Shown here one piece after another: positions 1-64,000 of a stretch of DNA of 64,000 nt. The stretch is from the NCBI GenBank assembly GCA_035710745.1, contig DASTCX010000003.1, positions 124,001 to 188,000 on the forward strand, read 5' to 3'. The translations under genes and the position numbers were made by a program. The notes beneath the pieces were generated by a model. That model saw only the letters and a program-made list of their open reading frames with translations, was not told the DNA's origin and did no database searches. The stretch comes from Candidatus Eremiobacteraceae bacterium. Lineage in GTDB: Bacteria; Vulcanimicrobiota; Vulcanimicrobiia; Eremiobacterales; Eremiobacteraceae. Position 1 is the stretch's first letter. Every line of letters starts with the position of its first letter.

Positions 1-1950
<1,950 letters not shown>

Positions 1951-1998
1951 CGGTCGAGCTTTAGACTCGACTGGAGCGGTCGACCTTAACGGTCGACC
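1951..1998. repeat. Two hairpin repeats between infB and the TPR gene
   Basis: Two divergent members of the dispersed hairpin family. The first has arms GTCGAG (1953-1958) and CTCGAC (1966-1971). The second has two copies of the self-complementary octamer GGTCGACC (1978-1985 and 1991-1998) around TTAAC. They lie just after the infB stop inside what looks like an operon, so they may attenuate or process the transcript. No T-run follows either one. Confidence 0.7.
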
Positions 1999-2012
1999 GA
2001 ATACCGATAACC

Positions 2013-2564
2013 ATGGATAGAGACGCGGTCGAACAGGCACACGAGATCTACTTCAACGTCATCGTGGCGCACGGAAGTGACGACCAGCCGTGGACGACGA
2101 CGCAGCGCGACGAGCTGCGCCGCGCGCTCGCCCTCCTCGAACCGCTCGACGCGTCGGGCGATCTCGGGCCGGACGGCATCCAGCTGATGGCGTCGCTGTG
2201 CCTCGAACTCGGAAACGACGAACGGGAAGAACACATCCTGCATACCGGCCTCGACCAGTTTCCGACCGCGGCGGGCCTTCATGCGGACATCGGCGCCGCA
2301 TATGCGAATATCGAGAAATGGCCGGCGGCGATCGCGCATCTCGCGGCCGCGGTGCTCATCAACGTCGACGAGCCCGACGAGCATTGGGCGATGGCCGCAT
2401 CGCAGCTCGTCGATGCGTTGCTCGAGTGCGGCGACGAAGAACGCGCGCAGGTCGTGCGTCGCTGGGCGCTCGAGCGCTGCACGGACGACAAATCGAAATC
2501 GTGGCTCGCCGACAGCGAGCCGGACGACGCGGCGCGCGATGACGCGGCCGCGTCCGACCACTAG
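2013..2564 (+). CDS. TPR-like hypothetical protein in the infB-rbfA interval
   Basis: A 183-residue acidic, soluble protein with no signal peptide. Alternating small and aromatic residues in helical pairs (for example DIGAAYANIEKWPAAIAHL, then a similar alanine-rich unit near residue 130) look like tetratricopeptide-type repeats, so a protein-binding scaffold is the best guess. It starts at ATG 2013 and sits 62 bases after infB and 29 bases before rbfA, where many bacteria carry a small ylxP/DUF503 gene; it does not look like that family. Its position suggests co-expression with translation genes, but I cannot name a function. Confidence 0.75.
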   Translation: MDRDAVEQAHEIYFNVIVAHGSDDQPWTTTQRDELRRALALLEPLDASGDLGPDGIQLMASLCLELGNDEREEHILHTGLDQFPTAAGLHADIGAAYANIEKWPAAIAHLAAAVLINVDEPDEHWAMAASQLVDALLECGDEERAQVVRRWALERCTDDKSKSWLADSEPDDAARDDAAASDH

Positions 2565-2593
2565 ACATCGAACGCCTGTACGGGGATATTAGG

Positions 2594-2983
2594 GTGCAAG
2601 AACACCCGGACGGAAAAAATACGCGACTCGCGCGCGTCGAGCACGAGATCGTCCGCGAGCTGAGCGAACTGATCCACGAAGACCTCAAGGATCCGCGCAT
2701 CGGCTTCGTCACGCTCGTCGGCTGCGACGTGAGCCCCGATCTGCGCAGCGCTCGCGTTTACGCGAGCCCGCTCGGCGACGGCCGCGCGCAGAGCGCGACC
2801 ATGCGCGGCCTGCAGTCGGCGTCCGGGTTCCTCAGCGTCGAGCTGGGCAAACGGATGCGGATGCGGCGCACGCCGACGCTCACGTTCGTGCGCGACGACT
2901 CGATCGCGCGCGGCGTCCGCATGTCGACGATCCTCGACGAGGTGCACAGACGCGATGAGTCAAGAAAACACGGCACCGACTAA
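2594..2983 (+). CDS. rbfA: 30S ribosome-binding factor RbfA
   Basis: Small KH-fold protein that binds the 30S subunit during late 16S rRNA maturation. The 129 residues match the family: an N-terminal helix ending in VEHEIVRELSELI, the DPRIGFVTLVGCDVSPDL strand region, and a C-terminal half with the LRMRRTPTLTF-type segment (here MRMRRTPTLTFVRDDS) followed by ILDEV. Translation starts at a GTG (2594). The 3' end overlaps nrnA by 29 bases, which points to translational coupling. Confidence 0.95.
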   Translation: MQEHPDGKNTRLARVEHEIVRELSELIHEDLKDPRIGFVTLVGCDVSPDLRSARVYASPLGDGRAQSATMRGLQSASGFLSVELGKRMRMRRTPTLTFVRDDSIARGVRMSTILDEVHRRDESRKHGTD

Positions 2984-3974
2984 CGGCAAGGCGAACGCGC
3001 TCGCGGACGCCGCCGAGGTGGCGGCGTGCCTGCGCGCCCATCGCCAATTCGTCATGTGCGCGCACGAGAAGCCCGATGGCGACGTGCTCGGCAGCGGCTA
3101 CGCGCTCGGACTCGCGCTCAAGAGCATCGGCAAGAGCGTTACGTACTTCCTCGATGACGACGTGCCGCGCAACCTGCGCTTCATGCCCGAATGGCAGTTG
3201 ACGCAGCGCTCGTTCGAAGGCGTCGCCGACGATGCGATTTTCGTCTTCTTCGATATGAGCGATCAAGCGCGCGCGGGCAAAGCGCTCCAGTGGGTGCCGC
3301 GCGAGCGCATCGTCAACATCGATCATCATCTCGGCAACAAGCGCTTCGGGCGGTGGAACTACGTCAACGAAGGCGAGGCCGCGACCGGCTCGCTCGTCCT
3401 CGGCCTGGTCTTCTCGCTCGGCGTCAAGGTCACGCCCGACATCGCGACCTGCCTGCTCGGCACGCTCATCTCCGATACGGGCTGCTTCCAATATAGCAAC
3501 GCCTCGCCGCACACGATGCGACTCGGTGCGGCGCTCATCGAGGCGGGCGCCGACAAGGACCTCATCACCGAGCAGCTCTACTACACGCGCACGTTCGCCG
3601 GGCAAAAAGTCCTCGGCCGCGCGCTCGAAAACGCGCAGCTGACGGACGACGGCATCTGCTATTCGATCGTCACCCAAGCGATGCTCGAGGAATACGGCGC
3701 GACGCACGAAGATCTCGAGGACGTCGTCGGCGCTCTGCGCGTCGTCGACCGCTGCGAGATCGCCGCCTTGTTCAAGGAAAGCGCGGATGGCGCGTACCGG
3801 TTGAGCCTACGCTCCCGCGGACGCTTCAACGTCATGGAGATGGCGCGCGCGCTTGGCGGGGGCGGGCATTTCCGAGCGGCCGGAGCGACCGTCGCCGGAC
3901 CGCGCGAGTCCGCGATCGAGCGCGTGCTCGCCGCGATCCGTTCCACGATGGGCGAGAAGAGCCGGACGCGCTAA
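2955..3974 (+). CDS. nrnA: DHH/DHHA1 phosphoesterase (NrnA-like nanoRNase / pAp phosphatase)
   Basis: Cytosolic DHH-family phosphoesterase expected to degrade 2-5-nt RNA and to dephosphorylate pAp. Manganese-site motifs are visible in order: HEKPDGDVLGS near residue 36, FDMSD near 98, the DHH signature NIDHHLGN near 118, and the DHHA1 glycine motif GGGGHFRAAG near 297. Its 339 residues are typical. It starts at ATG 2955 inside rbfA and ends 3 bases before truB, so it is firmly in the operon; rbfA-nrnA-truB-ribF is a common bacterial order. The exact substrate preference (nanoRNA or pAp) cannot be read from sequence. Confidence 0.93.
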   Translation: MSQENTAPTNGKANALADAAEVAACLRAHRQFVMCAHEKPDGDVLGSGYALGLALKSIGKSVTYFLDDDVPRNLRFMPEWQLTQRSFEGVADDAIFVFFDMSDQARAGKALQWVPRERIVNIDHHLGNKRFGRWNYVNEGEAATGSLVLGLVFSLGVKVTPDIATCLLGTLISDTGCFQYSNASPHTMRLGAALIEAGADKDLITEQLYYTRTFAGQKVLGRALENAQLTDDGICYSIVTQAMLEEYGATHEDLEDVVGALRVVDRCEIAALFKESADGAYRLSLRSRGRFNVMEMARALGGGGHFRAAGATVAGPRESAIERVLAAIRSTMGEKSRTR

Positions 3975-3977
3975 CGC

Positions 3978-4880
3978 GTGGCCCGCGCCGCCGCTCCGTT
4001 CGGCTTCGTCAACGCATTCAAGCCGCCGGGCATCTCTTCGACCGCCTTCGGCATCTGGGTCCGAAAACGGCTCGGCGCACCGTCGCTCGGCCATTGGGGC
4101 ACGCTCGATCCGTCGGCGTGCGGAGTCCTCGTGCTCGCCATCGGTCAGGCGACGCGGCTCCTCCCGTATCTGCCGGCCGATGACAAGTCGTACGTCTTCG
4201 AGATGCGGGTCGGCACCGCGACCGACACCGGCGACGCGGAAGGCCGCGTCCTACGGTCCGCGCCCGTGCCTTCGAATTGGTCGCAAGACCTCGATTCGGT
4301 GACGGCGTCGCTCGTCGGCGAACTCGAGCAGGTGCCGCCGATGTTCTCGGCCGTCAAAGTCGACGGTCGTCCGCTATACAAGGCGGCGCGAGCCGGGCGC
4401 GAAGTCGAACGTCGCTCGCGAACGGTGCGGATCTCAGCGTTGCGGCCGGTAGCCGTCGATGGCGATCGCGCGCGCATAGCCGTCGACTGCTCCGCAGGCA
4501 CGTACGTCCGAACGCTTTGCGAGCAGATCGGCGAGCGGATCGGGCTGCCGGCGCATCTCGCCTTCCTTATCCGGACACGAGCAGGCCCATTCGCGCTCGC
4601 ATATGCGCGAACCCCGGCGCAGATCGCAGGCGACGCGCATGGGTGCACGATCGATCCGCTCGACGTGCTCGAGCTGCCGCGCGAATCGCTCGATGATGAG
4701 GCGCTGCGCAGGTTCTCGCACGGCAACGACGTCGCGTCGACGCTGACCGCGCAACCATCAGGATCCGAAGGACGGCTCGTCCTCGCGATGCATCGCGAGA
4801 GGCTCATCGGCATCGCGCGCGTCGTCGATGCGCGCCTCGAACCGGTGCGGGTCATCGCCGCCGCTGGCGAGAACGGATGA
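3978..4880 (+). CDS. truB: tRNA pseudouridine(55) synthase TruB
   Basis: Makes pseudouridine 55 in the T loop of most tRNAs. Seen: the substrate-grip start FGFVNAFKPPGISS, the catalytic motif GHWGTLDPSACGVL with the nucleophilic Asp at about residue 43, the KSYVFEMRVG strand, and the RTLCEQIGERIGLPAHL region. A C-terminal extension of about 100 residues follows. It starts at a GTG 3 bases after nrnA and overlaps ribF by four bases (ATGA). Confidence 0.95.
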   Translation: MARAAAPFGFVNAFKPPGISSTAFGIWVRKRLGAPSLGHWGTLDPSACGVLVLAIGQATRLLPYLPADDKSYVFEMRVGTATDTGDAEGRVLRSAPVPSNWSQDLDSVTASLVGELEQVPPMFSAVKVDGRPLYKAARAGREVERRSRTVRISALRPVAVDGDRARIAVDCSAGTYVRTLCEQIGERIGLPAHLAFLIRTRAGPFALAYARTPAQIAGDAHGCTIDPLDVLELPRESLDDEALRRFSHGNDVASTLTAQPSGSEGRLVLAMHRERLIGIARVVDARLEPVRVIAAAGENG

Positions 4881-5797
4881 CGCCGATGCAGATCATCCGC
4901 AGCATCGAGGGTTACGACCGCTCCGACGATCTGTTGCTTTCGATCGGCGTTTTTGACGGCGTGCACGCCGGGCATCGAGCCGTGCTCGGCAGCCTCGTCG
5001 CACGACGGCGGCCCGGCGAGCTTGCGGCCGCGCTCACCTTCGAGCATCATCCGCAGGCGTTCTTGCATCCCGAAGGCGCTCCCAAGCAGATAACGACGGC
5101 CGACGAAAAAGTGAACCTGCTCGCCGGCTGCGGTCTCGATCTCTTGTTAATCTTGCAATTCGACGATCGCATCGCGCAGGTCGACGCAGAGACGTTCCTG
5201 CGCGACATACTCGTCGCGCGGCTGCATGTGAAGCAGCTCGTCGTCGGCGACAATTGGCGTTTCGGCAAGGGCCGAGCGGGCGACGTCGCGCTCGCAGAGC
5301 GCGTGCTCGAGACGCTCGGGTGCCGCTTCGAGTGCGCGTCGCTCGCACAAGGCGACGGCGAGGCGATCTCGAGCTCGCGCATCCGATCGCTGATCGAAGC
5401 GCGGCGCTTCGACGAGGCCGATCGTCTGTTGGGGTCGCCCTATACGGTGCGCGGCATCGTCGAGGCCGGCGCTGGTCGCGGTCACGTGCTCGGCTTCCCG
5501 ACGGCGAACCTTCGGATCTCCGACGAGAAGCTCGTGCCGCCGGACGGCATCTATTCGGCGGTCGCCCATCACGACGGTATTGACCGCGTCGCGATCGTGA
5601 GTATCGGTACGAAGCCTACGTTCGGCGGAACGCAGCGAGCTGTCGAGGCGTATCTGCTCGACTTCGACGGCAGCATATATGGAGAGCAGATCGCCCTGCG
5701 GACTTGGCGTCACGTGCGCGATCAGATCCGTTACGACGGGCCGGAGGCGTTGATCCGTCAGATGCGGCTCGACGTCGAATCGGTCCGCAAGGCATGA
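4877..5797 (+). CDS. ribF: Bifunctional riboflavin kinase / FAD synthetase
   Basis: Converts riboflavin to FMN and FMN to FAD. The N-terminal nucleotidyltransferase domain carries GVFDGVHAGHRAVL (about residues 23-36) and a distal ISSSRIRSLIE segment. The C-terminal kinase domain carries GRGHVLGFPTANL and IYGEQIALRTW. At 306 residues it has the usual length. The ATG overlaps the truB stop, so translation is coupled. Confidence 0.95.
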   Translation: MTPMQIIRSIEGYDRSDDLLLSIGVFDGVHAGHRAVLGSLVARRRPGELAAALTFEHHPQAFLHPEGAPKQITTADEKVNLLAGCGLDLLLILQFDDRIAQVDAETFLRDILVARLHVKQLVVGDNWRFGKGRAGDVALAERVLETLGCRFECASLAQGDGEAISSSRIRSLIEARRFDEADRLLGSPYTVRGIVEAGAGRGHVLGFPTANLRISDEKLVPPDGIYSAVAHHDGIDRVAIVSIGTKPTFGGTQRAVEAYLLDFDGSIYGEQIALRTWRHVRDQIRYDGPEALIRQMRLDVESVRKA

Positions 5798-5804
5798 GGT
5801 TCGC

Positions 5805-6716
5805 GTGACGCAGCTGCATCCGCGCGTCTACGAGCGCGTCGAGCATCTGCCGAAGGACTTCTCGATCGCCGCGCTCGAGCCGATGCCGACGCCAGCCGGC
5901 GCCGTCCTCTGTCCGCCGGATCGCTTCGACGTCATCGACGTGAAAAACGCGTTCATGGCCGGCAACGCTGGGAACGTCGACAAAGAACGAGCCCGACGCG
6001 AATGGGGCGCGTTGCGCGACGCATTCTCCAGCGCCGGTGCGCGCGTCGAACTGCTCAAACCGCTCGACGCGTGCGAAGATATGGTCTTCTGCGCGAACAC
6101 GGCGCTGCTCGGCATCGATGCGCAAGGTCAAAAGACGTGCCTACCCGGCCGCATGACCTTCGAATCGCGCCGGCCCGAGGTCGGTGTCATGGTGGCGTGG
6201 GCTCGCGCGAACGGATACCGTGTCGTCGACGACTTCGCAGATCCGGGGCTCCGCTTCGAAGGCTCGGGCGATGCGATCTGGCATCCGGGGCGCAGGCTGC
6301 TCTGGGGCGGTTACGGATGGCGCACCGACCCGCAGGTGTATGACGGCGTCGCCGCAGCGTTCGGCGTGCCGGTCATCACGCTGGCGTTGACCGATTCGAC
6401 GTTCTATCATCTCGACACGTGCGTCGTCGCGCTCGATGAACGTACCGTACTCGTCCACGAACCCGCGTTATCCACCGAAGGCGCGGAGCTGGTGCGCCTC
6501 GTCTTCGAGCGGGTGATCGAAGTCGACGCGGATGAGGCGCGACGTTTCGCGTGCAACGCGACGCTCCTCGCTCCCGGCGTCGTCGCGATAGATCGGCGCG
6601 CGTCATCGACTGCTGCTCGCCTACGCGAGCTCGGCTACGAGGTCGTCGCGCTCGATACCGGCGAGTTCCTCAAGTCCGGCGGGAGCGCGTACTGCATGAA
6701 GAACGCCTTCTTCTAA
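5805..6716 (+). CDS. Arginine deiminase / DDAH-like amidinotransferase-fold enzyme
   Basis: A 303-residue member of the pentein (guanidino-group-modifying) superfamily. Catalytic-type residues are visible: an acidic motif FEGSGDA near residue 146, a His in FYHLDTC near 203, and the C-terminal nucleophile Cys in KSGGSAYCMKN near residue 298. Substrates in this superfamily are arginine, methylarginines or related guanidines; I cannot choose between deiminase and dimethylaminohydrolase. It starts at a GTG 7 bases after ribF, so it is the last gene of the ribosome/RNA operon, an unexpected partner. A second, diverged pentein enzyme lies at 21529-22302. Confidence 0.82.
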   Translation: MTQLHPRVYERVEHLPKDFSIAALEPMPTPAGAVLCPPDRFDVIDVKNAFMAGNAGNVDKERARREWGALRDAFSSAGARVELLKPLDACEDMVFCANTALLGIDAQGQKTCLPGRMTFESRRPEVGVMVAWARANGYRVVDDFADPGLRFEGSGDAIWHPGRRLLWGGYGWRTDPQVYDGVAAAFGVPVITLALTDSTFYHLDTCVVALDERTVLVHEPALSTEGAELVRLVFERVIEVDADEARRFACNATLLAPGVVAIDRRASSTAARLRELGYEVVALDTGEFLKSGGSAYCMKNAFF

Positions 6717-6740
6717 GAAACCGCGACATTCAAAAAGGGA

Positions 6741-6914
6741 GCGGTCGAGATTTATCTCGACCGCAGACGACCTTGCGACTGAAAGGCCGCGGCGGTCGAG
6801 CTGAAGCTCGACCGCTCCCATTTCTTCCCAAATGATAGACCGTGGCGGTCGAGATAAATCTCGACCGCTCCCCGAAACTATGAGAAAGAGCGGCCGACCG
6901 TTACGGTCGACCGC
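6741..6914. repeat. Cluster of four hairpin repeats in a convergent gap
   Basis: Four elements between two convergent genes: 6741-6764 (11-nt arms GCGGTCGAGAT and ATCTCGACCGC), 6792-6815 (arms ending GAGCT/AGCTC), 6845-6868 (same arms as the first, loop AA) and 6890-6914 (one arm mismatch, loop TTA). The loop-proximal base pairs vary while pairing is kept, which is compensatory change. They probably act as bidirectional transcript ends here. Confidence 0.85.
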
Positions 6915-6944
6915 TCGTCGGGTCATGTCGTCGGTTCGTCTACG

Positions 6945-7988
6945 TTAGTGCTGGAACTTGAGCGCCTGCTCGAGCTCCGTGCGCGCGGCCTGGAGCGCGG
7001 CCATCGCCTTCACGCGGAATCCGCCGTAGTCGTGCGCGTCTCGTCCGAGGGCATCGATCGCCTGCTCGAGGTTCTGCCGCGCATTCGCGAGGCTTTGGTT
7101 GCTCTGATGCTGGTCGATCTGGCCCATCGACGTGTTGTTAATCGTCACCGGCGAGACCGGCATCGTGTTCTGGACCCGCGAGTCGCCCGGATGCGATTTG
7201 TCGAAGTTGAGCGCGTCCAGGATGTCGTTGTGCGCGGTCTGCAGGTCGTTGATCGCCGCGACGCGGTGTCCGCCGTAGTCGTTGCGGTCGCTCTGCAGGT
7301 TCGAGATCGCCGTGTTGACGTGCTCGTTGACGAAGCTCAGGTTCGCGTTGCTCACACCCTCGCCCGTGCCGCCGTTGCGGACGCCCGGGTTGTGGATGAA
7401 GTCGAGTGCCGCGTCAAGCTCCTGGCGAGCCTGTTGCAGCTTCTCCATCGCGCGGGACTTGAAGCCGCCGTAATCGGTGCGATCCTGGTTGAGCGCGTCG
7501 ATAGCCGACTCGACGTGGCTGCGCACATCCATGATGTTCTCGCTGCTGCCGCGCTGGTTGCGGATGTCGTGGTCACCGTTGCCGTTGCCGCCGTTGCCGC
7601 CGTTCGAGGGGACAACAGGCACCGGGTTCACGACGCCGTTCGGCGTCACCGGAACCGGGCTGCCGTTGCCGCTATTGCCGCCGTTGCGGCCGCCGCGAGC
7701 GGCGAGCGCTTGATCGAGGAACTGTCGCGCGACACCGAGGTCATCGCGAGCCGCTTCTTTGTGGCCGCCGTAGTCGCTGGCATCGCGCTGCAGGCCGTCG
7801 ATCGCTATTTCGATATGCCGGCGCGCAAGGCGGATGTTCTGGTTGCTCTGCTGTTGGTCTCGCTTTTGGACTTGCGGAGGCTGCGAGGCGACCGGTCGCG
7901 GCGCCACGGGCATCGCCATCGCGGCCCCGGCGCTCACGACGATCGCTGCGAGCGTCGCCGCTGTCACCATCATCTTCATTTGGTTCAT
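6945..7988 (-). CDS. Secreted four-repeat helical protein
   Basis: A 347-residue exported protein of unknown function. The N-terminus is a signal peptide (hydrophobic run after MNQMKMMV, cleavage probably after AMAMP or nearby). The mature part holds four copies of a unit of about 42 residues at roughly 51-93, 149-191, 211-253 and 292-334. Each has the plan HxxxAIxxLxxDxxDYGG(H/F)xxxAxxxLxxAxxxLxxAL. Gly/Asn/Pro-rich linkers separate them. I chose ATG 7988 because GGGAGAGA sits just upstream; a TTG start at 8003 is less likely. The pattern resembles small helical periplasmic proteins, but I know no assigned role. Confidence 0.8.
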   Translation of the reverse strand: MNQMKMMVTAATLAAIVVSAGAAMAMPVAPRPVASQPPQVQKRDQQQSNQNIRLARRHIEIAIDGLQRDASDYGGHKEAARDDLGVARQFLDQALAARGGRNGGNSGNGSPVPVTPNGVVNPVPVVPSNGGNGGNGNGDHDIRNQRGSSENIMDVRSHVESAIDALNQDRTDYGGFKSRAMEKLQQARQELDAALDFIHNPGVRNGGTGEGVSNANLSFVNEHVNTAISNLQSDRNDYGGHRVAAINDLQTAHNDILDALNFDKSHPGDSRVQNTMPVSPVTINNTSMGQIDQHQSNQSLANARQNLEQAIDALGRDAHDYGGFRVKAMAALQAARTELEQALKFQH

Positions 7989-8166
7989 TCTCTCCCTTGG
8001 CAATTCTGCCGATGATTGCGGGGAGTGGTCTCACAGGCGGACTCACTGCCCTTCGAGTGTTTCAACGACGACTCGAGCTCAAAGGTCATGGTGCCCGATG
8101 AGAGACGGGTTAATTCCATACGCGATAGCACGTCCCGCTGGGTTATACAGGCGACTCGATTAGCGG

Positions 8167-10125
8167 CTAAGCTAAATGCCGCGTGAACCAGTCGACGATC
8201 GCCTCGAGGCGCGCAACGCGCAGCCGAGGTGGGCCGACCCTCGAGAGTCCGTGATCCGCTCCGGAAAAACGCAGCAGTTCGACGTCGGCTCCGCGCCGCT
8301 TCAACGCGGTGAACAACTGCTCCGATTGCTCGATCGGACACCGATAGTCGTTCTCGGAATGGATGAGCAGGATCGGGATCGAGATAGCGTCGGCGTACGT
8401 GAGCGGCGAGCACCGCTTGTACACATCTTCGATCTCCGAGGGTTTGCCGCCGAGCTCGCTCTCGAGCATCCGCCCGACTTCCGACGTGCCCCAGAGCGTG
8501 AGGAGATTCGTCGCCGGACGCATCGCGATCGCGGCCTTGAACCGGTCGCTGTGGCTCGCCATCCACGCGCTGAGGTAGCCGCCGTAACTACCGCCCGCGA
8601 CGCCGAGCTTCTTGGCGTCGATACCGCCTTGCGCGAGGGCCGCGTCGAGCGCGTCCATGCAGTCGTCGAATGCCGGAGCAGCCCAATCGCCTTTGATCGC
8701 GGCGCCGAACGCGTCGCCGTAGCTCTGGCTCCCGCGCGGATTGCAGAAGACGACGTCGATACCGGCGGCAGCGAGAAGATGGAACTCGAAGAAGAACGCA
8801 TCGCCGTACGCGGCATGCGGACCGCCGTGGATCTGAAGGACGAGCGGTCGCGGCGCGTCGCCCGCCCCGTGAAGGTGCCAACCCTCGATCGGCCCGGAAC
8901 GTGCAGGTGCGGTGAATCGGGCGGCCGTCTCCAAGCGCTTTCCCTTACGCCACGCCTCCGTCTCGTGCGTGACCCGATGCCAACCGGACCCATCGAGCGA
9001 CGCTTCGTAGATCTCGTTGGGAGTCGAGGTGTCCGACGCGGTCGCGACAAGCGTGTTTCGAGCGACGGAGAATTCGGCGATCGTCTGCGACCGCGGCGTG
9101 ATCCGCTCCGCACCGGCAGTGCCGACGCGATAGACGCCCGCGCTGCCGTGACTCGAACCGAGAACGAGCGCGCTGCCATCGTCGAAGACGACCGGGGCCG
9201 ACGCCGCGGCGCTCGCATCGAAATCGTTGAGCACGTGATTGCCGCAGATCCAATCCGATCCCGCGGTGAGACATCGGGCACCGCTGCCGTCGGATCCGAC
9301 AGTGTATAGACGGAGCGGCGCGACGGCATACCCCGCTGGATCTTCGAAGCCGACGAAATAGATGCGCGATCCGTTCGGATGCCAAGCGGGCGCTTCGATC
9401 GCTCCGCCAAGATCGAGGATCTTCCGAAGCGTTGAGCCTGGCGCAGCGCCGACGATCCACAGCTCAGTGCGCCAAAGGCTGTCGGCATCGCGGCGATGCT
9501 CGCCGACGTACGCGATCGACGCACTGTCCGGCGACCACGCCGGGCTGCCGATCCATCCAGTTCCGTCAGTCACGAGTTTCGCGGAGCCGGCAGCTAAGTC
9601 GATGAGCCACAACTGCGGCAGGTCATCGAGGAACCCGACGCCGTCGGCGCGATAGCGCAAGCGATCGATGCGCCGCCATCCTCGTCGCGCGACCTCGCGC
9701 CGCCCTGCGTCGGGCGTCGCGATCGCCGCGATCATCCGGCCGTCGGGTGAGAACGATGCGGATTGGACCGCGCCGTCGATCGTGGGCGCAGGATACGGCT
9801 CGCCGCCGTCCGCCTCCATGAGCCATATCTGGCGGCTGTCGCCGCGATCGCTGATGAAGAGCAGACGATCGCCGCCCGGTGACCACCGCGGCTGAAGGTC
9901 GCGCGCGGTTCCGCGCGTGTAGATGCGCGAGCCGCTTTCGCCGCGCAGGGCAGCGACGCGGATGCTTCCGACGTAACCGTCGTCTTCGCGGTCCATCGTC
10001 GTCACGACGTACGCAACCGACGTGCCGTCAGGATGCACGGACACGCCGGTCACGACGGGTAAAGAATACAGATCCTCAGGGCTGATGCTGGATCGCGCGT
10101 CGGCCAAAACGAAAACTCCACCCAC
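8167..10125 (-). CDS. S9-family prolyl oligopeptidase-like peptidase
   Basis: A 652-residue serine peptidase of the S9 family (dipeptidyl / acylaminoacyl peptidase type). The N-terminal two thirds is a beta-propeller of WD/TolB-like blades (repeated PRWSPGGDRLLF, PAWSPDSASIAY, PAWHPNGSRIYF). The C-terminal alpha/beta-hydrolase domain has the nucleophile in GGSYGGYLSAW (Ser near 512), the acid in ENDYRCP (Asp near 593) and the base in GADHGLSR (His near 627). No clear signal peptide is visible, so a cytosolic location is likely. The start is a GTG without a strong ribosome site. It is divergent from the GNAT gene. Confidence 0.9.
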   Translation of the reverse strand: MGGVFVLADARSSISPEDLYSLPVVTGVSVHPDGTSVAYVVTTMDREDDGYVGSIRVAALRGESGSRIYTRGTARDLQPRWSPGGDRLLFISDRGDSRQIWLMEADGGEPYPAPTIDGAVQSASFSPDGRMIAAIATPDAGRREVARRGWRRIDRLRYRADGVGFLDDLPQLWLIDLAAGSAKLVTDGTGWIGSPAWSPDSASIAYVGEHRRDADSLWRTELWIVGAAPGSTLRKILDLGGAIEAPAWHPNGSRIYFVGFEDPAGYAVAPLRLYTVGSDGSGARCLTAGSDWICGNHVLNDFDASAAASAPVVFDDGSALVLGSSHGSAGVYRVGTAGAERITPRSQTIAEFSVARNTLVATASDTSTPNEIYEASLDGSGWHRVTHETEAWRKGKRLETAARFTAPARSGPIEGWHLHGAGDAPRPLVLQIHGGPHAAYGDAFFFEFHLLAAAGIDVVFCNPRGSQSYGDAFGAAIKGDWAAPAFDDCMDALDAALAQGGIDAKKLGVAGGSYGGYLSAWMASHSDRFKAAIAMRPATNLLTLWGTSEVGRMLESELGGKPSEIEDVYKRCSPLTYADAISIPILLIHSENDYRCPIEQSEQLFTALKRRGADVELLRFSGADHGLSRVGPPRLRVARLEAIVDWFTRHLA

Positions 10126-10203
10126 GTATGACGACTACGAGCCGCGCGGTTTCGCCCGGAATCTGTGCGCCCCTCCTCTGCAGCACCCTCAAGCCAGACC
10201 GCG

Positions 10204-10227
10204 GCGGTCGAGATAAATCTCGACCGC
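10204..10227. repeat. Hairpin repeat in a divergent promoter region
   Basis: Perfect 11-nt arms GCGGTCGAGAT / ATCTCGACCGC with loop AA. It lies between the start codons of two divergent genes (10125 minus, 10282 plus), so this copy is unlikely to be a simple terminator. Confidence 0.85.
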
Positions 10228-10281
10228 TCCCCCAGAGAATCGAGTGAAGGGCGTGCGGTTCGGTGATGGAAGCGAGGCACC

Positions 10282-10740
10282 GTGGCATTCGAAAGACGGC
10301 GCGATGGTTTCACGATCACGACCGATCCACAGGCCTTCGATATCGATGCGATCCACGAATTCCTGAGCGAAAAGGCCTACTGGTGCCGGGGTGTCCCTCG
10401 GCCGGCCTTGGAAAAGGCGATCGAGCGGTCGCTGTGCTTCGGATTGATCGAAGGACCGAGGCAGATCGGGTTCGCGCGGATGGTGACCGACGGCGCGACG
10501 TTCGCGTGGCTTTGCGACGTCTACGTGATCGAAAGCCACCGCGGGCGTGGGCTTGGCGACTGGCTCATCGCGTCGGCCCTCGAACACCCGGATCTGCAAG
10601 GTCTGCGCCGGATCGTGCTGGCGACGCGCGACGCCCACGCGCTGTACCGCCGCAACGGTTTCGAGGCGCTGCCGATGCCCGAGCGCTGGATGGCCATCGC
10701 GAAGCCAGACATCTACGCGAAGGCTGCGAGCGGGTCGTGA
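10282..10740 (+). CDS. GNAT-family N-acetyltransferase
   Basis: A 152-residue acetyl-CoA-dependent acetyltransferase of unknown substrate. Motif A is clear: DVYVIESHRGRGLGDWLI around residues 75-92 gives the V-x4-RGxG pyrophosphate loop, and the C-terminal ALYRRNGFEAL segment is typical of GNAT motif B. Start is GTG 10282. Its stop overlaps the GTG of the next gene (GTGA), so it forms an operon with the DUF1648 and DUF2269 membrane proteins. The PE-R-W-M-A-I-A-K end is common in uncharacterised GNATs of this type. Confidence 0.88.
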   Translation: MAFERRRDGFTITTDPQAFDIDAIHEFLSEKAYWCRGVPRPALEKAIERSLCFGLIEGPRQIGFARMVTDGATFAWLCDVYVIESHRGRGLGDWLIASALEHPDLQGLRRIVLATRDAHALYRRNGFEALPMPERWMAIAKPDIYAKAASGS

Positions 10741-11201
10741 CCTCCGACAAGCTGTGGTCGTTCGCGATCGTGCTCGCAGCTGTCGCCGGCGCCATCGCGA
10801 TCCTGGCGGTCTTCGCGCACGACTACCCGTTGACGCCAGCGACCGTGCCGACGCATTTCGGCGTGACCGGCGCCCCCGATGTGTACGGTCCACGCTCGAC
10901 GTTCGTGATATTCCCGGTGCTTGGCGGTGTGTTAGCCGCGCTCGCCGTCATCGTCTGGGCGTTCGGAGCTCCTTCGCGGCAAGGACAGCGCTCGGTGCCG
11001 CCGATCTTGCCCGCGATCGCCGTTCTCATATTCGCCGAGACGACGTGGATGATGTTCTTCGTCGAGATCGGGAGCTTCGGGGTCGCCCTCGGGCACGCCA
11101 CCGGTCTCGGGTCAGGCGTGTTCGTCGGCGTCGCCATCGTGCTTGCGACCGCGCTCGTCTTGCTCGCCGTCACTCTACTCGCCGTCCGCCCCCCGAACTG
11201 A
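10737..11201 (+). CDS. DUF1648-family integral membrane protein
   Basis: A 154-residue membrane protein with about four hydrophobic segments. The PTHFGVTGAPDVYG motif between TM1 and TM2 is the hallmark of DUF1648 (seen in SdpI-like immunity/signalling proteins). The frame extends further upstream, but the true start is most likely the GTG at 10737, which overlaps the stop of the GNAT gene. Function is unknown; SdpI relatives give protection against a peptide toxin and sequester a repressor, which is only a distant analogy here. Confidence 0.8.
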   Translation: MTSDKLWSFAIVLAAVAGAIAILAVFAHDYPLTPATVPTHFGVTGAPDVYGPRSTFVIFPVLGGVLAALAVIVWAFGAPSRQGQRSVPPILPAIAVLIFAETTWMMFFVEIGSFGVALGHATGLGSGVFVGVAIVLATALVLLAVTLLAVRPPN

Positions 11202-11219
11202 AAGGATACGACTTCCGAG

Positions 11220-11672
11220 ATGACCGTATTGATATTCTTCCACGTGCTCGCGATGTTCATCGCTTTCGCGCTGACGACAGGCACGGGGATCTTCATGGCT
11301 CAGACTCTCGAAACGGACGACGTCAACGTCGTCCGCTCCGCGACGCGCGTCAACCGCCGCCTCAGCATGATCGGCGGCATCTCGCTTTTCATCGGGCTCA
11401 TCTTGGGATTCGCGATCGCGGGCCAAGCCGGCTTCTCGATGACGTCGACGTGGCTTATCGTCACCTACGTCTGCGTCGTGATCCTCTTGGCGCTCGCGTT
11501 CGGCGTCCTCAACCCATTCATCGCCCGCTTGTCGGCGGCGGCGGAGGCGTCGGTCCCACAAGCGTCACCCGAGCTCAAAGCGCTGCTCGCGAGTCCGACG
11601 CCGAGGGTCGCAGGACCGCTCGCCGGACTCATGTGGATCACGATCATCGCGATGATGGTGCTGAAGCCGTAA
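11220..11672 (+). CDS. DUF2269-like membrane protein
   Basis: A 150-residue protein with four predicted membrane segments (start to 20, about 45-65, 75-100, 130-150). The arrangement LIFFHVLAMFIAFALTTG with an early His, and a VNRRLSMIGG loop, resemble DUF2269 predicted integral membrane proteins. AAAGGATACG lies upstream of ATG 11220 as a ribosome site. The 3' end overlaps the convergent MFS-PlsC gene by 29 bases. No function is known. Confidence 0.7.
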   Translation: MTVLIFFHVLAMFIAFALTTGTGIFMAQTLETDDVNVVRSATRVNRRLSMIGGISLFIGLILGFAIAGQAGFSMTSTWLIVTYVCVVILLALAFGVLNPFIARLSAAAEASVPQASPELKALLASPTPRVAGPLAGLMWITIIAMMVLKP

Positions 11673-14046
11673 CTGGGGCCGCCGCAGGCTCGGGGCTCCC
11701 GAGGCACGCGGCGACGGTCTCGGCGTAGAAATTCGCCTGATGCGTCAGTATGTCGGGAACGAGCGGAAAGCGCGGGTCGTGGCGCGTCGCACCGAAGCGA
11801 TACGAGCCGCGGCCGTCGCTCGCCAATAGCCTGCGCTTGACCATCGCGGCCAACGCGTCGTCCACTTTCTCTGCGACCCGCGGCGGCAGCTCCGGATCGA
11901 TGAACGCGTTCGGCGGAACAACATCGAGGATCGATCGCACGCCGTCGAGGGCGGCGTCGCGTGTGAACGCATCGTCTCCATCGCGCGACATCAGCCACGT
12001 CGCGAGGAGTTGGCTGAGCGTGACCGGGCGCGCGGACGCGAGCGACGCGCGCAAATCGTCGGGATAGACGGGCTTCACGACGCGATAGAGCAGCGAGAGA
12101 CGTCCGCCCGCGAAGACATCGTAGCTGAGCGCGAGCAGGTAGTTCTCGCCGAGGTTCACGACGCGGGAAAACGCGGTGCGAAAACGGTTGAGCTTTCCGT
12201 CTCTCGTGTACTTCCCTTCGGCCGTCAGGTAGAGCGTGCCGCCGGCGCGCAAAACGCCCTCGATGCGCGCGAGATCGTTCTCCGTCTGCACCCGCGTCTG
12301 TTCGATGAGCTCCGTCCGATACGGTTCGTTCATGGTCGCGACCGAGACGTATTCGTCTTGCGCCAGGAGCGGCCGCCCGATAAGCGACTTGAGCGTTTTC
12401 GCGTCGCGCAGCGCATGCCGTGCACGCGATGAGAAGACCGTGTCGAGCGGCAGATCGCCGTGCGTCTTATAGACGGCGTAAGCGAGGCTTGCGACGGCGC
12501 GGCGCCGCAACTCGTTCTCGATCGGCAAGACGCCGAGCATTTGGTACATCCATGCCCAGTCGATGAGATCGACAAGCCAGCGGATGGCCGCAAAGCGAAC
12601 TTCCATGAAACCCGGCTCGAAGATCCGCCGCGACCCGGCCATGTAGATCGGGCGCGACCACGGCCCCTGGACGGCGAGGCGCATGATGAGCGCGGTCGTG
12701 TCGAGATCGTGCTGATGGTTGCTGACGAGCAGGGTCGCGCCGCGACGGCGCGGCAGACGGCCCCAACCACGGATGCGGTAGGCGGCCATGTAGTACGGCG
12801 TTATGAGCATCATCGCGAATGCTTGGAGCGGTCCGCCCGAAGGCGGCAGGCGCAAAGCGCGATCGGCAGCGCCGGCTCGCCGGCCGGTGAACAGCAGGAT
12901 GGCGGACCCCAATAAGAAGGAAGCGCCGGCAGCGACGAACAGCGTCCGATAGCCGAGCGACAGATCGGAGCCGAAGCCGCTGATGATCCACTTGCCCGCT
13001 TGCGGCGCGATGATCGCCGGCAGGTTCGCCGCGATGCCCCACACGCCGAGGTCGCGCGCGACGTTGCCGAGCGCCGGCACCGAGTCGATCGCAAGGGCCC
13101 AGCCGGTCGACACGATCGCGCCGTACCCGAAGCCGAACAGCACGGCGAAGAGCAAGATGTAGCGCAGATTCGGTTCGGCCGCGAAACCGATCGCGGCGAG
13201 CGCCATCGGAATACCGGCGAGCGCGACGACGACCTTTCGCGGGATCCGGTCGGAGACATACCCCATAGCGATGCTCGAGACGATCGCTCCGACGAGCGTC
13301 ATGACGCCGGCGAGCGACGTGCCGGTCGATGCGTCTTTCACCTTGAGCACGTCGCTGAAGAAGAAGAGGACGAACGTGCCGAGGAGCGCGAGCCCGAAGT
13401 TCGTCCAAAAGCGCGACGTGAAGACGAGCGAGAAGTTACGCCAGTCGGAGACGTGGACATGTTCGCCTTCGACGTACGGGCCCTCGGGCACCCAGAGCAC
13501 CGTGAGCGAGCCCGCGACGACGACGGCGGCGGCGATGTAGAGGACCGTATCGGTTCCGCTCGCCCCGGCGATGCCGGCGACGGCAAGACCGGCGATCGAG
13601 CCGACGAGCACGCCGACTCCCTGATACCCGCTCGCCGCGCCCCACAGTTCGCGCGGCACGACTTCAGGTATGAGCGCAGAGTAGGCGGCTTGGCTCGCGT
13701 TTTGCCCGATCGTCGCGACGACGACCGCGGCCGTGAACGCGGCAGTGTCCGGAGCGAAGACCATCCACACCAAACCGGCCGCGTTGACGAGCGCGCCGAG
13801 GAGGATGACGGGTCGCCGAGGCCTGCCGCCGCGATGCAGCCGGTCGGAGATCTCGCCCGCGATCGGCGGCACGACCATCGAGATGAACGCGACGAGGCTC
13901 GCGAGCATCGCGTACGTGCGGAGGTGGTCGACGCCGCGGAGATGGAGGAGCATCGCGGGGATGGCGATCGTCAGCAGCGCCGCGTTCTGGAAATTCAGCG
14001 GGATCCAATACGCGTTGAGGAGCGCCTGCTCGGCGGGCTTACGCAT
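11644..14046 (-). CDS. MFS transporter fused to PlsC-type acyltransferase
   Basis: An 800-residue fusion. Residues about 1-390 form a 12-TM major facilitator unit (GEISDRLHRGGRPRRP is the loop 2-3 motif). Residues about 410-640 form a glycerolipid acyltransferase with the HX4D motif in NHQHDLDT (near 446) and an EG motif in TAEGKYTRDGK (near 607). A tail of about 150 residues resembles no domain I know. The arrangement recalls the lysophospholipid flippase-acyltransferase pair LplT-Aas, but the acyl-ACP synthetase domain is absent. The gene overlaps the RND gene by 8 bases and probably remodels or salvages phospholipid; this role is inferred. Confidence 0.85.
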   Translation of the reverse strand: MRKPAEQALLNAYWIPLNFQNAALLTIAIPAMLLHLRGVDHLRTYAMLASLVAFISMVVPPIAGEISDRLHRGGRPRRPVILLGALVNAAGLVWMVFAPDTAAFTAAVVVATIGQNASQAAYSALIPEVVPRELWGAASGYQGVGVLVGSIAGLAVAGIAGASGTDTVLYIAAAVVVAGSLTVLWVPEGPYVEGEHVHVSDWRNFSLVFTSRFWTNFGLALLGTFVLFFFSDVLKVKDASTGTSLAGVMTLVGAIVSSIAMGYVSDRIPRKVVVALAGIPMALAAIGFAAEPNLRYILLFAVLFGFGYGAIVSTGWALAIDSVPALGNVARDLGVWGIAANLPAIIAPQAGKWIISGFGSDLSLGYRTLFVAAGASFLLGSAILLFTGRRAGAADRALRLPPSGGPLQAFAMMLITPYYMAAYRIRGWGRLPRRRGATLLVSNHQHDLDTTALIMRLAVQGPWSRPIYMAGSRRIFEPGFMEVRFAAIRWLVDLIDWAWMYQMLGVLPIENELRRRAVASLAYAVYKTHGDLPLDTVFSSRARHALRDAKTLKSLIGRPLLAQDEYVSVATMNEPYRTELIEQTRVQTENDLARIEGVLRAGGTLYLTAEGKYTRDGKLNRFRTAFSRVVNLGENYLLALSYDVFAGGRLSLLYRVVKPVYPDDLRASLASARPVTLSQLLATWLMSRDGDDAFTRDAALDGVRSILDVVPPNAFIDPELPPRVAEKVDDALAAMVKRRLLASDGRGSYRFGATRHDPRFPLVPDILTHQANFYAETVAACLGSPEPAAAPVTASAPSSR

Positions 14047-17000
14047 GCCGGTCGCGCGTCAGCCGGACGTAGATGACGGGGACGAGCAGCAGCGTCAGCA
14101 GCAGCGAGCTGAGCAGGCCGCCGATGACGACGATACCGAGCGACTTGCGCGCCGCGACCGCCGGATCGAGTCCGAGCGCGAGCGGGAGCATGCCGAAGAT
14201 CATCGCCGCGGTCGTCATGATGATCGGGCGGAATCGGACGCGGGCGCTTTCTTTGATCGCGCTCAGCGCGTCCGCGCCGGCGGCGTGCGCCCGGTTCGCG
14301 AAGTCGACGAGCAGGATGCCGTTCTTCGTCACGAGGCCGATGAGCAAGACCGTGCCGATGAGCGAGAACGCGTTGAGCGTCTCGTGCGTCAGCGCGAGCG
14401 CGCCGACCGCGCCGACGACGGCGAGCGGCACCGAGAACATGATGATGAACGGCGAGACGAACGAGTCGTAGAGCGCGGCCATCAAGAGGAACACGAGGAC
14501 GAGACCGAGGCCGATCGCGGTCGCCATGCCGCGCTTCGCGTCGGACAGGAAGGCCTGATCGCCCTGCGAGTTCGGCACGACGCTGACGCCGGGCCGCAGG
14601 TGGAGCGCGGCGACGCGCCGGTCGAAATCCGATTGGACGTTCGACAGCGCCGCGCCCGGCGCGAGGTTCGCGGTGAGGTGGACGACGGTGCGCCGGTCGA
14701 CGCGGTCGATCGCACGTGGTGCGAGCACCGGCGTCAATTTCGCGAAGTCGCCGACCTTGACTGTTCCGCCGGTCGCCGACCGGACCGCGATCGCCTTGAG
14801 GCCGCCCGAACTGCGTTGCTCCGACGCCGGATACTCGACGTCGACTTCTTTGAGGCCGTCAGGCGTCTCGAATTGCAACGCGCGGAACCCGCCGAACGCG
14901 GACCGGATGGCGCCGGCGGCCGCGTTGACGTCGACGCCGAGGCGGCGCGCCTTGTCGCGATCGAACGAGACCTCGAGCTGCGGTGCGAGACTGCCGGCCG
15001 AGTCGTACGGATTCGTGACGCCCTGCGTCGCGGCGAGCGCGCGGAAAATCGGGAGCGCGTCCGTCGCCGGATCGCCGCGCGTGTCGGAGACGACGTAGTC
15101 GATCGGCTGCGACGTGCCGCCCTGGACGTTCGTCGAAGGGATGACGACCGGGTTGCCGGCGGGCGCGAGGCGTTTTGCGACGTCACCGATCCACGTCACC
15201 CAGTAATCCGTGTCGTGGACGCGATCGGCTTTGAGATGGATGTCGACTTGACCGACGGCTCCGTCGACGAGATATGCGCCCTCGGGCGATTGGCTCGCGC
15301 CCGCGATCGCATACTCCGATCGGACGTCCGGTATCTGGTCGACTTCGCGTTCGATCGCGCGGACGGCGTCCTCGGTGACGCGCAGCGGCGTTCCGCCGGC
15401 GAAGTCCAATCGGACGAATATCTCGCCGCGGTCTTGCGCGGGGACGAAGTCGAAGCCGACGACGCCGAGCGGCCAGATGAGCGCGATCGCACCGCCGAGC
15501 GTCGCAAGCGACACGACGCCGACGATCCATGGATGGTCGAGCGCCCAGACGAGCGCGCGCTGCGAGTACCATTCGCGCACCCTGTCGAAGCCGCGCGCGA
15601 ACGCGTCGGCGAACGACATGCCACGCTTGCTCGACTTGAGCGACCAGTTGCCCGCCAGGGCGGGCGTGATCGTGAACGAGACGAGCAGCGACGCGAGCGT
15701 CGACGCGACGACGACGAGCGCGAACTCGATGAGGAAGCGCCCGACGATCCCGGGCAAGTACGCGATCGGGGCGAACACGACGACGTCGACGAGCGTGATG
15801 ACGATCGCCGCAAGACCGATCTCGAGCCGTCCGAGGATCGCGGCCTCGATGGGTTCCTCGCCCGCTTCGCGATGGCGCTCGGAGTTCTCGAGCACGACGA
15901 TCGAGTCGTCGACGAGGATGCCGGTGATGAGCGTCATCGAGAGCAGCGAAACCGTGTCGATGGAAAAGCCGAGCACTGACATCGCGACGAGCGCGACGCA
16001 GAGCGACGTCGGTATCGCGATGAGCACCGCCGCCGCGTTGCGCCACGACCGCAGGAAGAGCAGCATGACGATGGCGACGAGCGCGATCGCCTCGGCGAGC
16101 GTTCGCAGGACGCCGTCGAGCTGATCCGCGGTGTACTGCGACGTGTCGTCGAGGACGTCGAACGTGACGCCTGGGAATTGCTGACGCAGACTCGGCAGAT
16201 CGGCGATGACGGCCTTGGCGGCGTCGACCTCGCTCGCTTGCGTCGCTTTTTGCACGTGCAGGACGTAGCCGGGATCACCGCCGACGTACGAAGCGATGCG
16301 GACGGGCGCGCCGGCGTCGCGGACCGTCGCGACATCGGAGACGCGGACGATCGAAGGACCGCCTATGATCGGCAATCGTGCGACCTCGGAACGCGCGCTG
16401 AGATCGGCGCGGATGTCGATGCCCGTTTCGCTCTTGTTGCCGCCGATGATGCCGCCGGCGCCCGCGACGCTGCCGCTCGCGATCGCCGCCCCGACGTCGT
16501 CGATGGTGAGGTTCTTATCCGAGAGCTTCTTCGGATCGACCGCGACTTCGATCGCGGGCGTGACGAGGCCGCGAACTTGTACGTAACCGACGGCGGTCAG
16601 CTGCTCGATAGCGGGGACGATGCCGTCGGCGATGTCCGCGCTCAGCTGCGCGGGCGACAGCGTCTTCGACGAGACGTCGATCTGCACGACGTCGGCAGCG
16701 CCGGGATCGAAATCTTCGACCGACGGCGGCGGCAGGTCGGAAGGGAGCTGCGCTTGCGCGGCTTGGACGCGGCGCTGGACTTCGAGGATGTCGTCGGCGC
16801 TGCTCGACTTGAGATCGAAGACCGCCTGGATCGTCGCGAAACCTTGCTGGATCGTGCTTTGGAGATGCTCGAGGTGCGGAGCGCCGGCGATCTGATCTTC
16901 GATCGGACGGACGATGCCGTCGCGCATCTCGGCGGGCGATGCGGCCGGATAGAAGATGATGACGTCTGCGAGCGGCGGCACGATATCCGGCAGCTCTTGC

Positions 17001-17098
17001 ACGCGCATCGAGTATGCGGCGAGGCCGCCGCCGATCGCCGCGAGGGCGACGAGGACCGCGGCCAGCGTCGGCCGCGTGACGAAGAGTTTTGTGATCAA
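14039..17098 (-). CDS. RND-family efflux transporter, inner-membrane subunit
   Basis: A 1019-residue resistance-nodulation-division pump of the AcrB/hydrophobe-efflux type, driven by proton flux. It has two repeats of six TM helices with large periplasmic loops. The N-terminus MITKLFVTRPTLAAVLVALA and the TM4 proton-relay motif GILVDDSIVVLEN (adjacent Asp residues near 397) are clear, and FDFVPAQDRGEIFVRLD opens the second porter half. Neither a membrane-fusion adaptor nor a TolC-like channel is adjacent; the neighbour 4 bases upstream is instead a TonB-dependent receptor. It may recruit these from elsewhere or work with the neighbouring lipid acyltransferase. Confidence 0.93.
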   Translation of the reverse strand: MITKLFVTRPTLAAVLVALAAIGGGLAAYSMRVQELPDIVPPLADVIIFYPAASPAEMRDGIVRPIEDQIAGAPHLEHLQSTIQQGFATIQAVFDLKSSSADDILEVQRRVQAAQAQLPSDLPPPSVEDFDPGAADVVQIDVSSKTLSPAQLSADIADGIVPAIEQLTAVGYVQVRGLVTPAIEVAVDPKKLSDKNLTIDDVGAAIASGSVAGAGGIIGGNKSETGIDIRADLSARSEVARLPIIGGPSIVRVSDVATVRDAGAPVRIASYVGGDPGYVLHVQKATQASEVDAAKAVIADLPSLRQQFPGVTFDVLDDTSQYTADQLDGVLRTLAEAIALVAIVMLLFLRSWRNAAAVLIAIPTSLCVALVAMSVLGFSIDTVSLLSMTLITGILVDDSIVVLENSERHREAGEEPIEAAILGRLEIGLAAIVITLVDVVVFAPIAYLPGIVGRFLIEFALVVVASTLASLLVSFTITPALAGNWSLKSSKRGMSFADAFARGFDRVREWYSQRALVWALDHPWIVGVVSLATLGGAIALIWPLGVVGFDFVPAQDRGEIFVRLDFAGGTPLRVTEDAVRAIEREVDQIPDVRSEYAIAGASQSPEGAYLVDGAVGQVDIHLKADRVHDTDYWVTWIGDVAKRLAPAGNPVVIPSTNVQGGTSQPIDYVVSDTRGDPATDALPIFRALAATQGVTNPYDSAGSLAPQLEVSFDRDKARRLGVDVNAAAGAIRSAFGGFRALQFETPDGLKEVDVEYPASEQRSSGGLKAIAVRSATGGTVKVGDFAKLTPVLAPRAIDRVDRRTVVHLTANLAPGAALSNVQSDFDRRVAALHLRPGVSVVPNSQGDQAFLSDAKRGMATAIGLGLVLVFLLMAALYDSFVSPFIIMFSVPLAVVGAVGALALTHETLNAFSLIGTVLLIGLVTKNGILLVDFANRAHAAGADALSAIKESARVRFRPIIMTTAAMIFGMLPLALGLDPAVAARKSLGIVVIGGLLSSLLLTLLLVPVIYVRLTRDRHA

Positions 17099-17102
17099 AA
17101 GG

Positions 17103-20100
17103 TCAGAGCTTGACCTCGACGTCGAAGTAGAGGTTCGCCGGCGACGGCTGCGCTTGTTGCTCGATGCCGTACGGGAATTGGACGACCCGTTGGATCGTGT
17201 CGCCGGGGTTGAAGATGTTGCCGACCGGCGGTATGTGACCGGGCAGGACGTCGTATCCGCACAAGTGGTTGTTCGTCACCGTCCACGGCTCGCTGTCGCC
17301 GCCGAAGCACCTGAGTATCGCATTGACGGCGGTGAGACGCAGCGTCGTCTGCGGCGTCGCCCGGTACGAGACTTGGAAGTTGACGGTCAGCTGCGACGGT
17401 TGGCGGAACGCGCCCGGCGTGTCGAAGTTGCCTGTCACCTGATCGGGAATGAAGATCGTGTTCGTGCACGTCGTCGCATCGTACGGTTGGCCGCTGCCGC
17501 CGAACGGGTAGCGCTTGTCGCCGGTCACCGATCCGCTCGGGAGCGGCTGGCAGGTCGCTGGGTCGACGCCGATCTGCTGCTCGGGTCCGCCGTAGCGCGG
17601 TCCGGCGAGCAGTTCGACGAGCGGGGTGAACGACCACTTGTCGTGGCGATACGTGGCGGCGAACGACGTATAGTCCGGAACGCCGTAACTCGCGACGGTC
17701 AGCTGGAGGCCGGTCGGGATCACGTCGAACGTCGGATACGACCCGAACGGATCGAGCAGCGGTCGGACCGGTGCGTTGAAGTACGGGTTCGCGACGCCGT
17801 TCGACTCGGTCGGCATCGCGTTCGCGCCGCCGAAGACGCCGCAGAGGCTGCCCGGATCCGTCGACGGATTCTTGCCGGCGCACGCCGAGGTGTACGAGTT
17901 GTATTGCTGGATCGCGGCGTTGACGCCCGAGAGCAGCGTCGAGCCGTTCGGCAGCGCGACGTACTCGATGCGGCTATGCGTGTACGTGTACGCGAGCTGC
18001 CACGACAAACCGTTGGCGTCCGGGGAGCCCTTCGTCAGCATGAACTCCGCGCCGAAGCTCGTCTGCCGGCCGGCGTTGATGTCGGTCGTCGTGCCGAACG
18101 TCGGATCGATGAAGAACGACTGGACCTGGTCGCGCGTGCGCCGGTAGAACGGCGTCAGCTTGAACGCGACGTCGCTGCCGTTGAAGCGATGTTCCCACGA
18201 GAAGTCGGCGTTGTACGATACCGGCGGACGCAGGTCGCGCACCGGCGTCGTCTGACCGAGGGCGAAGAAGTGCGGACCGATGAAGTCCGGCAAGTCTTGT
18301 TGAAGCGCGTCGTTCTCGATCGCGCGCGTCGCCGGCGCCTGTGCGTAGACGCCCCACGACGCGCGGAACACGTCGTCGTCGCCGGCGTCGAACGTCGCAC
18401 CGAGGCGCGGCTGGAAAACGCTGTGGCTCGTCGATGCGCCGGCGGCGGATGCGTTCGTCAGATGCGCCTGCACCCAACCTGGCCCGAGTATGCCGTCGAG
18501 CGTGCTGCACGGCGTTCCCACGGGCAAGCCGAGGAGCGTCTCGTCGATGGGGTTTCCGCCGTTGAAGCCCTTGTTCGCGCACATGACCGCGTTCCATGAA
18601 TTGAACCAGAACGCGCGCGCTGCACCGCCGGCCGTCGACGGGATGTCGAACGCGAAGTGATCGAAGCGGATACCGGCATTGATGTTGAGGCGGTCGGTCG
18701 GCCTATATTGATCTTCGATCGAGAACGACGTGAAGCGCGGCGTCACGGAATTGCTCGGGCCGTTCGCGCCGTTCTCGACCGCGAGCCACTCGAAGCCCGG
18801 AGGCGGCGGCGCGAATGGTAGGCCGTACGATAGGAAGCATGCGCCGCCACCCGTGAACCCGTTGCACAGCGGGATGCCGCCGTTGAGGACGAAGGCGGTG
18901 GTCGGTTCGCACGAGACCGGTTGGAGCGCCGAGTTATAACAGACGCCGCTTGTCGGCGCGCTCTGGCTGACGAGCGGGGCGAAGTATGACTGCGGGCTCA
19001 GCGGGTTCGCATTCGCCATCTGGCCGTTGTTGAAGAAGACGTTGTTCGACGACGAGTACGAGACTTGCACGTCGAACAGGTGGTACGCGTTCATCTGGTC
19101 GACGTAATTCGCCGAGTAGCCGTGCGTGTGCGTCCACAGCTCGAAGTCGGGCGACGTCGAGATGAAGAACTGGTCGTTGCCGTTCGGGCTATGGATGAAC
19201 TCATTCGAGTAGTAGTCGTAGCCGTACACGCGCGCGTACGCGTTGGTGCCGAACGTGTGCTTGTACTCGACCTTGACGATGCTCTGTCCGTTTTCGGTCA
19301 CGTCACGTTGGTTCGCGGGCACGAAGCCGTCGATGCCTGCCTGATCCTCGCTCGGGAAAAGATACGGCACGACGCTGTCGATCGCGCCGCCGGGTGTTCC
19401 CGATACGCTGCCGAGCAGCGGACCGTCGTATTGGAAGCCGCTTGCGAAGAGCGGGTAGCCGGCGCCGGGGATGAGCGAGTGGAATCCGCCCGCCGCGCCG
19501 TCGATGCCGTTCCAGAACGGTGCGCCGCCCCAATCACTGTACGACGAGTACGTGTACGTGGTGATTTGCGACGTGTCGTAAAGCAACTGGATGTCGTCGT
19601 GATCGCTGCTGTTGCGCCGCGGCACGAGGAAGTGGAAGTTGGCGATGTTCTCGCGGTCGCCGAGCGAGGCGTTCTTGCCCATGTTGTACGGGCCGAGGAC
19701 GTAGCCGCCGGGACCGGCCGGAAAGGCTTGGAAGAACGCGTGATTCGCGTAGCAACCCGCGAAATTCGACGGGTTCGACGACGTGAAGCAATTGGGGCCG
19801 CCGCCGATGTCGAACGGCATGCCGAACTCGTTTGAGATCGCTGCGCCGTTGTTCTGATCGAAGTATCGGAACGACTGATTGTAGCCGCCGAACGCCGCGT
19901 AGTAGGAGAAGCGTTTATCGGGCGTCGCGCCGCCGGCTTCGAGGTTTAGCTTATTGAAGTAGGCGGGGGCGCCGATGCCGGCGTCGAGACCCGCGAATCC
20001 AGGATACGTCCCTTGTTTGACGACCTGATTGATGTAGCCCGAAAGTCCTTGCGATTCCGCGTTCGCCGGCGCGCCGCCGGTATAGACGTCGAGCGCTGCG

Positions 20101-20774
20101 ACTCCCATGTCTGAGAGATTCATCGTCGGGATGTGATCGAATGCGCGATTGATCGGCACGCCGTCGAACTCGTATCCGATCTCTGTGAAGTCGCCGCCGC
20201 GTACGAACACGGGTTGGTTCCAGCCGCTCTGACCGCTCGGCACGAACGTTCCGGGCAGCGACGCGATCGCCGAATATGCGCTCTCGAGATCGCCGCCACC
20301 GCCGAGCGAATTGAAGACCGGTTGGTCGCTTCCACGGATGTTGTAAACGTCTTGAACGGTGCTCGGCCTCAGAAGGCTCGGCCTCGCGGTGACGATCACC
20401 GGGGTCAAGAGCTTGGGCAGCTTCGGTGTGACGAGCCGTACTGTGACCGCGTTGTCCGCGACGACGGTTACGCCCGGCTGCATGATGGACTGGTAGCCAT
20501 CCTTTGAGGCGGTGATTGCATACGTATCAGGCGGCAGATCGACGAAAGCGAAAGCGCCCTGGGCATCTGTGGTCGTCGACTCCGACGTCGTCGGCGATGC
20601 CACGGTCACTTTGGCGCCGCTCAGGGGTGTATCTGTGCCGGTCAGCACGTAGCCGGATATCGTGCCGGTCGTGCCCGCGAGAGCGGGTTGCGCTAGCGCG
20701 AAAGCCGCGATCGTGACGATCGCGACGGCGATGGAAGCGCTGATGCTCCGGTAGATCGATGGGGAAGACGGCAT
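17103..20774 (-). CDS. TonB-dependent receptor with N-terminal carboxypeptidase-regulatory-like domain
   Basis: A 1223-residue outer-membrane receptor. A signal peptide (ending ALAQPALA) is followed by a CarboxypepD_reg-like beta domain (about 35-120: GTISGYVLTGTDTPLSG, then DAQGAFAFVDLPPDTYAIT). A plug domain follows at about 130-280 (QPVFVRGGDFTEIGYEFDGV), then a long aromatic-rich barrel ending in LYFDVEVKL. No TonB box is obvious. Substrate is unknown. It is the first gene of the minus-strand unit with the RND pump (4-base gap) and the MFS-PlsC protein, so a shared job in moving lipid or another hydrophobic molecule across the envelope is plausible. Confidence 0.9.
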   Translation of the reverse strand: MPSSPSIYRSISASIAVAIVTIAAFALAQPALAGTTGTISGYVLTGTDTPLSGAKVTVASPTTSESTTTDAQGAFAFVDLPPDTYAITASKDGYQSIMQPGVTVVADNAVTVRLVTPKLPKLLTPVIVTARPSLLRPSTVQDVYNIRGSDQPVFNSLGGGGDLESAYSAIASLPGTFVPSGQSGWNQPVFVRGGDFTEIGYEFDGVPINRAFDHIPTMNLSDMGVAALDVYTGGAPANAESQGLSGYINQVVKQGTYPGFAGLDAGIGAPAYFNKLNLEAGGATPDKRFSYYAAFGGYNQSFRYFDQNNGAAISNEFGMPFDIGGGPNCFTSSNPSNFAGCYANHAFFQAFPAGPGGYVLGPYNMGKNASLGDRENIANFHFLVPRRNSSDHDDIQLLYDTSQITTYTYSSYSDWGGAPFWNGIDGAAGGFHSLIPGAGYPLFASGFQYDGPLLGSVSGTPGGAIDSVVPYLFPSEDQAGIDGFVPANQRDVTENGQSIVKVEYKHTFGTNAYARVYGYDYYSNEFIHSPNGNDQFFISTSPDFELWTHTHGYSANYVDQMNAYHLFDVQVSYSSSNNVFFNNGQMANANPLSPQSYFAPLVSQSAPTSGVCYNSALQPVSCEPTTAFVLNGGIPLCNGFTGGGACFLSYGLPFAPPPPGFEWLAVENGANGPSNSVTPRFTSFSIEDQYRPTDRLNINAGIRFDHFAFDIPSTAGGAARAFWFNSWNAVMCANKGFNGGNPIDETLLGLPVGTPCSTLDGILGPGWVQAHLTNASAAGASTSHSVFQPRLGATFDAGDDDVFRASWGVYAQAPATRAIENDALQQDLPDFIGPHFFALGQTTPVRDLRPPVSYNADFSWEHRFNGSDVAFKLTPFYRRTRDQVQSFFIDPTFGTTTDINAGRQTSFGAEFMLTKGSPDANGLSWQLAYTYTHSRIEYVALPNGSTLLSGVNAAIQQYNSYTSACAGKNPSTDPGSLCGVFGGANAMPTESNGVANPYFNAPVRPLLDPFGSYPTFDVIPTGLQLTVASYGVPDYTSFAATYRHDKWSFTPLVELLAGPRYGGPEQQIGVDPATCQPLPSGSVTGDKRYPFGGSGQPYDATTCTNTIFIPDQVTGNFDTPGAFRQPSQLTVNFQVSYRATPQTTLRLTAVNAILRCFGGDSEPWTVTNNHLCGYDVLPGHIPPVGNIFNPGDTIQRVVQFPYGIEQQAQPSPANLYFDVEVKL

Positions 20775-21034
20775 AGTTGAAATCGTCCTCTCGGTATCGG
20801 CTGCCCACGCGCAAGACCGCTCCGGCGAGCAGGAGAGGCTCGTCGGACGACCACCAATTTGAACAGGAACGGGTTATCGCGCATGTAGGCCAACGCCTGC
20901 CCGCTAAGCCCGTCAGGTGTTCACGACCTCGATTTTGGAGGCGTCGTCCACGCTCGGGTCCCCGGGAGGGCTTTTCGAAGCGTCCGCGCTACATGGACGG
21001 CTACGCTCTCGTCGAGCGTTTAGGAGGATTGCTC

Positions 21035-21445
21035 GTGAACGATTTCAGGCAATTCCTGCTTCGCGGTAACGTCGTCGATCTCGCGGTCGGCGTTGTCATG
21101 GGCGTCGCCTTCGGAACAGTCGTCACCGCGCTCGTCAAGGATTTTATCACGCCGCTCATCGCAGCGATATTCGGCAAGCCCGATTTCTCGGCGATCAGCT
21201 TCACGGTCAGCGGAAGCACGTTCGCCGTCGGCGACTTCATCAATGCGGTCGTCGCATTCGTCCTCGTTGCGCTCGCCGTGTTCTTCTTCGTGGTGAAGCC
21301 CGTCAATTTCTTGATGTCGCGCGCGCGTCGCGAGCCCCCCGCCGATCCGACGACGACGAAGTGCCCGGAGTGCCTGAGCGAGATCCCGATCGGCGCGAAG
21401 CGCTGCGCGTTCTGCACGACGGCGATCCCCGCCGGCGCAAAATAA
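21035..21445 (+). CDS. mscL: Large-conductance mechanosensitive channel with C-terminal zinc ribbon
   Basis: A 136-residue MscL that opens at high membrane tension to release osmolytes. MNDFRQFLLRGNVVDLAVGVVMG is recognisable as the N-terminal helix plus TM1, and VVAFVLVALAVFFFVVKPVN is TM2. Instead of the usual cytoplasmic helix bundle, the tail carries two CxxC pairs (CPECLSEIPIG, then CAFC) forming a zinc ribbon; similar tails occur in some other phyla. The open frame extends far upstream, but GTG 21035 is favoured because TAGGAGGA precedes it by 7 bases. The gene is divergent from the TonB receptor. The 260-base gap between them shows no other gene. Confidence 0.92.
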   Translation: MNDFRQFLLRGNVVDLAVGVVMGVAFGTVVTALVKDFITPLIAAIFGKPDFSAISFTVSGSTFAVGDFINAVVAFVLVALAVFFFVVKPVNFLMSRARREPPADPTTTKCPECLSEIPIGAKRCAFCTTAIPAGAK

Positions 21446-21478
21446 GGGGAGCGATCGACCTTCACACGCGAAAAGGGA

Positions 21479-21502
21479 GCGGTCGAGATTTATCTCGACC
21501 GC
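21479..21502. repeat. Hairpin repeat between mscL and DDAH genes
   Basis: Perfect 11-nt arms GCGGTCGAGAT / ATCTCGACCGC, loop TT, in a convergent gap. Probably a bidirectional transcript end. Confidence 0.85.
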
Positions 21503-21528
21503 CGCGGCCTTACTTCATGGGCAATTCC

Positions 21529-22302
21529 TTAGAACCTCAACGATAGACAACTGAGTCCGCCGTTCATCTTTTCGAATTCGGACATCTCGAGCTCGACGAC
21601 GTCGAGACGGCGCCCTTTGAGCTTGGCCGTGACTCGCGAAAATCCGGCGGCGACGAGAACGCGGCCATTGATCTCGACGCAGTTCGCGGCGTAGGTGTCA
21701 TCTTCATCGAGATAGATCGCTGGCTCGCCTGATAATGCGGTGAGTTCCCGCGCGACGGGAGCGACGACGAACACGCCGTCGACGAACGCGATCGCGCTCT
21801 TCAGGTGAAGCAGCCCGCGTGCGGATCGGATGTCGACCTTCACCATGCGCTTGCCGATCGACTTAAGCAGCCGTCCTAATTGATCGGCGCCGGCTTCATT
21901 CGTGCGATCGGAAATGCCGACAAAGTATCGGTCGCCCGCTTCGCACACGTCGCCCCCGTCGAGCGTTCCCGGGGCTGCGATCGCGTCGTAGCGCTCGAAG
22001 AGGGCAGCGATCTTATCCCGGATGAGTCCGACTTCGTCACGCCGGCTCGGCGCGCCCGGCCGCGTCAGCATCGGATGTCCGTCGACGATCACGGCGACGT
22101 CCTCGACGAAAGTCGCGTCCGGAAATGCGTCGGAAGGCGGCAATTCCATGACCTCGACACCGCAGTGACGGAGCGCATCGCGATACGCAGCATGCTGCGC
22201 ACGCGCTACCGAGAGATCGGGAGCGCCTTTGGTCGCGGACGTCAAGCCCTTCGCGAACGTCGGACCTGGAGGGCGTACGATCGCCCGAGTGAATGTCGGC
22301 AC
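21529..22302 (-). CDS. N(G),N(G)-dimethylarginine dimethylaminohydrolase-like enzyme
   Basis: A 257-residue pentein hydrolase that would convert methylated arginine to citrulline and a methylamine. Family motifs are in order: FPDATFVEDVAV near residue 65, TLDGGDVCEAG near 110, the catalytic His in GLLHLKSAI near 162, and the terminal nucleophile in GGLSCLSLRF (Cys near 252). Length fits DDAH better than arginine deiminase (about 410). Start is GTG 22302. Two hairpin repeats separate it from DUF5069 upstream on the same strand. Confidence 0.9.
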   Translation of the reverse strand: MPTFTRAIVRPPGPTFAKGLTSATKGAPDLSVARAQHAAYRDALRHCGVEVMELPPSDAFPDATFVEDVAVIVDGHPMLTRPGAPSRRDEVGLIRDKIAALFERYDAIAAPGTLDGGDVCEAGDRYFVGISDRTNEAGADQLGRLLKSIGKRMVKVDIRSARGLLHLKSAIAFVDGVFVVAPVARELTALSGEPAIYLDEDDTYAANCVEINGRVLVAAGFSRVTAKLKGRRLDVVELEMSEFEKMNGGLSCLSLRF

Positions 22303-22361
22303 GCGGCGCCTGTTCTGATGAGACGCCGGCAGAACCCGCCCGGATACCTTCGACGGCCGCG

Positions 22362-22435
22362 GCGGTCGAGATGAATCTCGACCGCTCCCTTTCCTTCTTG
22401 GCGGGGCCGCGGCGGTCGAGCTGAAGCTCGACCGC
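22362..22435. repeat. Two hairpin repeats upstream of the DDAH gene
   Basis: Elements at 22362-22385 (arms with GAGAT/ATCTC) and 22412-22435 (arms with GAGCT/AGCTC), 26 bases apart, each preceded by GGCCGCG. They lie between two same-strand genes: after the DUF5069 stop and before the DDAH start. Confidence 0.85.
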
Positions 22436-22460
22436 TACGTTATCGGGTGCGAGCCGAAGG

Positions 22461-22826
22461 TCAGGCTGCTCGGCGTTCCTCGCGATCCAGCGCGACGAGA
22501 TGCTCGTTCATGTCGACGAGAACCCAGGAGTTCGCAGCCTTCCGATTCGCGGGTCCGACGTGCCGCTCGAAGTGGGCGGCGAGTTCTTCGTCGGTCACGC
22601 CGCGGTTGATGAGCTCGAGGAATTCGTCCTCTGGAACGCCCGCGCGAGCGAGGAAGCCCTTGTCCATCGGGCAGAGCGAGATATAATCGCCAAGCATACC
22701 CACTCGCTTGGCGCGCGCCTTATCGGCCGCACGCCCGAGCCATGCAAAGCCGGCGAGCGTATCGCTCCCGCTTCGCGGCACGTCCCTACGAAGGTCGAGC
22801 GCCTTGGCGTTGTTCGATTGATGCAT
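22461..22826 (-). CDS. DUF5069-family protein
   Basis: A 121-residue soluble protein. The segment LDLRRDVPRSGSDTLAGFAW followed by ADKARAKRVGMLGDY matches the conserved start of DUF5069, a family with no known function. I selected ATG 22826 because GAGGAGGA lies 10 bases upstream; the upstream ATG at 22853 lies before that ribosome site. Confidence 0.85.
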   Translation of the reverse strand: MHQSNNAKALDLRRDVPRSGSDTLAGFAWLGRAADKARAKRVGMLGDYISLCPMDKGFLARAGVPEDEFLELINRGVTDEELAAHFERHVGPANRKAANSWVLVDMNEHLVALDREERRAA

Positions 22827-22934
22827 CAGAAAAAAATCCTCCTCACCAATCATACCCGGATATGTGTCGCGTGATTCGGAACGGGACGCATCTCGTGCTG
22901 ACGCGGATGCGTCACGCCCGGCAGGATTGTGCGG

Positions 22935-23300
22935 CTACTTAGCCGAGCTGTCGGGCTCCATGACGCCGAATTCGTTGCCTTCGGTGTCTTTGCACGTCGC
23001 GAACCATCCGACTCCCGGGATCGGGCCCTTCGGACGCATGATCGTGCCGCCATTAGCGGTGACGCTCTTCAGCGCGTCGTCAATTGATCCGACGCCGATC
23101 GTATTCGAGTTCGTCGCGCCTTCGGACCGGCGAGACATCCCGCCGTCTATACCACGCTCGGGATCGATGCCCGTCGTGATGACCCAATACTCGAACGGTC
23201 CCTGCCACTTGTCGAACTTCCACCCGAAGGCTTTCGAGTAGAACTTGATGGCCCGGTCCGGATCGTCGGCGGAGAGATCGAAATGCACGGGACGTGGCAT
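22935..23300 (-). CDS. VOC (glyoxalase/bleomycin-resistance) family protein
   Basis: A 121-residue vicinal-oxygen-chelate protein built of two beta-alpha-beta-beta-beta units. VHFDLSADDPDRAIKFYSKAFGW is the first unit, and DTEGNEFGVMEPD gives the usual metal-ligand Glu near the end. Such proteins are often metal-dependent lyases, dioxygenases or drug-binding proteins; no substrate can be assigned. AAGGAGCGG precedes ATG 23300. It is divergent from the ArsR operon, whose genes are often associated with small stress enzymes of this kind. Confidence 0.88.
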   Translation of the reverse strand: MPRPVHFDLSADDPDRAIKFYSKAFGWKFDKWQGPFEYWVITTGIDPERGIDGGMSRRSEGATNSNTIGVGSIDDALKSVTANGGTIMRPKGPIPGVGWFATCKDTEGNEFGVMEPDSSAK

Positions 23301-23394
23301 GGCGTTGCCGCTCCTTTCTTCGTGAAGGGCCGACCCGTTTATCCCTGGGTCGGCAGGTGCCTTTCACGTATCCGATCGCCGTCGTTTTTCTCGG

Positions 23395-23423
23395 TTGACA
23401 TCGCCTCGCAGCTGCGATAAACT
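23395..23423 (+). promoter_or_regulatory. Sigma-70-type promoter of the ArsR operon
   Basis: A perfect -35 box TTGACA (23395-23400), a 17-base spacer and a -10 box TAAACT (23418-23423) lie 9 bases before the ATG at 23433, so the transcript is nearly leaderless. An imperfect dyad GTTTACTACATGGTTAAC overlaps the start codon and could be the autoregulatory operator. Confidence 0.75.
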
Positions 23424-23432
23424 GTTTACTAC

Positions 23433-23825
23433 ATGGTTAACTATAACCGAGCATCGAAGCGCCTCGATGTCGTCTTCTCAGCCTTGTCCGACCCGACGCG
23501 GCGCGCGATCGTCATCCGGCTGGCACGCGGCAGCGCGACGGTCGGAGAACTCGCGGCACCGTTCCGCATGACACTGCCGGCGGTCACGAAGCACATCAAG
23601 GTGCTCGAGCGGGCCGGACTTCTGTCGCGCCAAATCGATGGGCGTCTGCACCGGTGCCGCCTTTCGGGGGAGCCGATGGCAGAAGCGAGCGCGTGGATCG
23701 AGCGTCATCGGACGTTTTGGGCGTCGCAGCTCGATTCGCTGTCAGACTATTTCGAAAGTCGCGCATCCAAGCGCACGGCCCGTCGCGATGGCGGCTTGCG
23801 TCGCCCGAAGGGAGCTCGCAAATGA
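23433..23825 (+). CDS. ArsR-family transcriptional regulator
   Basis: A 130-residue winged-helix repressor. FSALSDPTRRAIVIRL and the recognition region LPAVTKHIKVLERAGLLSRQ are the ArsR hallmarks. No metal-binding cysteines are present in the sensor helix, so this is the non-metal subtype that is normally paired with an SRPBCC protein, as here. The stop overlaps the next start (ATGA). It probably represses its own operon. Confidence 0.93.
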   Translation: MVNYNRASKRLDVVFSALSDPTRRAIVIRLARGSATVGELAAPFRMTLPAVTKHIKVLERAGLLSRQIDGRLHRCRLSGEPMAEASAWIERHRTFWASQLDSLSDYFESRASKRTARRDGGLRRPKGARK

Positions 23826-24280
23826 CGCAATCCACACAAGCGGCGACGTCGCTCACGATGACCCGCCGCATCAAAGGCAACCGCGAGGACGTGTTCGCGG
23901 CGTGGACCGATCCCGAGATCTTCAGGCGCTGGTGGGGGCCGCCCGGAACGACGACGACTGCGGCCGAGATCGACGCTCGAGTTGGCGGCGCATACCGAGT
24001 CACCATGCGCCTCCCAGACGGTGAAATCGTCTATCTCAGTGGGAAGTTCTTGGAAGTCGAGCGACCGACGAAACTCGTCTATACGTGGGCGTGGGAGGAA
24101 GACGACGGAATCGGACACGAGTCCCGTGTCACTATCACGTTCGCCTCGGCAGGCGAAGAGACCGACGTCACCTTGCTCCACGAGCAGCTCGCGAGCGAAG
24201 AGAGCCGCGATCGCCACGCTCACGGCTGGATCGGCTGCTTCGATAACCTCACGAAGATGTTCAGCGGAAAGGAAGCATGA
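23822..24280 (+). CDS. SRPBCC / AHSA1-family protein
   Basis: A 152-residue START-like (AHSA1/Bet v 1 fold) protein with a hydrophobic cavity. TRRIKGNREDVFAAWTDPE and RRWWGPPGTTTT near the N-terminus and the terminal HGWIGCFDNL helix are diagnostic. It is translated from ATG 23822, which overlaps the arsR stop, and ends overlapping the DUF899 gene. The partner ligand is unknown. Confidence 0.92.
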   Translation: MTQSTQAATSLTMTRRIKGNREDVFAAWTDPEIFRRWWGPPGTTTTAAEIDARVGGAYRVTMRLPDGEIVYLSGKFLEVERPTKLVYTWAWEEDDGIGHESRVTITFASAGEETDVTLLHEQLASEESRDRHAHGWIGCFDNLTKMFSGKEA

Positions 24281-24927
24281 CGACCATGGCGCGCGCGCGA
24301 GCCAACGATCGCAAGGCTCGGTCGAAGAAGCTCATCAAAGAAGAGATCGGGTTGACGCAGCAGCTCGAGAGAGTCGCCGCTAAGCGGCGCTCTCTGCCGC
24401 CGGGCGAGCCGGTCAAGGAAGATTACGTCTTCGACGAGGGCGCTGGCCGTAAGGTTAAGCTGTCGCAACTCTTCAAGGGCGGCAAAAACGAGCTGCTCAT
24501 CTACCATTATATGTTCGCGCCGAAGGATAGACGGCCGTGCCCGATGTGCACCATGTGGTGCGACGGGTACGACCGCGTCGAGCCGTACGTGCGTAAGCGC
24601 GCGAATTTCGCCCTCGTCACGAAGGCGCCGATCAACAGGCTGCGTGCCTGGGCGCGCGGCCGGGGCTGGAAGAACATCCGCCTGCTGTCGAGCTTCGGGA
24701 ACACGTTCAATCGCGACTTCGGCGTCGAAGATCGAAGTGAAGAACAGTTGCCCGCGATCAGCGTCTTCACGAAAGACAAGAACGGCACGGTTCGCCACTT
24801 CTATCAGAAGTTCGCGGTGATGTCGCCGGCGCACTGGCGTAGCATCGACCAGCTATCGCCCGTCTGGAATCTGTTCGACCTCTTGCCGAGCGGTCGCGGC
24901 GACTGGCACCCGAACTACGAACTCTGA
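24277..24927 (+). CDS. DUF899 thioredoxin-like protein
   Basis: A 216-residue protein of the DUF899 family. KVKLSQLFKGGKNELLIYHY and the cysteine motif CPMCTMWCDGYD fit a thioredoxin-like fold, and PAISVFTKDKNGTVRHFY with the closing NLFDLLPSGRGDW is typical. It is the third gene of the ArsR operon (ATGA overlap). A redox role is inferred only from the fold. Confidence 0.9.
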   Translation: MTTMARARANDRKARSKKLIKEEIGLTQQLERVAAKRRSLPPGEPVKEDYVFDEGAGRKVKLSQLFKGGKNELLIYHYMFAPKDRRPCPMCTMWCDGYDRVEPYVRKRANFALVTKAPINRLRAWARGRGWKNIRLLSSFGNTFNRDFGVEDRSEEQLPAISVFTKDKNGTVRHFYQKFAVMSPAHWRSIDQLSPVWNLFDLLPSGRGDWHPNYEL

Positions 24928-25005
24928 TTCAATCGACCGCCGCGATCTTTCATGAGCGCGCGAACATAGGTATTTGCGCGCTCATGTGCGTATGCGGTCG
25001 GCACT

Positions 25006-25551
25006 ATGTCACAACAGCAGATCCAGACCGTCGTCATTATCGGCGTCGTCGTCCTTTTACTGGCCTTTCGTATTTATCGCCAAATGCGCGAGCAGCGATG
25101 GGCGCTCGGCAGCATGTGGGTCATGCCGATCATCGTCGCGTTGATCGTGATCGCTGTAGTCGCAGGCGACACGATAAGCGGGAGCCCGCTCGCGCCGCTT
25201 GCAGCAATCGTCGGGCTCGCGATCGGGTTCGGTATTGGCATGTATCAAGGCAATCACACGACGCTGCGAGTCGACAAACCCGGTAAAGCGGTCTTTGTGA
25301 AGGTGCACCCGATCGGCATCGCGCTCGTCACGGGCGTTCTCTTACTTCGCTTTGGGATTCGCTGGGTCGTCGGCGGCGGGATGGGTCAGGGCGCTGTCGG
25401 GGCAAACGGACTGCCCGTGATCACGCCTGCCGAAGCGCTCATCGGAAGCGGACTGCTAGCGGTCGCCCTCGGCTCGCTCGTCGGAATCCGCTGGTACGTC
25501 AAGCGGGCGTACGATGCAGCGCCGAACGTCGTGACTCCGACGTCGACCTAA
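25006..25551 (+). CDS. CcdC/DUF1453-like membrane protein
   Basis: A 181-residue protein with about five hydrophobic segments (residues 8-24, 38-52, 62-80, 100-116, 143-160). After the first segment comes RIYRQMREQRW, a basic loop, as in CcdC/DUF1453 proteins. Length is a little above that family. Start is ATG 25006. It stands alone, convergent with the lipoprotein gene. Confidence 0.6.
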   Translation: MSQQQIQTVVIIGVVVLLLAFRIYRQMREQRWALGSMWVMPIIVALIVIAVVAGDTISGSPLAPLAAIVGLAIGFGIGMYQGNHTTLRVDKPGKAVFVKVHPIGIALVTGVLLLRFGIRWVVGGGMGQGAVGANGLPVITPAEALIGSGLLAVALGSLVGIRWYVKRAYDAAPNVVTPTST

Positions 25552-25563
25552 GCGAAGGCCGCG

Positions 25564-25588
25564 GCGGTCGACCGTGAAGGTCGACCGC
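25564..25588. repeat. Hairpin repeat, variant arms
   Basis: Ten-nt arms GCGGTCGACC / GGTCGACCGC with loop GTGAA, in a convergent gap between the DUF1453-like gene and the lipoprotein gene. Confidence 0.8.
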
Positions 25589-25611
25589 TCCATTCCAATC
25601 GACGAGCCGAG

Positions 25612-26232
25612 TTAGCCGCCGGTCATGACCGGTGATTTGAACTTCAGCTCGATGACGCTGCCGGCCGGCACGGCGATGTCGGTCTTGAGCTCCTGCGATA
25701 GTACGTAGCCCGCTGCCGCACCGACGAGGCCACTGTGTGCGGTGTGCGAAGCGACGGCGTGCCCTGCCATCGCACCCGCGATCATCATACCGATCGTACG
25801 CAAGTGGTGCGTCCTCGGTTCGAACGCGTTCACCGATACGAGCTGGACGTTGACGGGCGACTTGGTGCCGTCCGGCAGTTTGATGTCGTCGAACACGAGG
25901 GTCATCGACGGGTTGTGCGCAGGTCCCGCCGCGCTGATGTTCGCGAGATGACCCTCGACGACCGCGCCATGCAGCGCCGGATCCTTATGGAGGAACGTGT
26001 CGGTCTGGGCGAGCGCGAACGTGTCGCCGTCGTGGCTCGTCTTCGAGCCGATCGGACCCTGCAGCTTGCCGTAGAAGTCGGTGCCCGCGGCGACGGCAAC
26101 GGTACCGCCGGTGTTCTCCGCTCCGGTGCCGCTGCTTTGCGTCGTCACGGGCGCGTTTTTGGCGCACGCCGCTAGGACGACGGCGGCGAGGATCACTATA
26201 GTAGAAGAACGATGCGTTTTCGTCACGATCAT
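25612..26232 (-). CDS. Lipoprotein with glycine-zipper segment
   Basis: A 206-residue envelope lipoprotein. The signal peptide ends in the lipobox LAAC (Cys near 23). A beta-rich middle part (TDFYGKLQGPIGSKTSHDGD, then a SMTLVFDDIKLPDGTKS strand pair) is followed by an alanine/glycine-rich segment IGMMIAGAMAGHAVASHTAH near 147-167, like a glycine zipper. Function is unknown. Confidence 0.75.
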   Translation of the reverse strand: MIVTKTHRSSTIVILAAVVLAACAKNAPVTTQSSGTGAENTGGTVAVAAGTDFYGKLQGPIGSKTSHDGDTFALAQTDTFLHKDPALHGAVVEGHLANISAAGPAHNPSMTLVFDDIKLPDGTKSPVNVQLVSVNAFEPRTHHLRTIGMMIAGAMAGHAVASHTAHSGLVGAAAGYVLSQELKTDIAVPAGSVIELKFKSPVMTGG

Positions 26233-26410
26233 ACCTCAAAGGCGTGAGCAGTGAAGTGCGGCGGCCTTAGTTCTCATACCCGTCGACCTCCGCCTGGCAA
26301 AAAGTGCCCTTATCATATGAATGCCGACCGCAGTCTTGACGGTTCGCGAGGCCCCAGGAAGAGCACGTCACGCCGCCGCAAAGCGATAAGAGGAGAAAGG
26401 TTAGGTCGTC

Positions 26411-27709
26411 ATGCGTCGTCTCGCATTAGCGTTTCTGCTCATCGCTGCTGGCGGCTGTGCCGCACGTCAGGCAGTCACCGCGCCGGTCGGCGGATCCACG
26501 GTCGTCACGCCTTGGGTCATCCAAAACGGCAAGTCGCAGGGGCACTGGAAGCTCTTCACACCTAAGACGCAGACGACGATTTATCGGGGCATCACCGCCG
26601 GGCCTGACGGCAACGTCTGGTTCTCGGACAACAACGGGCACGCGCTTGTTCGCACGCAGATGACCGGCAAGACGAAGTCGTTCCAGCTCAGCTTCACCGA
26701 GAACGGCCAGACGTTCGGATTCCAGCCGCTCAATCCGATCACAGGCCCTGACGGCAAATTCTACATCACGACCGATGGCGCCGATCCAAAGAACAACGCC
26801 GGGATGATCGGCGTCTTGACGACGAGCGGCAGCTTCAAGATCCACGATTCGCCGAGCAAGGATAATCTCGGGAACAACGGGCTCGCCATCGGCCCCGACG
26901 GCAACGTGTGGTTTGCCGAGCAAGGGCACATCGCAAAGATAACGACGGCGGGCGCGATCACGGAGTTCGCGTATCCATCCGGCCTGAACGACAACGCAGC
27001 CGCGGGCGTCGTCACTGGCCCGGATCATAAAGTGTGGTTCACCGAATACTTCACGCACAAGGTCGCGAACATCGACCCGACGACGAACGCGATCACGGAG
27101 TTCGACGTGTTTGGCGTCGGCTGCACAGGTCCGGAGGGGCTGGCCGTGGGCACCGACGGCGACCTCTACTTCAACTGCAGCGCCACGACGATCGCAAAGA
27201 TCACGACGTCGGGTGCGGTGACGGTCATCAGCAATCCGTTCGGCGCGGCGGGCACGCCGCAAGATATGGTGACGGGTCCGAACGGCCACATCTGGTTCAA
27301 CACGAACGGCAACGTCATCGCCGAGTACAATGAAGGCAACGGTACGCTCACCGGTCACACATCGCCGTTCAACACGAACGGGGTCATGATCGATCTCACG
27401 AGCGGGCCGGACGGCAATATCTGGTCGGCGACGAACGGCGGGAATCTAGAGGTGTACGCCCTTGTCACGCTCAGCGTTTCGCCGAAGAGTCTGACGTTCA
27501 CGGGAACCGGCGAGCAGCAGACGCTCACGGCGACCTACCACGGGCCAAGCACGCTCACCGCGGTGAGCGGGTCGCCGTCGATCGCGACCGTCGCGCCCGG
27601 GCAGGCAGCAAACACCTTCGTCGTCACCTCTGTAGGCGTGGGCAAGACCAAGATCACGGTTGAGGATGCGATCGGAAACCTGTTCAATGTGCCTGTCACC
27701 GTGCAATAA
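26411..27709 (+). CDS. Vgb-like beta-propeller lipoprotein with Ig-like tail
   Basis: A 432-residue exported protein. The short signal peptide ends in the lipobox AGGC (Cys near 16). The body repeats GPDGNVWF-type blades about six times (ITAGPDGNVWFSDNNG, AIGPDGNVWFAEQG, VTGPDHKVWFTEYF), as in virginiamycin B lyase and other streptogramin-lyase-like propellers. The final 85 residues (LSVSPKSLTFTGTGEQQTL onward) form an Ig-like domain. The catalytic His pair of Vgb was not located, so lyase activity should not be assumed. GGAGAAAGG lies upstream of ATG 26411. Confidence 0.82.
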   Translation: MRRLALAFLLIAAGGCAARQAVTAPVGGSTVVTPWVIQNGKSQGHWKLFTPKTQTTIYRGITAGPDGNVWFSDNNGHALVRTQMTGKTKSFQLSFTENGQTFGFQPLNPITGPDGKFYITTDGADPKNNAGMIGVLTTSGSFKIHDSPSKDNLGNNGLAIGPDGNVWFAEQGHIAKITTAGAITEFAYPSGLNDNAAAGVVTGPDHKVWFTEYFTHKVANIDPTTNAITEFDVFGVGCTGPEGLAVGTDGDLYFNCSATTIAKITTSGAVTVISNPFGAAGTPQDMVTGPNGHIWFNTNGNVIAEYNEGNGTLTGHTSPFNTNGVMIDLTSGPDGNIWSATNGGNLEVYALVTLSVSPKSLTFTGTGEQQTLTATYHGPSTLTAVSGSPSIATVAPGQAANTFVVTSVGVGKTKITVEDAIGNLFNVPVTVQ

Positions 27710-27753
27710 CGCACGAACCACAAGCGAAAACACGGTGTGCAAAGCAAGCGAGC

Positions 27754-27878
27754 GGCCGCCGAAAGTGTCATATGGCGAGGCCGTGCCATTGTAAATATCG
27801 GTAGGCCCGCGAGGGACCGACCAGGCATGGAAGCCCACGCTCCGGAACAAATACGCCTAACCAATAGGCTTTAAGGAG
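27754..27878 (+). promoter_or_regulatory. Possible structured leader RNA upstream of the pilin operon
   Basis: The 174-base gap before the pilin genes can fold. One hairpin is GGCC-GCC (27754-27760) with GGC-GA-GGCC (27774-27782). A second stem joins GGTAGGC (27800-27806) to GCCTAACC (27855-27862) and encloses an inner CCG-GAG / CTC-CGG stem. The strand GCCTA (27855-27859) can instead pair with TAGGC (27865-27869), directly before the AAGGAGG ribosome site. Two mutually exclusive pairings suggest a switch, but it matches no riboswitch consensus I know. Confidence 0.4.
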
Positions 27879-27883
27879 GCCGG

Positions 27884-28354
27884 GTGCCCTCTTTCCTCAC
27901 CCGTAAAACCCGTCGAGCGTTTTCACTCGCTGAGTCGTTGATAGCATTCACGGTGCTTATCGTCGGCGTCCTCACGCTTACGTCGACATACACGTATTCC
28001 CAGTCGCGCATCTCGCTGCGCGCCGATGAACTCCAAGCAGTGACGTTCGGTCAACAATATCTCGAGACCGTACGCCAGCAAGTGCGGGGTGGAGTCGTCA
28101 CCCCGCTCGCGACCCCCGCGCCGACGACGCAGCCGATCGATGCCGGGTACGCGATCTTCTCGGGTGATTCCAATTACTCGTCGTCGTCGCCGGCGCCGGA
28201 GCTTTCCTCGCCTGGCGACTTCACCGCGTCCGCCTCGGTGTCGCAGATAGGAACGACAAGCGACTACGACGTGAGTGTCAACGTCACGTGGCCGTACCAC
28301 GATGTCACGCAGACCGTCACGCTCGGAACTGTCGTCACGACACAGGTCCCATGA
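27884..28354 (+). CDS. Type IV pilin-like protein, PilV type
   Basis: A 156-residue prepilin-like protein. A basic leader is followed by RRAFSLAESLIAFTVLIVGV, a class III prepilin signal: probable cleavage before Phe, Glu at +5 and a hydrophobic helix. The C-terminal part is Ser/Thr/Pro rich. AAGGAGG lies 5 bases before GTG 27884. The stop overlaps the start of the next pilin gene. The usual Gly at -1 is Ala here, which prepilin peptidases tolerate. It is probably a minor pilin or pseudopilin that primes pilus assembly. Confidence 0.8.
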   Translation: MPSFLTRKTRRAFSLAESLIAFTVLIVGVLTLTSTYTYSQSRISLRADELQAVTFGQQYLETVRQQVRGGVVTPLATPAPTTQPIDAGYAIFSGDSNYSSSSPAPELSSPGDFTASASVSQIGTTSDYDVSVNVTWPYHDVTQTVTLGTVVTTQVP

Positions 28355-29046
28355 ACCGGGTGAGCGTTCGCGGTTTCACGCTCACCGAGATGATCGTGGG
28401 CATCGCCGTGCTCTTCCTGTTCCTGGCGATCGCGTACCTCGCGCTCGAGCCGGTCATCCAGTATCTAGGCGCGGCGCAAGCGAAGACCGACACGCAAGGA
28501 AATGCGGTCGCGGTGCTCTACAAGCTCGAGCGTGACATCCACGAAAGCGACGCTCGAGCCGTTTTCTATGATAGTTCCGGCGCTCAACCGCTCCCGACGC
28601 CCTCGGCGACCCCGGTCGACGTCACTGTCTTCGCCGTGGCGACTGCCGACACCGGCACGAACGGGGGCTCGTGCTACCCGCCTGGAGCTTTCGCGCTCAC
28701 CTCGAACGGCTCGCCGAATTGGCAAGGTTTCAAGGTGTTCATCCGCAACGGCCAGCAGCTCAACTGCGTGTTCGAGAATGAGAGCATGAGTGCGTGCAAC
28801 CCGTTAGATATCCCGTGTCAAAGCGCGGCGACCCTCGCCATCACGAGTGCGAAAGCGGTCGCTACCACCAGCCAGCCATTCTACGCGACTGGAATCGTTG
28901 ACATCAAGATAGGCGCGGCCGGCGGTCAGAACGGCGCGCTAAGCGGTATCATCCAATACGTCAATCTGCAGATCCAAGCACTTTCGACGGTCGATGGCCG
29001 GACGAATGTGACATCATACACGGACCAGTTGCAAACGAGGAACTGA
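28351..29046 (+). CDS. Prepilin-type protein, PilW-like
   Basis: A 231-residue minor pilin-like protein with the signal VRGFTLTEMIVGIAVLFLFL (G|FTLTE, Glu at +5). Two Cys pairs (GGSCYPP and NCVFENESMSACN with CQS) may form disulphides. It starts at ATG 28351, overlapping the previous stop; upstream in-frame sequence is not needed. It ends 3 bases before the PilX-like gene. Confidence 0.82.
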   Translation: MNRVSVRGFTLTEMIVGIAVLFLFLAIAYLALEPVIQYLGAAQAKTDTQGNAVAVLYKLERDIHESDARAVFYDSSGAQPLPTPSATPVDVTVFAVATADTGTNGGSCYPPGAFALTSNGSPNWQGFKVFIRNGQQLNCVFENESMSACNPLDIPCQSAATLAITSAKAVATTSQPFYATGIVDIKIGAAGGQNGALSGIIQYVNLQIQALSTVDGRTNVTSYTDQLQTRN

Positions 29047-29049
29047 CCC

Positions 29050-30408
29050 ATGAAAAAACTGCAGCGTGGCCTCACTCTCATCACCGCGCTCGCCATCGTG
29101 GCGATCTTCTTGGCGATTGCGATCATGATGCTCGAACTCGCAACGCACAATAGTCAGAACGTCGGCGCAAGCTACACGAAACAGCAGTATTTCGACGTCG
29201 CCGAGGCGGGCATCGACCGTGGTCTCACGGACGTCGATTCGAACCTGCCGGCGCCGGGATCGACCGGGTTTGGGACCGCGCCGCCGAACCCGCCTCCAAC
29301 GCCATCAAGCGATCAAACAGCGCTGCCTTCAGAGCCGAACGTGCCTTATTACTACTCCTATTGGCATAACCCGAACCCGGGTGCGACAAGTATCCCGGAC
29401 CCGCTCCACGCGCGAGGCTTCGACGGCGCGGGGAGCACGATCCCGGTTCCAGGATTCGGCACCCTCATCTGGTCGTATACGAAGAGCACCTTCGACGGGC
29501 AGCCGACCGGTCGCGACGTCGGCGTCGAAGTTCTCGCGAACGTCGCCAGCATCGAGCAGCACACGTGCGCGGTGTGTGCGGGTGGGGGTGTCACGGTCGA
29601 TGGCAGCAGCCATCTGGGAAGCCAAACGCCACCTCCCAATTGTGGGTCGACCACGCCATACGACAAGATCTGCACTGACCCGCTCGCAAGCCCGAACCCC
29701 CCGACGTTCGTACCCGTCACGAGCGGCCAGACCTACCTGCCCAAAGGCAATTGCAACAGCGTGTCGTGCGCTTACGGCGACGCCGGGAGCGGCGGAACGT
29801 ATCAGAACATCTCTCAGAATGCGGACAGCTCACAATTTCTCGACTCGCAAGCGACCATCGACGAGATGAGCAACGCCGCGATGTGGCTGTCGCTCTCGAA
29901 CTCCAACAGCAACGTCTTCTACACGTCGTGCTCGTCGGGTTGCAACTACAGTGCGATCAGCAACATCAACAAGAACAATGGCGGTATCGGCGTCGGGCAG
30001 GTCGCCTTTTTCGACGGCAACGTAGCACTCTCGGGAGGCTCGAGTGCGGCCGCTAGCTACGCCGGCATGCTCATCGTCGGCGGCTGTCTGTCCGTGAGCG
30101 GCGGAACCCTCAGCGGGACGACGGTGACAGCGGAGACGATCGTCTTGGGGTCGGATTCGCAGTGCGGTGGCAACGCTTTCGCCGTGTCGGGCAACGGCGT
30201 TTGGAACGGCGGCACGCTCTATACTGCGAATGGGTCCGTGTCCATCGCAGGTACCGGCAACGTGAAGTACACGAATTTCTACGGGGACATTATATCGGCA
30301 GGCACGGTCACGATCGGCGGTAATGGGAACTTCGCCTATCAGTATGGAGCCCAGGGCACGACGACATCCTTTGGCCAGTACGCGGTTGAGAGTTTCATGC
30401 AGTACTGA
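29050..30408 (+). CDS. PilX-like pilus assembly protein
   Basis: A 452-residue exported protein. The N-terminus KKLQRGLTLITALAIVAIFL followed by an aromatic AEAGIDRGL segment is the PilX_N pattern (RG..L.t...i...l, then a Y.vAEAG motif). The remainder is a long Gly/Ser/Asn-rich, probably beta-helical surface region with six or more cysteines. Third gene of the pilin-like operon. This operon lacks PilA, PilB and PilC, so the pilus machine must be elsewhere. Confidence 0.78.
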   Translation: MKKLQRGLTLITALAIVAIFLAIAIMMLELATHNSQNVGASYTKQQYFDVAEAGIDRGLTDVDSNLPAPGSTGFGTAPPNPPPTPSSDQTALPSEPNVPYYYSYWHNPNPGATSIPDPLHARGFDGAGSTIPVPGFGTLIWSYTKSTFDGQPTGRDVGVEVLANVASIEQHTCAVCAGGGVTVDGSSHLGSQTPPPNCGSTTPYDKICTDPLASPNPPTFVPVTSGQTYLPKGNCNSVSCAYGDAGSGGTYQNISQNADSSQFLDSQATIDEMSNAAMWLSLSNSNSNVFYTSCSSGCNYSAISNINKNNGGIGVGQVAFFDGNVALSGGSSAAASYAGMLIVGGCLSVSGGTLSGTTVTAETIVLGSDSQCGGNAFAVSGNGVWNGGTLYTANGSVSIAGTGNVKYTNFYGDIISAGTVTIGGNGNFAYQYGAQGTTTSFGQYAVESFMQY

Positions 30409-30436
30409 TCAAGGAAAACCGAAAGGCAAGGCCGCG

Positions 30437-30460
30437 GCGGTCGAGATGAATCTCGACCGC
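30437..30460 (+). terminator. Hairpin repeat followed by T-run after the pilin operon
   Basis: A family member with perfect 11-nt arms GCGGTCGAGAT / ATCTCGACCGC, followed by TCCCTTTTT. This copy fits a rho-independent terminator for the plus-strand pilin operon. Confidence 0.7.
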
Positions 30461-30487
30461 TCCCTTTTTCATCGCGCGGTCTCGAGT

Positions 30488-31606
30488 CTAGTGGTGCGAA
30501 TGTGCGCCGTTGCGGTTGCCCCACCAGACGAGGACCGCGGTCGCAGCTATGAGCGCGATGTTCAGGAAGGTCGTGTAATCCCACGCGACGTGCTCGACCA
30601 TCATGAGCAGACCGCCCGTTGGCGACGGCACGGCGTGGAGTAGCGCGAACGCACCTTCGACGATCAAGCCGCTGATCACCATAGCGGCGTAGAAGACGCC
30701 GACCATCCGCCATGTGAGCGGCCAGCCGTAGTAGCGGCGGTAGATATCGATGAGCGGCAGCACGATGAGATCGGCGTACAAGAACGCGATGACGCCGCCG
30801 AAAGTGCTGCCGCCGTTCCATAGGACGGCGGCGAGCGGCACGTTACCGATTGAGCACACGAAGCTCAAGACGGCGATGATCGGGCCGACCAGCGCATTCT
30901 CGATCGTGCGAAGCACGGCCGGCGCATGCTCGAGAAAGAGCGCCTGCCACCAGGCGGCTGGGATAGCGATCGCGAGAAATCCGGCGATGACGAAGCCCAA
31001 GATGAGATCGGTCTGGAGCATCGACCAATCCATCTGGAAATAGTGCGAGATGTAGCGCCAGCCTTCGCCTGAGCGCAGCTTCTGCCAGAGCGTCGCGCCG
31101 GGAGCGAGCATCTCGCCGTGATCGTGCTCGTGACCGCCTGGCTTCAACTCTTCGACGTGCGCACGGCCGCTCTCGACGACGTCGCGAGTGAAGAAGACGC
31201 GTGCGAGCGCCGCGAAGACGGCGATGAGCACGATGCCGCCGAGCCACTCGGCGACGACGAACGGCCAGCCCATGAGCCGCCAGAGGATGAGACCGAGCTC
31301 GATCACGAGATTCGTCGAAGCGAACATGAACGCCATCGACGTCGTGAAGTCCGCGCCGCGCTTGAAGACCGACTTGGCCGTCGCCGCCGCGGCGTAGCTG
31401 CACGACGAGCTTGCGGCGCCCAAGACCGCGGCAAGGCTCAGCTCGCGCAGGCCGGCGCGCCCCAGCGTCTTCGCGAGGCCGCCTTTCGGCACGTACGCCT
31501 GCACCATCGCCGAAAGGATGAAGCCGAGGAGCAGCGACCAGAGCACCGACCAGAACATGGCGAAGGACGCGTAAAGCCAGCGGCCGATGAAGTCGAGCAC
31601 GATCAT
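30488..31606 (-). CDS. ArsP/DUF318-family permease
   Basis: A 372-residue permease with two groups of four TM helices separated by a His/Asp-rich cytoplasmic loop (KPGGHEHDHGEM near 185). ASSSCSYAAAATAKSVFKRG near 65 and SIGNVPLAAVLWNGGSTFGG near 270 are the paired cores of the family, whose best-known member exports organoarsenicals. A terminal HSHH tail and the loop histidines suggest metal contact. It is last in the copper cluster, 51 bases after the CopD-cytochrome gene, so copper or organometal export is a reasonable inference. Confidence 0.85.
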   Translation of the reverse strand: MIVLDFIGRWLYASFAMFWSVLWSLLLGFILSAMVQAYVPKGGLAKTLGRAGLRELSLAAVLGAASSSCSYAAAATAKSVFKRGADFTTSMAFMFASTNLVIELGLILWRLMGWPFVVAEWLGGIVLIAVFAALARVFFTRDVVESGRAHVEELKPGGHEHDHGEMLAPGATLWQKLRSGEGWRYISHYFQMDWSMLQTDLILGFVIAGFLAIAIPAAWWQALFLEHAPAVLRTIENALVGPIIAVLSFVCSIGNVPLAAVLWNGGSTFGGVIAFLYADLIVLPLIDIYRRYYGWPLTWRMVGVFYAAMVISGLIVEGAFALLHAVPSPTGGLLMMVEHVAWDYTTFLNIALIAATAVLVWWGNRNGAHSHH

Positions 31607-31657
31607 GCCGGACGGCTGTACGCCGTCCTGCTTCGCGTTTCTTCCTCTACCTTCGGT

Positions 31658-33580
31658 TCAGTGAGCGTGGCCCGCGTGGTTCGCCGCCGCCACCGGGATA
31701 CGTGCGACAAGTACGGTGTCGGAAAGCAATGTGGCGGTGTCGGCAAGGCCGCCGTTCTTACTCGCCGTCCAGCGCGCGCGCACGCTGCCATTGCGATCGA
31801 GCATGAGCTCCGTCTCACCGCCATCGGTAGAGGTCCGAAACAGGTCGAGCATCGCTCGAACATCATCCGAGACGTCGACCTCGAAGGGGGCCTTGCCGGC
31901 GGATGAGTCGAGCCGAACTGCGATGATGTGCAGCCCCGCGCCAGAAAGACGCTGCCCGGATCCCGCCAATTGCTCAAGTCGAGCGAGCGGAACGCGCGCG
32001 GCATACAGCACGATGAGAACAGGGCCGGTCTTCGACGTCTGACTCAACGTATTCTGCGCGCCGCTCTGCTCGTAAGCAAAATCAGGGAGTGGCGGCGCAG
32101 CAGCGGTGCTGATGTGCGATGTCGCCTGGTCCGCAATGATGCCAGCCGCGCGCGCAAACACGAAGTTGATCAAGTCCCACCTCTGGTCGGACGTCAGCTT
32201 GGCTGCGAAGCCCGGCATCACGTGGTTGTCGCTGCCGTTGCTGACCCACCAGAAAATGTCGCCGGCCTTGTGCGCGAACAGATGTGATTCCGTGAGATCC
32301 GCCGGGCGCGTTGGAAGCGATTTCGCAAGCGGGCCGTCGCCGCGACCGTCGGCGCCGTGGCATGGCGTGCAGTTCGCTGCGTACAGCGGTGCACCGCGCG
32401 CTACAGAAGGCGCCGAATAGGGTTGTGTCGACGCGTAGTACGTCGTAGGATACGCGCGCACGATCCCTGGCCAGGCCGCGACGCAACCGATAGCTACGAA
32501 CACGATGAGGGCCGCGACCGAGGCAGTCGTTAACCGGTGATGTCTGCGCCAAGCCGTGATCGCGACGACCGTTATACACACCGCGAGAGCGAATACGACC
32601 ACCCACAGTACTGTCTGTATGCGCGGCGCGATCTCGCCGAAATCGAGCCGGAACGGCAGCGGCCAATTCGGCTCGGTGTGCAACCCCGGGGGCAGGATGC
32701 CGATGACGCCGACGATGCCGAGCACGAGCACACCGATGCCGGCCTCCGTCAACACGTTGCGGCGCAATTGGAAGACGGCGAGCAGTCGGTCGGCGGTTTT
32801 GCCGGCGACGTCGGTGAGCCTCGGAATAAATCGACGCCGGTTTCTGCTCGCGACCGCGATCATCACCACGAAGAGAGCGACTTTTACCAGCAGGAGCTGA
32901 CCGTACAAGGTCCCGACGAGCGCCGCAACGGTGCCGGCCAAGAACCAGGTGTTCACGACTCCGGTCACGAGCAACGTTCCAACGCACGTGAGCCCTAACG
33001 TGGAGAAGCGCAAAGTCGCCGCTTGCGCCGCCGTCACCGCGTCTGCGCTACCTTCGCGGCGCGCTTCTGCGAGCAACATGCCGAGCGGTACCAGCGCGCC
33101 GAGCCAAGCGCCGGTGGCCAACAAATGCAAGATGTCGGCGGGCAGGTGGATGGCGTCGAAGGGTACGTCTTCGGCAGCTGCTCCGTGTCCAGCCCATGCA
33201 AGGGAGGCGACGAAGGCCGCGGCGGCCAGCGCCCCGATCACGGCCGGGACTTGGTTTCGCGTGAAACGCTGCACCACGAGACATCCCGCGAGTATGGCGA
33301 CGAGCGCAAGTCGGATGAGCCAGGCGGTGCCGAAATGCGTTTGCGTCAAGACGATGACGAGGACGCCGGCCGGTAGCACCGCGCTCAGCGGCATCCCGCT
33401 CATCTGAGAACCGAGGATGAAGAGCCACGCACCGCCGGTCACGAATGCCACGATAAGGCACCACCAAGCGAGCGTGAAGAGCCGTCGGTCGAGTCGCGAT
33501 CGTAATCCCTGCGCCGCATCCGCGCGGCGAAACGCCGGCCATGCGATCAGGATCCAAAAGACGAACACGCCTTCGAGCAC
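31658..33580 (-). CDS. copD: CopD-like membrane protein fused to cytochrome c and a thioredoxin-like tail
   Basis: A membrane protein of about 640 residues. The first 300 residues form a CopD-type multi-helix copper-transport unit. TMs continue to about 380, then a cytochrome c domain with the haem site CTPCHGADGRGDG near 403 and an axial Met in NHVMPGFA near 443. The last 120 residues resemble a thioredoxin/SCO-type fold without a CxxC. The given start is GTG 33580, but it removes part of TM1. The frame stays open back to 33634 and encodes a conserved-looking FLVATRILHYAASAVLEG with the TM1 His, so the real N-terminus is probably at the ATC codon 33629-33631, 3 bases after the copC stop. Confidence 0.85.
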   Translation of the reverse strand: MLEGVFVFWILIAWPAFRRADAAQGLRSRLDRRLFTLAWWCLIVAFVTGGAWLFILGSQMSGMPLSAVLPAGVLVIVLTQTHFGTAWLIRLALVAILAGCLVVQRFTRNQVPAVIGALAAAAFVASLAWAGHGAAAEDVPFDAIHLPADILHLLATGAWLGALVPLGMLLAEARREGSADAVTAAQAATLRFSTLGLTCVGTLLVTGVVNTWFLAGTVAALVGTLYGQLLLVKVALFVVMIAVASRNRRRFIPRLTDVAGKTADRLLAVFQLRRNVLTEAGIGVLVLGIVGVIGILPPGLHTEPNWPLPFRLDFGEIAPRIQTVLWVVVFALAVCITVVAITAWRRHHRLTTASVAALIVFVAIGCVAAWPGIVRAYPTTYYASTQPYSAPSVARGAPLYAANCTPCHGADGRGDGPLAKSLPTRPADLTESHLFAHKAGDIFWWVSNGSDNHVMPGFAAKLTSDQRWDLINFVFARAAGIIADQATSHISTAAAPPLPDFAYEQSGAQNTLSQTSKTGPVLIVLYAARVPLARLEQLAGSGQRLSGAGLHIIAVRLDSSAGKAPFEVDVSDDVRAMLDLFRTSTDGGETELMLDRNGSVRARWTASKNGGLADTATLLSDTVLVARIPVAAANHAGHAH

Positions 33581-33634
33581 TGCGCTCGCGGCGTAGTGCA
33601 GGATGCGCGTCGCTACGAGGAACGAATCGATCGC

Positions 33635-34006
33635 TTAGCCCTTCCCGACCGTGAAGTTGAAGTCGCCTTCCGTCGTATGCGTGTCGACAGACAGAGCATG
33701 CCACTTCACGGTATAGGTCCCGGGCGACAACGATTTCAGCTTGACCGTCATCTCAGCTGGGCTGGACGGATCAACGGTCGCGTTGCCGTCGGTGACGGCC
33801 GCACCCGATTGGTCGCTCACGGTGACCCAGCTGAACGCAGGCTCCAGCTCCTGTGTGAACCACAGATGGATGACGGTGGGCGACGACGGTACCGTGCTTC
33901 CGACCGCGGGATCCGAATGATCCAGAAACGCGTGCGCAAGAAGCGGTGATGTGGTGGTCAACGTCGCGACGAGCGCGAGGGCCGCGGCGATTATACGACT
34001 ATTCAT
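33635..34006 (-). CDS. copC: CopC-family periplasmic copper-binding protein
   Basis: A 123-residue exported cupredoxin-fold protein. The signal peptide ends LLAHA and the mature N-terminus HAFLDHSDPAVGSTV supplies the copper-ligand His; the conserved VKWHALSVDTHTTEGDF segment gives the second His/Asp ligands. It would carry Cu(II) in the periplasm and pass it to CopD. GGGGAA precedes ATG 34006, which overlaps the upstream gene by 8 bases. The CopD frame continues directly after the TAA stop. Confidence 0.92.
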   Translation of the reverse strand: MNSRIIAAALALVATLTTTSPLLAHAFLDHSDPAVGSTVPSSPTVIHLWFTQELEPAFSWVTVSDQSGAAVTDGNATVDPSSPAEMTVKLKSLSPGTYTVKWHALSVDTHTTEGDFNFTVGKG

Positions 34007-34916
34007 TTCCCCAAAGGTTCCTTTTGATGAGCGGTCTGCCAAACCAACTCTTATAGTAGGTATCAAGAAACACGTGGAACTGTATGACGAAGCCGGTGCC
34101 CTGCCCGAGGTGCGTCTCATGATTGGCAGGCAGTATCGCCTCGGCGCCCAGCTGCCAGTTGTTGGCGTCATAGAGAAGCCCGGGAGAGATCGTGCCGGCC
34201 GGCGTGCCGCCGTCAGGGGTCGTCATCGCGAACTCGACGATAGGCGTCGTGTGGGTCATCCAATTCGGCAGATTCAGCGCCTTGACGTGTTGTTGCATGT
34301 ACGGCATCGAATACTGTAACGAAGCCGCGTAGCTCCACGCATTCGGAGAAACGCTATTATTGTCGGAAATGACGCGGCTCACTTCGCCGGTTATCGCAAA
34401 TGGGCGCATCCAGCCGTCCCGCGCCCCGCCTAGACCCTTGCCGATGTAGAACGTCGGCGCCGTATTAGCGATGGTGTCGATCGCCCCGGCATCGCGGAGT
34501 TGGGTAGAGCCGGTTCCAGGTAGTTCCCTGACTACACCGATCGACCAGGCGAGCTCTTTATGCTCGAAATGCTCCACGCACGGATGCTGATCTTTGATCG
34601 TCAGGGTAAGGTTATCCCAACCGTGTAAGGACTGCGTCGGGCTGAATTGCTCGACATAGTCGCCGTTGATGCCAAAGCCCAGGTCCTCCGTGATCGTCTT
34701 ATCCCATTCGTACCCGTACGTGTTGCCCTCGCCGGACGGCGTCGGCGTGAGTCCGACGGTCGGCAGCGACATCTCGTCGCTCACACCCGGGTCGTCCATG
34801 GTCAGCGTGGTGGGAAATACTCGATCGCCGCAGACGACATGCGCCGCGGCGGCCGAGTAGGTCACCAACATCAACGCGCTGGCTGTCAGGAGCGCACGGT
34901 AAAGTGTGCGTTTCAT
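33999..34916 (-). CDS. Secreted, probably outer-membrane beta-barrel protein in the copper cluster
   Basis: A 305-residue exported protein of unknown family. A signal peptide (MKRTLYRALLTASALM, cleavage near SAAAA) precedes a beta-rich body with alternating aromatics and a conserved-looking Cys pair (VVCGDRVF, HPCVEHFEH). The closing segment TGFVIQFHVFLDTYYKSWFG reads like barrel strands. ATG 34916 is preferred over the longer frame to 34961 because the signal peptide starts there. It overlaps copC, so it probably serves copper handling, perhaps as an outer-membrane exit. Confidence 0.7.
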   Translation of the reverse strand: MKRTLYRALLTASALMLVTYSAAAAHVVCGDRVFPTTLTMDDPGVSDEMSLPTVGLTPTPSGEGNTYGYEWDKTITEDLGFGINGDYVEQFSPTQSLHGWDNLTLTIKDQHPCVEHFEHKELAWSIGVVRELPGTGSTQLRDAGAIDTIANTAPTFYIGKGLGGARDGWMRPFAITGEVSRVISDNNSVSPNAWSYAASLQYSMPYMQQHVKALNLPNWMTHTTPIVEFAMTTPDGGTPAGTISPGLLYDANNWQLGAEAILPANHETHLGQGTGFVIQFHVFLDTYYKSWFGRPLIKRNLWGNE

Positions 34917-35012
34917 ATTCCTAACTACCTCGTTCTTCATACCGCACCCAAACGGCGCCATGCGCCCACAGCTGGGCCCGACGCCTCGAAGACTAGTGAC
35001 TTCGGTGATCGC

Positions 35013-35675
35013 CTAATTGAAGGCGAGGCGGGGTGGTGGTCTGTTCGCGATGTGGAGCGCGAGCGGGGTTGGACGAATCGACCGACGAGCAACGCGAGTC
35101 GCCCAGGCGGGAAGGCTGGTCGTGCCGGTCGTGACGATGAGCCGGCGAACGATTGGAATGATGACGCGCGCGATCGCGGTCGACACGTCGACGATCGTCC
35201 GAATGCCGCGGAAGACCGCGATCGTGACGGCGAGCGCGCACAAAGCGTGGATCGAGAGCGTGACGAGCGGCGGACCGCCGAGCGACACACCTAAACCGAT
35301 CGGATGACCGAAACGCTGGACCTGTTCGAGCGCTTCGAGCGACAAGAGCAGTGGTATCTGCAGGCCGTAGACAAGCGCAGCCGTCGCCGGGCTCGGTCGC
35401 CGCATCGCTCGCAGGAGCTCGAGCCGTCTCGCTGGCGTCTCGTGACGGAGACTTTCGATCACGGTTCCGATGGCAGACAGCGCTAAGAACCCGAGGACGA
35501 TGGCTGCGACCGCGATCGCTGCGAACACCGTAAACGAATGCTGATATCGAGCGTACGTACCGGCGAAAACGCGCAGCGATCCGAGAACGTCGACGGCCGC
35601 GTGACCGCCCGCAGCACCCGCAACAGCGGCAACGCCGATCGCCCATGCATAGAGCCGAGGCTGCATCACGCGCAT
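35013..35675 (-). CDS. Four-helix membrane protein, unknown
   Basis: A 220-residue protein with four likely membrane segments (about 10-26, 48-72, 105-118, 135-155) and a basic C-terminus. No family is recognised. It is the first minus-strand gene of the copper cluster but a 96-base gap separates it from the next start, so operon membership is uncertain. Confidence 0.6.
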   Translation of the reverse strand: MRVMQPRLYAWAIGVAAVAGAAGGHAAVDVLGSLRVFAGTYARYQHSFTVFAAIAVAAIVLGFLALSAIGTVIESLRHETPARRLELLRAMRRPSPATAALVYGLQIPLLLSLEALEQVQRFGHPIGLGVSLGGPPLVTLSIHALCALAVTIAVFRGIRTIVDVSTAIARVIIPIVRRLIVTTGTTSLPAWATRVARRSIRPTPLALHIANRPPPRLAFN

Positions 35676-35738
35676 ATCAGTTGTAAGTACGCAATCTCGC
35701 GATGGCGACCTGCACGAAATACGCTGAAAAACGTGGCT

Positions 35739-37406
35739 CTAGTGCAAGAGTTTGTCGAAGTTATTCACGATCATCGTGCCGATGCCGGTCATCTGGTCGT
35801 AGCCGGGTCCGGCGCTATACGGCGGGATGCTCCCAACGGTGATATCACGGAAGTAGAGCGTCGAACCCCGCGAATATCCGTGGCGCAGCCACTTCCTGTA
35901 CAGCGTCACGTTGAAGTTGCCGGAGCGTGCGCCGATGACTTGGTTCGTCTCGACGAGCGCTGCACCGAAGATCGGTGACGCTTGCGAGGTTCCACCGATC
36001 GGCCCGCACCAACAGCCGTCGTAGTAGAACGACGCGCCGCTTCCAGGATCGGCGTCGTACGAGACGTCGGGGATGTTGCGCCCACCCGCGATGATCGTCG
36101 GCACGTTCTTCTGATACGCCGGCACGCCGAACAAAACGGAGACGCCGCCACCGGATCCGTCCCAACCGACCTCGTTCGTCTCTTGGCCCTGCGACGTCAC
36201 CGAGAGCGTCGTGCCGCCGACGCCGGTGTTGTGCGGGATGTCGACCGGCGTGCCGACGCTGACGCCGTTGCAGCCATCCCAGTTCGAACCGCCGTCGCCG
36301 GACGCCGCATGGAACGTGATGCCGAGCGCGTTGCCCTGCACCGCGACCTTGTTGAGCGACTCCGGATAGCCTCGGTGGATCGCCGTCTCGCAGTATCCAT
36401 AGCTCGTGTTGAGCGCGTCGATCTTGTCGTCGGTGACGACCTGATTGTAGATGTCGATGAAATTGCCGTTCGTCGGCTCGTCGTACGTGACTTCGTAGAC
36501 GTACAGCGCGGTGCCGGGCGCGAGTGACACGATCTGCTCGACATCGAGCGTCGTCTCGATCGAGTCGGGTCCGTCGCCGGGGGCCGGACCGCCGTCGACG
36601 AGGACGCGCTGCGTCGCCGGGCCGGTGCGGTTGATCTGGAAGTACGATAGGAACGACGAGAGATCGGTGTCGAGGAAGTCGGCGTCCGTCGCGACACCTG
36701 ATGCGTGGCCGGAGCCGTCAAAGCCGTTGAGTTCGGGGAAGCTGTACGAGCGCTGGAAAACGAGCGGCCCGTAGCCGCCGTCGGCGCCGAAGACCGGTTC
36801 TGCATTCGGACCGAACGAAGTGTTCGAGCTGCGATGCGGGTTCCGTGAAAACGCGTAGAGCGGACGCATCCGGCCCGCTGCGTCGAGTCCCACGACGTGG
36901 TAGACCAGGTCGCCGATTTCCGCAGGCACCACTCCCGCCCTCACGTTCGTCCACGTCGTGCGGCCGTCTGAGGTCCGGATCGCATGGATGTTCGTGCCGA
37001 AATAGCGTGCCATGACCGGCGCGGGCGCCGCGGCATCGATGACGGTTCGGTTCGCGTACGAATGCGTGACCCGCAGTCCGCCGCGCTGAAGCGAGGCCAG
37101 GACGCGGCCGTACTCCGTCGGTGTCGGCGCGAAATACGCGTCGAATTGCGCGGGCGTCAGGAAGTGATGGTAATACGGCGAATCCGGATCGGCTTGCGCT
37201 TGGGTGAGCGCTTCCAGTTCCGCGTCATGATGATAATTCAAGACGATCGCGACGCGAACGTCGAGCGACGCGGGTGCGGCACCTAAGTCGCGGACGCCGC
37301 GAAGCGTGCCGGCCTCGATGGGTCTCGTCGCGGCCATCGCGAGCGACGTGCTCATGGCGAGTGCGGATGCAAAACCGAACGCGAAAAGGGCGAAGCGAAA
37401 GCGCAT
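35739..37406 (-). CDS. Sedolisin (S53) serine-carboxyl protease precursor
   Basis: A 555-residue secreted, acid-active peptidase. Signal peptide (MRFRFALFAFGFASALA), then a pro-domain to about residue 190 with PYYHHFLTPAQFDAYFAPT, then the catalytic domain. Catalytic residues are all visible: Glu and Asp in SIETTLDVEQ (near 282 and 286), the oxyanion Asp in ASGDGGSN (near 368) and Ser in GGTSQASP (near 474). The C-terminal calcium site is AGPGYDQMTGIGT. ATG 37406 follows GAGAGGATAC. S53 enzymes digest protein at low pH, which suits an acidic-soil lifestyle. Confidence 0.93.
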   Translation of the reverse strand: MRFRFALFAFGFASALAMSTSLAMAATRPIEAGTLRGVRDLGAAPASLDVRVAIVLNYHHDAELEALTQAQADPDSPYYHHFLTPAQFDAYFAPTPTEYGRVLASLQRGGLRVTHSYANRTVIDAAAPAPVMARYFGTNIHAIRTSDGRTTWTNVRAGVVPAEIGDLVYHVVGLDAAGRMRPLYAFSRNPHRSSNTSFGPNAEPVFGADGGYGPLVFQRSYSFPELNGFDGSGHASGVATDADFLDTDLSSFLSYFQINRTGPATQRVLVDGGPAPGDGPDSIETTLDVEQIVSLAPGTALYVYEVTYDEPTNGNFIDIYNQVVTDDKIDALNTSYGYCETAIHRGYPESLNKVAVQGNALGITFHAASGDGGSNWDGCNGVSVGTPVDIPHNTGVGGTTLSVTSQGQETNEVGWDGSGGGVSVLFGVPAYQKNVPTIIAGGRNIPDVSYDADPGSGASFYYDGCWCGPIGGTSQASPIFGAALVETNQVIGARSGNFNVTLYRKWLRHGYSRGSTLYFRDITVGSIPPYSAGPGYDQMTGIGTMIVNNFDKLLH

Positions 37407-37539
37407 GAACGTATCCTCTCTCCGCGCGCCTTTCTCGCTGAGCGAGGACATCACATTTCGAGCTGCCAGCTGGATGAAATGCGCGATGGAAAACTAGAAT
37501 AGCAGCAGGGCTCGATGTCGTATGAGCTCCGGCTTTATC

Positions 37540-37812
37540 CTAGTGGTAGAAGTAGGGATCGAGGACGCTGATCTCGTGGATGCTGTCGACCGGAAGACCG
37601 TTACGCTCGGCCGCTTTGCGGATCGAGTCTTCGTTCGGGCCGTCGTAGATGCAGTACGTCTTCTTATGATCCTTTGAAACGTACGAATGGACCCAGGTCA
37701 CGCCGACGTCGCCGTTGTTATCGACGACCGTGCGACACGCATCCGCGCCTTGTTTCGTGGTTGGAATCGTCAAGCCGTCTTTGAAGGTTCGTTCGATCAA
37801 ATATCGAGGCAT
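37540..37812 (-). CDS. DUF4242-family small protein
   Basis: A 90-residue soluble ferredoxin-like-fold protein. MPRYLIERTF and the VTWVHSYVSKDHKKTYCIYD core match DUF4242, which is sometimes annotated as nickel-binding. GGAGG lies 5 bases upstream of ATG 37812. It is divergent from the cyclase-ATPase gene. Role unknown. Confidence 0.85.
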   Translation of the reverse strand: MPRYLIERTFKDGLTIPTTKQGADACRTVVDNNGDVGVTWVHSYVSKDHKKTYCIYDGPNEDSIRKAAERNGLPVDSIHEISVLDPYFYH

Positions 37813-37947
37813 GGATCCTCCGTTCATTTCAGGTACGAGGACGGGATCTCGAACGATGGGATTCGCGAATTATAGCGCGGCCGGGCCGCGGTTGACAAGC
37901 GTTCTATAGGTCCACGGTGCCGCTGGGTGGAACATTCGCCGTAGACC

Positions 37948-39939
37948 ATGCAACCGAGTTCGAGGGCCGATCGTCGGCACATGAAAGGTCCGACGGCGTT
38001 GCCAACGGGCACCGTCACCTTCCTATTTTCCGACATCGAGGGCAGCACGAAACGCTGGGAGGCGCACCATGACGCCATGAAGGCGGCCGTGGCGCGCCAC
38101 GACGACGTCGTGCGGACCGCCATCGCTGCGCACGGCGGGTACGTCTTCAAGACCGGTGGCGACGCGTTCTGTGCGGCTTTCCCGACCGCCCCGAGCGCCG
38201 TCAGGGCCGCGATCGATGTCCAGCGCGGACTCGCGTCGGAGGACTTCTCGGCGGTCGACGGTCTGCGCGTCCGCGTCGGCTTGCACACCGGCTACGCCGA
38301 GGAGCGCGACGCAGACTACTTCGGACCGGCGGTCAATCGCGTCATGCGCTTGATGTCGATCGGCCACGGCGAGCAGATCCTCATGTCGGCGGCGACGCAC
38401 GCCCTCGTCCAACATGAGACGCAACGCGACGCATCCTTCGCCGATCTCGGCACACACCGCTTGAAGGACCTGGCGCAACCCGAGCACGTGTGGCAGCTGA
38501 TGCTCCACGGGCTGCGCAACGATTTCCCGCCGCTTCGCTCGCTCGACACGCTGCCGAACAATCTGCCGGTGCAGGTGACGAGCTTCAGAGGACGCGAGCG
38601 CGATCTCGAAGGTCTCAAGGAAAGCCTCGCCGCGCATCGCCTCGTCACCCTTATCGGCGCGGGCGGCGTCGGGAAGACGCGGCTGGCCACACAGCTCGCC
38701 GCTGAAGTGCTCGATCAGTTCTCGGACGGTGTCTGGGTGGCGGACCTCGCGCCGATCACGGAGCCCGATCTCGTTCCCGTTGTCGTCGCGAAAGCGCTCG
38801 GCATCAGCGCGTCGCAGCTGAGGATCGTCGACGAGTCCGTGACCGATGCGCTCCGCCACAAACAGATGCTGCTCGTCCTCGACAATTGCGAGCACCTCTT
38901 GGAATCGGCCGCGGGGCTCGCCGATGCGATCCATCGACATTGCGCGAAGATGTGTATCGTCGCGACGTCGCGCCAGCCGCTCGGCGTCGGGGGCGAGAAG
39001 GTCGTGCGGTTATCGTCGCTCGCCGTGCCTGAAAAGGCGAGCGAACTGAACACGGGCGACGCCCTTGAGTTCGGAGCCGTCGCACTCTTCGTCGACCGTG
39101 CGTCGCTCGTCGATGAATCGTTCCGGCTCGCCGACGACAATGTGCCGATCGTCTGCGACATCTGCCGGCGTCTCGACGGTATCCCGCTCGCGATCGAGCT
39201 CGCAGCCGCGCGCGTCAAGGTGATGAGCATCCCCAACCTCGCGTCGAGGCTCAACGAACGCTTTGCGCTCCTCACCGGCGGCAGCCGCACCGCCTTGCCG
39301 AGGCAGCGCACGTTGGCGGCGCTTTTCGATTGGAGTTACGATTTGCTCGAGCCGGCGGAGCGGATGCTCTTCGCGCGCGCCGGGGTGTTCGCCGGCAGCT
39401 TCACGCTCGACGCGGCGACGGCCGTCTGCGGCAAAGGCTCGGTCGGTCCGTTCGAGGTGCTCGACCTCATCGCGTCGCTCGCCGACAAATCGCTCGTCAA
39501 CGCAGAGACAGGCGGCGGGCTCGAACGCTATCGGATGCTCGAGTGCACGCGCCAGTACGCGCTCGAGAAGCTCGCCGCGAGCGGCGAGCGCGAACGGATC
39601 ATGCGCAGTCACGCGGAGTACTACCGGACACTCGCTCGCGACGCGGAGAAAACGTTTGGTTCGTCGCCGCTCGGCGAATGGCTGTGTCGAGTGGAGCTCG
39701 ATCAGGAGAACTTCCGTGCCGCCATCGACTGGGCGCTCTCGAAGGGCGGCGACCCGGCGCTCGCGGGCGACATCGCGGCGTCGCTCGAGATGTTCTGGTG
39801 GCATGGCGGCGCAGAAGCTGAAGGGGCGCGCTGGATCGACGGAGCGTTGTGCGCGATCGACCAGGAAGCGGATCCGGAAATCGCTTCGCGCCTGCGGAAC
39901 GCGCTCGGTCTCATCATGTCGCGGATGATGTTCTCATAA
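37948..39939 (+). CDS. Class III nucleotide cyclase fused to an NB-ARC/LuxR-type ATPase, short C-terminus
   Basis: A 663-residue signalling protein. The cyclase domain (about 20-185) has both metal Asp residues (TFLFSDIEGST and KTGGDAFCAAF) and the NxxxR pair in AVNRVMRLM, so it may be active. The STAND ATPase domain (about 205-510) has Walker A GAGGVGKTRLA and Walker B LLVLDNCEHLL. Related proteins usually go on for several hundred residues of TPRs and sometimes an HTH; this one ends abruptly in ALGLIMSRMMFS, 19 bases before osmC. A deletion that removed the sensor part is likely. An alternative start is ATG 37981. Confidence 0.88.
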   Translation: MQPSSRADRRHMKGPTALPTGTVTFLFSDIEGSTKRWEAHHDAMKAAVARHDDVVRTAIAAHGGYVFKTGGDAFCAAFPTAPSAVRAAIDVQRGLASEDFSAVDGLRVRVGLHTGYAEERDADYFGPAVNRVMRLMSIGHGEQILMSAATHALVQHETQRDASFADLGTHRLKDLAQPEHVWQLMLHGLRNDFPPLRSLDTLPNNLPVQVTSFRGRERDLEGLKESLAAHRLVTLIGAGGVGKTRLATQLAAEVLDQFSDGVWVADLAPITEPDLVPVVVAKALGISASQLRIVDESVTDALRHKQMLLVLDNCEHLLESAAGLADAIHRHCAKMCIVATSRQPLGVGGEKVVRLSSLAVPEKASELNTGDALEFGAVALFVDRASLVDESFRLADDNVPIVCDICRRLDGIPLAIELAAARVKVMSIPNLASRLNERFALLTGGSRTALPRQRTLAALFDWSYDLLEPAERMLFARAGVFAGSFTLDAATAVCGKGSVGPFEVLDLIASLADKSLVNAETGGGLERYRMLECTRQYALEKLAASGERERIMRSHAEYYRTLARDAEKTFGSSPLGEWLCRVELDQENFRAAIDWALSKGGDPALAGDIAASLEMFWWHGGAEAEGARWIDGALCAIDQEADPEIASRLRNALGLIMSRMMFS

Positions 39940-39958
39940 CGGGTCGTTTGGAGGGGAA

Positions 39959-40495
39959 ATGGACAGCGATAGCCTGCGCGCCGCTCAGACGCCGATCAAG
40001 GAGCGGTATCGGAACGAACCGGCGGCCGCACTCATCACGCTCAAGGCGAGCGGCGACGTCGACGACCAAGAAGGCGTCAGCTGCAGCGTCGAGACCGGAC
40101 GCGCGCTCGTCAAGGCGGGGCTTCATCCAGCGACCGGCGGCGACGGAATGCTCGCGTGCTCAGGCGACATGCTGCTCCAAGCGCTCGTCGCGTGCGCCGG
40201 CGTGACGCTGCGCGCTGTCGCGACGGCCAAGGGCATCGAACTGCGCGGCGGCACGGTCAACGCCGAAGGCGATATCGATTTTCGCGGCACGCTCGGCGTC
40301 GACCGCGAGGCGCCGGTCGGCTTCAAAAATATCCGGTTGCGATTCGATCTTGACGTCGAAGCATCGCCCGAGGATATCGCCTCGCTGCAGAAGCTGACGG
40401 AACGCTATTGCGTCGTCTATCAAACGCTCGCGAGCGGCGTCAAACCGGAGATCGAGTTCAAAACCTCAGGGACCGTCAAGGCACGGTCCCACTGA
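39959..40495 (+). CDS. OsmC-family peroxiredoxin-like protein
   Basis: A 178-residue OsmC/Ohr-fold protein. The two redox cysteines are in MLACSGDMLLQALVACAGVT (near 66 and 79), spaced 13 residues apart. They would reduce organic peroxides. GGAGGGG precedes ATG 39959. It may be co-transcribed with the cyclase-ATPase gene. Confidence 0.85.
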   Translation: MDSDSLRAAQTPIKERYRNEPAAALITLKASGDVDDQEGVSCSVETGRALVKAGLHPATGGDGMLACSGDMLLQALVACAGVTLRAVATAKGIELRGGTVNAEGDIDFRGTLGVDREAPVGFKNIRLRFDLDVEASPEDIASLQKLTERYCVVYQTLASGVKPEIEFKTSGTVKARSH

Positions 40496-40661
40496 TCTAG
40501 CAAAGAGCTAGAACTTCCTCATAGATCTCGCTTTGGTCGTGTCGCCGTCTGGGCTGGACGCTCGATGGACGGCTTCGTCTTATATTACATCTCGAACGGT
40601 GACCGTTTTAGGCGAGCCCATATCGCCCGGTACGCCGCATGACCTGAGTGAGGAAGAGATC

Positions 40662-41852
40662 ATGCGAACCCCAACCATCAAACCGACGATCGCGGCGGCC
40701 GCGATTGTCGTGGCGGCCGGCGCGCTTGCGGCAGGACTTGCCCTGAAGCCCGCGGTTGCCGGACCGACAGGACCGAATCCGGACCTGAGCGTCACGTGCA
40801 CGAGCACATCGCCGTGCCAAGTCTACAAAAACAAGGGCCTTGGTGCCGGCATCCAGGGTATCAACACGAAAAACAACAGCAGCTTCACGTCTGGTGTCGT
40901 CGGCTCGGCCGGAACGTTCGGCAACGGTGTGACCGGCTTTGCCGGCACGAGCGGCAACGGTGTGAGCGGCAGCGGCGGCAACACCGGCGTCAACGGCAGT
41001 GGCGGAACATGGGGCGTCTTCGGCTATTCGAGCGCCGGGAACGGCGTTGAAGGCCAATCGGTCAACGGTAACGGCGTCATCGCTTTCTCGAGCTGCTGCG
41101 CGGGCCTGACCGCGGCGAGCTCAAACGGCGAAGGCGTGTTCGCCCTATCGGAAAGCAGCTCGCCCGCGATCGGCGCGATCGGTTCGACGGGCGACGCGAT
41201 CGATGCGTTTGCGGGGTTCGGCGGCAGCGGTCAAGTCGCATTTCGCGGCACGAACAACGGTGACAACGGTTCGGACGGCAACGGTGCCGACATAGAAGGA
41301 TCGTACATCGGCATCATCGCGCGCAACGCCGCCGGGATCGGTTTCCCCCTCGTCGCGGCCGACACGAATGGCACGGACCTCATGTTCGTCGACAGCGCGG
41401 GCGACCTATTCTATCACGGCGGACTCTTCAACTTCGCTAAGACACAGGGTGGCGGCGAGGCGGTCGCGTACGGCGCGCGCTCGGCATCCCCGACTATCGA
41501 GGATAACGGCACGGCGCAGCTCGTCAGCGGCTCTGCGAACGTCGTGCTCGATTCCGCGTTCTCTCACACCATCGACAACCATCAGGCATACCAGGTGATG
41601 CTGACGCCGGACGGCGACACGAAGGGCCTCTACGTCGCGAGCAAGAGCCCGACCGGGTTCGTCGTTCGCGAAGTGCAGGGCGGACACGCGACGATCTCGT
41701 TCGACTACCACATCTACGCGACGGCGCTCGGCCAGGCCGGCGTGCGCATGACCGAGATGTCTGCCGCACGAGCGGCGGCGATGATGCCGCACGCGAAGTA
41801 CGTCAAGCCGACGATGCAAATGCAACCGAAGATCAAGCTCCTCCACAAGTAG
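40662..41852 (+). CDS. Secreted Gly/Asn/Ser-rich surface protein, paralogue A
   Basis: A 396-residue exported protein. It has a signal peptide (AAAIVVAAGALAAGLALKP), an early SPCQVYKNKGLGAGIQG motif, then short degenerate repeats GNGVxGxxxxSGNGV (about 75-200), which predict a beta-helix. The C-terminal domain PTIEDNGTAQLVSG ... YQVMLTPDGDTKGLYVA ... FVVREVQGGHATISFDY is shared with the protein at 50975-52300. GAGGAAGAG precedes ATG 40662. The function is unknown; tail-fibre-like trimeric folds are possible. Confidence 0.78.
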   Translation: MRTPTIKPTIAAAAIVVAAGALAAGLALKPAVAGPTGPNPDLSVTCTSTSPCQVYKNKGLGAGIQGINTKNNSSFTSGVVGSAGTFGNGVTGFAGTSGNGVSGSGGNTGVNGSGGTWGVFGYSSAGNGVEGQSVNGNGVIAFSSCCAGLTAASSNGEGVFALSESSSPAIGAIGSTGDAIDAFAGFGGSGQVAFRGTNNGDNGSDGNGADIEGSYIGIIARNAAGIGFPLVAADTNGTDLMFVDSAGDLFYHGGLFNFAKTQGGGEAVAYGARSASPTIEDNGTAQLVSGSANVVLDSAFSHTIDNHQAYQVMLTPDGDTKGLYVASKSPTGFVVREVQGGHATISFDYHIYATALGQAGVRMTEMSAARAAAMMPHAKYVKPTMQMQPKIKLLHK

Positions 41853-41913
41853 TTCGCGGCAACGCGGACCAGCCCGAAGGCGGGTCGGAACTACCCCACG
41901 TTCCGGCTCGTCT

Positions 41914-44148
41914 TCATCTCGTAGCCGCGTCGCCTCCCACGTGAAGGACGTATTTCAAAGTCAGCCGGTGGAGCGTGCTGAAGGCGGCCGGAGTTCCGTA
42001 GTTGAGGAAGAGCTCGTCGCCGGTCGCAAAGCGCCGGTGAAAAGCGAGCGCGACATCCGTGCCCGTGCTTGGCGCAAACCCGCCTAGTCCGTTGATCGAA
42101 CGCAGCGAGATCGATAGGTTCGATTCGGCGCCGAGCGACTCGCCGATCGAGATCCGTCGAAGCCACTGCGAGTCGAGCGCGCCGCCGGCGATCGGATGCT
42201 CGAGCGTGCCGTCGTACTCGAAGCCGAGCGAGTAGCGTCCGATCGGGCGCGACGTGGTGAGCGAGAAGATCTGGGTGTAGTTGTCTCCGAACGGCCCGAA
42301 CGAGTAGGACGCGTCGATCGGTTTCGCCGTGCCGTCTTTGTACCCGAACGCCGATTGGAAAAGATCGAAGCGACGATCGCGCCCGTTGAGGTAGCAGGGA
42401 AAGCCGGTGAACGACGACGAGCCGACGATCGGTCCAGAGCAATCGGGATTCGCCGGCGTGTCGTAGCTTCTGAGAATGCCGACGCTGGGGCCGAAATTGT
42501 TGATCGACAATCCGTTATTGAAAGTCGCAGTGAGCGTTGCCAGCGTGTCGGCCTCATGGATCGCACCCGATCGATCCATCCAACGATCCCAATTGAACGT
42601 CACCGCATAGTTTTTCGCCCATGGAGCGGAGCCTAAGCCTTGAGCGAAACCCTGCATGCCGCGGATATCCGAGTTGAACGTGAGGCCGTCGATCGGGTTG
42701 TAGTTCGGGCTCATGTCATTGTACCCGATGGCCGTCCCCCAGTTCGGCTTGAACCAGGCGACGAACGTGTTGCTGTTGCGCGCGACTCGCGGGTCCGGCA
42801 CCCAGCTCCCCAGTTCGATCGTCTGATCGTCTCCCCACTGGAATCCAGTCTTCAGGTCGCGACCCTGGGCGCCGATATCCGTCGTCGCGTCGTCACCGGC
42901 TACGCTGTGGTGCGCGGAAACGCCGTCGACCCAATATTGGAACGTCCGATCCGGCAGCGCATGGTTAAATGCGTAGACAAAGTCGTCAAACGTGTTGCCC
43001 GTTACCCGGTCGAATCCGCGGAACGAAAGCATCCCCAGTGAGTAGAGACCGGAAGTGCCCTCGATTTTCGCGCCACGGTCGAACGGCCCGATCCGCGGCG
43101 AGTAGAACACCTGAAGGTTCGGGCTTGTCGGACTGCTGTATGTGACGAAACTCTCGTTCAGGAAATTCGCGCCTTGGGCGAAGAACGGCCGATACTCTTG
43201 CAGTTGACGCGGGAACTCTTGCGGCACGATCGTCTGCTGATCGACTTCGACGTTCGAGAAGTCGGGATCGATCGTGCCGACCGCGTTGATCGTGTTCGTC
43301 AGCGGGATCGTGAAATCGACGCCGAGCGGGCGAGGAGGCTGTCTCCGGAACGTGCCGTCGGATTGCTGAAAACGGTCGCGGTCCGAGCCTGCGCTGCCGA
43401 GCGAGTAGATCTCCGCGTGTGATCTCGGCCGGCTTGCCAACCCGATACCGCCATCGATTTTGAAGGTCGGCCAATAGCGAGCGTCGCTAAACGTGGGCCA
43501 CCCCTGTCCGACCGGTCCGTCGACCATCAGCCCGTTGTACGCCCACGTGTAGTGCTCTCCGACCGCAGAGACGCCGCGGATGAAATTGAAGCGCCACATG
43601 AGTTGCGCGCCGGGTCGGATCCGCATCGCATCGAGTGGAATGGCGAGCACGGCGTTCCACGATCCGCCGTCTATCGAAGCTGCGCTTTGCCACCGAGGCG
43701 TATAGCGGACGTTGTCGCTCGACTGTTGATAACGTATGGCCCGCGGCGTCGTCTCGAAGAAGTAGACTTGGTTCCCGGCACCGCTCGTATCGATCGCAAC
43801 GCCGATGAAATCGTCGAGCCCGAAGCCGACGTTGTTCGTCCGCTGCTGCGCGACGATCGGGATGCCGGATTGCTCGACGTGAAAGGCGACGTACACATCG
43901 TGATCGTCGTAGAGCATGTAGACCGTCGTGTCGAATTGGGCGACCGAACGTCTGGTCAGGTCCCAAAACCCCGACGAGCTGACTCGTCCCGATCGCCATG
44001 CCGGATCGCGCAGCGACGGGTCGAGCGACATCGGATGCGGCGCGCGGGCGGCGGTGAACACGGTACCTGTGGCCACCGAGGCGTCCGCGCGCGCCCAAAA
44101 ACAGAAAATTATGGCCGTCCCGACGATGGCCCATACAGCGATTCTCAT
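41914..44148 (-). CDS. DUF5916-type outer-membrane protein with CBM9-like N-terminus
   Basis: A 744-residue exported protein. After a signal peptide (RIAVWAIVGTAIIFCFWARA) comes a CBM9-like beta-sandwich (about 45-220; LDPSLRDPAWRSG, TTVYMLYDDHDVYVAFHVEQ). The rest is a DUF5916 barrel beginning at PLGVDFTIPLTNTINAVGTI, with DPDFSNVEVDQQTIVPQEFP and RPFFAQGANFL being typical. Such proteins are common in Acidobacteria and Gemmatimonadota; substrate unknown. It is divergent from the wHTH-TPR regulator (123-base gap), a likely controller. Confidence 0.85.
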   Translation of the reverse strand: MRIAVWAIVGTAIIFCFWARADASVATGTVFTAARAPHPMSLDPSLRDPAWRSGRVSSSGFWDLTRRSVAQFDTTVYMLYDDHDVYVAFHVEQSGIPIVAQQRTNNVGFGLDDFIGVAIDTSGAGNQVYFFETTPRAIRYQQSSDNVRYTPRWQSAASIDGGSWNAVLAIPLDAMRIRPGAQLMWRFNFIRGVSAVGEHYTWAYNGLMVDGPVGQGWPTFSDARYWPTFKIDGGIGLASRPRSHAEIYSLGSAGSDRDRFQQSDGTFRRQPPRPLGVDFTIPLTNTINAVGTIDPDFSNVEVDQQTIVPQEFPRQLQEYRPFFAQGANFLNESFVTYSSPTSPNLQVFYSPRIGPFDRGAKIEGTSGLYSLGMLSFRGFDRVTGNTFDDFVYAFNHALPDRTFQYWVDGVSAHHSVAGDDATTDIGAQGRDLKTGFQWGDDQTIELGSWVPDPRVARNSNTFVAWFKPNWGTAIGYNDMSPNYNPIDGLTFNSDIRGMQGFAQGLGSAPWAKNYAVTFNWDRWMDRSGAIHEADTLATLTATFNNGLSINNFGPSVGILRSYDTPANPDCSGPIVGSSSFTGFPCYLNGRDRRFDLFQSAFGYKDGTAKPIDASYSFGPFGDNYTQIFSLTTSRPIGRYSLGFEYDGTLEHPIAGGALDSQWLRRISIGESLGAESNLSISLRSINGLGGFAPSTGTDVALAFHRRFATGDELFLNYGTPAAFSTLHRLTLKYVLHVGGDAATR

Positions 44149-44271
44149 ACGGAGAACCTTAGCGGTATCCGAGCAGCCGGTTCAATCAACGTCTCGTCAC
44201 GAACGTCGAGGAAGTCGACGTGATAATTCGATGATAGCGTCTCGCGCCGCCATCGCGTATGCTGAAAAGAA

Positions 44272-45681
44272 ATGCTAGGGGCTGCCGAGGGGCGATTCGA
44301 ACACCTGGCCATGCCGGCCACGGTGCCTATCGGACGGTTGCGGTTTGATCCCGAACGGCTCGTCCTCTACGACGGAACCGAGATCGTTCCGCTCGCCCCG
44401 CTCCCTGCACAAATGCTCGCCGAACTCATCCGCGCCGACGGGGCGGTCGTCGACGCGGCGTCGCTCCGCGGGTCCCTTTGGGGCGATTCGGCCGTCGAGG
44501 ACCGCAACCTCAATCAGCAGATGTACGTCCTGCGGCGCGCCTTGCGGCGCGATCCGCACATCGCGATCGAGAACGTGCCGCGTCGCGGCTATCGCATCGT
44601 CGTCACGCCGGCCGCTATCGCCGAGAGCGTTCGCGCACGCCCTCGGATCGGCTTGGCCGGCGCGCTCGCAGCGCTCACTCTCGGTGCTGCGATCATCGCT
44701 GCGTCGGCGAGAGTCCCGACTCTTGCACCGTCGCCGCCTCCCGTCGACCGCGACCTCGCGCTCGCGAGCTACTTGTCGACGAGCGAAGGTCCGGGTCACC
44801 TCGACAACGCGGCGCGTTACTATTGGGCGCTCATCGCCAAGGCGCCGAACGCCGCAGCCGGGTACGGCGGACTCGCGTTCGTCGACGCGAAGATCGCGAT
44901 CGGTTCGAACGGCGAGGCGCGCTCGCGCGCGTTCGATGACGCGCGAACCCAAGCAACGCAAGCGCTGGAGCGCGATCCGAACGAGAGCAACGCTCTCACG
45001 GCGCTCGGCATCATCGCGAGCGTCGATGAGCATAGAAACGATATCGCCGAGCGGATGTTCGACGCAGCGGTCGCAGCCGATCCCATGGCGGAATCGCCGC
45101 GCTCGTGGCGCGGCAAGTTCCGTTTGAGCGTTGGCGAGTTCAACGAGGCAGGTTGCGATTTCAGGAAAGTCAGTATCGACGTGCCGACGTCAGGTTCCGC
45201 CGTCAGACTCTATGGCGAGTGGCTCGTTCTCGATCGCGACTACGTCGGAGCGAGCGCGGTGCTTTCGCAAGCGCTCGACCTCGGCTATCATCCTGGCTTC
45301 ACGAGGTACTGGCTCGCGCGCTCGTACTACCAGCGCGGTCTCGACGCCCAGGCGCTGAGGCTGTCGAACGAGATCCTTGCGCTCTACCCGGGCGAGGCGT
45401 CGGCACTTGCGCTGCGACTTCGTGTCGAGACGAGTCTCGGTGACAAGAAGGGCGCTATTGCGGACCTCGCGCAGATCGAGAAAATCCGCGATCCGAACAG
45501 GGTCGATCCGATCGCTCTCGCCTCAGCAGAAGTCGCCATGGGAAACCGCGCCGAGGCGCTCGACGCATTGCGCCGCTTCGAATCCTCGCGACAGCTCGGC
45601 CTCGACGATATCGCGCGCATCCGCACCGATCCGGACTTCGACTCTCTCCGCACCGGATTCAACCAAACGGTCACGATCTAG
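44272..45681 (+). CDS. CadC-like membrane-bound wHTH regulator with TPR domain
   Basis: A 469-residue one-component regulator. Residues about 20-110 form an OmpR/PhoB-type winged helix (LAPLPAQMLAELIRADGAVV, RNLNQQMYVLRRALRRDP, ENVPRRGYRIV). A single TM lies near 125-145 and the remaining part is TPR repeats (for example ARYYWALIAKAPNAAAGYGG). This matches CadC-type proteins that couple an outside signal to promoter binding. Neighbouring DUF5916 is the best candidate target. Confidence 0.88.
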   Translation: MLGAAEGRFEHLAMPATVPIGRLRFDPERLVLYDGTEIVPLAPLPAQMLAELIRADGAVVDAASLRGSLWGDSAVEDRNLNQQMYVLRRALRRDPHIAIENVPRRGYRIVVTPAAIAESVRARPRIGLAGALAALTLGAAIIAASARVPTLAPSPPPVDRDLALASYLSTSEGPGHLDNAARYYWALIAKAPNAAAGYGGLAFVDAKIAIGSNGEARSRAFDDARTQATQALERDPNESNALTALGIIASVDEHRNDIAERMFDAAVAADPMAESPRSWRGKFRLSVGEFNEAGCDFRKVSIDVPTSGSAVRLYGEWLVLDRDYVGASAVLSQALDLGYHPGFTRYWLARSYYQRGLDAQALRLSNEILALYPGEASALALRLRVETSLGDKKGAIADLAQIEKIRDPNRVDPIALASAEVAMGNRAEALDALRRFESSRQLGLDDIARIRTDPDFDSLRTGFNQTVTI

Positions 45682-45697
45682 CCGTACCCGGTGAAGC

Positions 45698-46093
45698 CTA
45701 TCGGGGTTTGGTCTGATGCAGTGTGACCTTGTTGCCTTCAGGATCGTTGAGTGACGCCTGCTTGCAGACCGGACCATCGAAGATATCTTCGACGACCGCG
45801 CCCTTCTCGCGCACCGAGCGGACCGCCGCGTCGATGTCGTCGACCTCGAAAACGGCGCCCGCGCCGGAACCCGGCTTGCGGCCGACCCACTCGGACGCCA
45901 TCAAGCTAAAGCACCCGGTCGCCAGATGGGCTTCGTTGTATTTCTCGGTACCGTCTTCAATGTACGGTCCGGCGAACTCTAGTCCGAGCACGGTCTCATA
46001 CCAGGCGCGGGTCCTAGCCACGTTATCGGATGGGTAGGCGACGTACGCGATATCCTTGATCACTGCGGTTCTGCCGCCTGAGGTCGTCGACAT
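45698..46093 (-). CDS. VOC family protein
   Basis: A 131-residue glyoxalase-fold protein. VARTRAWYETVLGLEF is the first repeat start and LNDPEGNKVTLHQ the typical closing strand with a metal-ligand Glu. ATG 46093 fits GAGGAAAT upstream; ATG 46111 is an alternative. Convergent with the regulator gene. Confidence 0.85.
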   Translation of the reverse strand: MSTTSGGRTAVIKDIAYVAYPSDNVARTRAWYETVLGLEFAGPYIEDGTEKYNEAHLATGCFSLMASEWVGRKPGSGAGAVFEVDDIDAAVRSVREKGAVVEDIFDGPVCKQASLNDPEGNKVTLHQTKPR

Positions 46094-46164
46094 GGGTAAG
46101 GATTTCCTCATCTTCGGTCATAACGCCTAGAGCTGTCACGACGTCATCGTGAGCAGAGGACGAA

Positions 46165-46626
46165 ATGCTCGGGGCTATCGCTGCAGCGCTTCTGGTTCTG
46201 GCTTCCGCACCATCGGTACACATTCGGCACGCGGCGATCGACGAACGGCGGTCGATCTCGCACTCGATTTCGGACTGCATCCGTGATCGTTACACCGAAT
46301 GTGCGGCATTCAAAACCGATTCCGTTGCGATTGGTCCGGCGGTAACGTACGACTATTACCTCGCTCTGGCCGACTGGAGGTCGATAGATGGCAAGAGGCG
46401 AGGCCAGGTGTTCCTCACTACGAAAGGATGCGGAATCTGGGATGTTGAGCTTGTCAGCATGGGACGTCCGTTGACGTCGCAAGCTATTGGCTCATTTCTG
46501 AATCGTGGGTCTTCAAGCGATGCCGCGCGAGGGAAGCAGGCCGGGATAGAACTGACCGCTGCATTGGCGCGGATCGACGCCGCAAGCGTCGCATACCTGC
46601 GGGTGCCGCCCGGCCAGTCGTGTTAG
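46165..46626 (+). CDS. Secreted hypothetical protein
   Basis: A 153-residue protein with a short signal peptide (MLGAIAAALLVLASA) and four cysteines (SDCIRD, YTECAAF, KGCGIWD, terminal GQSC), so it is probably exported and disulphide-bonded. No family is recognised. It stands alone between two oppositely oriented elements. Confidence 0.55.
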   Translation: MLGAIAAALLVLASAPSVHIRHAAIDERRSISHSISDCIRDRYTECAAFKTDSVAIGPAVTYDYYLALADWRSIDGKRRGQVFLTTKGCGIWDVELVSMGRPLTSQAIGSFLNRGSSSDAARGKQAGIELTAALARIDAASVAYLRVPPGQSC

Positions 46627-46832
46627 CGCACCGCCGGGACCCACATGACCGCGTGCCACGTGTTCGTCGTAGTCGATAGCGCGGTGCCGATGATCTCGCC
46701 CGACGGATCTATAGCGTATGCTTGTGAGCTGGAGATCGTCGACGGCGCGAACTGCTGCAAGTCGATCGCGCTTCTAGCGGTGCCCTTCCAATGCAGTGCG
46801 TGCAAGATATTCATCCCCGTGATATGGCCTTA
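46623..46832 (-). pseudogene. Remnant of a HAF-repeat extracellular protein
   Basis: A minus-strand frame of about 68 codons without its own beginning. It reads GHITGMNILHALHWKG, then AYAIDPSGEIIGTA and HAVMWVPAVR: two HAF-type repeats (HAxxW, D-G-x-I-x-G) that normally occur many times in a secreted protein. An in-frame stop closes it on the 5' side. No signal peptide or further repeats remain, so it is a decayed C-terminal fragment. Confidence 0.6.
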
Positions 46833-47053
46833 GCCGATCTGGATCCCGCCGCGAGGATCTGCCGGGTTTGCATCTCGCCTTCATGTGATCGACGTTTATT
46901 CCACGCTTCGTACAAGTGCGCTTGCGCCCTCCAAATACGTTATCACATGGCGTCGGCACATCCGGTTCTTTTGGCATCTTGGCACTCGAATTCGGCGGCC
47001 CACCAAAGGCCCGTCGCGGCTGCAGACGAATGCGGTCAATACAGGATTCACTA

Positions 47054-50000
47054 ATGCATACGGATGGCCGGCGAACCCTAAGGTTCATTCTCGTCATCGC
47101 GATCGCTCTTGCGGCGCTCGCCTCGACCTATGCGGCGCTCTCTATTTTGTGGACTCCGCGGGCAAGCCTCGGATTCGGACTCAGGGGCCGGACCGTCATC
47201 GGGGTCGCGCCGCAGTCGTCCGCTGGCTTGGAGGGTATACGGCCGCACGATCAACTCAGCAAGACGACGCCTCTCGGTGCGCACCTCCGGATGCTTTGGT
47301 ACGACGACTATCGACCAGGCGAGACGCAAGCGCTGACAGTCGAACGTGGGTCGACGGCGCGCGACGTCGTCCTGACGGCCCAGCAACATCCCTTGCCGTT
47401 CACCCAAACGGCCGAAACGCTTATCGCTCTCCAACTCGCGAGCTACATCATCTTCATCGCTGTCGGAACGTGGCTCGTCCTCGTTCGGCCCGCGCGGTTC
47501 ACCTGGGGATTCTTCGTCTGTTGTCTTGGACTGGCGGCAGCGCCGCCGATGATCGGATGGGCGGTCTCGGGCCTGAATTCCGTGCTCGGCCTCGTCGCCT
47601 TTTGCACTTGGATCGTCATCAATGACGTGGCCACCATAGGTTTTCTCGTCTTCGCCCTGCGTTATCCAAGCGACGAACTCGTCGGGTGGCGCGCACAGGT
47701 CGCGAGGTTCCTACCGCTCTTGCTCGCGGGGATGATCGCGCTCGATGCTTGGAGCGTGAGGGCGTGGTACACGGGCGACGCCTTACCGGCGTGGGCGACG
47801 TGGGCGAGCGACGCGGCGGGATTCAGCGCGTGCATCGTGGGCGTGTTGTCGCTCGTCATGACATACCGGTCCGCCACTCCGCGCGACCGGCAGCGCCTTC
47901 TGTGGAGCATCATCGGATCGTGTGTCGGCTTCATCGGCTGGTTCATGTCGATCGCGTTTGCGAATCAAGGGTGGTTCATCGCGAGCCGCATCTCGGGGTT
48001 CGCGATGCTCGCGATCCCGTTGTCGGTGGGCTACGCAGTCATCAAGCACCGCGTGGTCGACGTGCGCTTCGCTCTGAACAGGGCGCTCACGTTCAGCATC
48101 ATCGCTTCGTGTCTCGTCGGCATCCTCGCGCTCACGTACTGGGGCACGGCATCCGTTTTGCAGCAGAGCCATGCGCAGCTGATCGTGCAGATCGCGATCG
48201 CGATGCTCGTGGGCGTCGCTCTGCAACGTATCTACGGTCGCGTAGAACGGTGGCTCCGGCATGCTTTGTTCCGCGGTCACGAGCGGGCCGAAGCGGCGCT
48301 CGACGCCGCGGCGGGCATCTTGGCCGTCGCGACGTCGTTCGATAGGCTCGACGCACTTCTCGCGGTGGAGCCGGCGGAGGCGTTGCAACTCGAATACGCC
48401 GGCGTGTATCGCAGCGGCCCCGACGGTGGGTTTCGGCGCGTCGCCAGCGCCGGTTCGAGCGCTTCGTTGCCCGACCGCATTTCTGCCGACGACTCGTCGA
48501 CCGTGCGCTTACACGCGCAGTCTTTCTTCATAGAAGAAGCCGGCGTTCCGTTCGCCATCCTCGTGTGCGGTCCGCACCGCAGCGGAACCGTCCTGGATCC
48601 GGACGAGATCAAGATGATGCGCCGATTTTCGGATGCGGGTGCGCGCGCCTATCGGGGTTTAGCGATGCGTTCGCAGCAGACGAAGCGCCTCGCCGAGCTG
48701 TTGCAATCGGCTCCGCAGGTCGAGCACGACGGGCTTGCCGACTTCCTCACGGATCAGGTCATGAATTCGCTTGCGGCCGATGACCGCGCTATCGTCGTCG
48801 CGTGCGCGACCGTTCCCGACGCGACCGGCGATGAGATTGCGGAAGCCATCGGTTCCGGTTCAGTGAGTAATCGTGTAACCGAACTGCTCGCCACGACGCC
48901 ATTCATCGTTCGGGGCGATGAAGGCTATCGAGCTCATCGGATGCTGGAGTCCGTTCTTCGCCGGCGCCTTCCGGACGGCGGTCGCGACGCGTTGACGCGC
49001 TGCGCTGCGCGTGCGTCGCGCGAAGGCGACCACATACGCGCCGCGCGCCGGTACATGCAGGCAGGCGATCGCGTGCAGGCGTTTGTTTCGCTCGAGACGT
49101 TCATGTCGAACAGCGGCCTCGAGCACCCGGACGTGACCGACGATCTGTACGCGCTCGTGGAATCCGCGACGACCGCCGAACTCAAGCGATATCCCAACCT
49201 GCTCGCGGCGCGCGTCTTCCGGCTGTGTCTGGTCGCGGAGAATCCGTCCGTGCGCAACGAGTCGCTTGCAGTTTGGCAAGTGCCGCTCGAAATCGATCGT
49301 GACGGTCACGACCGGCTCACCGCGAGCCTCGCGTTTGCCGTCTGCGAGTCCGGAGAACCGGAACGAGCGCAGCGCATGCTCGATAACCGCAAAGGCGCGC
49401 TCGGGAGCGCCGTCCGCGCGATTATCGAAGGCAAGCGAGGCGGCACGCGCGCCTGCGAGGCTCTTGCGCTCCAAACCGCGATGGAAGCGGATGCGTCGAG
49501 CGTCGCCGAGAGGATCGCATTGCTCGCGCGTTCGCAATACGTCGATCGGCTCTCCGGCCGCTGGCCGGAATCAAGGCTTCTCGCCGAGCGCATCGGCGCC
49601 GGGCACGGGCCCTGGTCGACACTGTCGCTGGTCGAGCAGCTCATTACTGCTTGGACCGCGGACGACGCCTCGTGTCGAGCACTGGCGCACAGCCTACTCG
49701 AGGAGTTGTCGGGCCCTGCAAAAGACTCGCTCGCGCATCTCGCGGAGAATGCGGGCGGCGGCACGCGGTCGCCGGCAACCACGTGTTATCCGAAGTATGC
49801 CGCGTATTCATGGTTGATGCGGGCGTGCAACGAGATCGACGACGCCGATGCGATTCGTTGTGCCGAACGCGCCGCGGAGAGCGCTGCGATCGCGAGAGAA
49901 CCGTATCTCCAAGTCCTCACGCTCGCGTGCCTCAGTGAGCTTGACGCGGAACGTCGCTTCGCCCACCTCGCGAGCGCCGTCGCGACCGCGCGCGAGACCG

Positions 50001-50833
50001 AGGCGGATGCGTTGACATCGTCGATCATGTCGCTCGTCGCCGATGATATCGATGCGGGGATGCTTGCGCCCGTGATCGCTCGCATGCGCAGGCGCAGCGC
50101 GAGCGGTGCGCCGCCGATCACGGTAGAGGTCGCATCCGGCACGGTGAGACGGGGGCGAGAACCCGTCGCCCTTTCGGAAGGCGAGACGGCTCTGGCCATC
50201 GCGCTCGCTCGCTCACCGCGGCCGAGCGCGAGCGGCGAACTTGTCGAAATGCTGTGGCCCGACCTCGACGAGGCGAATGGCGCCAGGGCGCTACAGACAT
50301 GCGTCTATCGCTTGCGGTCGAAGATCGGCGATCCCAACGCGGTCGAAAGCGTGGCGCAAGGATACCGCCTCAGACGGGGGACGACCGTCGACGTCTGGGA
50401 GGCCGATCGGCTGTTGGCGGAGTTGCCCGCAAGTTCGGCCCCGGACGAGTTCCAGCGCGCCCGGCTGGAAAGCATCGTTCGCCGCCTCGGGTCGGCTCGC
50501 CGGATGTCGAACTTCGCGTGGGAGTGGTACGCCGAAGTTGAGCGTCGCGTCGCGGATTTGCTGCGGCTCGCGCGACAGCGCCTCGCGGACGATGATCTCA
50601 AACGCGGTCGTGCGCAACGGGCGCTTGAGATCGCCCGCGACATGATCGCGGCCGACGAGTTCGACGAGTCCGCTCGCGAGCTGGCGATCCGCGCTCACCT
50701 CCTCATCGGCGACGTCGCCGAGGGCAGGCGCGAGTTCCGACGATACCGCGATCTCCTTCTCCGGGAACTATCGACCGAGCCGGCTGCGTCCCTCGCCGCG
50801 CTTCTGAAAATCGAAGACAGCCCCGAGCCGTAA
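47054..50833 (+). CDS. Membrane-anchored sensor joined to MalT-like, OmpR-HTH and BTAD output domains
   Basis: A giant one-component regulator of about 1259 residues. Order: TM1 (about 10-31); a periplasmic PDZ-like domain (36-112, TVIGVAPQSSAGLEGIRPHD); some eight TMs (117-395) ending in GYAVIKHRVVDVRFALNRAL and RIYGRVERWLRHALFRG, which is the ComP-type sensor-kinase membrane module; a GAF-like region (about 400-550); a MalT-like helical/TPR region (about 620-1010, FIVRGDEGYRAHRMLESVL) without any Walker motif; an OmpR-type winged helix (about 1021-1108, LVEMLWPDLDEANGARALQT); and a BTAD (about 1110-1250). No kinase H-box or ATPase is present. ATG 47054 has AGGA upstream; the frame opens earlier at 46916. 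Confidence 0.82.
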   Translation: MHTDGRRTLRFILVIAIALAALASTYAALSILWTPRASLGFGLRGRTVIGVAPQSSAGLEGIRPHDQLSKTTPLGAHLRMLWYDDYRPGETQALTVERGSTARDVVLTAQQHPLPFTQTAETLIALQLASYIIFIAVGTWLVLVRPARFTWGFFVCCLGLAAAPPMIGWAVSGLNSVLGLVAFCTWIVINDVATIGFLVFALRYPSDELVGWRAQVARFLPLLLAGMIALDAWSVRAWYTGDALPAWATWASDAAGFSACIVGVLSLVMTYRSATPRDRQRLLWSIIGSCVGFIGWFMSIAFANQGWFIASRISGFAMLAIPLSVGYAVIKHRVVDVRFALNRALTFSIIASCLVGILALTYWGTASVLQQSHAQLIVQIAIAMLVGVALQRIYGRVERWLRHALFRGHERAEAALDAAAGILAVATSFDRLDALLAVEPAEALQLEYAGVYRSGPDGGFRRVASAGSSASLPDRISADDSSTVRLHAQSFFIEEAGVPFAILVCGPHRSGTVLDPDEIKMMRRFSDAGARAYRGLAMRSQQTKRLAELLQSAPQVEHDGLADFLTDQVMNSLAADDRAIVVACATVPDATGDEIAEAIGSGSVSNRVTELLATTPFIVRGDEGYRAHRMLESVLRRRLPDGGRDALTRCAARASREGDHIRAARRYMQAGDRVQAFVSLETFMSNSGLEHPDVTDDLYALVESATTAELKRYPNLLAARVFRLCLVAENPSVRNESLAVWQVPLEIDRDGHDRLTASLAFAVCESGEPERAQRMLDNRKGALGSAVRAIIEGKRGGTRACEALALQTAMEADASSVAERIALLARSQYVDRLSGRWPESRLLAERIGAGHGPWSTLSLVEQLITAWTADDASCRALAHSLLEELSGPAKDSLAHLAENAGGGTRSPATTCYPKYAAYSWLMRACNEIDDADAIRCAERAAESAAIAREPYLQVLTLACLSELDAERRFAHLASAVATARETEADALTSSIMSLVADDIDAGMLAPVIARMRRRSASGAPPITVEVASGTVRRGREPVALSEGETALAIALARSPRPSASGELVEMLWPDLDEANGARALQTCVYRLRSKIGDPNAVESVAQGYRLRRGTTVDVWEADRLLAELPASSAPDEFQRARLESIVRRLGSARRMSNFAWEWYAEVERRVADLLRLARQRLADDDLKRGRAQRALEIARDMIAADEFDESARELAIRAHLLIGDVAEGRREFRRYRDLLLRELSTEPAASLAALLKIEDSPEP

Positions 50834-50974
50834 GCGCTCCGTGAGCGGTCCGCAGCGCGCGACCCCGCGCGGTATTGGCCGCCGTCAGCCGGCCGTGCCT
50901 GCCTTCCCTTAGACTTCGAACATCAACGTACTGCACCGTCGTTCGCACGGCCGTCTGGGGGAGACACGTTCATC

Positions 50975-52300
50975 ATGAGTCACATGCGAGTCAAGTTCTC
51001 TGTCGGCGCCGCCTTCGTAGCGGCGTGCGCAGCGTTCGCGGTCGCTGCCGCGGCGATGCTGCCCGCGAGCTCGTCTCCGATCGCAAGCACCGTCACCGTC
51101 ACGGAGTGTTCGTCCAGCTCGCCGTGCATCGACGTCAGGAATTCAAGCACCGGCCAAGCGGTTCGAGGGAGCTCGGCTCAAGGCGACGCCATCTCGGGCC
51201 GGACGAAAGCGTTCAGCGCCAAAGGAGGCGCGCGTGACGTGATGGCCGGCGTGCTCGGCGAGGATGTGTCCGTACCTCCAGCCGGACAAGAGAACTTCAG
51301 CTCTGGATTGGCCGGACGTTCGCAGACCGGTTTCGGCATCACGGGCTTCAGCAAGATCCACGCCGGCGTCGTCGGGTCGACGACCAACCCTAGTCTTTCT
51401 GACGGCTACGGCACGGCCGGCGTCGAGGGCTTCGATCAATCCAACGACGGTGGCCAGAACAATCTGGGCGTCGAGGGCGGAACGACCGCTGGCACCGGCG
51501 TCTTCGGGTTCTCGTCGCTCGGCAACGGCGTTCGCGGCATCACGTTCAATCCAAGTTCGCAGAACCAACAGCATCGCGCAGCGGTCTTCGGGATCGACAT
51601 GTCCACCGATGGCGGCGGGCTCAACTTCGGCGTCGCCGGCTTCAGCCCGGCGACGGGAATCGCCGGACTGAGCGTTGCCGCGCCGACAACCCAGGGCGCG
51701 CCGATCGCGCCGGCGGTCGCTGCCGTGTGTCTGAACGGCGGCGCAGCGATCCAAGCGGTGACGAGCCTCGCGCTTCCTTATACGTTGCTCATGACGCTGG
51801 ATTGCGGCGGAAACCTCACCGTCTCGGGAACGATAATGTCGCAATCCGCGATGGTCGATACGAAGACGGTCGATGGACGCGACGTCGCCGCCTACCAGGC
51901 TCGGCAGACGCAAGCGACGATCGAGGACTTCGGTGAAGGTCAGATCGTCAATGGAATCGGTGCGGTGCGGCTCAACGCCGACTTCGCCTCGACGATCGAT
52001 CGACGCGGCAATTACCTGGTGTTCATCACACCCGAAGGCGACAGCCGCGGATTATACGTCGAACACAAGACGAGCGCCGGCTTCGAGGTCCGGGAGAGCC
52101 AGGGTGGGCGCTCCACCATCGCGTTCTCGTACCGTATCGTCGCCCGCCCGATGGGTGCTGACGGGGACCGCCTGCCAGCGGTGAGAGATGTCATGGCGCG
52201 CGAGTCCGCCGGCGTCCATCGCTCGGGAGTGACGGCAGCGAAGATGTTGCGGCAGCTTGGGATCACGAAGGCGGCGTCGCCCTCAGTCGTCGGTGAATAA
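50975..52300 (+). CDS. Secreted surface protein, paralogue B
   Basis: A 441-residue exported protein homologous to the one at 40662. Shared: the exported N-terminus, the SPCIDVRNSSTGQAVRG motif, glycine-rich repeats in the middle (TAGTGVFGFSSLGNGVRGI), and the C-terminal domain ATIEDFGEGQIVNG ... YLVFITPEGDSRGLYVE ... FEVRESQGGRSTIAFSY. It lies 141 bases after the membrane BTAD regulator, which is its most likely controller. GGGGGAGAC lies upstream of ATG 50975 (alternative ATG 50984). Confidence 0.8.
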   Translation: MSHMRVKFSVGAAFVAACAAFAVAAAAMLPASSSPIASTVTVTECSSSSPCIDVRNSSTGQAVRGSSAQGDAISGRTKAFSAKGGARDVMAGVLGEDVSVPPAGQENFSSGLAGRSQTGFGITGFSKIHAGVVGSTTNPSLSDGYGTAGVEGFDQSNDGGQNNLGVEGGTTAGTGVFGFSSLGNGVRGITFNPSSQNQQHRAAVFGIDMSTDGGGLNFGVAGFSPATGIAGLSVAAPTTQGAPIAPAVAAVCLNGGAAIQAVTSLALPYTLLMTLDCGGNLTVSGTIMSQSAMVDTKTVDGRDVAAYQARQTQATIEDFGEGQIVNGIGAVRLNADFASTIDRRGNYLVFITPEGDSRGLYVEHKTSAGFEVRESQGGRSTIAFSYRIVARPMGADGDRLPAVRDVMARESAGVHRSGVTAAKMLRQLGITKAASPSVVGE

Positions 52301-52316
52301 CTTTTCGGCAGCGACG

Positions 52317-52676
52317 ATGGGACCGTCGAAATACGGGATCCGAAGGTTGCTCGCCGCGCTTCGGAAGCCCGATATGCTGGAACGGCTGCCGCTCGCCGTT
52401 GAACTCAAGGTCGCACTCGGCGCGGCGACGGCGCGCGAAGCGGTGATCAAGGTGGTCGATCGGGCGTTCAGCGTGCGGACGCCGTCGAACGAGCTCATGC
52501 GAGCGGTGGTCGTTTCGGGCGATGTCGAGGGGAACAAGGCGTCGTACGTCGCGGCCACTCTCCACGTTTCGATGCGCACGCTGTTTCGTCGGCGCTCGGA
52601 TGCCGTCGAGGCGATCGCGGCGGCGATCGACGGGATCGTCCATCATTCATCGAACGGATCGTACCTGCCGGAATAG
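52317..52676 (+). CDS. Small HTH protein, probable regulator
   Basis: A 119-residue soluble protein. The C-terminal half has a helix-turn-helix pattern in ASYVAATLHVSMRTLFRRRS followed by an amphipathic helix, so DNA binding is likely. The N-terminal half (LLAALRKPDMLERLPLAVEL) is helical. A GTG at 52293 that overlaps the preceding stop is the alternative start; neither has a clear ribosome site. No family can be named. Confidence 0.6.
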   Translation: MGPSKYGIRRLLAALRKPDMLERLPLAVELKVALGAATAREAVIKVVDRAFSVRTPSNELMRAVVVSGDVEGNKASYVAATLHVSMRTLFRRRSDAVEAIAAAIDGIVHHSSNGSYLPE

Positions 52677-52715
52677 CCGAGGTCCAAGAGCGGCCGCGGC
52701 CGAACGCGCTGAGCG

Positions 52716-53804
52716 ATGTCCCCAGAGGGAAGGTCCTCAAGAGGCCCCGTCTTCGTTTTGTTTTTCGAAGCGGTGGCGACGCTGCTCTGCGTCGCGATCA
52801 TCGTGCCTCCCGCAAACCGCGTCATGCTCATCGCGACGGTCGCGGCCGTCGAGCTCACTCCGTACATCCTTATCCTCAGTGCGATCGGGCTGTTCGCTGC
52901 GTTGCGCTTTGGGGGCCGCCTCAGGACACCGGTGGCCTCGCTAGCGGCGATAAACATACTGTTTTGCGCGATACCGATCGTCGCGACTGTGCGGTCTGGA
53001 ATCCCGTTGCGATTGCCCGTGATCCCGAGAGCGAGCGACATCGTCGAGTTTTCGGTCCCGGTCGATCTCGGCGTCGAGCGAACTTCGATCCGCGCCTATC
53101 TGCCGCGCTCGGGTCAGAACAATCCGGTCGTGTTCGCGATCTACGGAGGGGCGTGGCAATGGGGTTCGCCGGACAATGATGCGACGCTCAATCGATATCT
53201 CGCGGCGAGAGGCTATGCGGTATTTGCGCTCGACTACAGACATGCTCCGGCTTATGAGTTTCCGACGCCGCTCGGCGATGTGCGGGCGGAAATCGCGCTC
53301 GTCACGAGCCAGGCGAAGAAGTATCGGATTGACACGCGACGGATGGCGATCCTCGGCCATTCGTCGGGCGGCCAAATGGCGGAATTGAGCGCGTTCGCTC
53401 CAGGTACGCCCTTCCGCGCGCTCGTGAGTTTCTCGGGCGCGGTGGATCTCACTATGGGATACGAGTTTCCCCCATCGCCCGATCCCATCGGCGTTCCGGA
53501 GATCATAAGCTCGTACATGGGAGGAACACCAGTTCAAATGCCGGGCCGCTACCATGCCGCATCTCCGATCGACAACGTGCGCTGCGGGTCGCCTCCGACA
53601 TTGCTCATATATGGCAACAGGGACCACGTCGTAGACTTTCGCTCGGCGCTGAGATTGCGCGATGCGCTTCGATCGTGCGGGACCGACGTCACGCTGCTCG
53701 AGCTTCCATGGACGGAACACGGATTTGAGGACGTTCCTTGGGGCCTTCACGCGTCGATCGCGTTCGCTGAAGTCGAAACGTTTCTGCACCGTACGTTGCA
53801 GTAG
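52716..53804 (+). CDS. Membrane-tethered alpha/beta-hydrolase (esterase)
   Basis: A 362-residue protein. Three N-terminal hydrophobic segments (about 12-30, 36-60, 74-92) are followed by an esterase-lipase domain with the oxyanion motif YGGAWQWGS near 143, nucleophile GHSSGGQ (Ser near 216), acid in GNRDHVVD (Asp near 312) and base TEHGFED (His near 339). This is the acetyl-hydrolase/BD-FAE type that removes acyl groups from small or sugar substrates, probably outside the membrane. Confidence 0.87.
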   Translation: MSPEGRSSRGPVFVLFFEAVATLLCVAIIVPPANRVMLIATVAAVELTPYILILSAIGLFAALRFGGRLRTPVASLAAINILFCAIPIVATVRSGIPLRLPVIPRASDIVEFSVPVDLGVERTSIRAYLPRSGQNNPVVFAIYGGAWQWGSPDNDATLNRYLAARGYAVFALDYRHAPAYEFPTPLGDVRAEIALVTSQAKKYRIDTRRMAILGHSSGGQMAELSAFAPGTPFRALVSFSGAVDLTMGYEFPPSPDPIGVPEIISSYMGGTPVQMPGRYHAASPIDNVRCGSPPTLLIYGNRDHVVDFRSALRLRDALRSCGTDVTLLELPWTEHGFEDVPWGLHASIAFAEVETFLHRTLQ

Positions 53805-53834
53805 AGAAGAACTGCTAAGAGTTTGGAGTCTGGC

Positions 53835-54251
53835 ATGCCGCAAGCATCGATTCTCATCGCAGCGGTGATCATCGCAGGGCTAATCGGATACGCGCTGGGA
53901 CGTGCGCGTGGCCGAGAAGGAGCGACCGGTCAAGGGCGTCTCACACTCGACTCGCCGCCGACCACCACGAAGACGGATCTCGCGGTTCCGACGTCGTCGA
54001 CGTCTTCGGCCCTCGCCGATACCCTGGAATCGCTGGTCGCGTCAATGCCAGGAGCGGTGACGCCCTCGGTTCAAGCGGGCGCACACGTGTCCATCAAGAC
54101 GGACGTCACAAGAATCTTCGAACTTCCGAGCAAGGATTTGGCGGAAGCGGTCGCAGAGCGGGAGCGCGCAAAAGGGATGTCGGTCGTCGTCGCACCTCCC
54201 GACGCATCGGGCCAGATGTGGCGCGTCACCGCGACGAAGTCGCAAAGCTAA
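53835..54251 (+). CDS. Small membrane-anchored protein
   Basis: A 138-residue protein with one N-terminal TM (ASILIAAVIIAGLIGYALG), a Thr/Ser-rich linker and a soluble C-terminal domain. ATG 53835 follows GGAG by 6 bases. No family recognised; it lies 30 bases after the esterase gene and could share its transcript. Confidence 0.55.
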   Translation: MPQASILIAAVIIAGLIGYALGRARGREGATGQGRLTLDSPPTTTKTDLAVPTSSTSSALADTLESLVASMPGAVTPSVQAGAHVSIKTDVTRIFELPSKDLAEAVAERERAKGMSVVVAPPDASGQMWRVTATKSQS

Positions 54252-54328
54252 ACGGTCATTACGGTCCGGCGCTGCGGGCGGCTACGTGGAGCTCAGCCGC
54301 GCGAAGGTTGCCAATTCGGTCGCCTTGA

Positions 54329-55795
54329 TTAGGTCGACGTAGTTGGCGCCCCGCACCACGTCGTTAGAGAATCGTTGAGGCCGTTTTTGGTTTCGTCTCC
54401 GACCCAGGCGACGTGTCCATCCGGCCGGATCAACACGGCGGTCGGAGCGGCGACCGTTCCCAATGCGGGCAACGCCCACACGCCGTCGTATTTCGCGTCG
54501 ATCAGCCGTACACGATCCATCCACGGGGTGATGTCAAAGCCGTTTGGGTCGCCGAAGTTGAGCAGCACCGGCCGCGCAGCGTGCAGCGTGGCGAACACCC
54601 GCAGCGGGCCATCGGTTGTGACCAAGTCGAGGTCCGGCATGCGACGTCCGACAAGCGGGTGTCCGCCGCCAAGATCGTAGCGAACGTCCAGACCAGACAT
54701 GCTCGCCGCGAAACGCTTGCGAGGTTCGTCCATGCGGAGAAGCTCTGACATCATTTCACGCAAGGCGTTGATACGGTCGTCTGCGCGGTTGCGAAGCACC
54801 CCTTGGGCCATGTTGTTGCGCAGCACGCTCGCGCCGATCGGGTGACGCTCGACGTGGTAGGTATCCAGGACGCTCTCTGGCGACGTCTTCTTGACCACTT
54901 GAGCAAGCTTCCATCCCAGATTCACCGCATCTTGGACACCGATGTTGAGTCCTTGGCCGCCGACCGGGCTATGCACGTGCGCGGCATCGCCGGCCAACAA
55001 GACCCGCCGGTCGCGGTATGCGGCGGCTTGCCGAGCCATGTCGGTGAAACGGGAGATCCACCTTGGGTTGTGGATTCCGTAATCGGTTTCACACACGGCG
55101 ATGAGCGACTCACTCACATCGCGCAATGTAGGCTCGCTACTCGGTCCGAGTCGCTGTTCGCCCACGACGAGTCGCACTCCATCATCGTCCAACCTATTGA
55201 GCGCGTAGAACCCTCGCGCATCGTGGTGGATGCCTGCCACCGGCTCGCCCGTCATCTCAGCCTCGGCGATCAGCCAACTCGTGGTAGGATCCCATCCGGG
55301 AAAGTCGATACCGGCCGTCTTTCGGACCGTACTACGGCCGCCGTCGCAACCTACGAGATATTGCGCACGCATGGATCTGCCATCGGACAACTGCACGTCG
55401 ACGGCGTAATCGTCCTGTCGGAAACCCGTCACCTCACACTCGCGATGGATACGCACCCCCAGTTCGTCGACCCACTCGGCCAGTAATCGCTCGATGTGCT
55501 TCTGGAAGAGCCCGAGCACGTAGTTATGCCGAGTCGGAAAGTCGCTGATGTCGAGCGAGGTGTCGGCAAAATGGACGACAGGATAGGTTTTCCCATGCGC
55601 TAGGAACCGCTCAGCGATGCCACGCTGATCGAGAACTTCGATCGTGCGCGAGTGCAGGCCACCCGCACGCGAGCCGACGATCTCTTGGTTAGCACGCCGT
55701 TCGACAACGGTTACGTCGACCGCGGCGAGCGCCAGTTCACCCGCCAGCATCAGGCCAGTCGGGCCCGCGCCCACAACGGTCACCTCTGCGTCCAT
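54329..55795 (-). CDS. FAD-dependent monooxygenase, rifampicin monooxygenase (Rox)-like
   Basis: A 488-residue class A flavoprotein hydroxylase. It has the Rossmann GxGxxG in VVGAGPTGLMLA, the DG motif in YLVGCDGGRSTVRK near 158, and the second FAD motif in VLLAGDAAHVHSPVGGQGLN near 280. A C-terminal thioredoxin-like domain (VFATLHAARPVLLNFGD to the end) completes the Rox/phenol-hydroxylase plan. LDQRGIAERFLAHG is very similar to remembered Rox sequences. It could hydroxylate and inactivate an aromatic antibiotic, or act on another phenol; sequence alone cannot decide. ATG 55795 is chosen because the FAD motif starts 5 residues later. Confidence 0.88.
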   Translation of the reverse strand: MDAEVTVVGAGPTGLMLAGELALAAVDVTVVERRANQEIVGSRAGGLHSRTIEVLDQRGIAERFLAHGKTYPVVHFADTSLDISDFPTRHNYVLGLFQKHIERLLAEWVDELGVRIHRECEVTGFRQDDYAVDVQLSDGRSMRAQYLVGCDGGRSTVRKTAGIDFPGWDPTTSWLIAEAEMTGEPVAGIHHDARGFYALNRLDDDGVRLVVGEQRLGPSSEPTLRDVSESLIAVCETDYGIHNPRWISRFTDMARQAAAYRDRRVLLAGDAAHVHSPVGGQGLNIGVQDAVNLGWKLAQVVKKTSPESVLDTYHVERHPIGASVLRNNMAQGVLRNRADDRINALREMMSELLRMDEPRKRFAASMSGLDVRYDLGGGHPLVGRRMPDLDLVTTDGPLRVFATLHAARPVLLNFGDPNGFDITPWMDRVRLIDAKYDGVWALPALGTVAAPTAVLIRPDGHVAWVGDETKNGLNDSLTTWCGAPTTST

Positions 55796-55872
55796 ACGTC
55801 CGGCATTGTACGACACGACCAGAGGCTTGCCGCAAGTCCCCATCCATGGTGTATAATGAAACTGGAGAAGAG

Positions 55873-55903
55873 CAGTGAAGGCGACTATTTAGTCGCCTTC
55901 GCT
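55873..55903 (-). terminator. Hairpin downstream of the PQQ-like gene
   Basis: Long near-perfect stem GTGAAGGCGACTA / TAGTCGCCTTCGCT with a 2-3-base loop. On the minus strand it is followed by a T-rich tract, so it probably ends the PQQ-like propeller transcript before the monooxygenase gene. Confidence 0.6.
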
Positions 55904-55931
55904 GTGTACTAGGCCGAACAGATCGTTGCGG

Positions 55932-57152
55932 TTACAACAGGCCGATGACGTTGTTCCCCGCCGGTACGACGAGCAAGCCCTCCGAAAAGGCCATGCCGCT
56001 TTGGGGCGCTGCGCCCAAGCTCAACGTCTGCAACGACTTTCCAGATTGTGCGTCAAAGACGTCGACATTGCCCGCTTGCGTGCCGCATACCAGTAGGTCG
56101 CCGGACAGCGTGTTCGTTATGACAAGCGGCGGAACGGAGAACGCGTCGCCACTTAAGGTCTGAACCCACTTGATGTTCCCAGTGCGGGTACTAAGGGCGA
56201 CGAGCTGATTGCTATTTTGGATGAAGTAGCCGATGCCTTTTGCGAACGCCGGCGTCACCAAGCTATTGAACGTGCTTACCGGGGACCCGTTGGTCGCATT
56301 CAATGCCAGCCCTGGCGGACTGCTTGCCCACGATTCAGTGTACAGCAGACCTCTGTATAGCACAGCCGTGGCGCCGCCACCGCCTTCACAGCCGCCGGAG
56401 TAGTGCCAGATGAGCGTGCCCGTCGAAGGAGCGAAGTCGTATGTCTGTGGGCAGACATAGGAGACAAAAACTCCGGTCTTCGTGACGACCGGCGATGAGT
56501 CGTCGCCGTTCTCCACTGAGGCCGTCCATCTGACCGTACCGTCAGTCTCCCTCACCGCATAGACGGTGCCGCCGCTGCCGGCGCCGCCCGTATATACCAT
56601 GCCGTTCCCGGTCGCAGGCGGCGACGAGAATGAATACTGACCCGGCATTTGCGTGAGCCACAACGATCTGCCGTTGCGCGCTTCGAAAGCGCTCATGAGG
56701 CCGCTTCCGGAAAGGCTGAATAGTTCGCCGTGGTCGTACGCCGTGCCGATGGACGACTCGTCTTTGCCCCAGAGCATCTTGCCTGTCGCCGCACTCAAGG
56801 CGTACACGAAGCTGCCACCGACGAAGACTCGTCCGTTCGCAATAACCGGATACGTAGAGAACTGACCGACCGAGGCTGTCCACTGAACCTTGAGTGGGAG
56901 CTGGATTGTGGGTCCATCGATGGCGCCCGTGTGCCTCGGGTTGATCTGATACGTGACTGCGTCTTCGGCCTCGCCCACGAAGTCCGGATCGGCGCCGCCG
57001 GTGGACTTCCCAAAGGCGGGACCGTGAACAAGACCCGCGCGAGTCGCGACGACCTGATGTGCGGGCGCATTTCCAGCCGATGATGGCACCGCGCTCTCCA
57101 TGCTGACCGCACACGTCAAAAGCAAAAAAGCTACGACAGAAAGGTACTTCAT
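55932..57152 (-). CDS. Secreted PQQ-like beta-propeller protein
   Basis: A 406-residue exported protein. A signal peptide (MKYLSVVAFLLLTCAVSM) is followed by repeats of the PQQ/PQQ-like type (VYALSAATGKMLWGK, VYAVRETDGTVRWTA, LVALSTRTGNIKWVQ), giving a seven- or eight-bladed propeller. Catalytic residues of quinoprotein dehydrogenases are absent, so it is more likely a binding or scaffold protein. GGGAGAGGATT precedes ATG 57152. Confidence 0.82.
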   Translation of the reverse strand: MKYLSVVAFLLLTCAVSMESAVPSSAGNAPAHQVVATRAGLVHGPAFGKSTGGADPDFVGEAEDAVTYQINPRHTGAIDGPTIQLPLKVQWTASVGQFSTYPVIANGRVFVGGSFVYALSAATGKMLWGKDESSIGTAYDHGELFSLSGSGLMSAFEARNGRSLWLTQMPGQYSFSSPPATGNGMVYTGGAGSGGTVYAVRETDGTVRWTASVENGDDSSPVVTKTGVFVSYVCPQTYDFAPSTGTLIWHYSGGCEGGGGATAVLYRGLLYTESWASSPPGLALNATNGSPVSTFNSLVTPAFAKGIGYFIQNSNQLVALSTRTGNIKWVQTLSGDAFSVPPLVITNTLSGDLLVCGTQAGNVDVFDAQSGKSLQTLSLGAAPQSGMAFSEGLLVVPAGNNVIGLL

Positions 57153-57229
57153 TTGAATCCTCTCCCGATCGAGCAAGAATAGTTGCGGCACCAGTATAGG
57201 CGCAGCGCGGCGCCAAGTCAATTGCAAAG

Positions 57230-57259
57230 AATAACAAAAACCCTCGGACGCGCCAAGGG
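57230..57259 (-). terminator. Rho-independent terminator after the tRNA gene
   Basis: On the minus strand a stem CCCTTGG / CCGAGGG (one T-G pair) is followed by TTTTTGTTATT, starting 4 bases after the encoded CCA end of the tRNA. Confidence 0.8.
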
Positions 57260-57262
57260 CTT

Positions 57263-57610
<348 letters not shown>

Positions 57611-57652
57611 CTCCGTAGGTACAACGCTTCGTACGAGCGTACCTGTCGAACG

Positions 57653-58480
57653 ATGTTGCATCCATCGACATTTTCGATAGTCGCCTGCGATACCGACACA
57701 AGCGAAGTCGGTGTGGCCGTCCAATCGAAATTCCTTTCCGTCGGTTCTGCTGTGCCGTGGGCGATCGGCGGCGTCGGCGCGATTGCGACGCAGGCATGGG
57801 CGAACACGACGTACGGCCCGCGTGGTCTCGCGTTGTTGCAAGAAGGCAAGGCTCCCGAGGAGGTCATCGATTGGCTGACTTCGTCGGACGAGCATCGAGA
57901 CGAGCGACAGCTCGGCATCGTCGACGCGACCGGACGCTCGGCGACTTACACCGGCGTGCACTGCATGGATTGGGCAGGCGGCATCGCCGGAGCGAACTTC
58001 GCAGCACAGGGGAACATCCTCGCGGGCAAAGGCGTCGTCGACGGCCTTGCGAGCGCATTTCAACAAACGCGAGGCTACCTCGCCGATAGGCTCATCGCCG
58101 CGTTACGTGCCGGACAGGCCGCCGGCGGCGACAGGCGCGGGAAGCAAAGCGCCGCTTTGTACATCGCAAAACCGGGCGGCGGTTACGCCGGCTTCAACGA
58201 TCGTTATGTCGACCTGCGTGTCGACGATCATCCGGATCCGATCGAAGAGCTCGCGCGCATCCTCGAGCTCCACAAGCTCTACTTCTTCAAGGCAGAACCG
58301 CATGACGTCCTAACGATTGATGCGAGCCTGAAGAATGAGATCGACTCGCTCGTAGCCCGGGCCGGCGCGAAGTCGCTCGTCGAGTTCATGCATCGCGAGA
58401 ATCTCGAGAATCGAGTCCGCGACGACGACACGGTCGACAAACAGACGCTCGGCTATCTCCGCGATTTCGTCAAGAGGTGA
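57653..58480 (+). CDS. DUF1028-family protein
   Basis: A 275-residue protein of the DUF1028 (Ntn-hydrolase-fold-like) family. The start MLHPSTFSIVACDTDTSEVGVAV and the blocks AVPWAIGGVGAIATQAWANT and NFAAQGNILAG are highly characteristic. A C-terminal part of about 60 residues follows the core and may be a small binding domain. ATG 57653 is chosen because the longer frame would run across the tRNA. The stop overlaps the GTG of the adenosine deaminase gene, so the two form an operon; the role is unknown but a nucleoside or purine link is possible. Confidence 0.9.
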   Translation: MLHPSTFSIVACDTDTSEVGVAVQSKFLSVGSAVPWAIGGVGAIATQAWANTTYGPRGLALLQEGKAPEEVIDWLTSSDEHRDERQLGIVDATGRSATYTGVHCMDWAGGIAGANFAAQGNILAGKGVVDGLASAFQQTRGYLADRLIAALRAGQAAGGDRRGKQSAALYIAKPGGGYAGFNDRYVDLRVDDHPDPIEELARILELHKLYFFKAEPHDVLTIDASLKNEIDSLVARAGAKSLVEFMHRENLENRVRDDDTVDKQTLGYLRDFVKR

Positions 58481-59496
58481 CGATCGACGTCGCGTCGTTC
58501 GCGGCGCGCATTCCAAAGGCTGAACTCCACGTCCACCTCGAAGGCACGATCTCGCCGGACGCGTACGTCCGCATCGCGCACCGCAACGGACTTGACCCTA
58601 AGGATGCCGATGCGATCTTCGCATGCCACGATTTTCCGTCGTTTTTGCGCGCCTTTCTCGACGTCGTCAAAGCGCTTCGACGGCCGGAAGATTTCGCCGA
58701 GCTAGCGACGGAGTATCTGACGCGTTCAGCGGCGGACAACGTCCGTCACGTCGAGTTCTTCATCTCGCCGGCGACGCAACGCAAATTCGCGCCCGAACTC
58801 GATGCCAATGCGATGATCGTGGCGGTCTGGTGTGCGTGCGAACGCGCGCGCAGGGAACGCGGCGTGACGTCTAGGCTCATCATCGATATGGTCCGCAACC
58901 TAGGTGAAGAAGAAGCGCTGCTCGACGTCGATCTCGCCGTGGCATCAGCGGACAAGGGAGTCGTCGGCATCGGACTCGGCGGCGACGAACGTCGCTTTCC
59001 GGCGCGCGATTTCCAACGCGCCTACGCAAAAGCGCGCGAGCGAGGTCTGCGCCGCACGGCGCATGCGGGAGAAGCTGCAGGCGCGGAGAGCATCGTCGAT
59101 GCGGTCGAACTGCTCGGCGCCGAACGGATCGGTCATGGGGTTGCTGCAAAAGGCAAGCCCGAGGTCCTCGCACTGCTGCGCGGTCGCGGCGTCACGATCG
59201 ACGCATGTCCGACGAGCAATCGATTCACAGCCGCCCTCGCGAAAAGCGAGGTGCATCCGCTCCGCGAGTTCCTCAATGCCGGCGTCAGCGTGACACTGAG
59301 CAGCGACGACCCGTCATTCTTCAGGACGAGCGTCACCGCGGAATACGAGCACGCCGCAGCGCTCGGCTGCGGCGTGGAGGAGATAACTGCGATCGCCAAA
59401 GCGAGTTTCGAGCGATCGTTTCTGCCTGCGAGCGACAGGCAGCGTCTAGTCGAGGAGGTCGACGCCTATGTCGACGGGCTCGGGATCACGCGATAA
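58477..59496 (+). CDS. add: Adenosine deaminase-family enzyme
   Basis: A 339-residue metal-dependent amidohydrolase. Zinc and catalytic residues are in order: HVHLEGTI near 18, HAGEAAG near 195, IGHGVAA near 217 and SSDDPSFF near 273. It would deaminate adenosine, or adenine in some close relatives. It starts at a GTG that overlaps the DUF1028 stop. The 3' end overlaps the convergent lipoprotein gene by 31 bases. Confidence 0.92.
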   Translation: MTIDVASFAARIPKAELHVHLEGTISPDAYVRIAHRNGLDPKDADAIFACHDFPSFLRAFLDVVKALRRPEDFAELATEYLTRSAADNVRHVEFFISPATQRKFAPELDANAMIVAVWCACERARRERGVTSRLIIDMVRNLGEEEALLDVDLAVASADKGVVGIGLGGDERRFPARDFQRAYAKARERGLRRTAHAGEAAGAESIVDAVELLGAERIGHGVAAKGKPEVLALLRGRGVTIDACPTSNRFTAALAKSEVHPLREFLNAGVSVTLSSDDPSFFRTSVTAEYEHAAALGCGVEEITAIAKASFERSFLPASDRQRLVEEVDAYVDGLGITR

Positions 59497-59831
59497 CCCG
59501 AGACCTTGCCGCTCGCATCAAGCTTCATCTTGACGATGAGCGTGCCGTTCGAGAAATCGGCTTCGAAGTCGTAGGCGCCGTCCGGCTCGGTGCCGGTCTG
59601 CTTGAGGCCTTTATAGTCTCCGTGCTGGTGCATGAGGTCCGAGAGCGCGCCCAACTCTGCGCGCGTCACCGTCTTGGCGAGGTCCGGGGTGAAGTTCTTC
59701 GTCGCCGAGTCGATGTCGTCGTTGTACACTGCTCTCGTCACGTCGTCGGCCGTCCTCGACTCGCCCGAGCCGCAGCCCGCGAGAGCGAGGACGGCGCAAC
59801 CGCAAACGATGATCGCCCTGATCGTCGTCAT
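59466..59831 (-). CDS. Small lipoprotein
   Basis: A 121-residue protein with a lipobox signal (VLALAGC, Cys near 20). The mature part has a DUF3887-like flavour (DDIDSATKNFTPDLAKT, then a DFSNGTLIVKMKLDASGKV strand pair). It begins 4 bases after the coiled-coil gene stop, so the two form an operon. Confidence 0.72.
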   Translation of the reverse strand: MTTIRAIIVCGCAVLALAGCGSGESRTADDVTRAVYNDDIDSATKNFTPDLAKTVTRAELGALSDLMHQHGDYKGLKQTGTEPDGAYDFEADFSNGTLIVKMKLDASGKVSGYRVIPSPST

Positions 59832-59835
59832 CTGT

Positions 59836-60309
59836 CTAGATCGTCCCCCAGCCGTAGCTGGTCACCGCGACCTGCTGCTCGCCGCCGACCGGAGTCGGAT
59901 GGACGAGCGTCGTCTGTGCGACGAAGTTCGTCGGCTGTCCGGACGAGCCGTGCGGCTGCAAGACCGCGACCTGGCGGCGAAGTTGATCGACTTGATCGTG
60001 CTGGTATGCGACCTCGCGCTTCAGATCGGAAACGAGCGCCGCTTCGTTCGCGTACGCCTTCTTCTCGGAGTTATAGGCGGCAGTCGCATCGTCACGCTGC
60101 GCCGCGAGCGAGGCCTCGTTGGCCGCGTCCTGCGCGTATTTCGCATGCACCTGCTTGTTGTGGTTGATGATGATCAACGCTGCAGCAGCACCCCCGAGGA
60201 TGATGTTGCGCGTGCTCGCCGCACCGTCAGCCGACACCGGCCCTTGCGGGGCAAGCGCCAGAAGCATAGCGGCGATAATGGAAACACCGATGATCCGCGA
60301 TAGTTTCAT
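59836..60309 (-). CDS. Exported coiled-coil protein
   Basis: A 157-residue protein with a signal peptide (MKLSRIIGVSIIAAMLLALA) and a helical, coiled-coil middle (EASLAAQRDDATAAYNSEKK, LKREVAYQHDQVDQLRRQV). The C-terminus is unstructured. ATG 60309 follows GGAGGTG by 9 bases; a longer frame to 60492 has no support. Function unknown. Confidence 0.7.
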   Translation of the reverse strand: MKLSRIIGVSIIAAMLLALAPQGPVSADGAASTRNIILGGAAAALIIINHNKQVHAKYAQDAANEASLAAQRDDATAAYNSEKKAYANEAALVSDLKREVAYQHDQVDQLRRQVAVLQPHGSSGQPTNFVAQTTLVHPTPVGGEQQVAVTSYGWGTI

Positions 60310-60464
60310 GTAAGTGGACACCTCCGCACCCTGAGCAACGTATTTGGTATACCCAATTGTCGCGAGCGCTCCCTCGCCCTGTCCCGAAATACGCGTCACA
60401 ACCAAGGATGCCAATTTGTACCTGAGACACCGGGAACCAAAAATATTCGAGCGCACGTTCAGGA

Positions 60465-60493
60465 TTGTAGTCCTTTCTTCTTGGTGGTACACT
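60465..60493 (+). promoter_or_regulatory. Promoter of the zinc-finger miniprotein
   Basis: TTGTAG (60465-60470), a 17-base spacer and TACACT (60488-60493), with GGTGGGG ribosome site following at about 60501. This spacing and fit support expression of the small gene at 60519. Confidence 0.5.
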
Positions 60494-60518
60494 ATAAACT
60501 GGTGGGGTGGTCTAGCCC

Positions 60519-60701
60519 TTGGAAAGCCATTTTTCTTTGCGTTGCGACATCTGCGGCGAGTCGAAAGATAAGCTGGTCAGACTTCCAGATCAGCCTAGGC
60601 TTGTGATGGTGTGTTCCGACTGCCTTATGCTGCCGCACGAGAAGCCGTCTAAAGAACCGATCGAGTCCCGTCGGCGGAAGCGACCAAAACCGCCGCACTG
60701 A
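60519..60701 (+). CDS. Zinc-finger miniprotein
   Basis: A 60-residue basic protein. CDICGESKD and CSDC form a CxxC-x(about 20)-CxxC zinc site, and the tail RRRKRPKPPH is strongly basic, so nucleic-acid binding is likely. The start is TTG 60519, which lies 8 bases after GGTGGGGTGG; no ATG is available. Local base composition is lower in GC than the neighbours. No family can be named. Confidence 0.6.
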   Translation: MESHFSLRCDICGESKDKLVRLPDQPRLVMVCSDCLMLPHEKPSKEPIESRRRKRPKPPH

Positions 60702-60885
60702 TGCGGCCGTCTTTAATGTTAACGTCTCTTCCCCGCCTTCGGTTTTGGCTCGGACAGGGTCTCTAAGAAAGCTTGAATCGCGTCATTACGCGGTAAGGTG
60801 TTCTTGATTTTCTCTCGCTTCTCGGACGGGTCGCTCGTTGTTTTTTGTCAACAATTCCGGCAAGGATAAGCGAGCCTAATTCGGA

Positions 60886-60903
60886 AGTTAGGCAACCCTA
60901 ACT
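60886..60903. promoter_or_regulatory. DtxR-type operator palindrome
   Basis: AGTTAGGCAACCCTAACT: perfect 7-base arms around CAAC, 21 bases before the ATG of the DtxR gene. It contains the TTAGG...CCTAA core of DtxR/IdeR boxes. Autoregulation of the regulator-oxidase operon by iron (or manganese) is implied. Confidence 0.75.
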
Positions 60904-60924
60904 CGCGCTTATAGGTTTGCCACA

Positions 60925-61638
60925 ATGACTACGTCCGCCTTGAAATCGGCGCCCGCCGTCGCCCCCGACGAGCACGAAGTAAGCCCGAACGTCGAGATGT
61001 ATCTCAAATCGATCGTCCGGCTGTTTGACGGCGCCGAACCCGTGCCGACATCGGCGATCGCCCACGAGCTCGCGGTCTCGCCCGCCTCGGCATCGTCGAT
61101 GCTCAAGCGCCTCGACTCGGACGGTTACGTCCGGCACGACGGCCGGCACGGCGTCATCCCGACGCATGCCGGCGCGCGGATCGGCGCGCTCACGCTCCGT
61201 CGCCAACGGCTTGCGGAGCGGCTTCTCGTCGATTGTCTCGGCGTGTCGTGGGAGGCTGCGAGCGCGGAAGCGTGCCGGCTCGAGCACGCGATCTCGCCGC
61301 TCGTCGAGCGCCATCTAGCAGCGTTCATGGGGAACCCGACGACGTGTCCGCACGGTCATCCGATCCCGCGCGACGACGGATCGTTGTGGCAGCACGAGGA
61401 CGCGATCGACCTCGCCGACGTCGCGCTCGGCATTCCCGCGGTTGTGCTCGAGGTGAAGAACGAGATCCCCGAACTGCTGCGCTTTCTCGACGAGATCGGC
61501 GTCAAGCCGGGTGTCAGCGTGTCGGTCGTATCGCGCGAGCGCGCCGTCGGACTTCAGAAGATCGAAGTCGGCGGTAAGCAGCACGCCGTTAGCGTCCAAC
61601 TGGCCGCCGCCGTCGTCGTGAGAAACCCGCAAGCGTGA
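60925..61638 (+). CDS. DtxR/IdeR-family metal-dependent repressor
   Basis: A 237-residue regulator: an N-terminal winged helix (SAIAHELAVSPASASSMLKR), a dimerisation domain with metal ligands in EACRLEHAISPLVERHL, and a C-terminal SH3-like (FeoA-type) domain near 170-235. The Cys in EACRLEH matches the iron-type DtxR/IdeR site rather than the Glu of MntR, so iron is the more likely co-repressor. NPTTCPHGHPIP is the family block before the SH3 domain. The stop overlaps the GTG of the oxidase-transporter gene, giving a two-gene operon behind the palindromic operator. Confidence 0.93.
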   Translation: MTTSALKSAPAVAPDEHEVSPNVEMYLKSIVRLFDGAEPVPTSAIAHELAVSPASASSMLKRLDSDGYVRHDGRHGVIPTHAGARIGALTLRRQRLAERLLVDCLGVSWEAASAEACRLEHAISPLVERHLAAFMGNPTTCPHGHPIPRDDGSLWQHEDAIDLADVALGIPAVVLEVKNEIPELLRFLDEIGVKPGVSVSVVSRERAVGLQKIEVGGKQHAVSVQLAAAVVVRNPQA

Positions 61639-63500
61639 TCTCGAAGATCTTACCGCGCGGCGGTGTCATCACTGCGGCCGCGCTCGTCATCGCGATCACC
61701 ACCCTGTTCGTGACGCCGGCCCGTGCTCAGAACGATCTCTCGCCGACGGACGCGCAGATAGCGCAAGCCGAATCAGCGGCTCAGCGCGACTTCGATCTGC
61801 TTCCCGCCTTGCCGCCCGTAGCGACCGGTCATCTCAAGACGATCAGACTGATCGCGGAAGTGAAACCTTGGACGGTTGCGCCGGGGATCAGTGTCGACGC
61901 GTGGACGTACAACGGAACTGTGCCCGGACCGACGATCCACGTGCGCCAGGGCGATCGCGTCCGCGTTCTTTTCACGAATCATCTGCCCGAGCCGACGACC
62001 ATCCACTGGCACGGGCTCGACGTTCCCGCGGACATGGACGGCGTTCCCGGCATGAGCCAACCGGCCGTCCAGCCGGGTCAGACGTTCGTCTACGAATTCA
62101 CCGCGACCGATCCGGGCACGTACATCTATCACACGCACTACGACGATCTGTTCCAGCTCGATAGCGGGCTCTACGGCGCGTTCGTCGTCGACCCGGCGAA
62201 GCCGGCGAAGGATCGCTACGATCGCGACTACCTCATGCTCGTGTCGTCGTGGCGCATACACAGCACGGCGGAGAACTACTTCAGCATCGACGGCAAGAGC
62301 TATCCGCTGACGAAGCCGTTCATGGTGCGAAAAGGCGATCGCGTTCGCCTGCGGACGATCGACATCAGCGGAACCGAATTCCACACGATGCACTTGCACG
62401 GGCATCGCTTTCAGATCGTCGCGATAGACGGCCAGGACGTCGCGCCCGCGCAACGCCAGAACATGGTGACCGTCAATATCGGCCCGGGCGAAACCCGCGA
62501 CCTCGCGTTCACCGCGAACGCTCAGCCTGGCACATGGATGGTGCACTGCCACGTCGCCGACCACATGATGAACGGCGGCGTCGGCCCCGGCGGACTTATC
62601 ACGACGATCCAGTACGAAGGCGTACCATCGACGATGGGCTCGATGGCGATGGCGGACAAGATGCGCCCGATGCCCGCCGACGGCGGTGAAGGCGGAGGTG
62701 CGATCGGACCGCCGCTCGACGCGACGACGACGATCATCCTCGGGGCGATCGCCGGGCTGACGATTTTCTTCGGACTGCCGTTCGCCGCGATGAAGAACTT
62801 GCCGACTCGTGGCATCGCGTTTCTCAACGCGACCGCGATCGGCGTGCTGTTCTTCCTGCTCTACGACATATTGAAGCAGGCCGGCGAGCCGATCACGACG
62901 GCCCTCGCCGCGACGCAGGTCGGCGTGAGCGCCGCACCGTTCGTGACCCTTGTCGCGACGTATCTCACCGGCCTGACGATCGGCCTCGTCGGCCTCGTCA
63001 TCATCTCGCGCTTCGCGCTCAACCGCTATAAGAGCGGCGGCGAGATCTCGCCGATGGGGCTCGCGATGACGATCGCGCTCGGCATCGGGTCGCACAATTT
63101 TAGCGAAGGGCTCGCGATCGGCCAATCAGCTGCGACCGGGGCGGTGCAACTTGCGGTCGTCTTGATCATTGGTTTCGGTTTGCACAACATGACCGAGGGC
63201 TTCGGAATCGCGGCGCCGCTCGCGGGCCGGGCACCGACGGGTTTTTGGCAGATCTTGCGCCTCGGTCTCATCGGCGGCGCACCGACGTTCCTGGGCACCG
63301 TCGTCGGCTATCGATTCACGTCGCCGATCCTGTCGGTCGCGTTCCTGACGCTGGCCGCCGGCGCGATCATGTGGGTCATCGGCGAGATGACGAGCGCCGG
63401 GCGGCGCATCGGCCACAAGGAACTCGCCGCGTTCGGCGTGCTCGCCGGCTTCATCCTCGGCTTCGGCACGGATCTCGTGCTCGCCAGCGCCGGCGCCTAG
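61635..63500 (+). CDS. Multicopper oxidase fused to a ZIP metal transporter
   Basis: A 621-residue fusion. After a signal/anchor segment (residues 8-30), residues about 60-330 form a two-domain multicopper oxidase with all copper motifs: TIHWHGLD (122-129), YHTHYDD (near 165), TMHLHGHRF (near 250) and MVHCHVADHM (near 303-312). Residues about 361-621 form an eight-TM ZIP transporter with its two metal-site helices HNFSEGLAIG (near 486) and HNMTEGFGI (near 516). The oxidase would face the periplasm. It begins at a GTG that overlaps the DtxR stop, so it is presumably repressed by metal through that regulator. Oxidation of Fe(II) or Mn(II) coupled to import is the inferred role. Confidence 0.9.
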   Translation: MISKILPRGGVITAAALVIAITTLFVTPARAQNDLSPTDAQIAQAESAAQRDFDLLPALPPVATGHLKTIRLIAEVKPWTVAPGISVDAWTYNGTVPGPTIHVRQGDRVRVLFTNHLPEPTTIHWHGLDVPADMDGVPGMSQPAVQPGQTFVYEFTATDPGTYIYHTHYDDLFQLDSGLYGAFVVDPAKPAKDRYDRDYLMLVSSWRIHSTAENYFSIDGKSYPLTKPFMVRKGDRVRLRTIDISGTEFHTMHLHGHRFQIVAIDGQDVAPAQRQNMVTVNIGPGETRDLAFTANAQPGTWMVHCHVADHMMNGGVGPGGLITTIQYEGVPSTMGSMAMADKMRPMPADGGEGGGAIGPPLDATTTIILGAIAGLTIFFGLPFAAMKNLPTRGIAFLNATAIGVLFFLLYDILKQAGEPITTALAATQVGVSAAPFVTLVATYLTGLTIGLVGLVIISRFALNRYKSGGEISPMGLAMTIALGIGSHNFSEGLAIGQSAATGAVQLAVVLIIGFGLHNMTEGFGIAAPLAGRAPTGFWQILRLGLIGGAPTFLGTVVGYRFTSPILSVAFLTLAAGAIMWVIGEMTSAGRRIGHKELAAFGVLAGFILGFGTDLVLASAGA

Positions 63501-63520
63501 TCAAGACCGCGGTCTTGTAG

Positions 63521-63648
63521 CGGTCGAGCTTTAGCTCGACCGGAGACGACTTTGCTATTGCTAGACCGCGGCGGTCGAGATAAATCTCGACCGCTCCCTT
63601 TTTTCTTCGCGAGGGGAGGCCGCGGCGCTCGAGATAAATCTCGACCGC
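63521..63648. repeat. Cluster of three hairpin repeats
   Basis: Elements at 63521-63542 (10-nt arms CGGTCGAGCT / AGCTCGACCG), 63571-63594 (11-nt perfect arms, followed by TCCCTTTTTT) and 63625-63648 (one arm mismatch), between convergent genes. A separate 14-nt palindrome AAGACCGCGGTCTT lies at 63503-63516. The second element looks like a terminator for the oxidase-ZIP gene. Confidence 0.85.
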
Positions 63649-63674
63649 TCCCATTTAGAGCGAATGCGAGAATG

Positions 63675-64000
<326 letters not shown>

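Follow-up and report, generated by a model that had tools for sequence, protein, structure and literature searches.

What would a bacterium do with a multicopper oxidase (MCO) and a ZIP metal permease made as one polypeptide, and is such a protein real? The question is raised by a gene in a 64,000-nucleotide stretch of DNA from a Candidatus Eremiobacteraceae bacterium, which as a whole is called the window here. A single open frame on the forward strand (61635..63500), beginning with a GTG start codon, encodes a protein of 621 residues with the order: signal peptide, two-domain MCO, Met-rich linker and eight-helix ZIP domain. The predicted signal peptide (residues 1-32; 61635..61730, forward strand) was recognized by eye as a hydrophobic stretch followed by ARA, and residues 9-23 adopt a helix in the structural model. 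A terminator-like hairpin (63570..63595, forward strand), with an 11-pair stem and then a T run, lies 70 bases past the stop codon; as six such sites were found against 2.7 in shuffles, it is only suggestive. The preliminary description of this DNA, made from the letters alone, had read the gene as an MCO directly followed by a ZIP permease in a single polypeptide, and this reading is borne out by the one frame.

A whole-genome search of the phylum (149 genomes, threshold 1e-60, counts tallied by hand from the search listing) recovered a frame crossing the MCO-ZIP junction in 72 genomes, all of them from the window's class within Candidatus Eremiobacterota. These comprise 69 with a near-full-length one-frame fusion, among them G128 with an internal TAG, and three more with fragments that span the junction (G004, G050 and G124). 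Five further genomes have an MCO-only match (G014, G120, at a contig end, G132, G137 and G139), and 72 have no match to the fusion at this threshold. Between families the fused proteins diverge down to 43-50% identity with the fusion intact, which indicates that the architecture is old and has been kept. The occurrence of the same chain in many independently assembled genomes points to neither chance nor a mis-join; the worry that two neighboring genes were wrongly joined near the junction by assembly or annotation is refuted by these 72 crossings and by the conservation of the junction at such divergence, and an artifact has next to no probability.

The distribution of the fusion also bears on its history. 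A pattern scan of genome contigs retained 80 of 99 relatives, eight of them fused and the remainder MCOs without a ZIP. The MCO-only copies of G014 (L128) and G127 (L130) nest within the fused MCO clade in the tree, a position suggesting that these copies have lost the ZIP part. No fusion was seen outside the window's class: with the ZIP-half profile, no MCO-ZIP fused frame was found in 350 genomes of the Chloroflexota centre, 300 of the Thermoproteota centre, which holds the ammonia-oxidizing archaea (AOA), 296 of the Actinomycetota centre and 200 of the Gemmatimonadetes-labelled centre, and the long frames fetched from these four groups, a part of all long frames, proved either to be distinct genes that overlap or to have no MCO. 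One match titled 'Rhodospirillales' (L008, G156) was considered as an out-of-class fusion and rejected: it agrees with the same-class genome G112 in contig number, position and frame length, and hence the title is taken as a misnomer.

The MCO half is formed by two cupredoxin domains, the first at residues 78-188 (61866..62198, forward strand; Pfam Cu-oxidase_3, 3.4e-43) and the second at residues 213-314 (62271..62576, forward strand; Pfam Cu-oxidase_2, 1e-30). Ten histidines and one cysteine of the copper sites are in place: the trinuclear ligands H124, H126, H166 and H168 in domain 1; the trinuclear ligands H253, H255, H304 and H306 in domain 2; and the T1 ligands H250, C305 and H310, also in domain 2. 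All eight trinuclear-cluster histidines are thus present in the window's protein, and in alignment A2 they are invariant but for H304, which is Q in L136. At T1 copper sites the axial position, five residues after the last histidine, is usually Met or Leu. This position is variable among the fused members and is occupied by G in the window's protein; seven residues past H310 most rows of the other families have Met or Leu, and the window's family has Gly. The claim that every copper-ligand motif is present therefore stands for the ten histidines and the cysteine but not for the usual axial Met or Leu of the T1 site, which is missing.

The T1 motif, HCH (304-306), is found in domain 2, whereas domain 1 has HTH instead and no T1 cysteine. 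This makes the enzyme a type B two-domain MCO by the definition that confines the T1 Cys and His to the C-terminal domain, as given in the available part of PMC13151041, and the type B arrangement, with the T1 Cys in domain 2, is seen in 28 of the 28 fused rows of the MCO set. According to the same partial source, type B enzymes assemble as trimers, in which the trinuclear cluster lies at the subunit interface and the T1 site opens onto a central tunnel; the one under study there, a trimer, oxidizes Fe2+ and is also a laccase of broad specificity; and the potential is usually higher where a T1 site lacks the axial Met (PMC13151041). The closest solved folds to the MCO part are the two-domain MCOs 3g5w, 2zwn and 3gdc: in Foldseek/VIA comparisons 3gdc, 3g5w, 7rab and 2zwn were recovered at Z 30.4-30.7, with an rmsd of 2.1-2.5 over 264-268 aligned residues. 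Pfam and the predicted fold both uphold the earlier view of a full two-domain MCO. The type B enzymes CjMCO and SLAC share with it the copper-ligand layout, domain order and predicted fold; however, they are free trimers, whereas the window's enzyme is fused to a transporter and has no axial Met at the usual place.

The MCO is followed by a Met-rich linker (residues 333-362; 62631..62720, forward strand). Methionine makes up 12.6% of the linker residues across 28 members, against 2.8% in the MCO and 2.0% in the ZIP part, and 20 of the 28 have at least three linker methionines. A full-chain AlphaFold2 model, built on 28 fused relatives (mean pLDDT 80.1), has two cupredoxin domains and then eight long helices; the linker, whose structure prediction the preliminary description had advised, is of low model confidence and poorly ordered, with pLDDT under 50 at residues 340-358.

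The ZIP domain (residues 363-618; 62721..63488, forward strand) has eight transmembrane helices and displays HNxxEG motifs at 487-492 and 517-522, in TM4 and TM5, with the H, N and E invariant across 28 rows. Pfam detects Zip at residues 477-577 (3.2e-6, 27.0 bits, below the gathering cut-off of 35.1), and NCBIfam ZupT is matched over residues 364-607 (8.8e-10), again below the cut-off. The domain search proposed earlier has thus recovered both cupredoxin families, and Zip below the Pfam cut-off. BbZIP (5tsa) was matched at 3.8e-7, and Zip is detected in 28 of the 28 scanned fused members with E at most 0.001. Since the full-chain VIA rows cover the MCO part only, the ZIP half was folded separately (pLDDT 87.4): BbZIP chains were recovered at VIA Z 15.6-20.8, with an rmsd of 3.3-4.2 over 219-243 aligned residues, and the next, unrelated chain at Z 8.6. 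Given the BbZIP fold and the metal sites, we call this a ZIP-fold domain that is divergent by its Pfam score, a curation threshold. It agrees with the prior expectation of a complete ZIP permease with both metal-site helices, and the 5tsa match and the fold set it in a permease family other than that of Ftr1. BbZIP and ZupT share the eight-helix fold and two HNxxEG-like site helices, but unlike the window's ZIP carry no oxidase. No other Zip was found in the source genome.

The distribution of lysine and arginine follows the positive-inside pattern, with means of 2.3, 1.4, 0.6 and 1.4 in loops 1, 3, 5 and 7, and of 0.4, 0, 0.2 and 0.04 in loops 2, 4, 6 and the C-terminus. These values give a predicted N-out, C-out topology for the ZIP domain, which would allow an exported MCO to rest immediately against the importer's outer face. 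Elsewhere in the window, a 1223-residue outer-membrane protein of the TonB-dependent-receptor type (17103-20774, reverse strand) points to a two-membrane cell.

Which metal might be involved is suggested by the control region. A predicted operator of the DtxR/IdeR type, the iron box TTAGGCAACCCTAA with the pattern TTAGG-N4-CCTAA (60888..60901), lies just upstream of a -10-like TATAGG identified by eye (60910-60915); DtxR/IdeR operators are described as palindromes of CCTAA repeats (PMC10317159, available in part). A second, imperfect box-like element TAAGCGAGCCTAA (60867..60879) is found eight bases before the main box, and its CCTAA core is aligned in the upstream regions of the family. The exact TTAGGN4CCTAA has one copy in the whole 2.97 Mb genome, upstream of the fusion operon, and in the window the box is the only match at one mismatch or fewer, with 0.12 expected. 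Exact boxes occur in nine of the 14 family genomes, in seven of those nine at the fusion operon. We surveyed the 500 bases upstream of the fusion in 42 distinct genomes (13 of the family and 29 others, the latter from 30 loci that included one genome twice) of the 72 with the fusion; these loci are related and not independent draws, and the best match is exact at 25, with one mismatch at 16 and with two at one, i.e. 41 of 42 at one mismatch or fewer. By comparison, among 664 random windows from the same loci none had a match at that level and 21 had one with two mismatches, and two control patterns never came within one mismatch.

Downstream of the box, a gene for a DtxR/IdeR-family regulator of 237 residues (60925..61638, forward strand; Pfam), with a primary site of the M/C/E/H iron type and a FeoA-like C-terminal domain, shares four bases (GTGA) between its TGA and the GTG of the fusion. 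All 13 loci of the window's family have it directly before the fusion, nine with the same overlap as in the window and the other four with a fusion start 5-9 bases past the stop. In G104, of another family, it lies directly downstream. The motifs EMYLK and EACR(L/I)EH, i.e. a Met10/Cys102/Glu105/His106-type site, are shared by all 14 genomes that have the gene next to the fusion (13 of the family and G104), and Met/Cys/Glu/His ligands of the primary site are the rule for iron-type DtxR proteins in the accessible parts of PMC4805248 and PMC10317159. With the exception of G104, no adjacent DtxR gene was found at any of 17 loci examined outside the family (1.5-5 kb flanks); the conservation of the box thus extends to loci that lack such a neighbor. 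No FeoB over the cut-off was found in any of the 14 genomes of the window's family; Nramp importers over the cut-off are present in all 14, and hence iron need not enter via the fusion.

The surroundings offer several further observations. Only two exact boxes of the family lie away from the fusion (L258:1501-2651 in G009 and L263:1501-2635 in G004), and both directly precede homologous genes (41%) for a protein that by eye is predicted to be secreted. The protein has no Pfam match; its G009 copy carries one CxxCH heme motif and is followed by a YceI-like gene. Homologues occur in all 14 family genomes, and the protein may belong to the iron regulon as its second member. Two small genes (59466-60492, reverse strand) are transcribed divergently from the DtxR gene and code for a 121-residue DUF3887-like protein and one of 218 residues; at several related loci, homologues of one or of both are found in the flanks. 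Beyond the window's family, no neighbor recurs as a shared partner of the fusion.

Matches to the ZIP-half profile elsewhere are of two kinds, short and long ZIPs. The short ones are mostly of 260-325 residues by frame, mostly with E between 1e-55 and 1e-92, and no MCO was seen beside them in the loci checked; among 20 Chloroflexota loci (L149-L168), nine have a divergent DtxR-type gene and one more has such a gene upstream on the same strand. The long ones are mostly of 390-480 residues, with E of about 1e-27 to 1e-45, and have a same-strand MCO gene directly upstream. This holds for all 23 archaeal loci (L176-L198), all 19 loci of the Gemmatimonadetes set (L219-L237) and 17 of another 18 (L238-L254 and L256), the exception being L248, which starts at a contig end. 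The bacterial pairs of the last group (L238-L247, L249-L254 and L256) belong to Chloroflexota, Actinomycetota and Gemmatimonadetes-labelled genomes. The paired MCOs have the T1 Cys in domain 1 (type C). Ten of those 17 loci have a DtxR-type gene within the fetched 6-7 kb, and the regulators beside unfused pairs are mostly of the manganese type, with Asp or Asn as first ligand in 11 of 11 rows and Glu as second in nine of 11. The MCO1-ZIP arrangement known from archaea is thus not confined to them.

In quick, unrooted trees without bootstrap and with long-branch warnings, the fused ZIP halves group with the short ZIPs, apart from the paired ones, and the fused MCO halves with unpaired MCOs, apart from the paired ones (99-100 SH-aLRT). 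The fused rows split in the quick ZIP tree, and constraining them together gives a higher likelihood (p-AU 0.81). The trees contain a random draw of pairs, 10 of the 22 complete ones from AOA and 10 of the 19 from the Gemmatimonadetes set; L148 and L147 were added, as were 21 hand-picked MCO-only loci of L010-L081, 20 of which passed the length filter. L112, which stands in a wrong frame in alignment A1 and is absent from A2, enters the trees in the right frame; L256, from the Gemmatimonadetes-labelled set, is marked Actino; L127 (family f3) is counted under f2; and L096 and L126 are one genome. As the unfused pairs differ from the fusion in both MCO type (C versus B) and ZIP clade, oxidase and ZIP were probably joined at least twice, two joinings being the simplest reading of the sequences. 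A single ancient pair that co-diverged and was often broken up is a possible alternative, with which the lack of a root in the trees is compatible.

How does the fusion compare with systems already described? In the available parts of the literature on AOA, a ZIP is immediately beside MCO1 in most members (PMC5767755), the combination MCO1+ZIP forms a table row (PMC5817080), a copper uptake model has been advanced for it (PMC7819960, PMC7785015), MCO1 and the neighboring permease of N. viennensis rise modestly under copper limitation (PMC7785015), and hydroxylamine oxidation is a hypothesis for archaeal MCO1 (PMC5767755, citing Kerou 2016). The likeness, as far as these sources extend, lies in a two-domain MCO by a ZIP permease, co-directional and touching, with a proposed role in metal uptake (PMC7785015, PMC7819960, PMC5817080, PMC5767755). 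However, the archaeal pair consists of two genes, with the T1 copper in domain 1 (type C) and a ZIP of another clade with ~390-400 residues, whereas the window's protein is one chain of type B with a short ZIP, an iron-type regulator and an iron box. Neither half falls in the clade of its archaeal counterpart (99-100 SH-aLRT), and the T1 site is in the other domain.

The yeast Fet3-Ftr1 system has an oxidase outside and a permease in the membrane and is made for iron starvation; it consists of a three-domain MCO and a permease of a different family, in two chains, and Ftr1 carries Fe(III). The likeness to it drawn by the preliminary description is supported by the outside oxidase with a membrane permease and, as regards an apparent tie to iron starvation, by the iron box, the iron-type DtxR and the lack of FeoB over the cut-off in the 14 family genomes; iron would presumably be the cargo of the ZIP. 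The unlike features are a ZIP in place of an Ftr1-family permease and one chain in place of two. Our search of the open-access literature, judged from the listings, yielded no paper on a fused MCO-ZIP or on an MCO in Eremiobacterota. The statement that no bacterial system of this form has been described thus holds for the fusion in the literature searched, but not for the partnership, which as the two-gene MCO1-ZIP is published for AOA and was found here in several bacterial phyla. As far as searched, what is new is the fused architecture, not the notion that an MCO and a ZIP cooperate.

We propose, with moderate confidence, that the protein is a one-piece, iron-starvation-induced oxidase-permease of the cytoplasmic membrane, and we rank iron uptake under starvation ahead of a selectivity filter, chelate oxidation and copper handling, in this order. 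The sequence, predicted fold and charge pattern support an exported two-domain oxidase outside the membrane, held by the Met-rich tether to the outward N-terminus of the ZIP. When iron is plentiful, DtxR would repress the operon via the iron box in the promoter, as the box and the iron-type ligands suggest; when iron is short, the oxidase-permease would be produced. At the importer's mouth the oxidase would then use O2 to oxidize its substrate, for which Fe(II) or a reduced iron-holding ligand is the most likely candidate, and the ZIP would import a divalent metal, most likely iron. By analogy with two-domain oxidases, which form the O2 site between neighboring subunits, the working form is expected to be a trimer or a multiple thereof. 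BbZIP is reported to be a dimer (PMC10256678), which makes the stoichiometry of the full chain a genuine puzzle. Several lines of evidence point this way: the recurrence of the single chain; the uniform type B MCO and the ZIP fold with both HNxxEG sites; the iron box at fused loci but not in random windows; the preceding DtxR gene with its iron-type ligands; the lack of FeoB over the cut-off and of a second Zip; the oxidation of Fe2+ by the trimeric type B enzyme of PMC13151041 (available in part); and the pairing of MCO and ZIP in a separate lineage too.

Other points count against iron uptake. The metal of the ZIP and the substrate of the MCO are not readable from sequence, the Met-rich linker is as suggestive of Cu(I) as of iron, Nramp importers are at hand in the family, the DtxR gene is mostly non-adjacent outside it, and DtxR proteins may also activate genes. 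A ferroxidase turns Fe(II) into Fe(III); to our knowledge ZIPs carry divalent ions and are not known to carry Fe(III), and hence channelling of this ill-suited product, as in Ftr1, would be unusual. In addition, the regulators beside unfused pairs look manganese-type, and the N. viennensis pair answers to copper limitation (PMC7785015, in excerpt).

The divalent-only chemistry of ZIPs would fit a role of the oxidase as a redox selectivity filter, which we consider unlikely but the strongest of the alternatives. It would make the competing or harmful ions Fe(II) and Cu(I) uncarriable, and a broad ZIP would take Mn(II) or Zn(II), for instance as a substitute at low iron. The predicted tethering of the oxidase at the importer's outer face and the manganese-type regulators of the unfused pairs are compatible with this; however, the regulator beside the fusion is of the iron and not the manganese type, and Nramp importers, a possible manganese route, are already present. 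More doubtful is the proposal that a laccase-like MCO destroys phenolic or siderophore-type ligands and thereby frees metal for the ZIP; against it, oxidizing catecholates tends to leave Fe(III). The broad-specificity laccase activity of the studied type B enzyme and the usually higher potential of T1 sites that, like those of the window's family, lack the axial Met would agree with it (PMC13151041, in part). Copper handling, along the lines proposed for the archaeal MCO1-permease pair, would have the oxidase turn Cu(I) into Cu(II) and the ZIP take up Cu(II) or a different ion. It is the least probable role of the four: the Met-rich linker and the modest response of the N. viennensis pair to copper limitation (PMC7785015, in excerpt) are in line with it, but the control region has an iron box and the archaeal MCO differs in both type and clade.

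Beyond iron uptake by the fusion itself, MCO and ZIP may represent a general solution, invented repeatedly among bacteria and archaea, by which O2-driven oxidation is coupled to metal import and the oxidase gates or feeds the importer; we advance this tentatively, as falling somewhat short of probable. One invention would then be the type C MCO gene with a long ZIP, with mostly manganese-type regulators, and another the single-chain type B MCO-short ZIP of Eremiobacteria with its iron box, the two being held together at the same tentative level. The presence of oxidase and importer in one chain is strong evidence that the two handle a common stream of ions; for the archaeal MCO1-ZIP pair, such joint action is only a guess. 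The metal-linked, apparently repeated association of MCO and ZIP in groups not known as ammonia oxidizers favors metal handling over hydroxylamine oxidation, and the single-chain form with its iron switch makes the metal-handling idea testable in one construct. Should iron be the ion imported, the fusion would be the equivalent in bacteria of the yeast ferroxidase-permease, with a permease from a different family.
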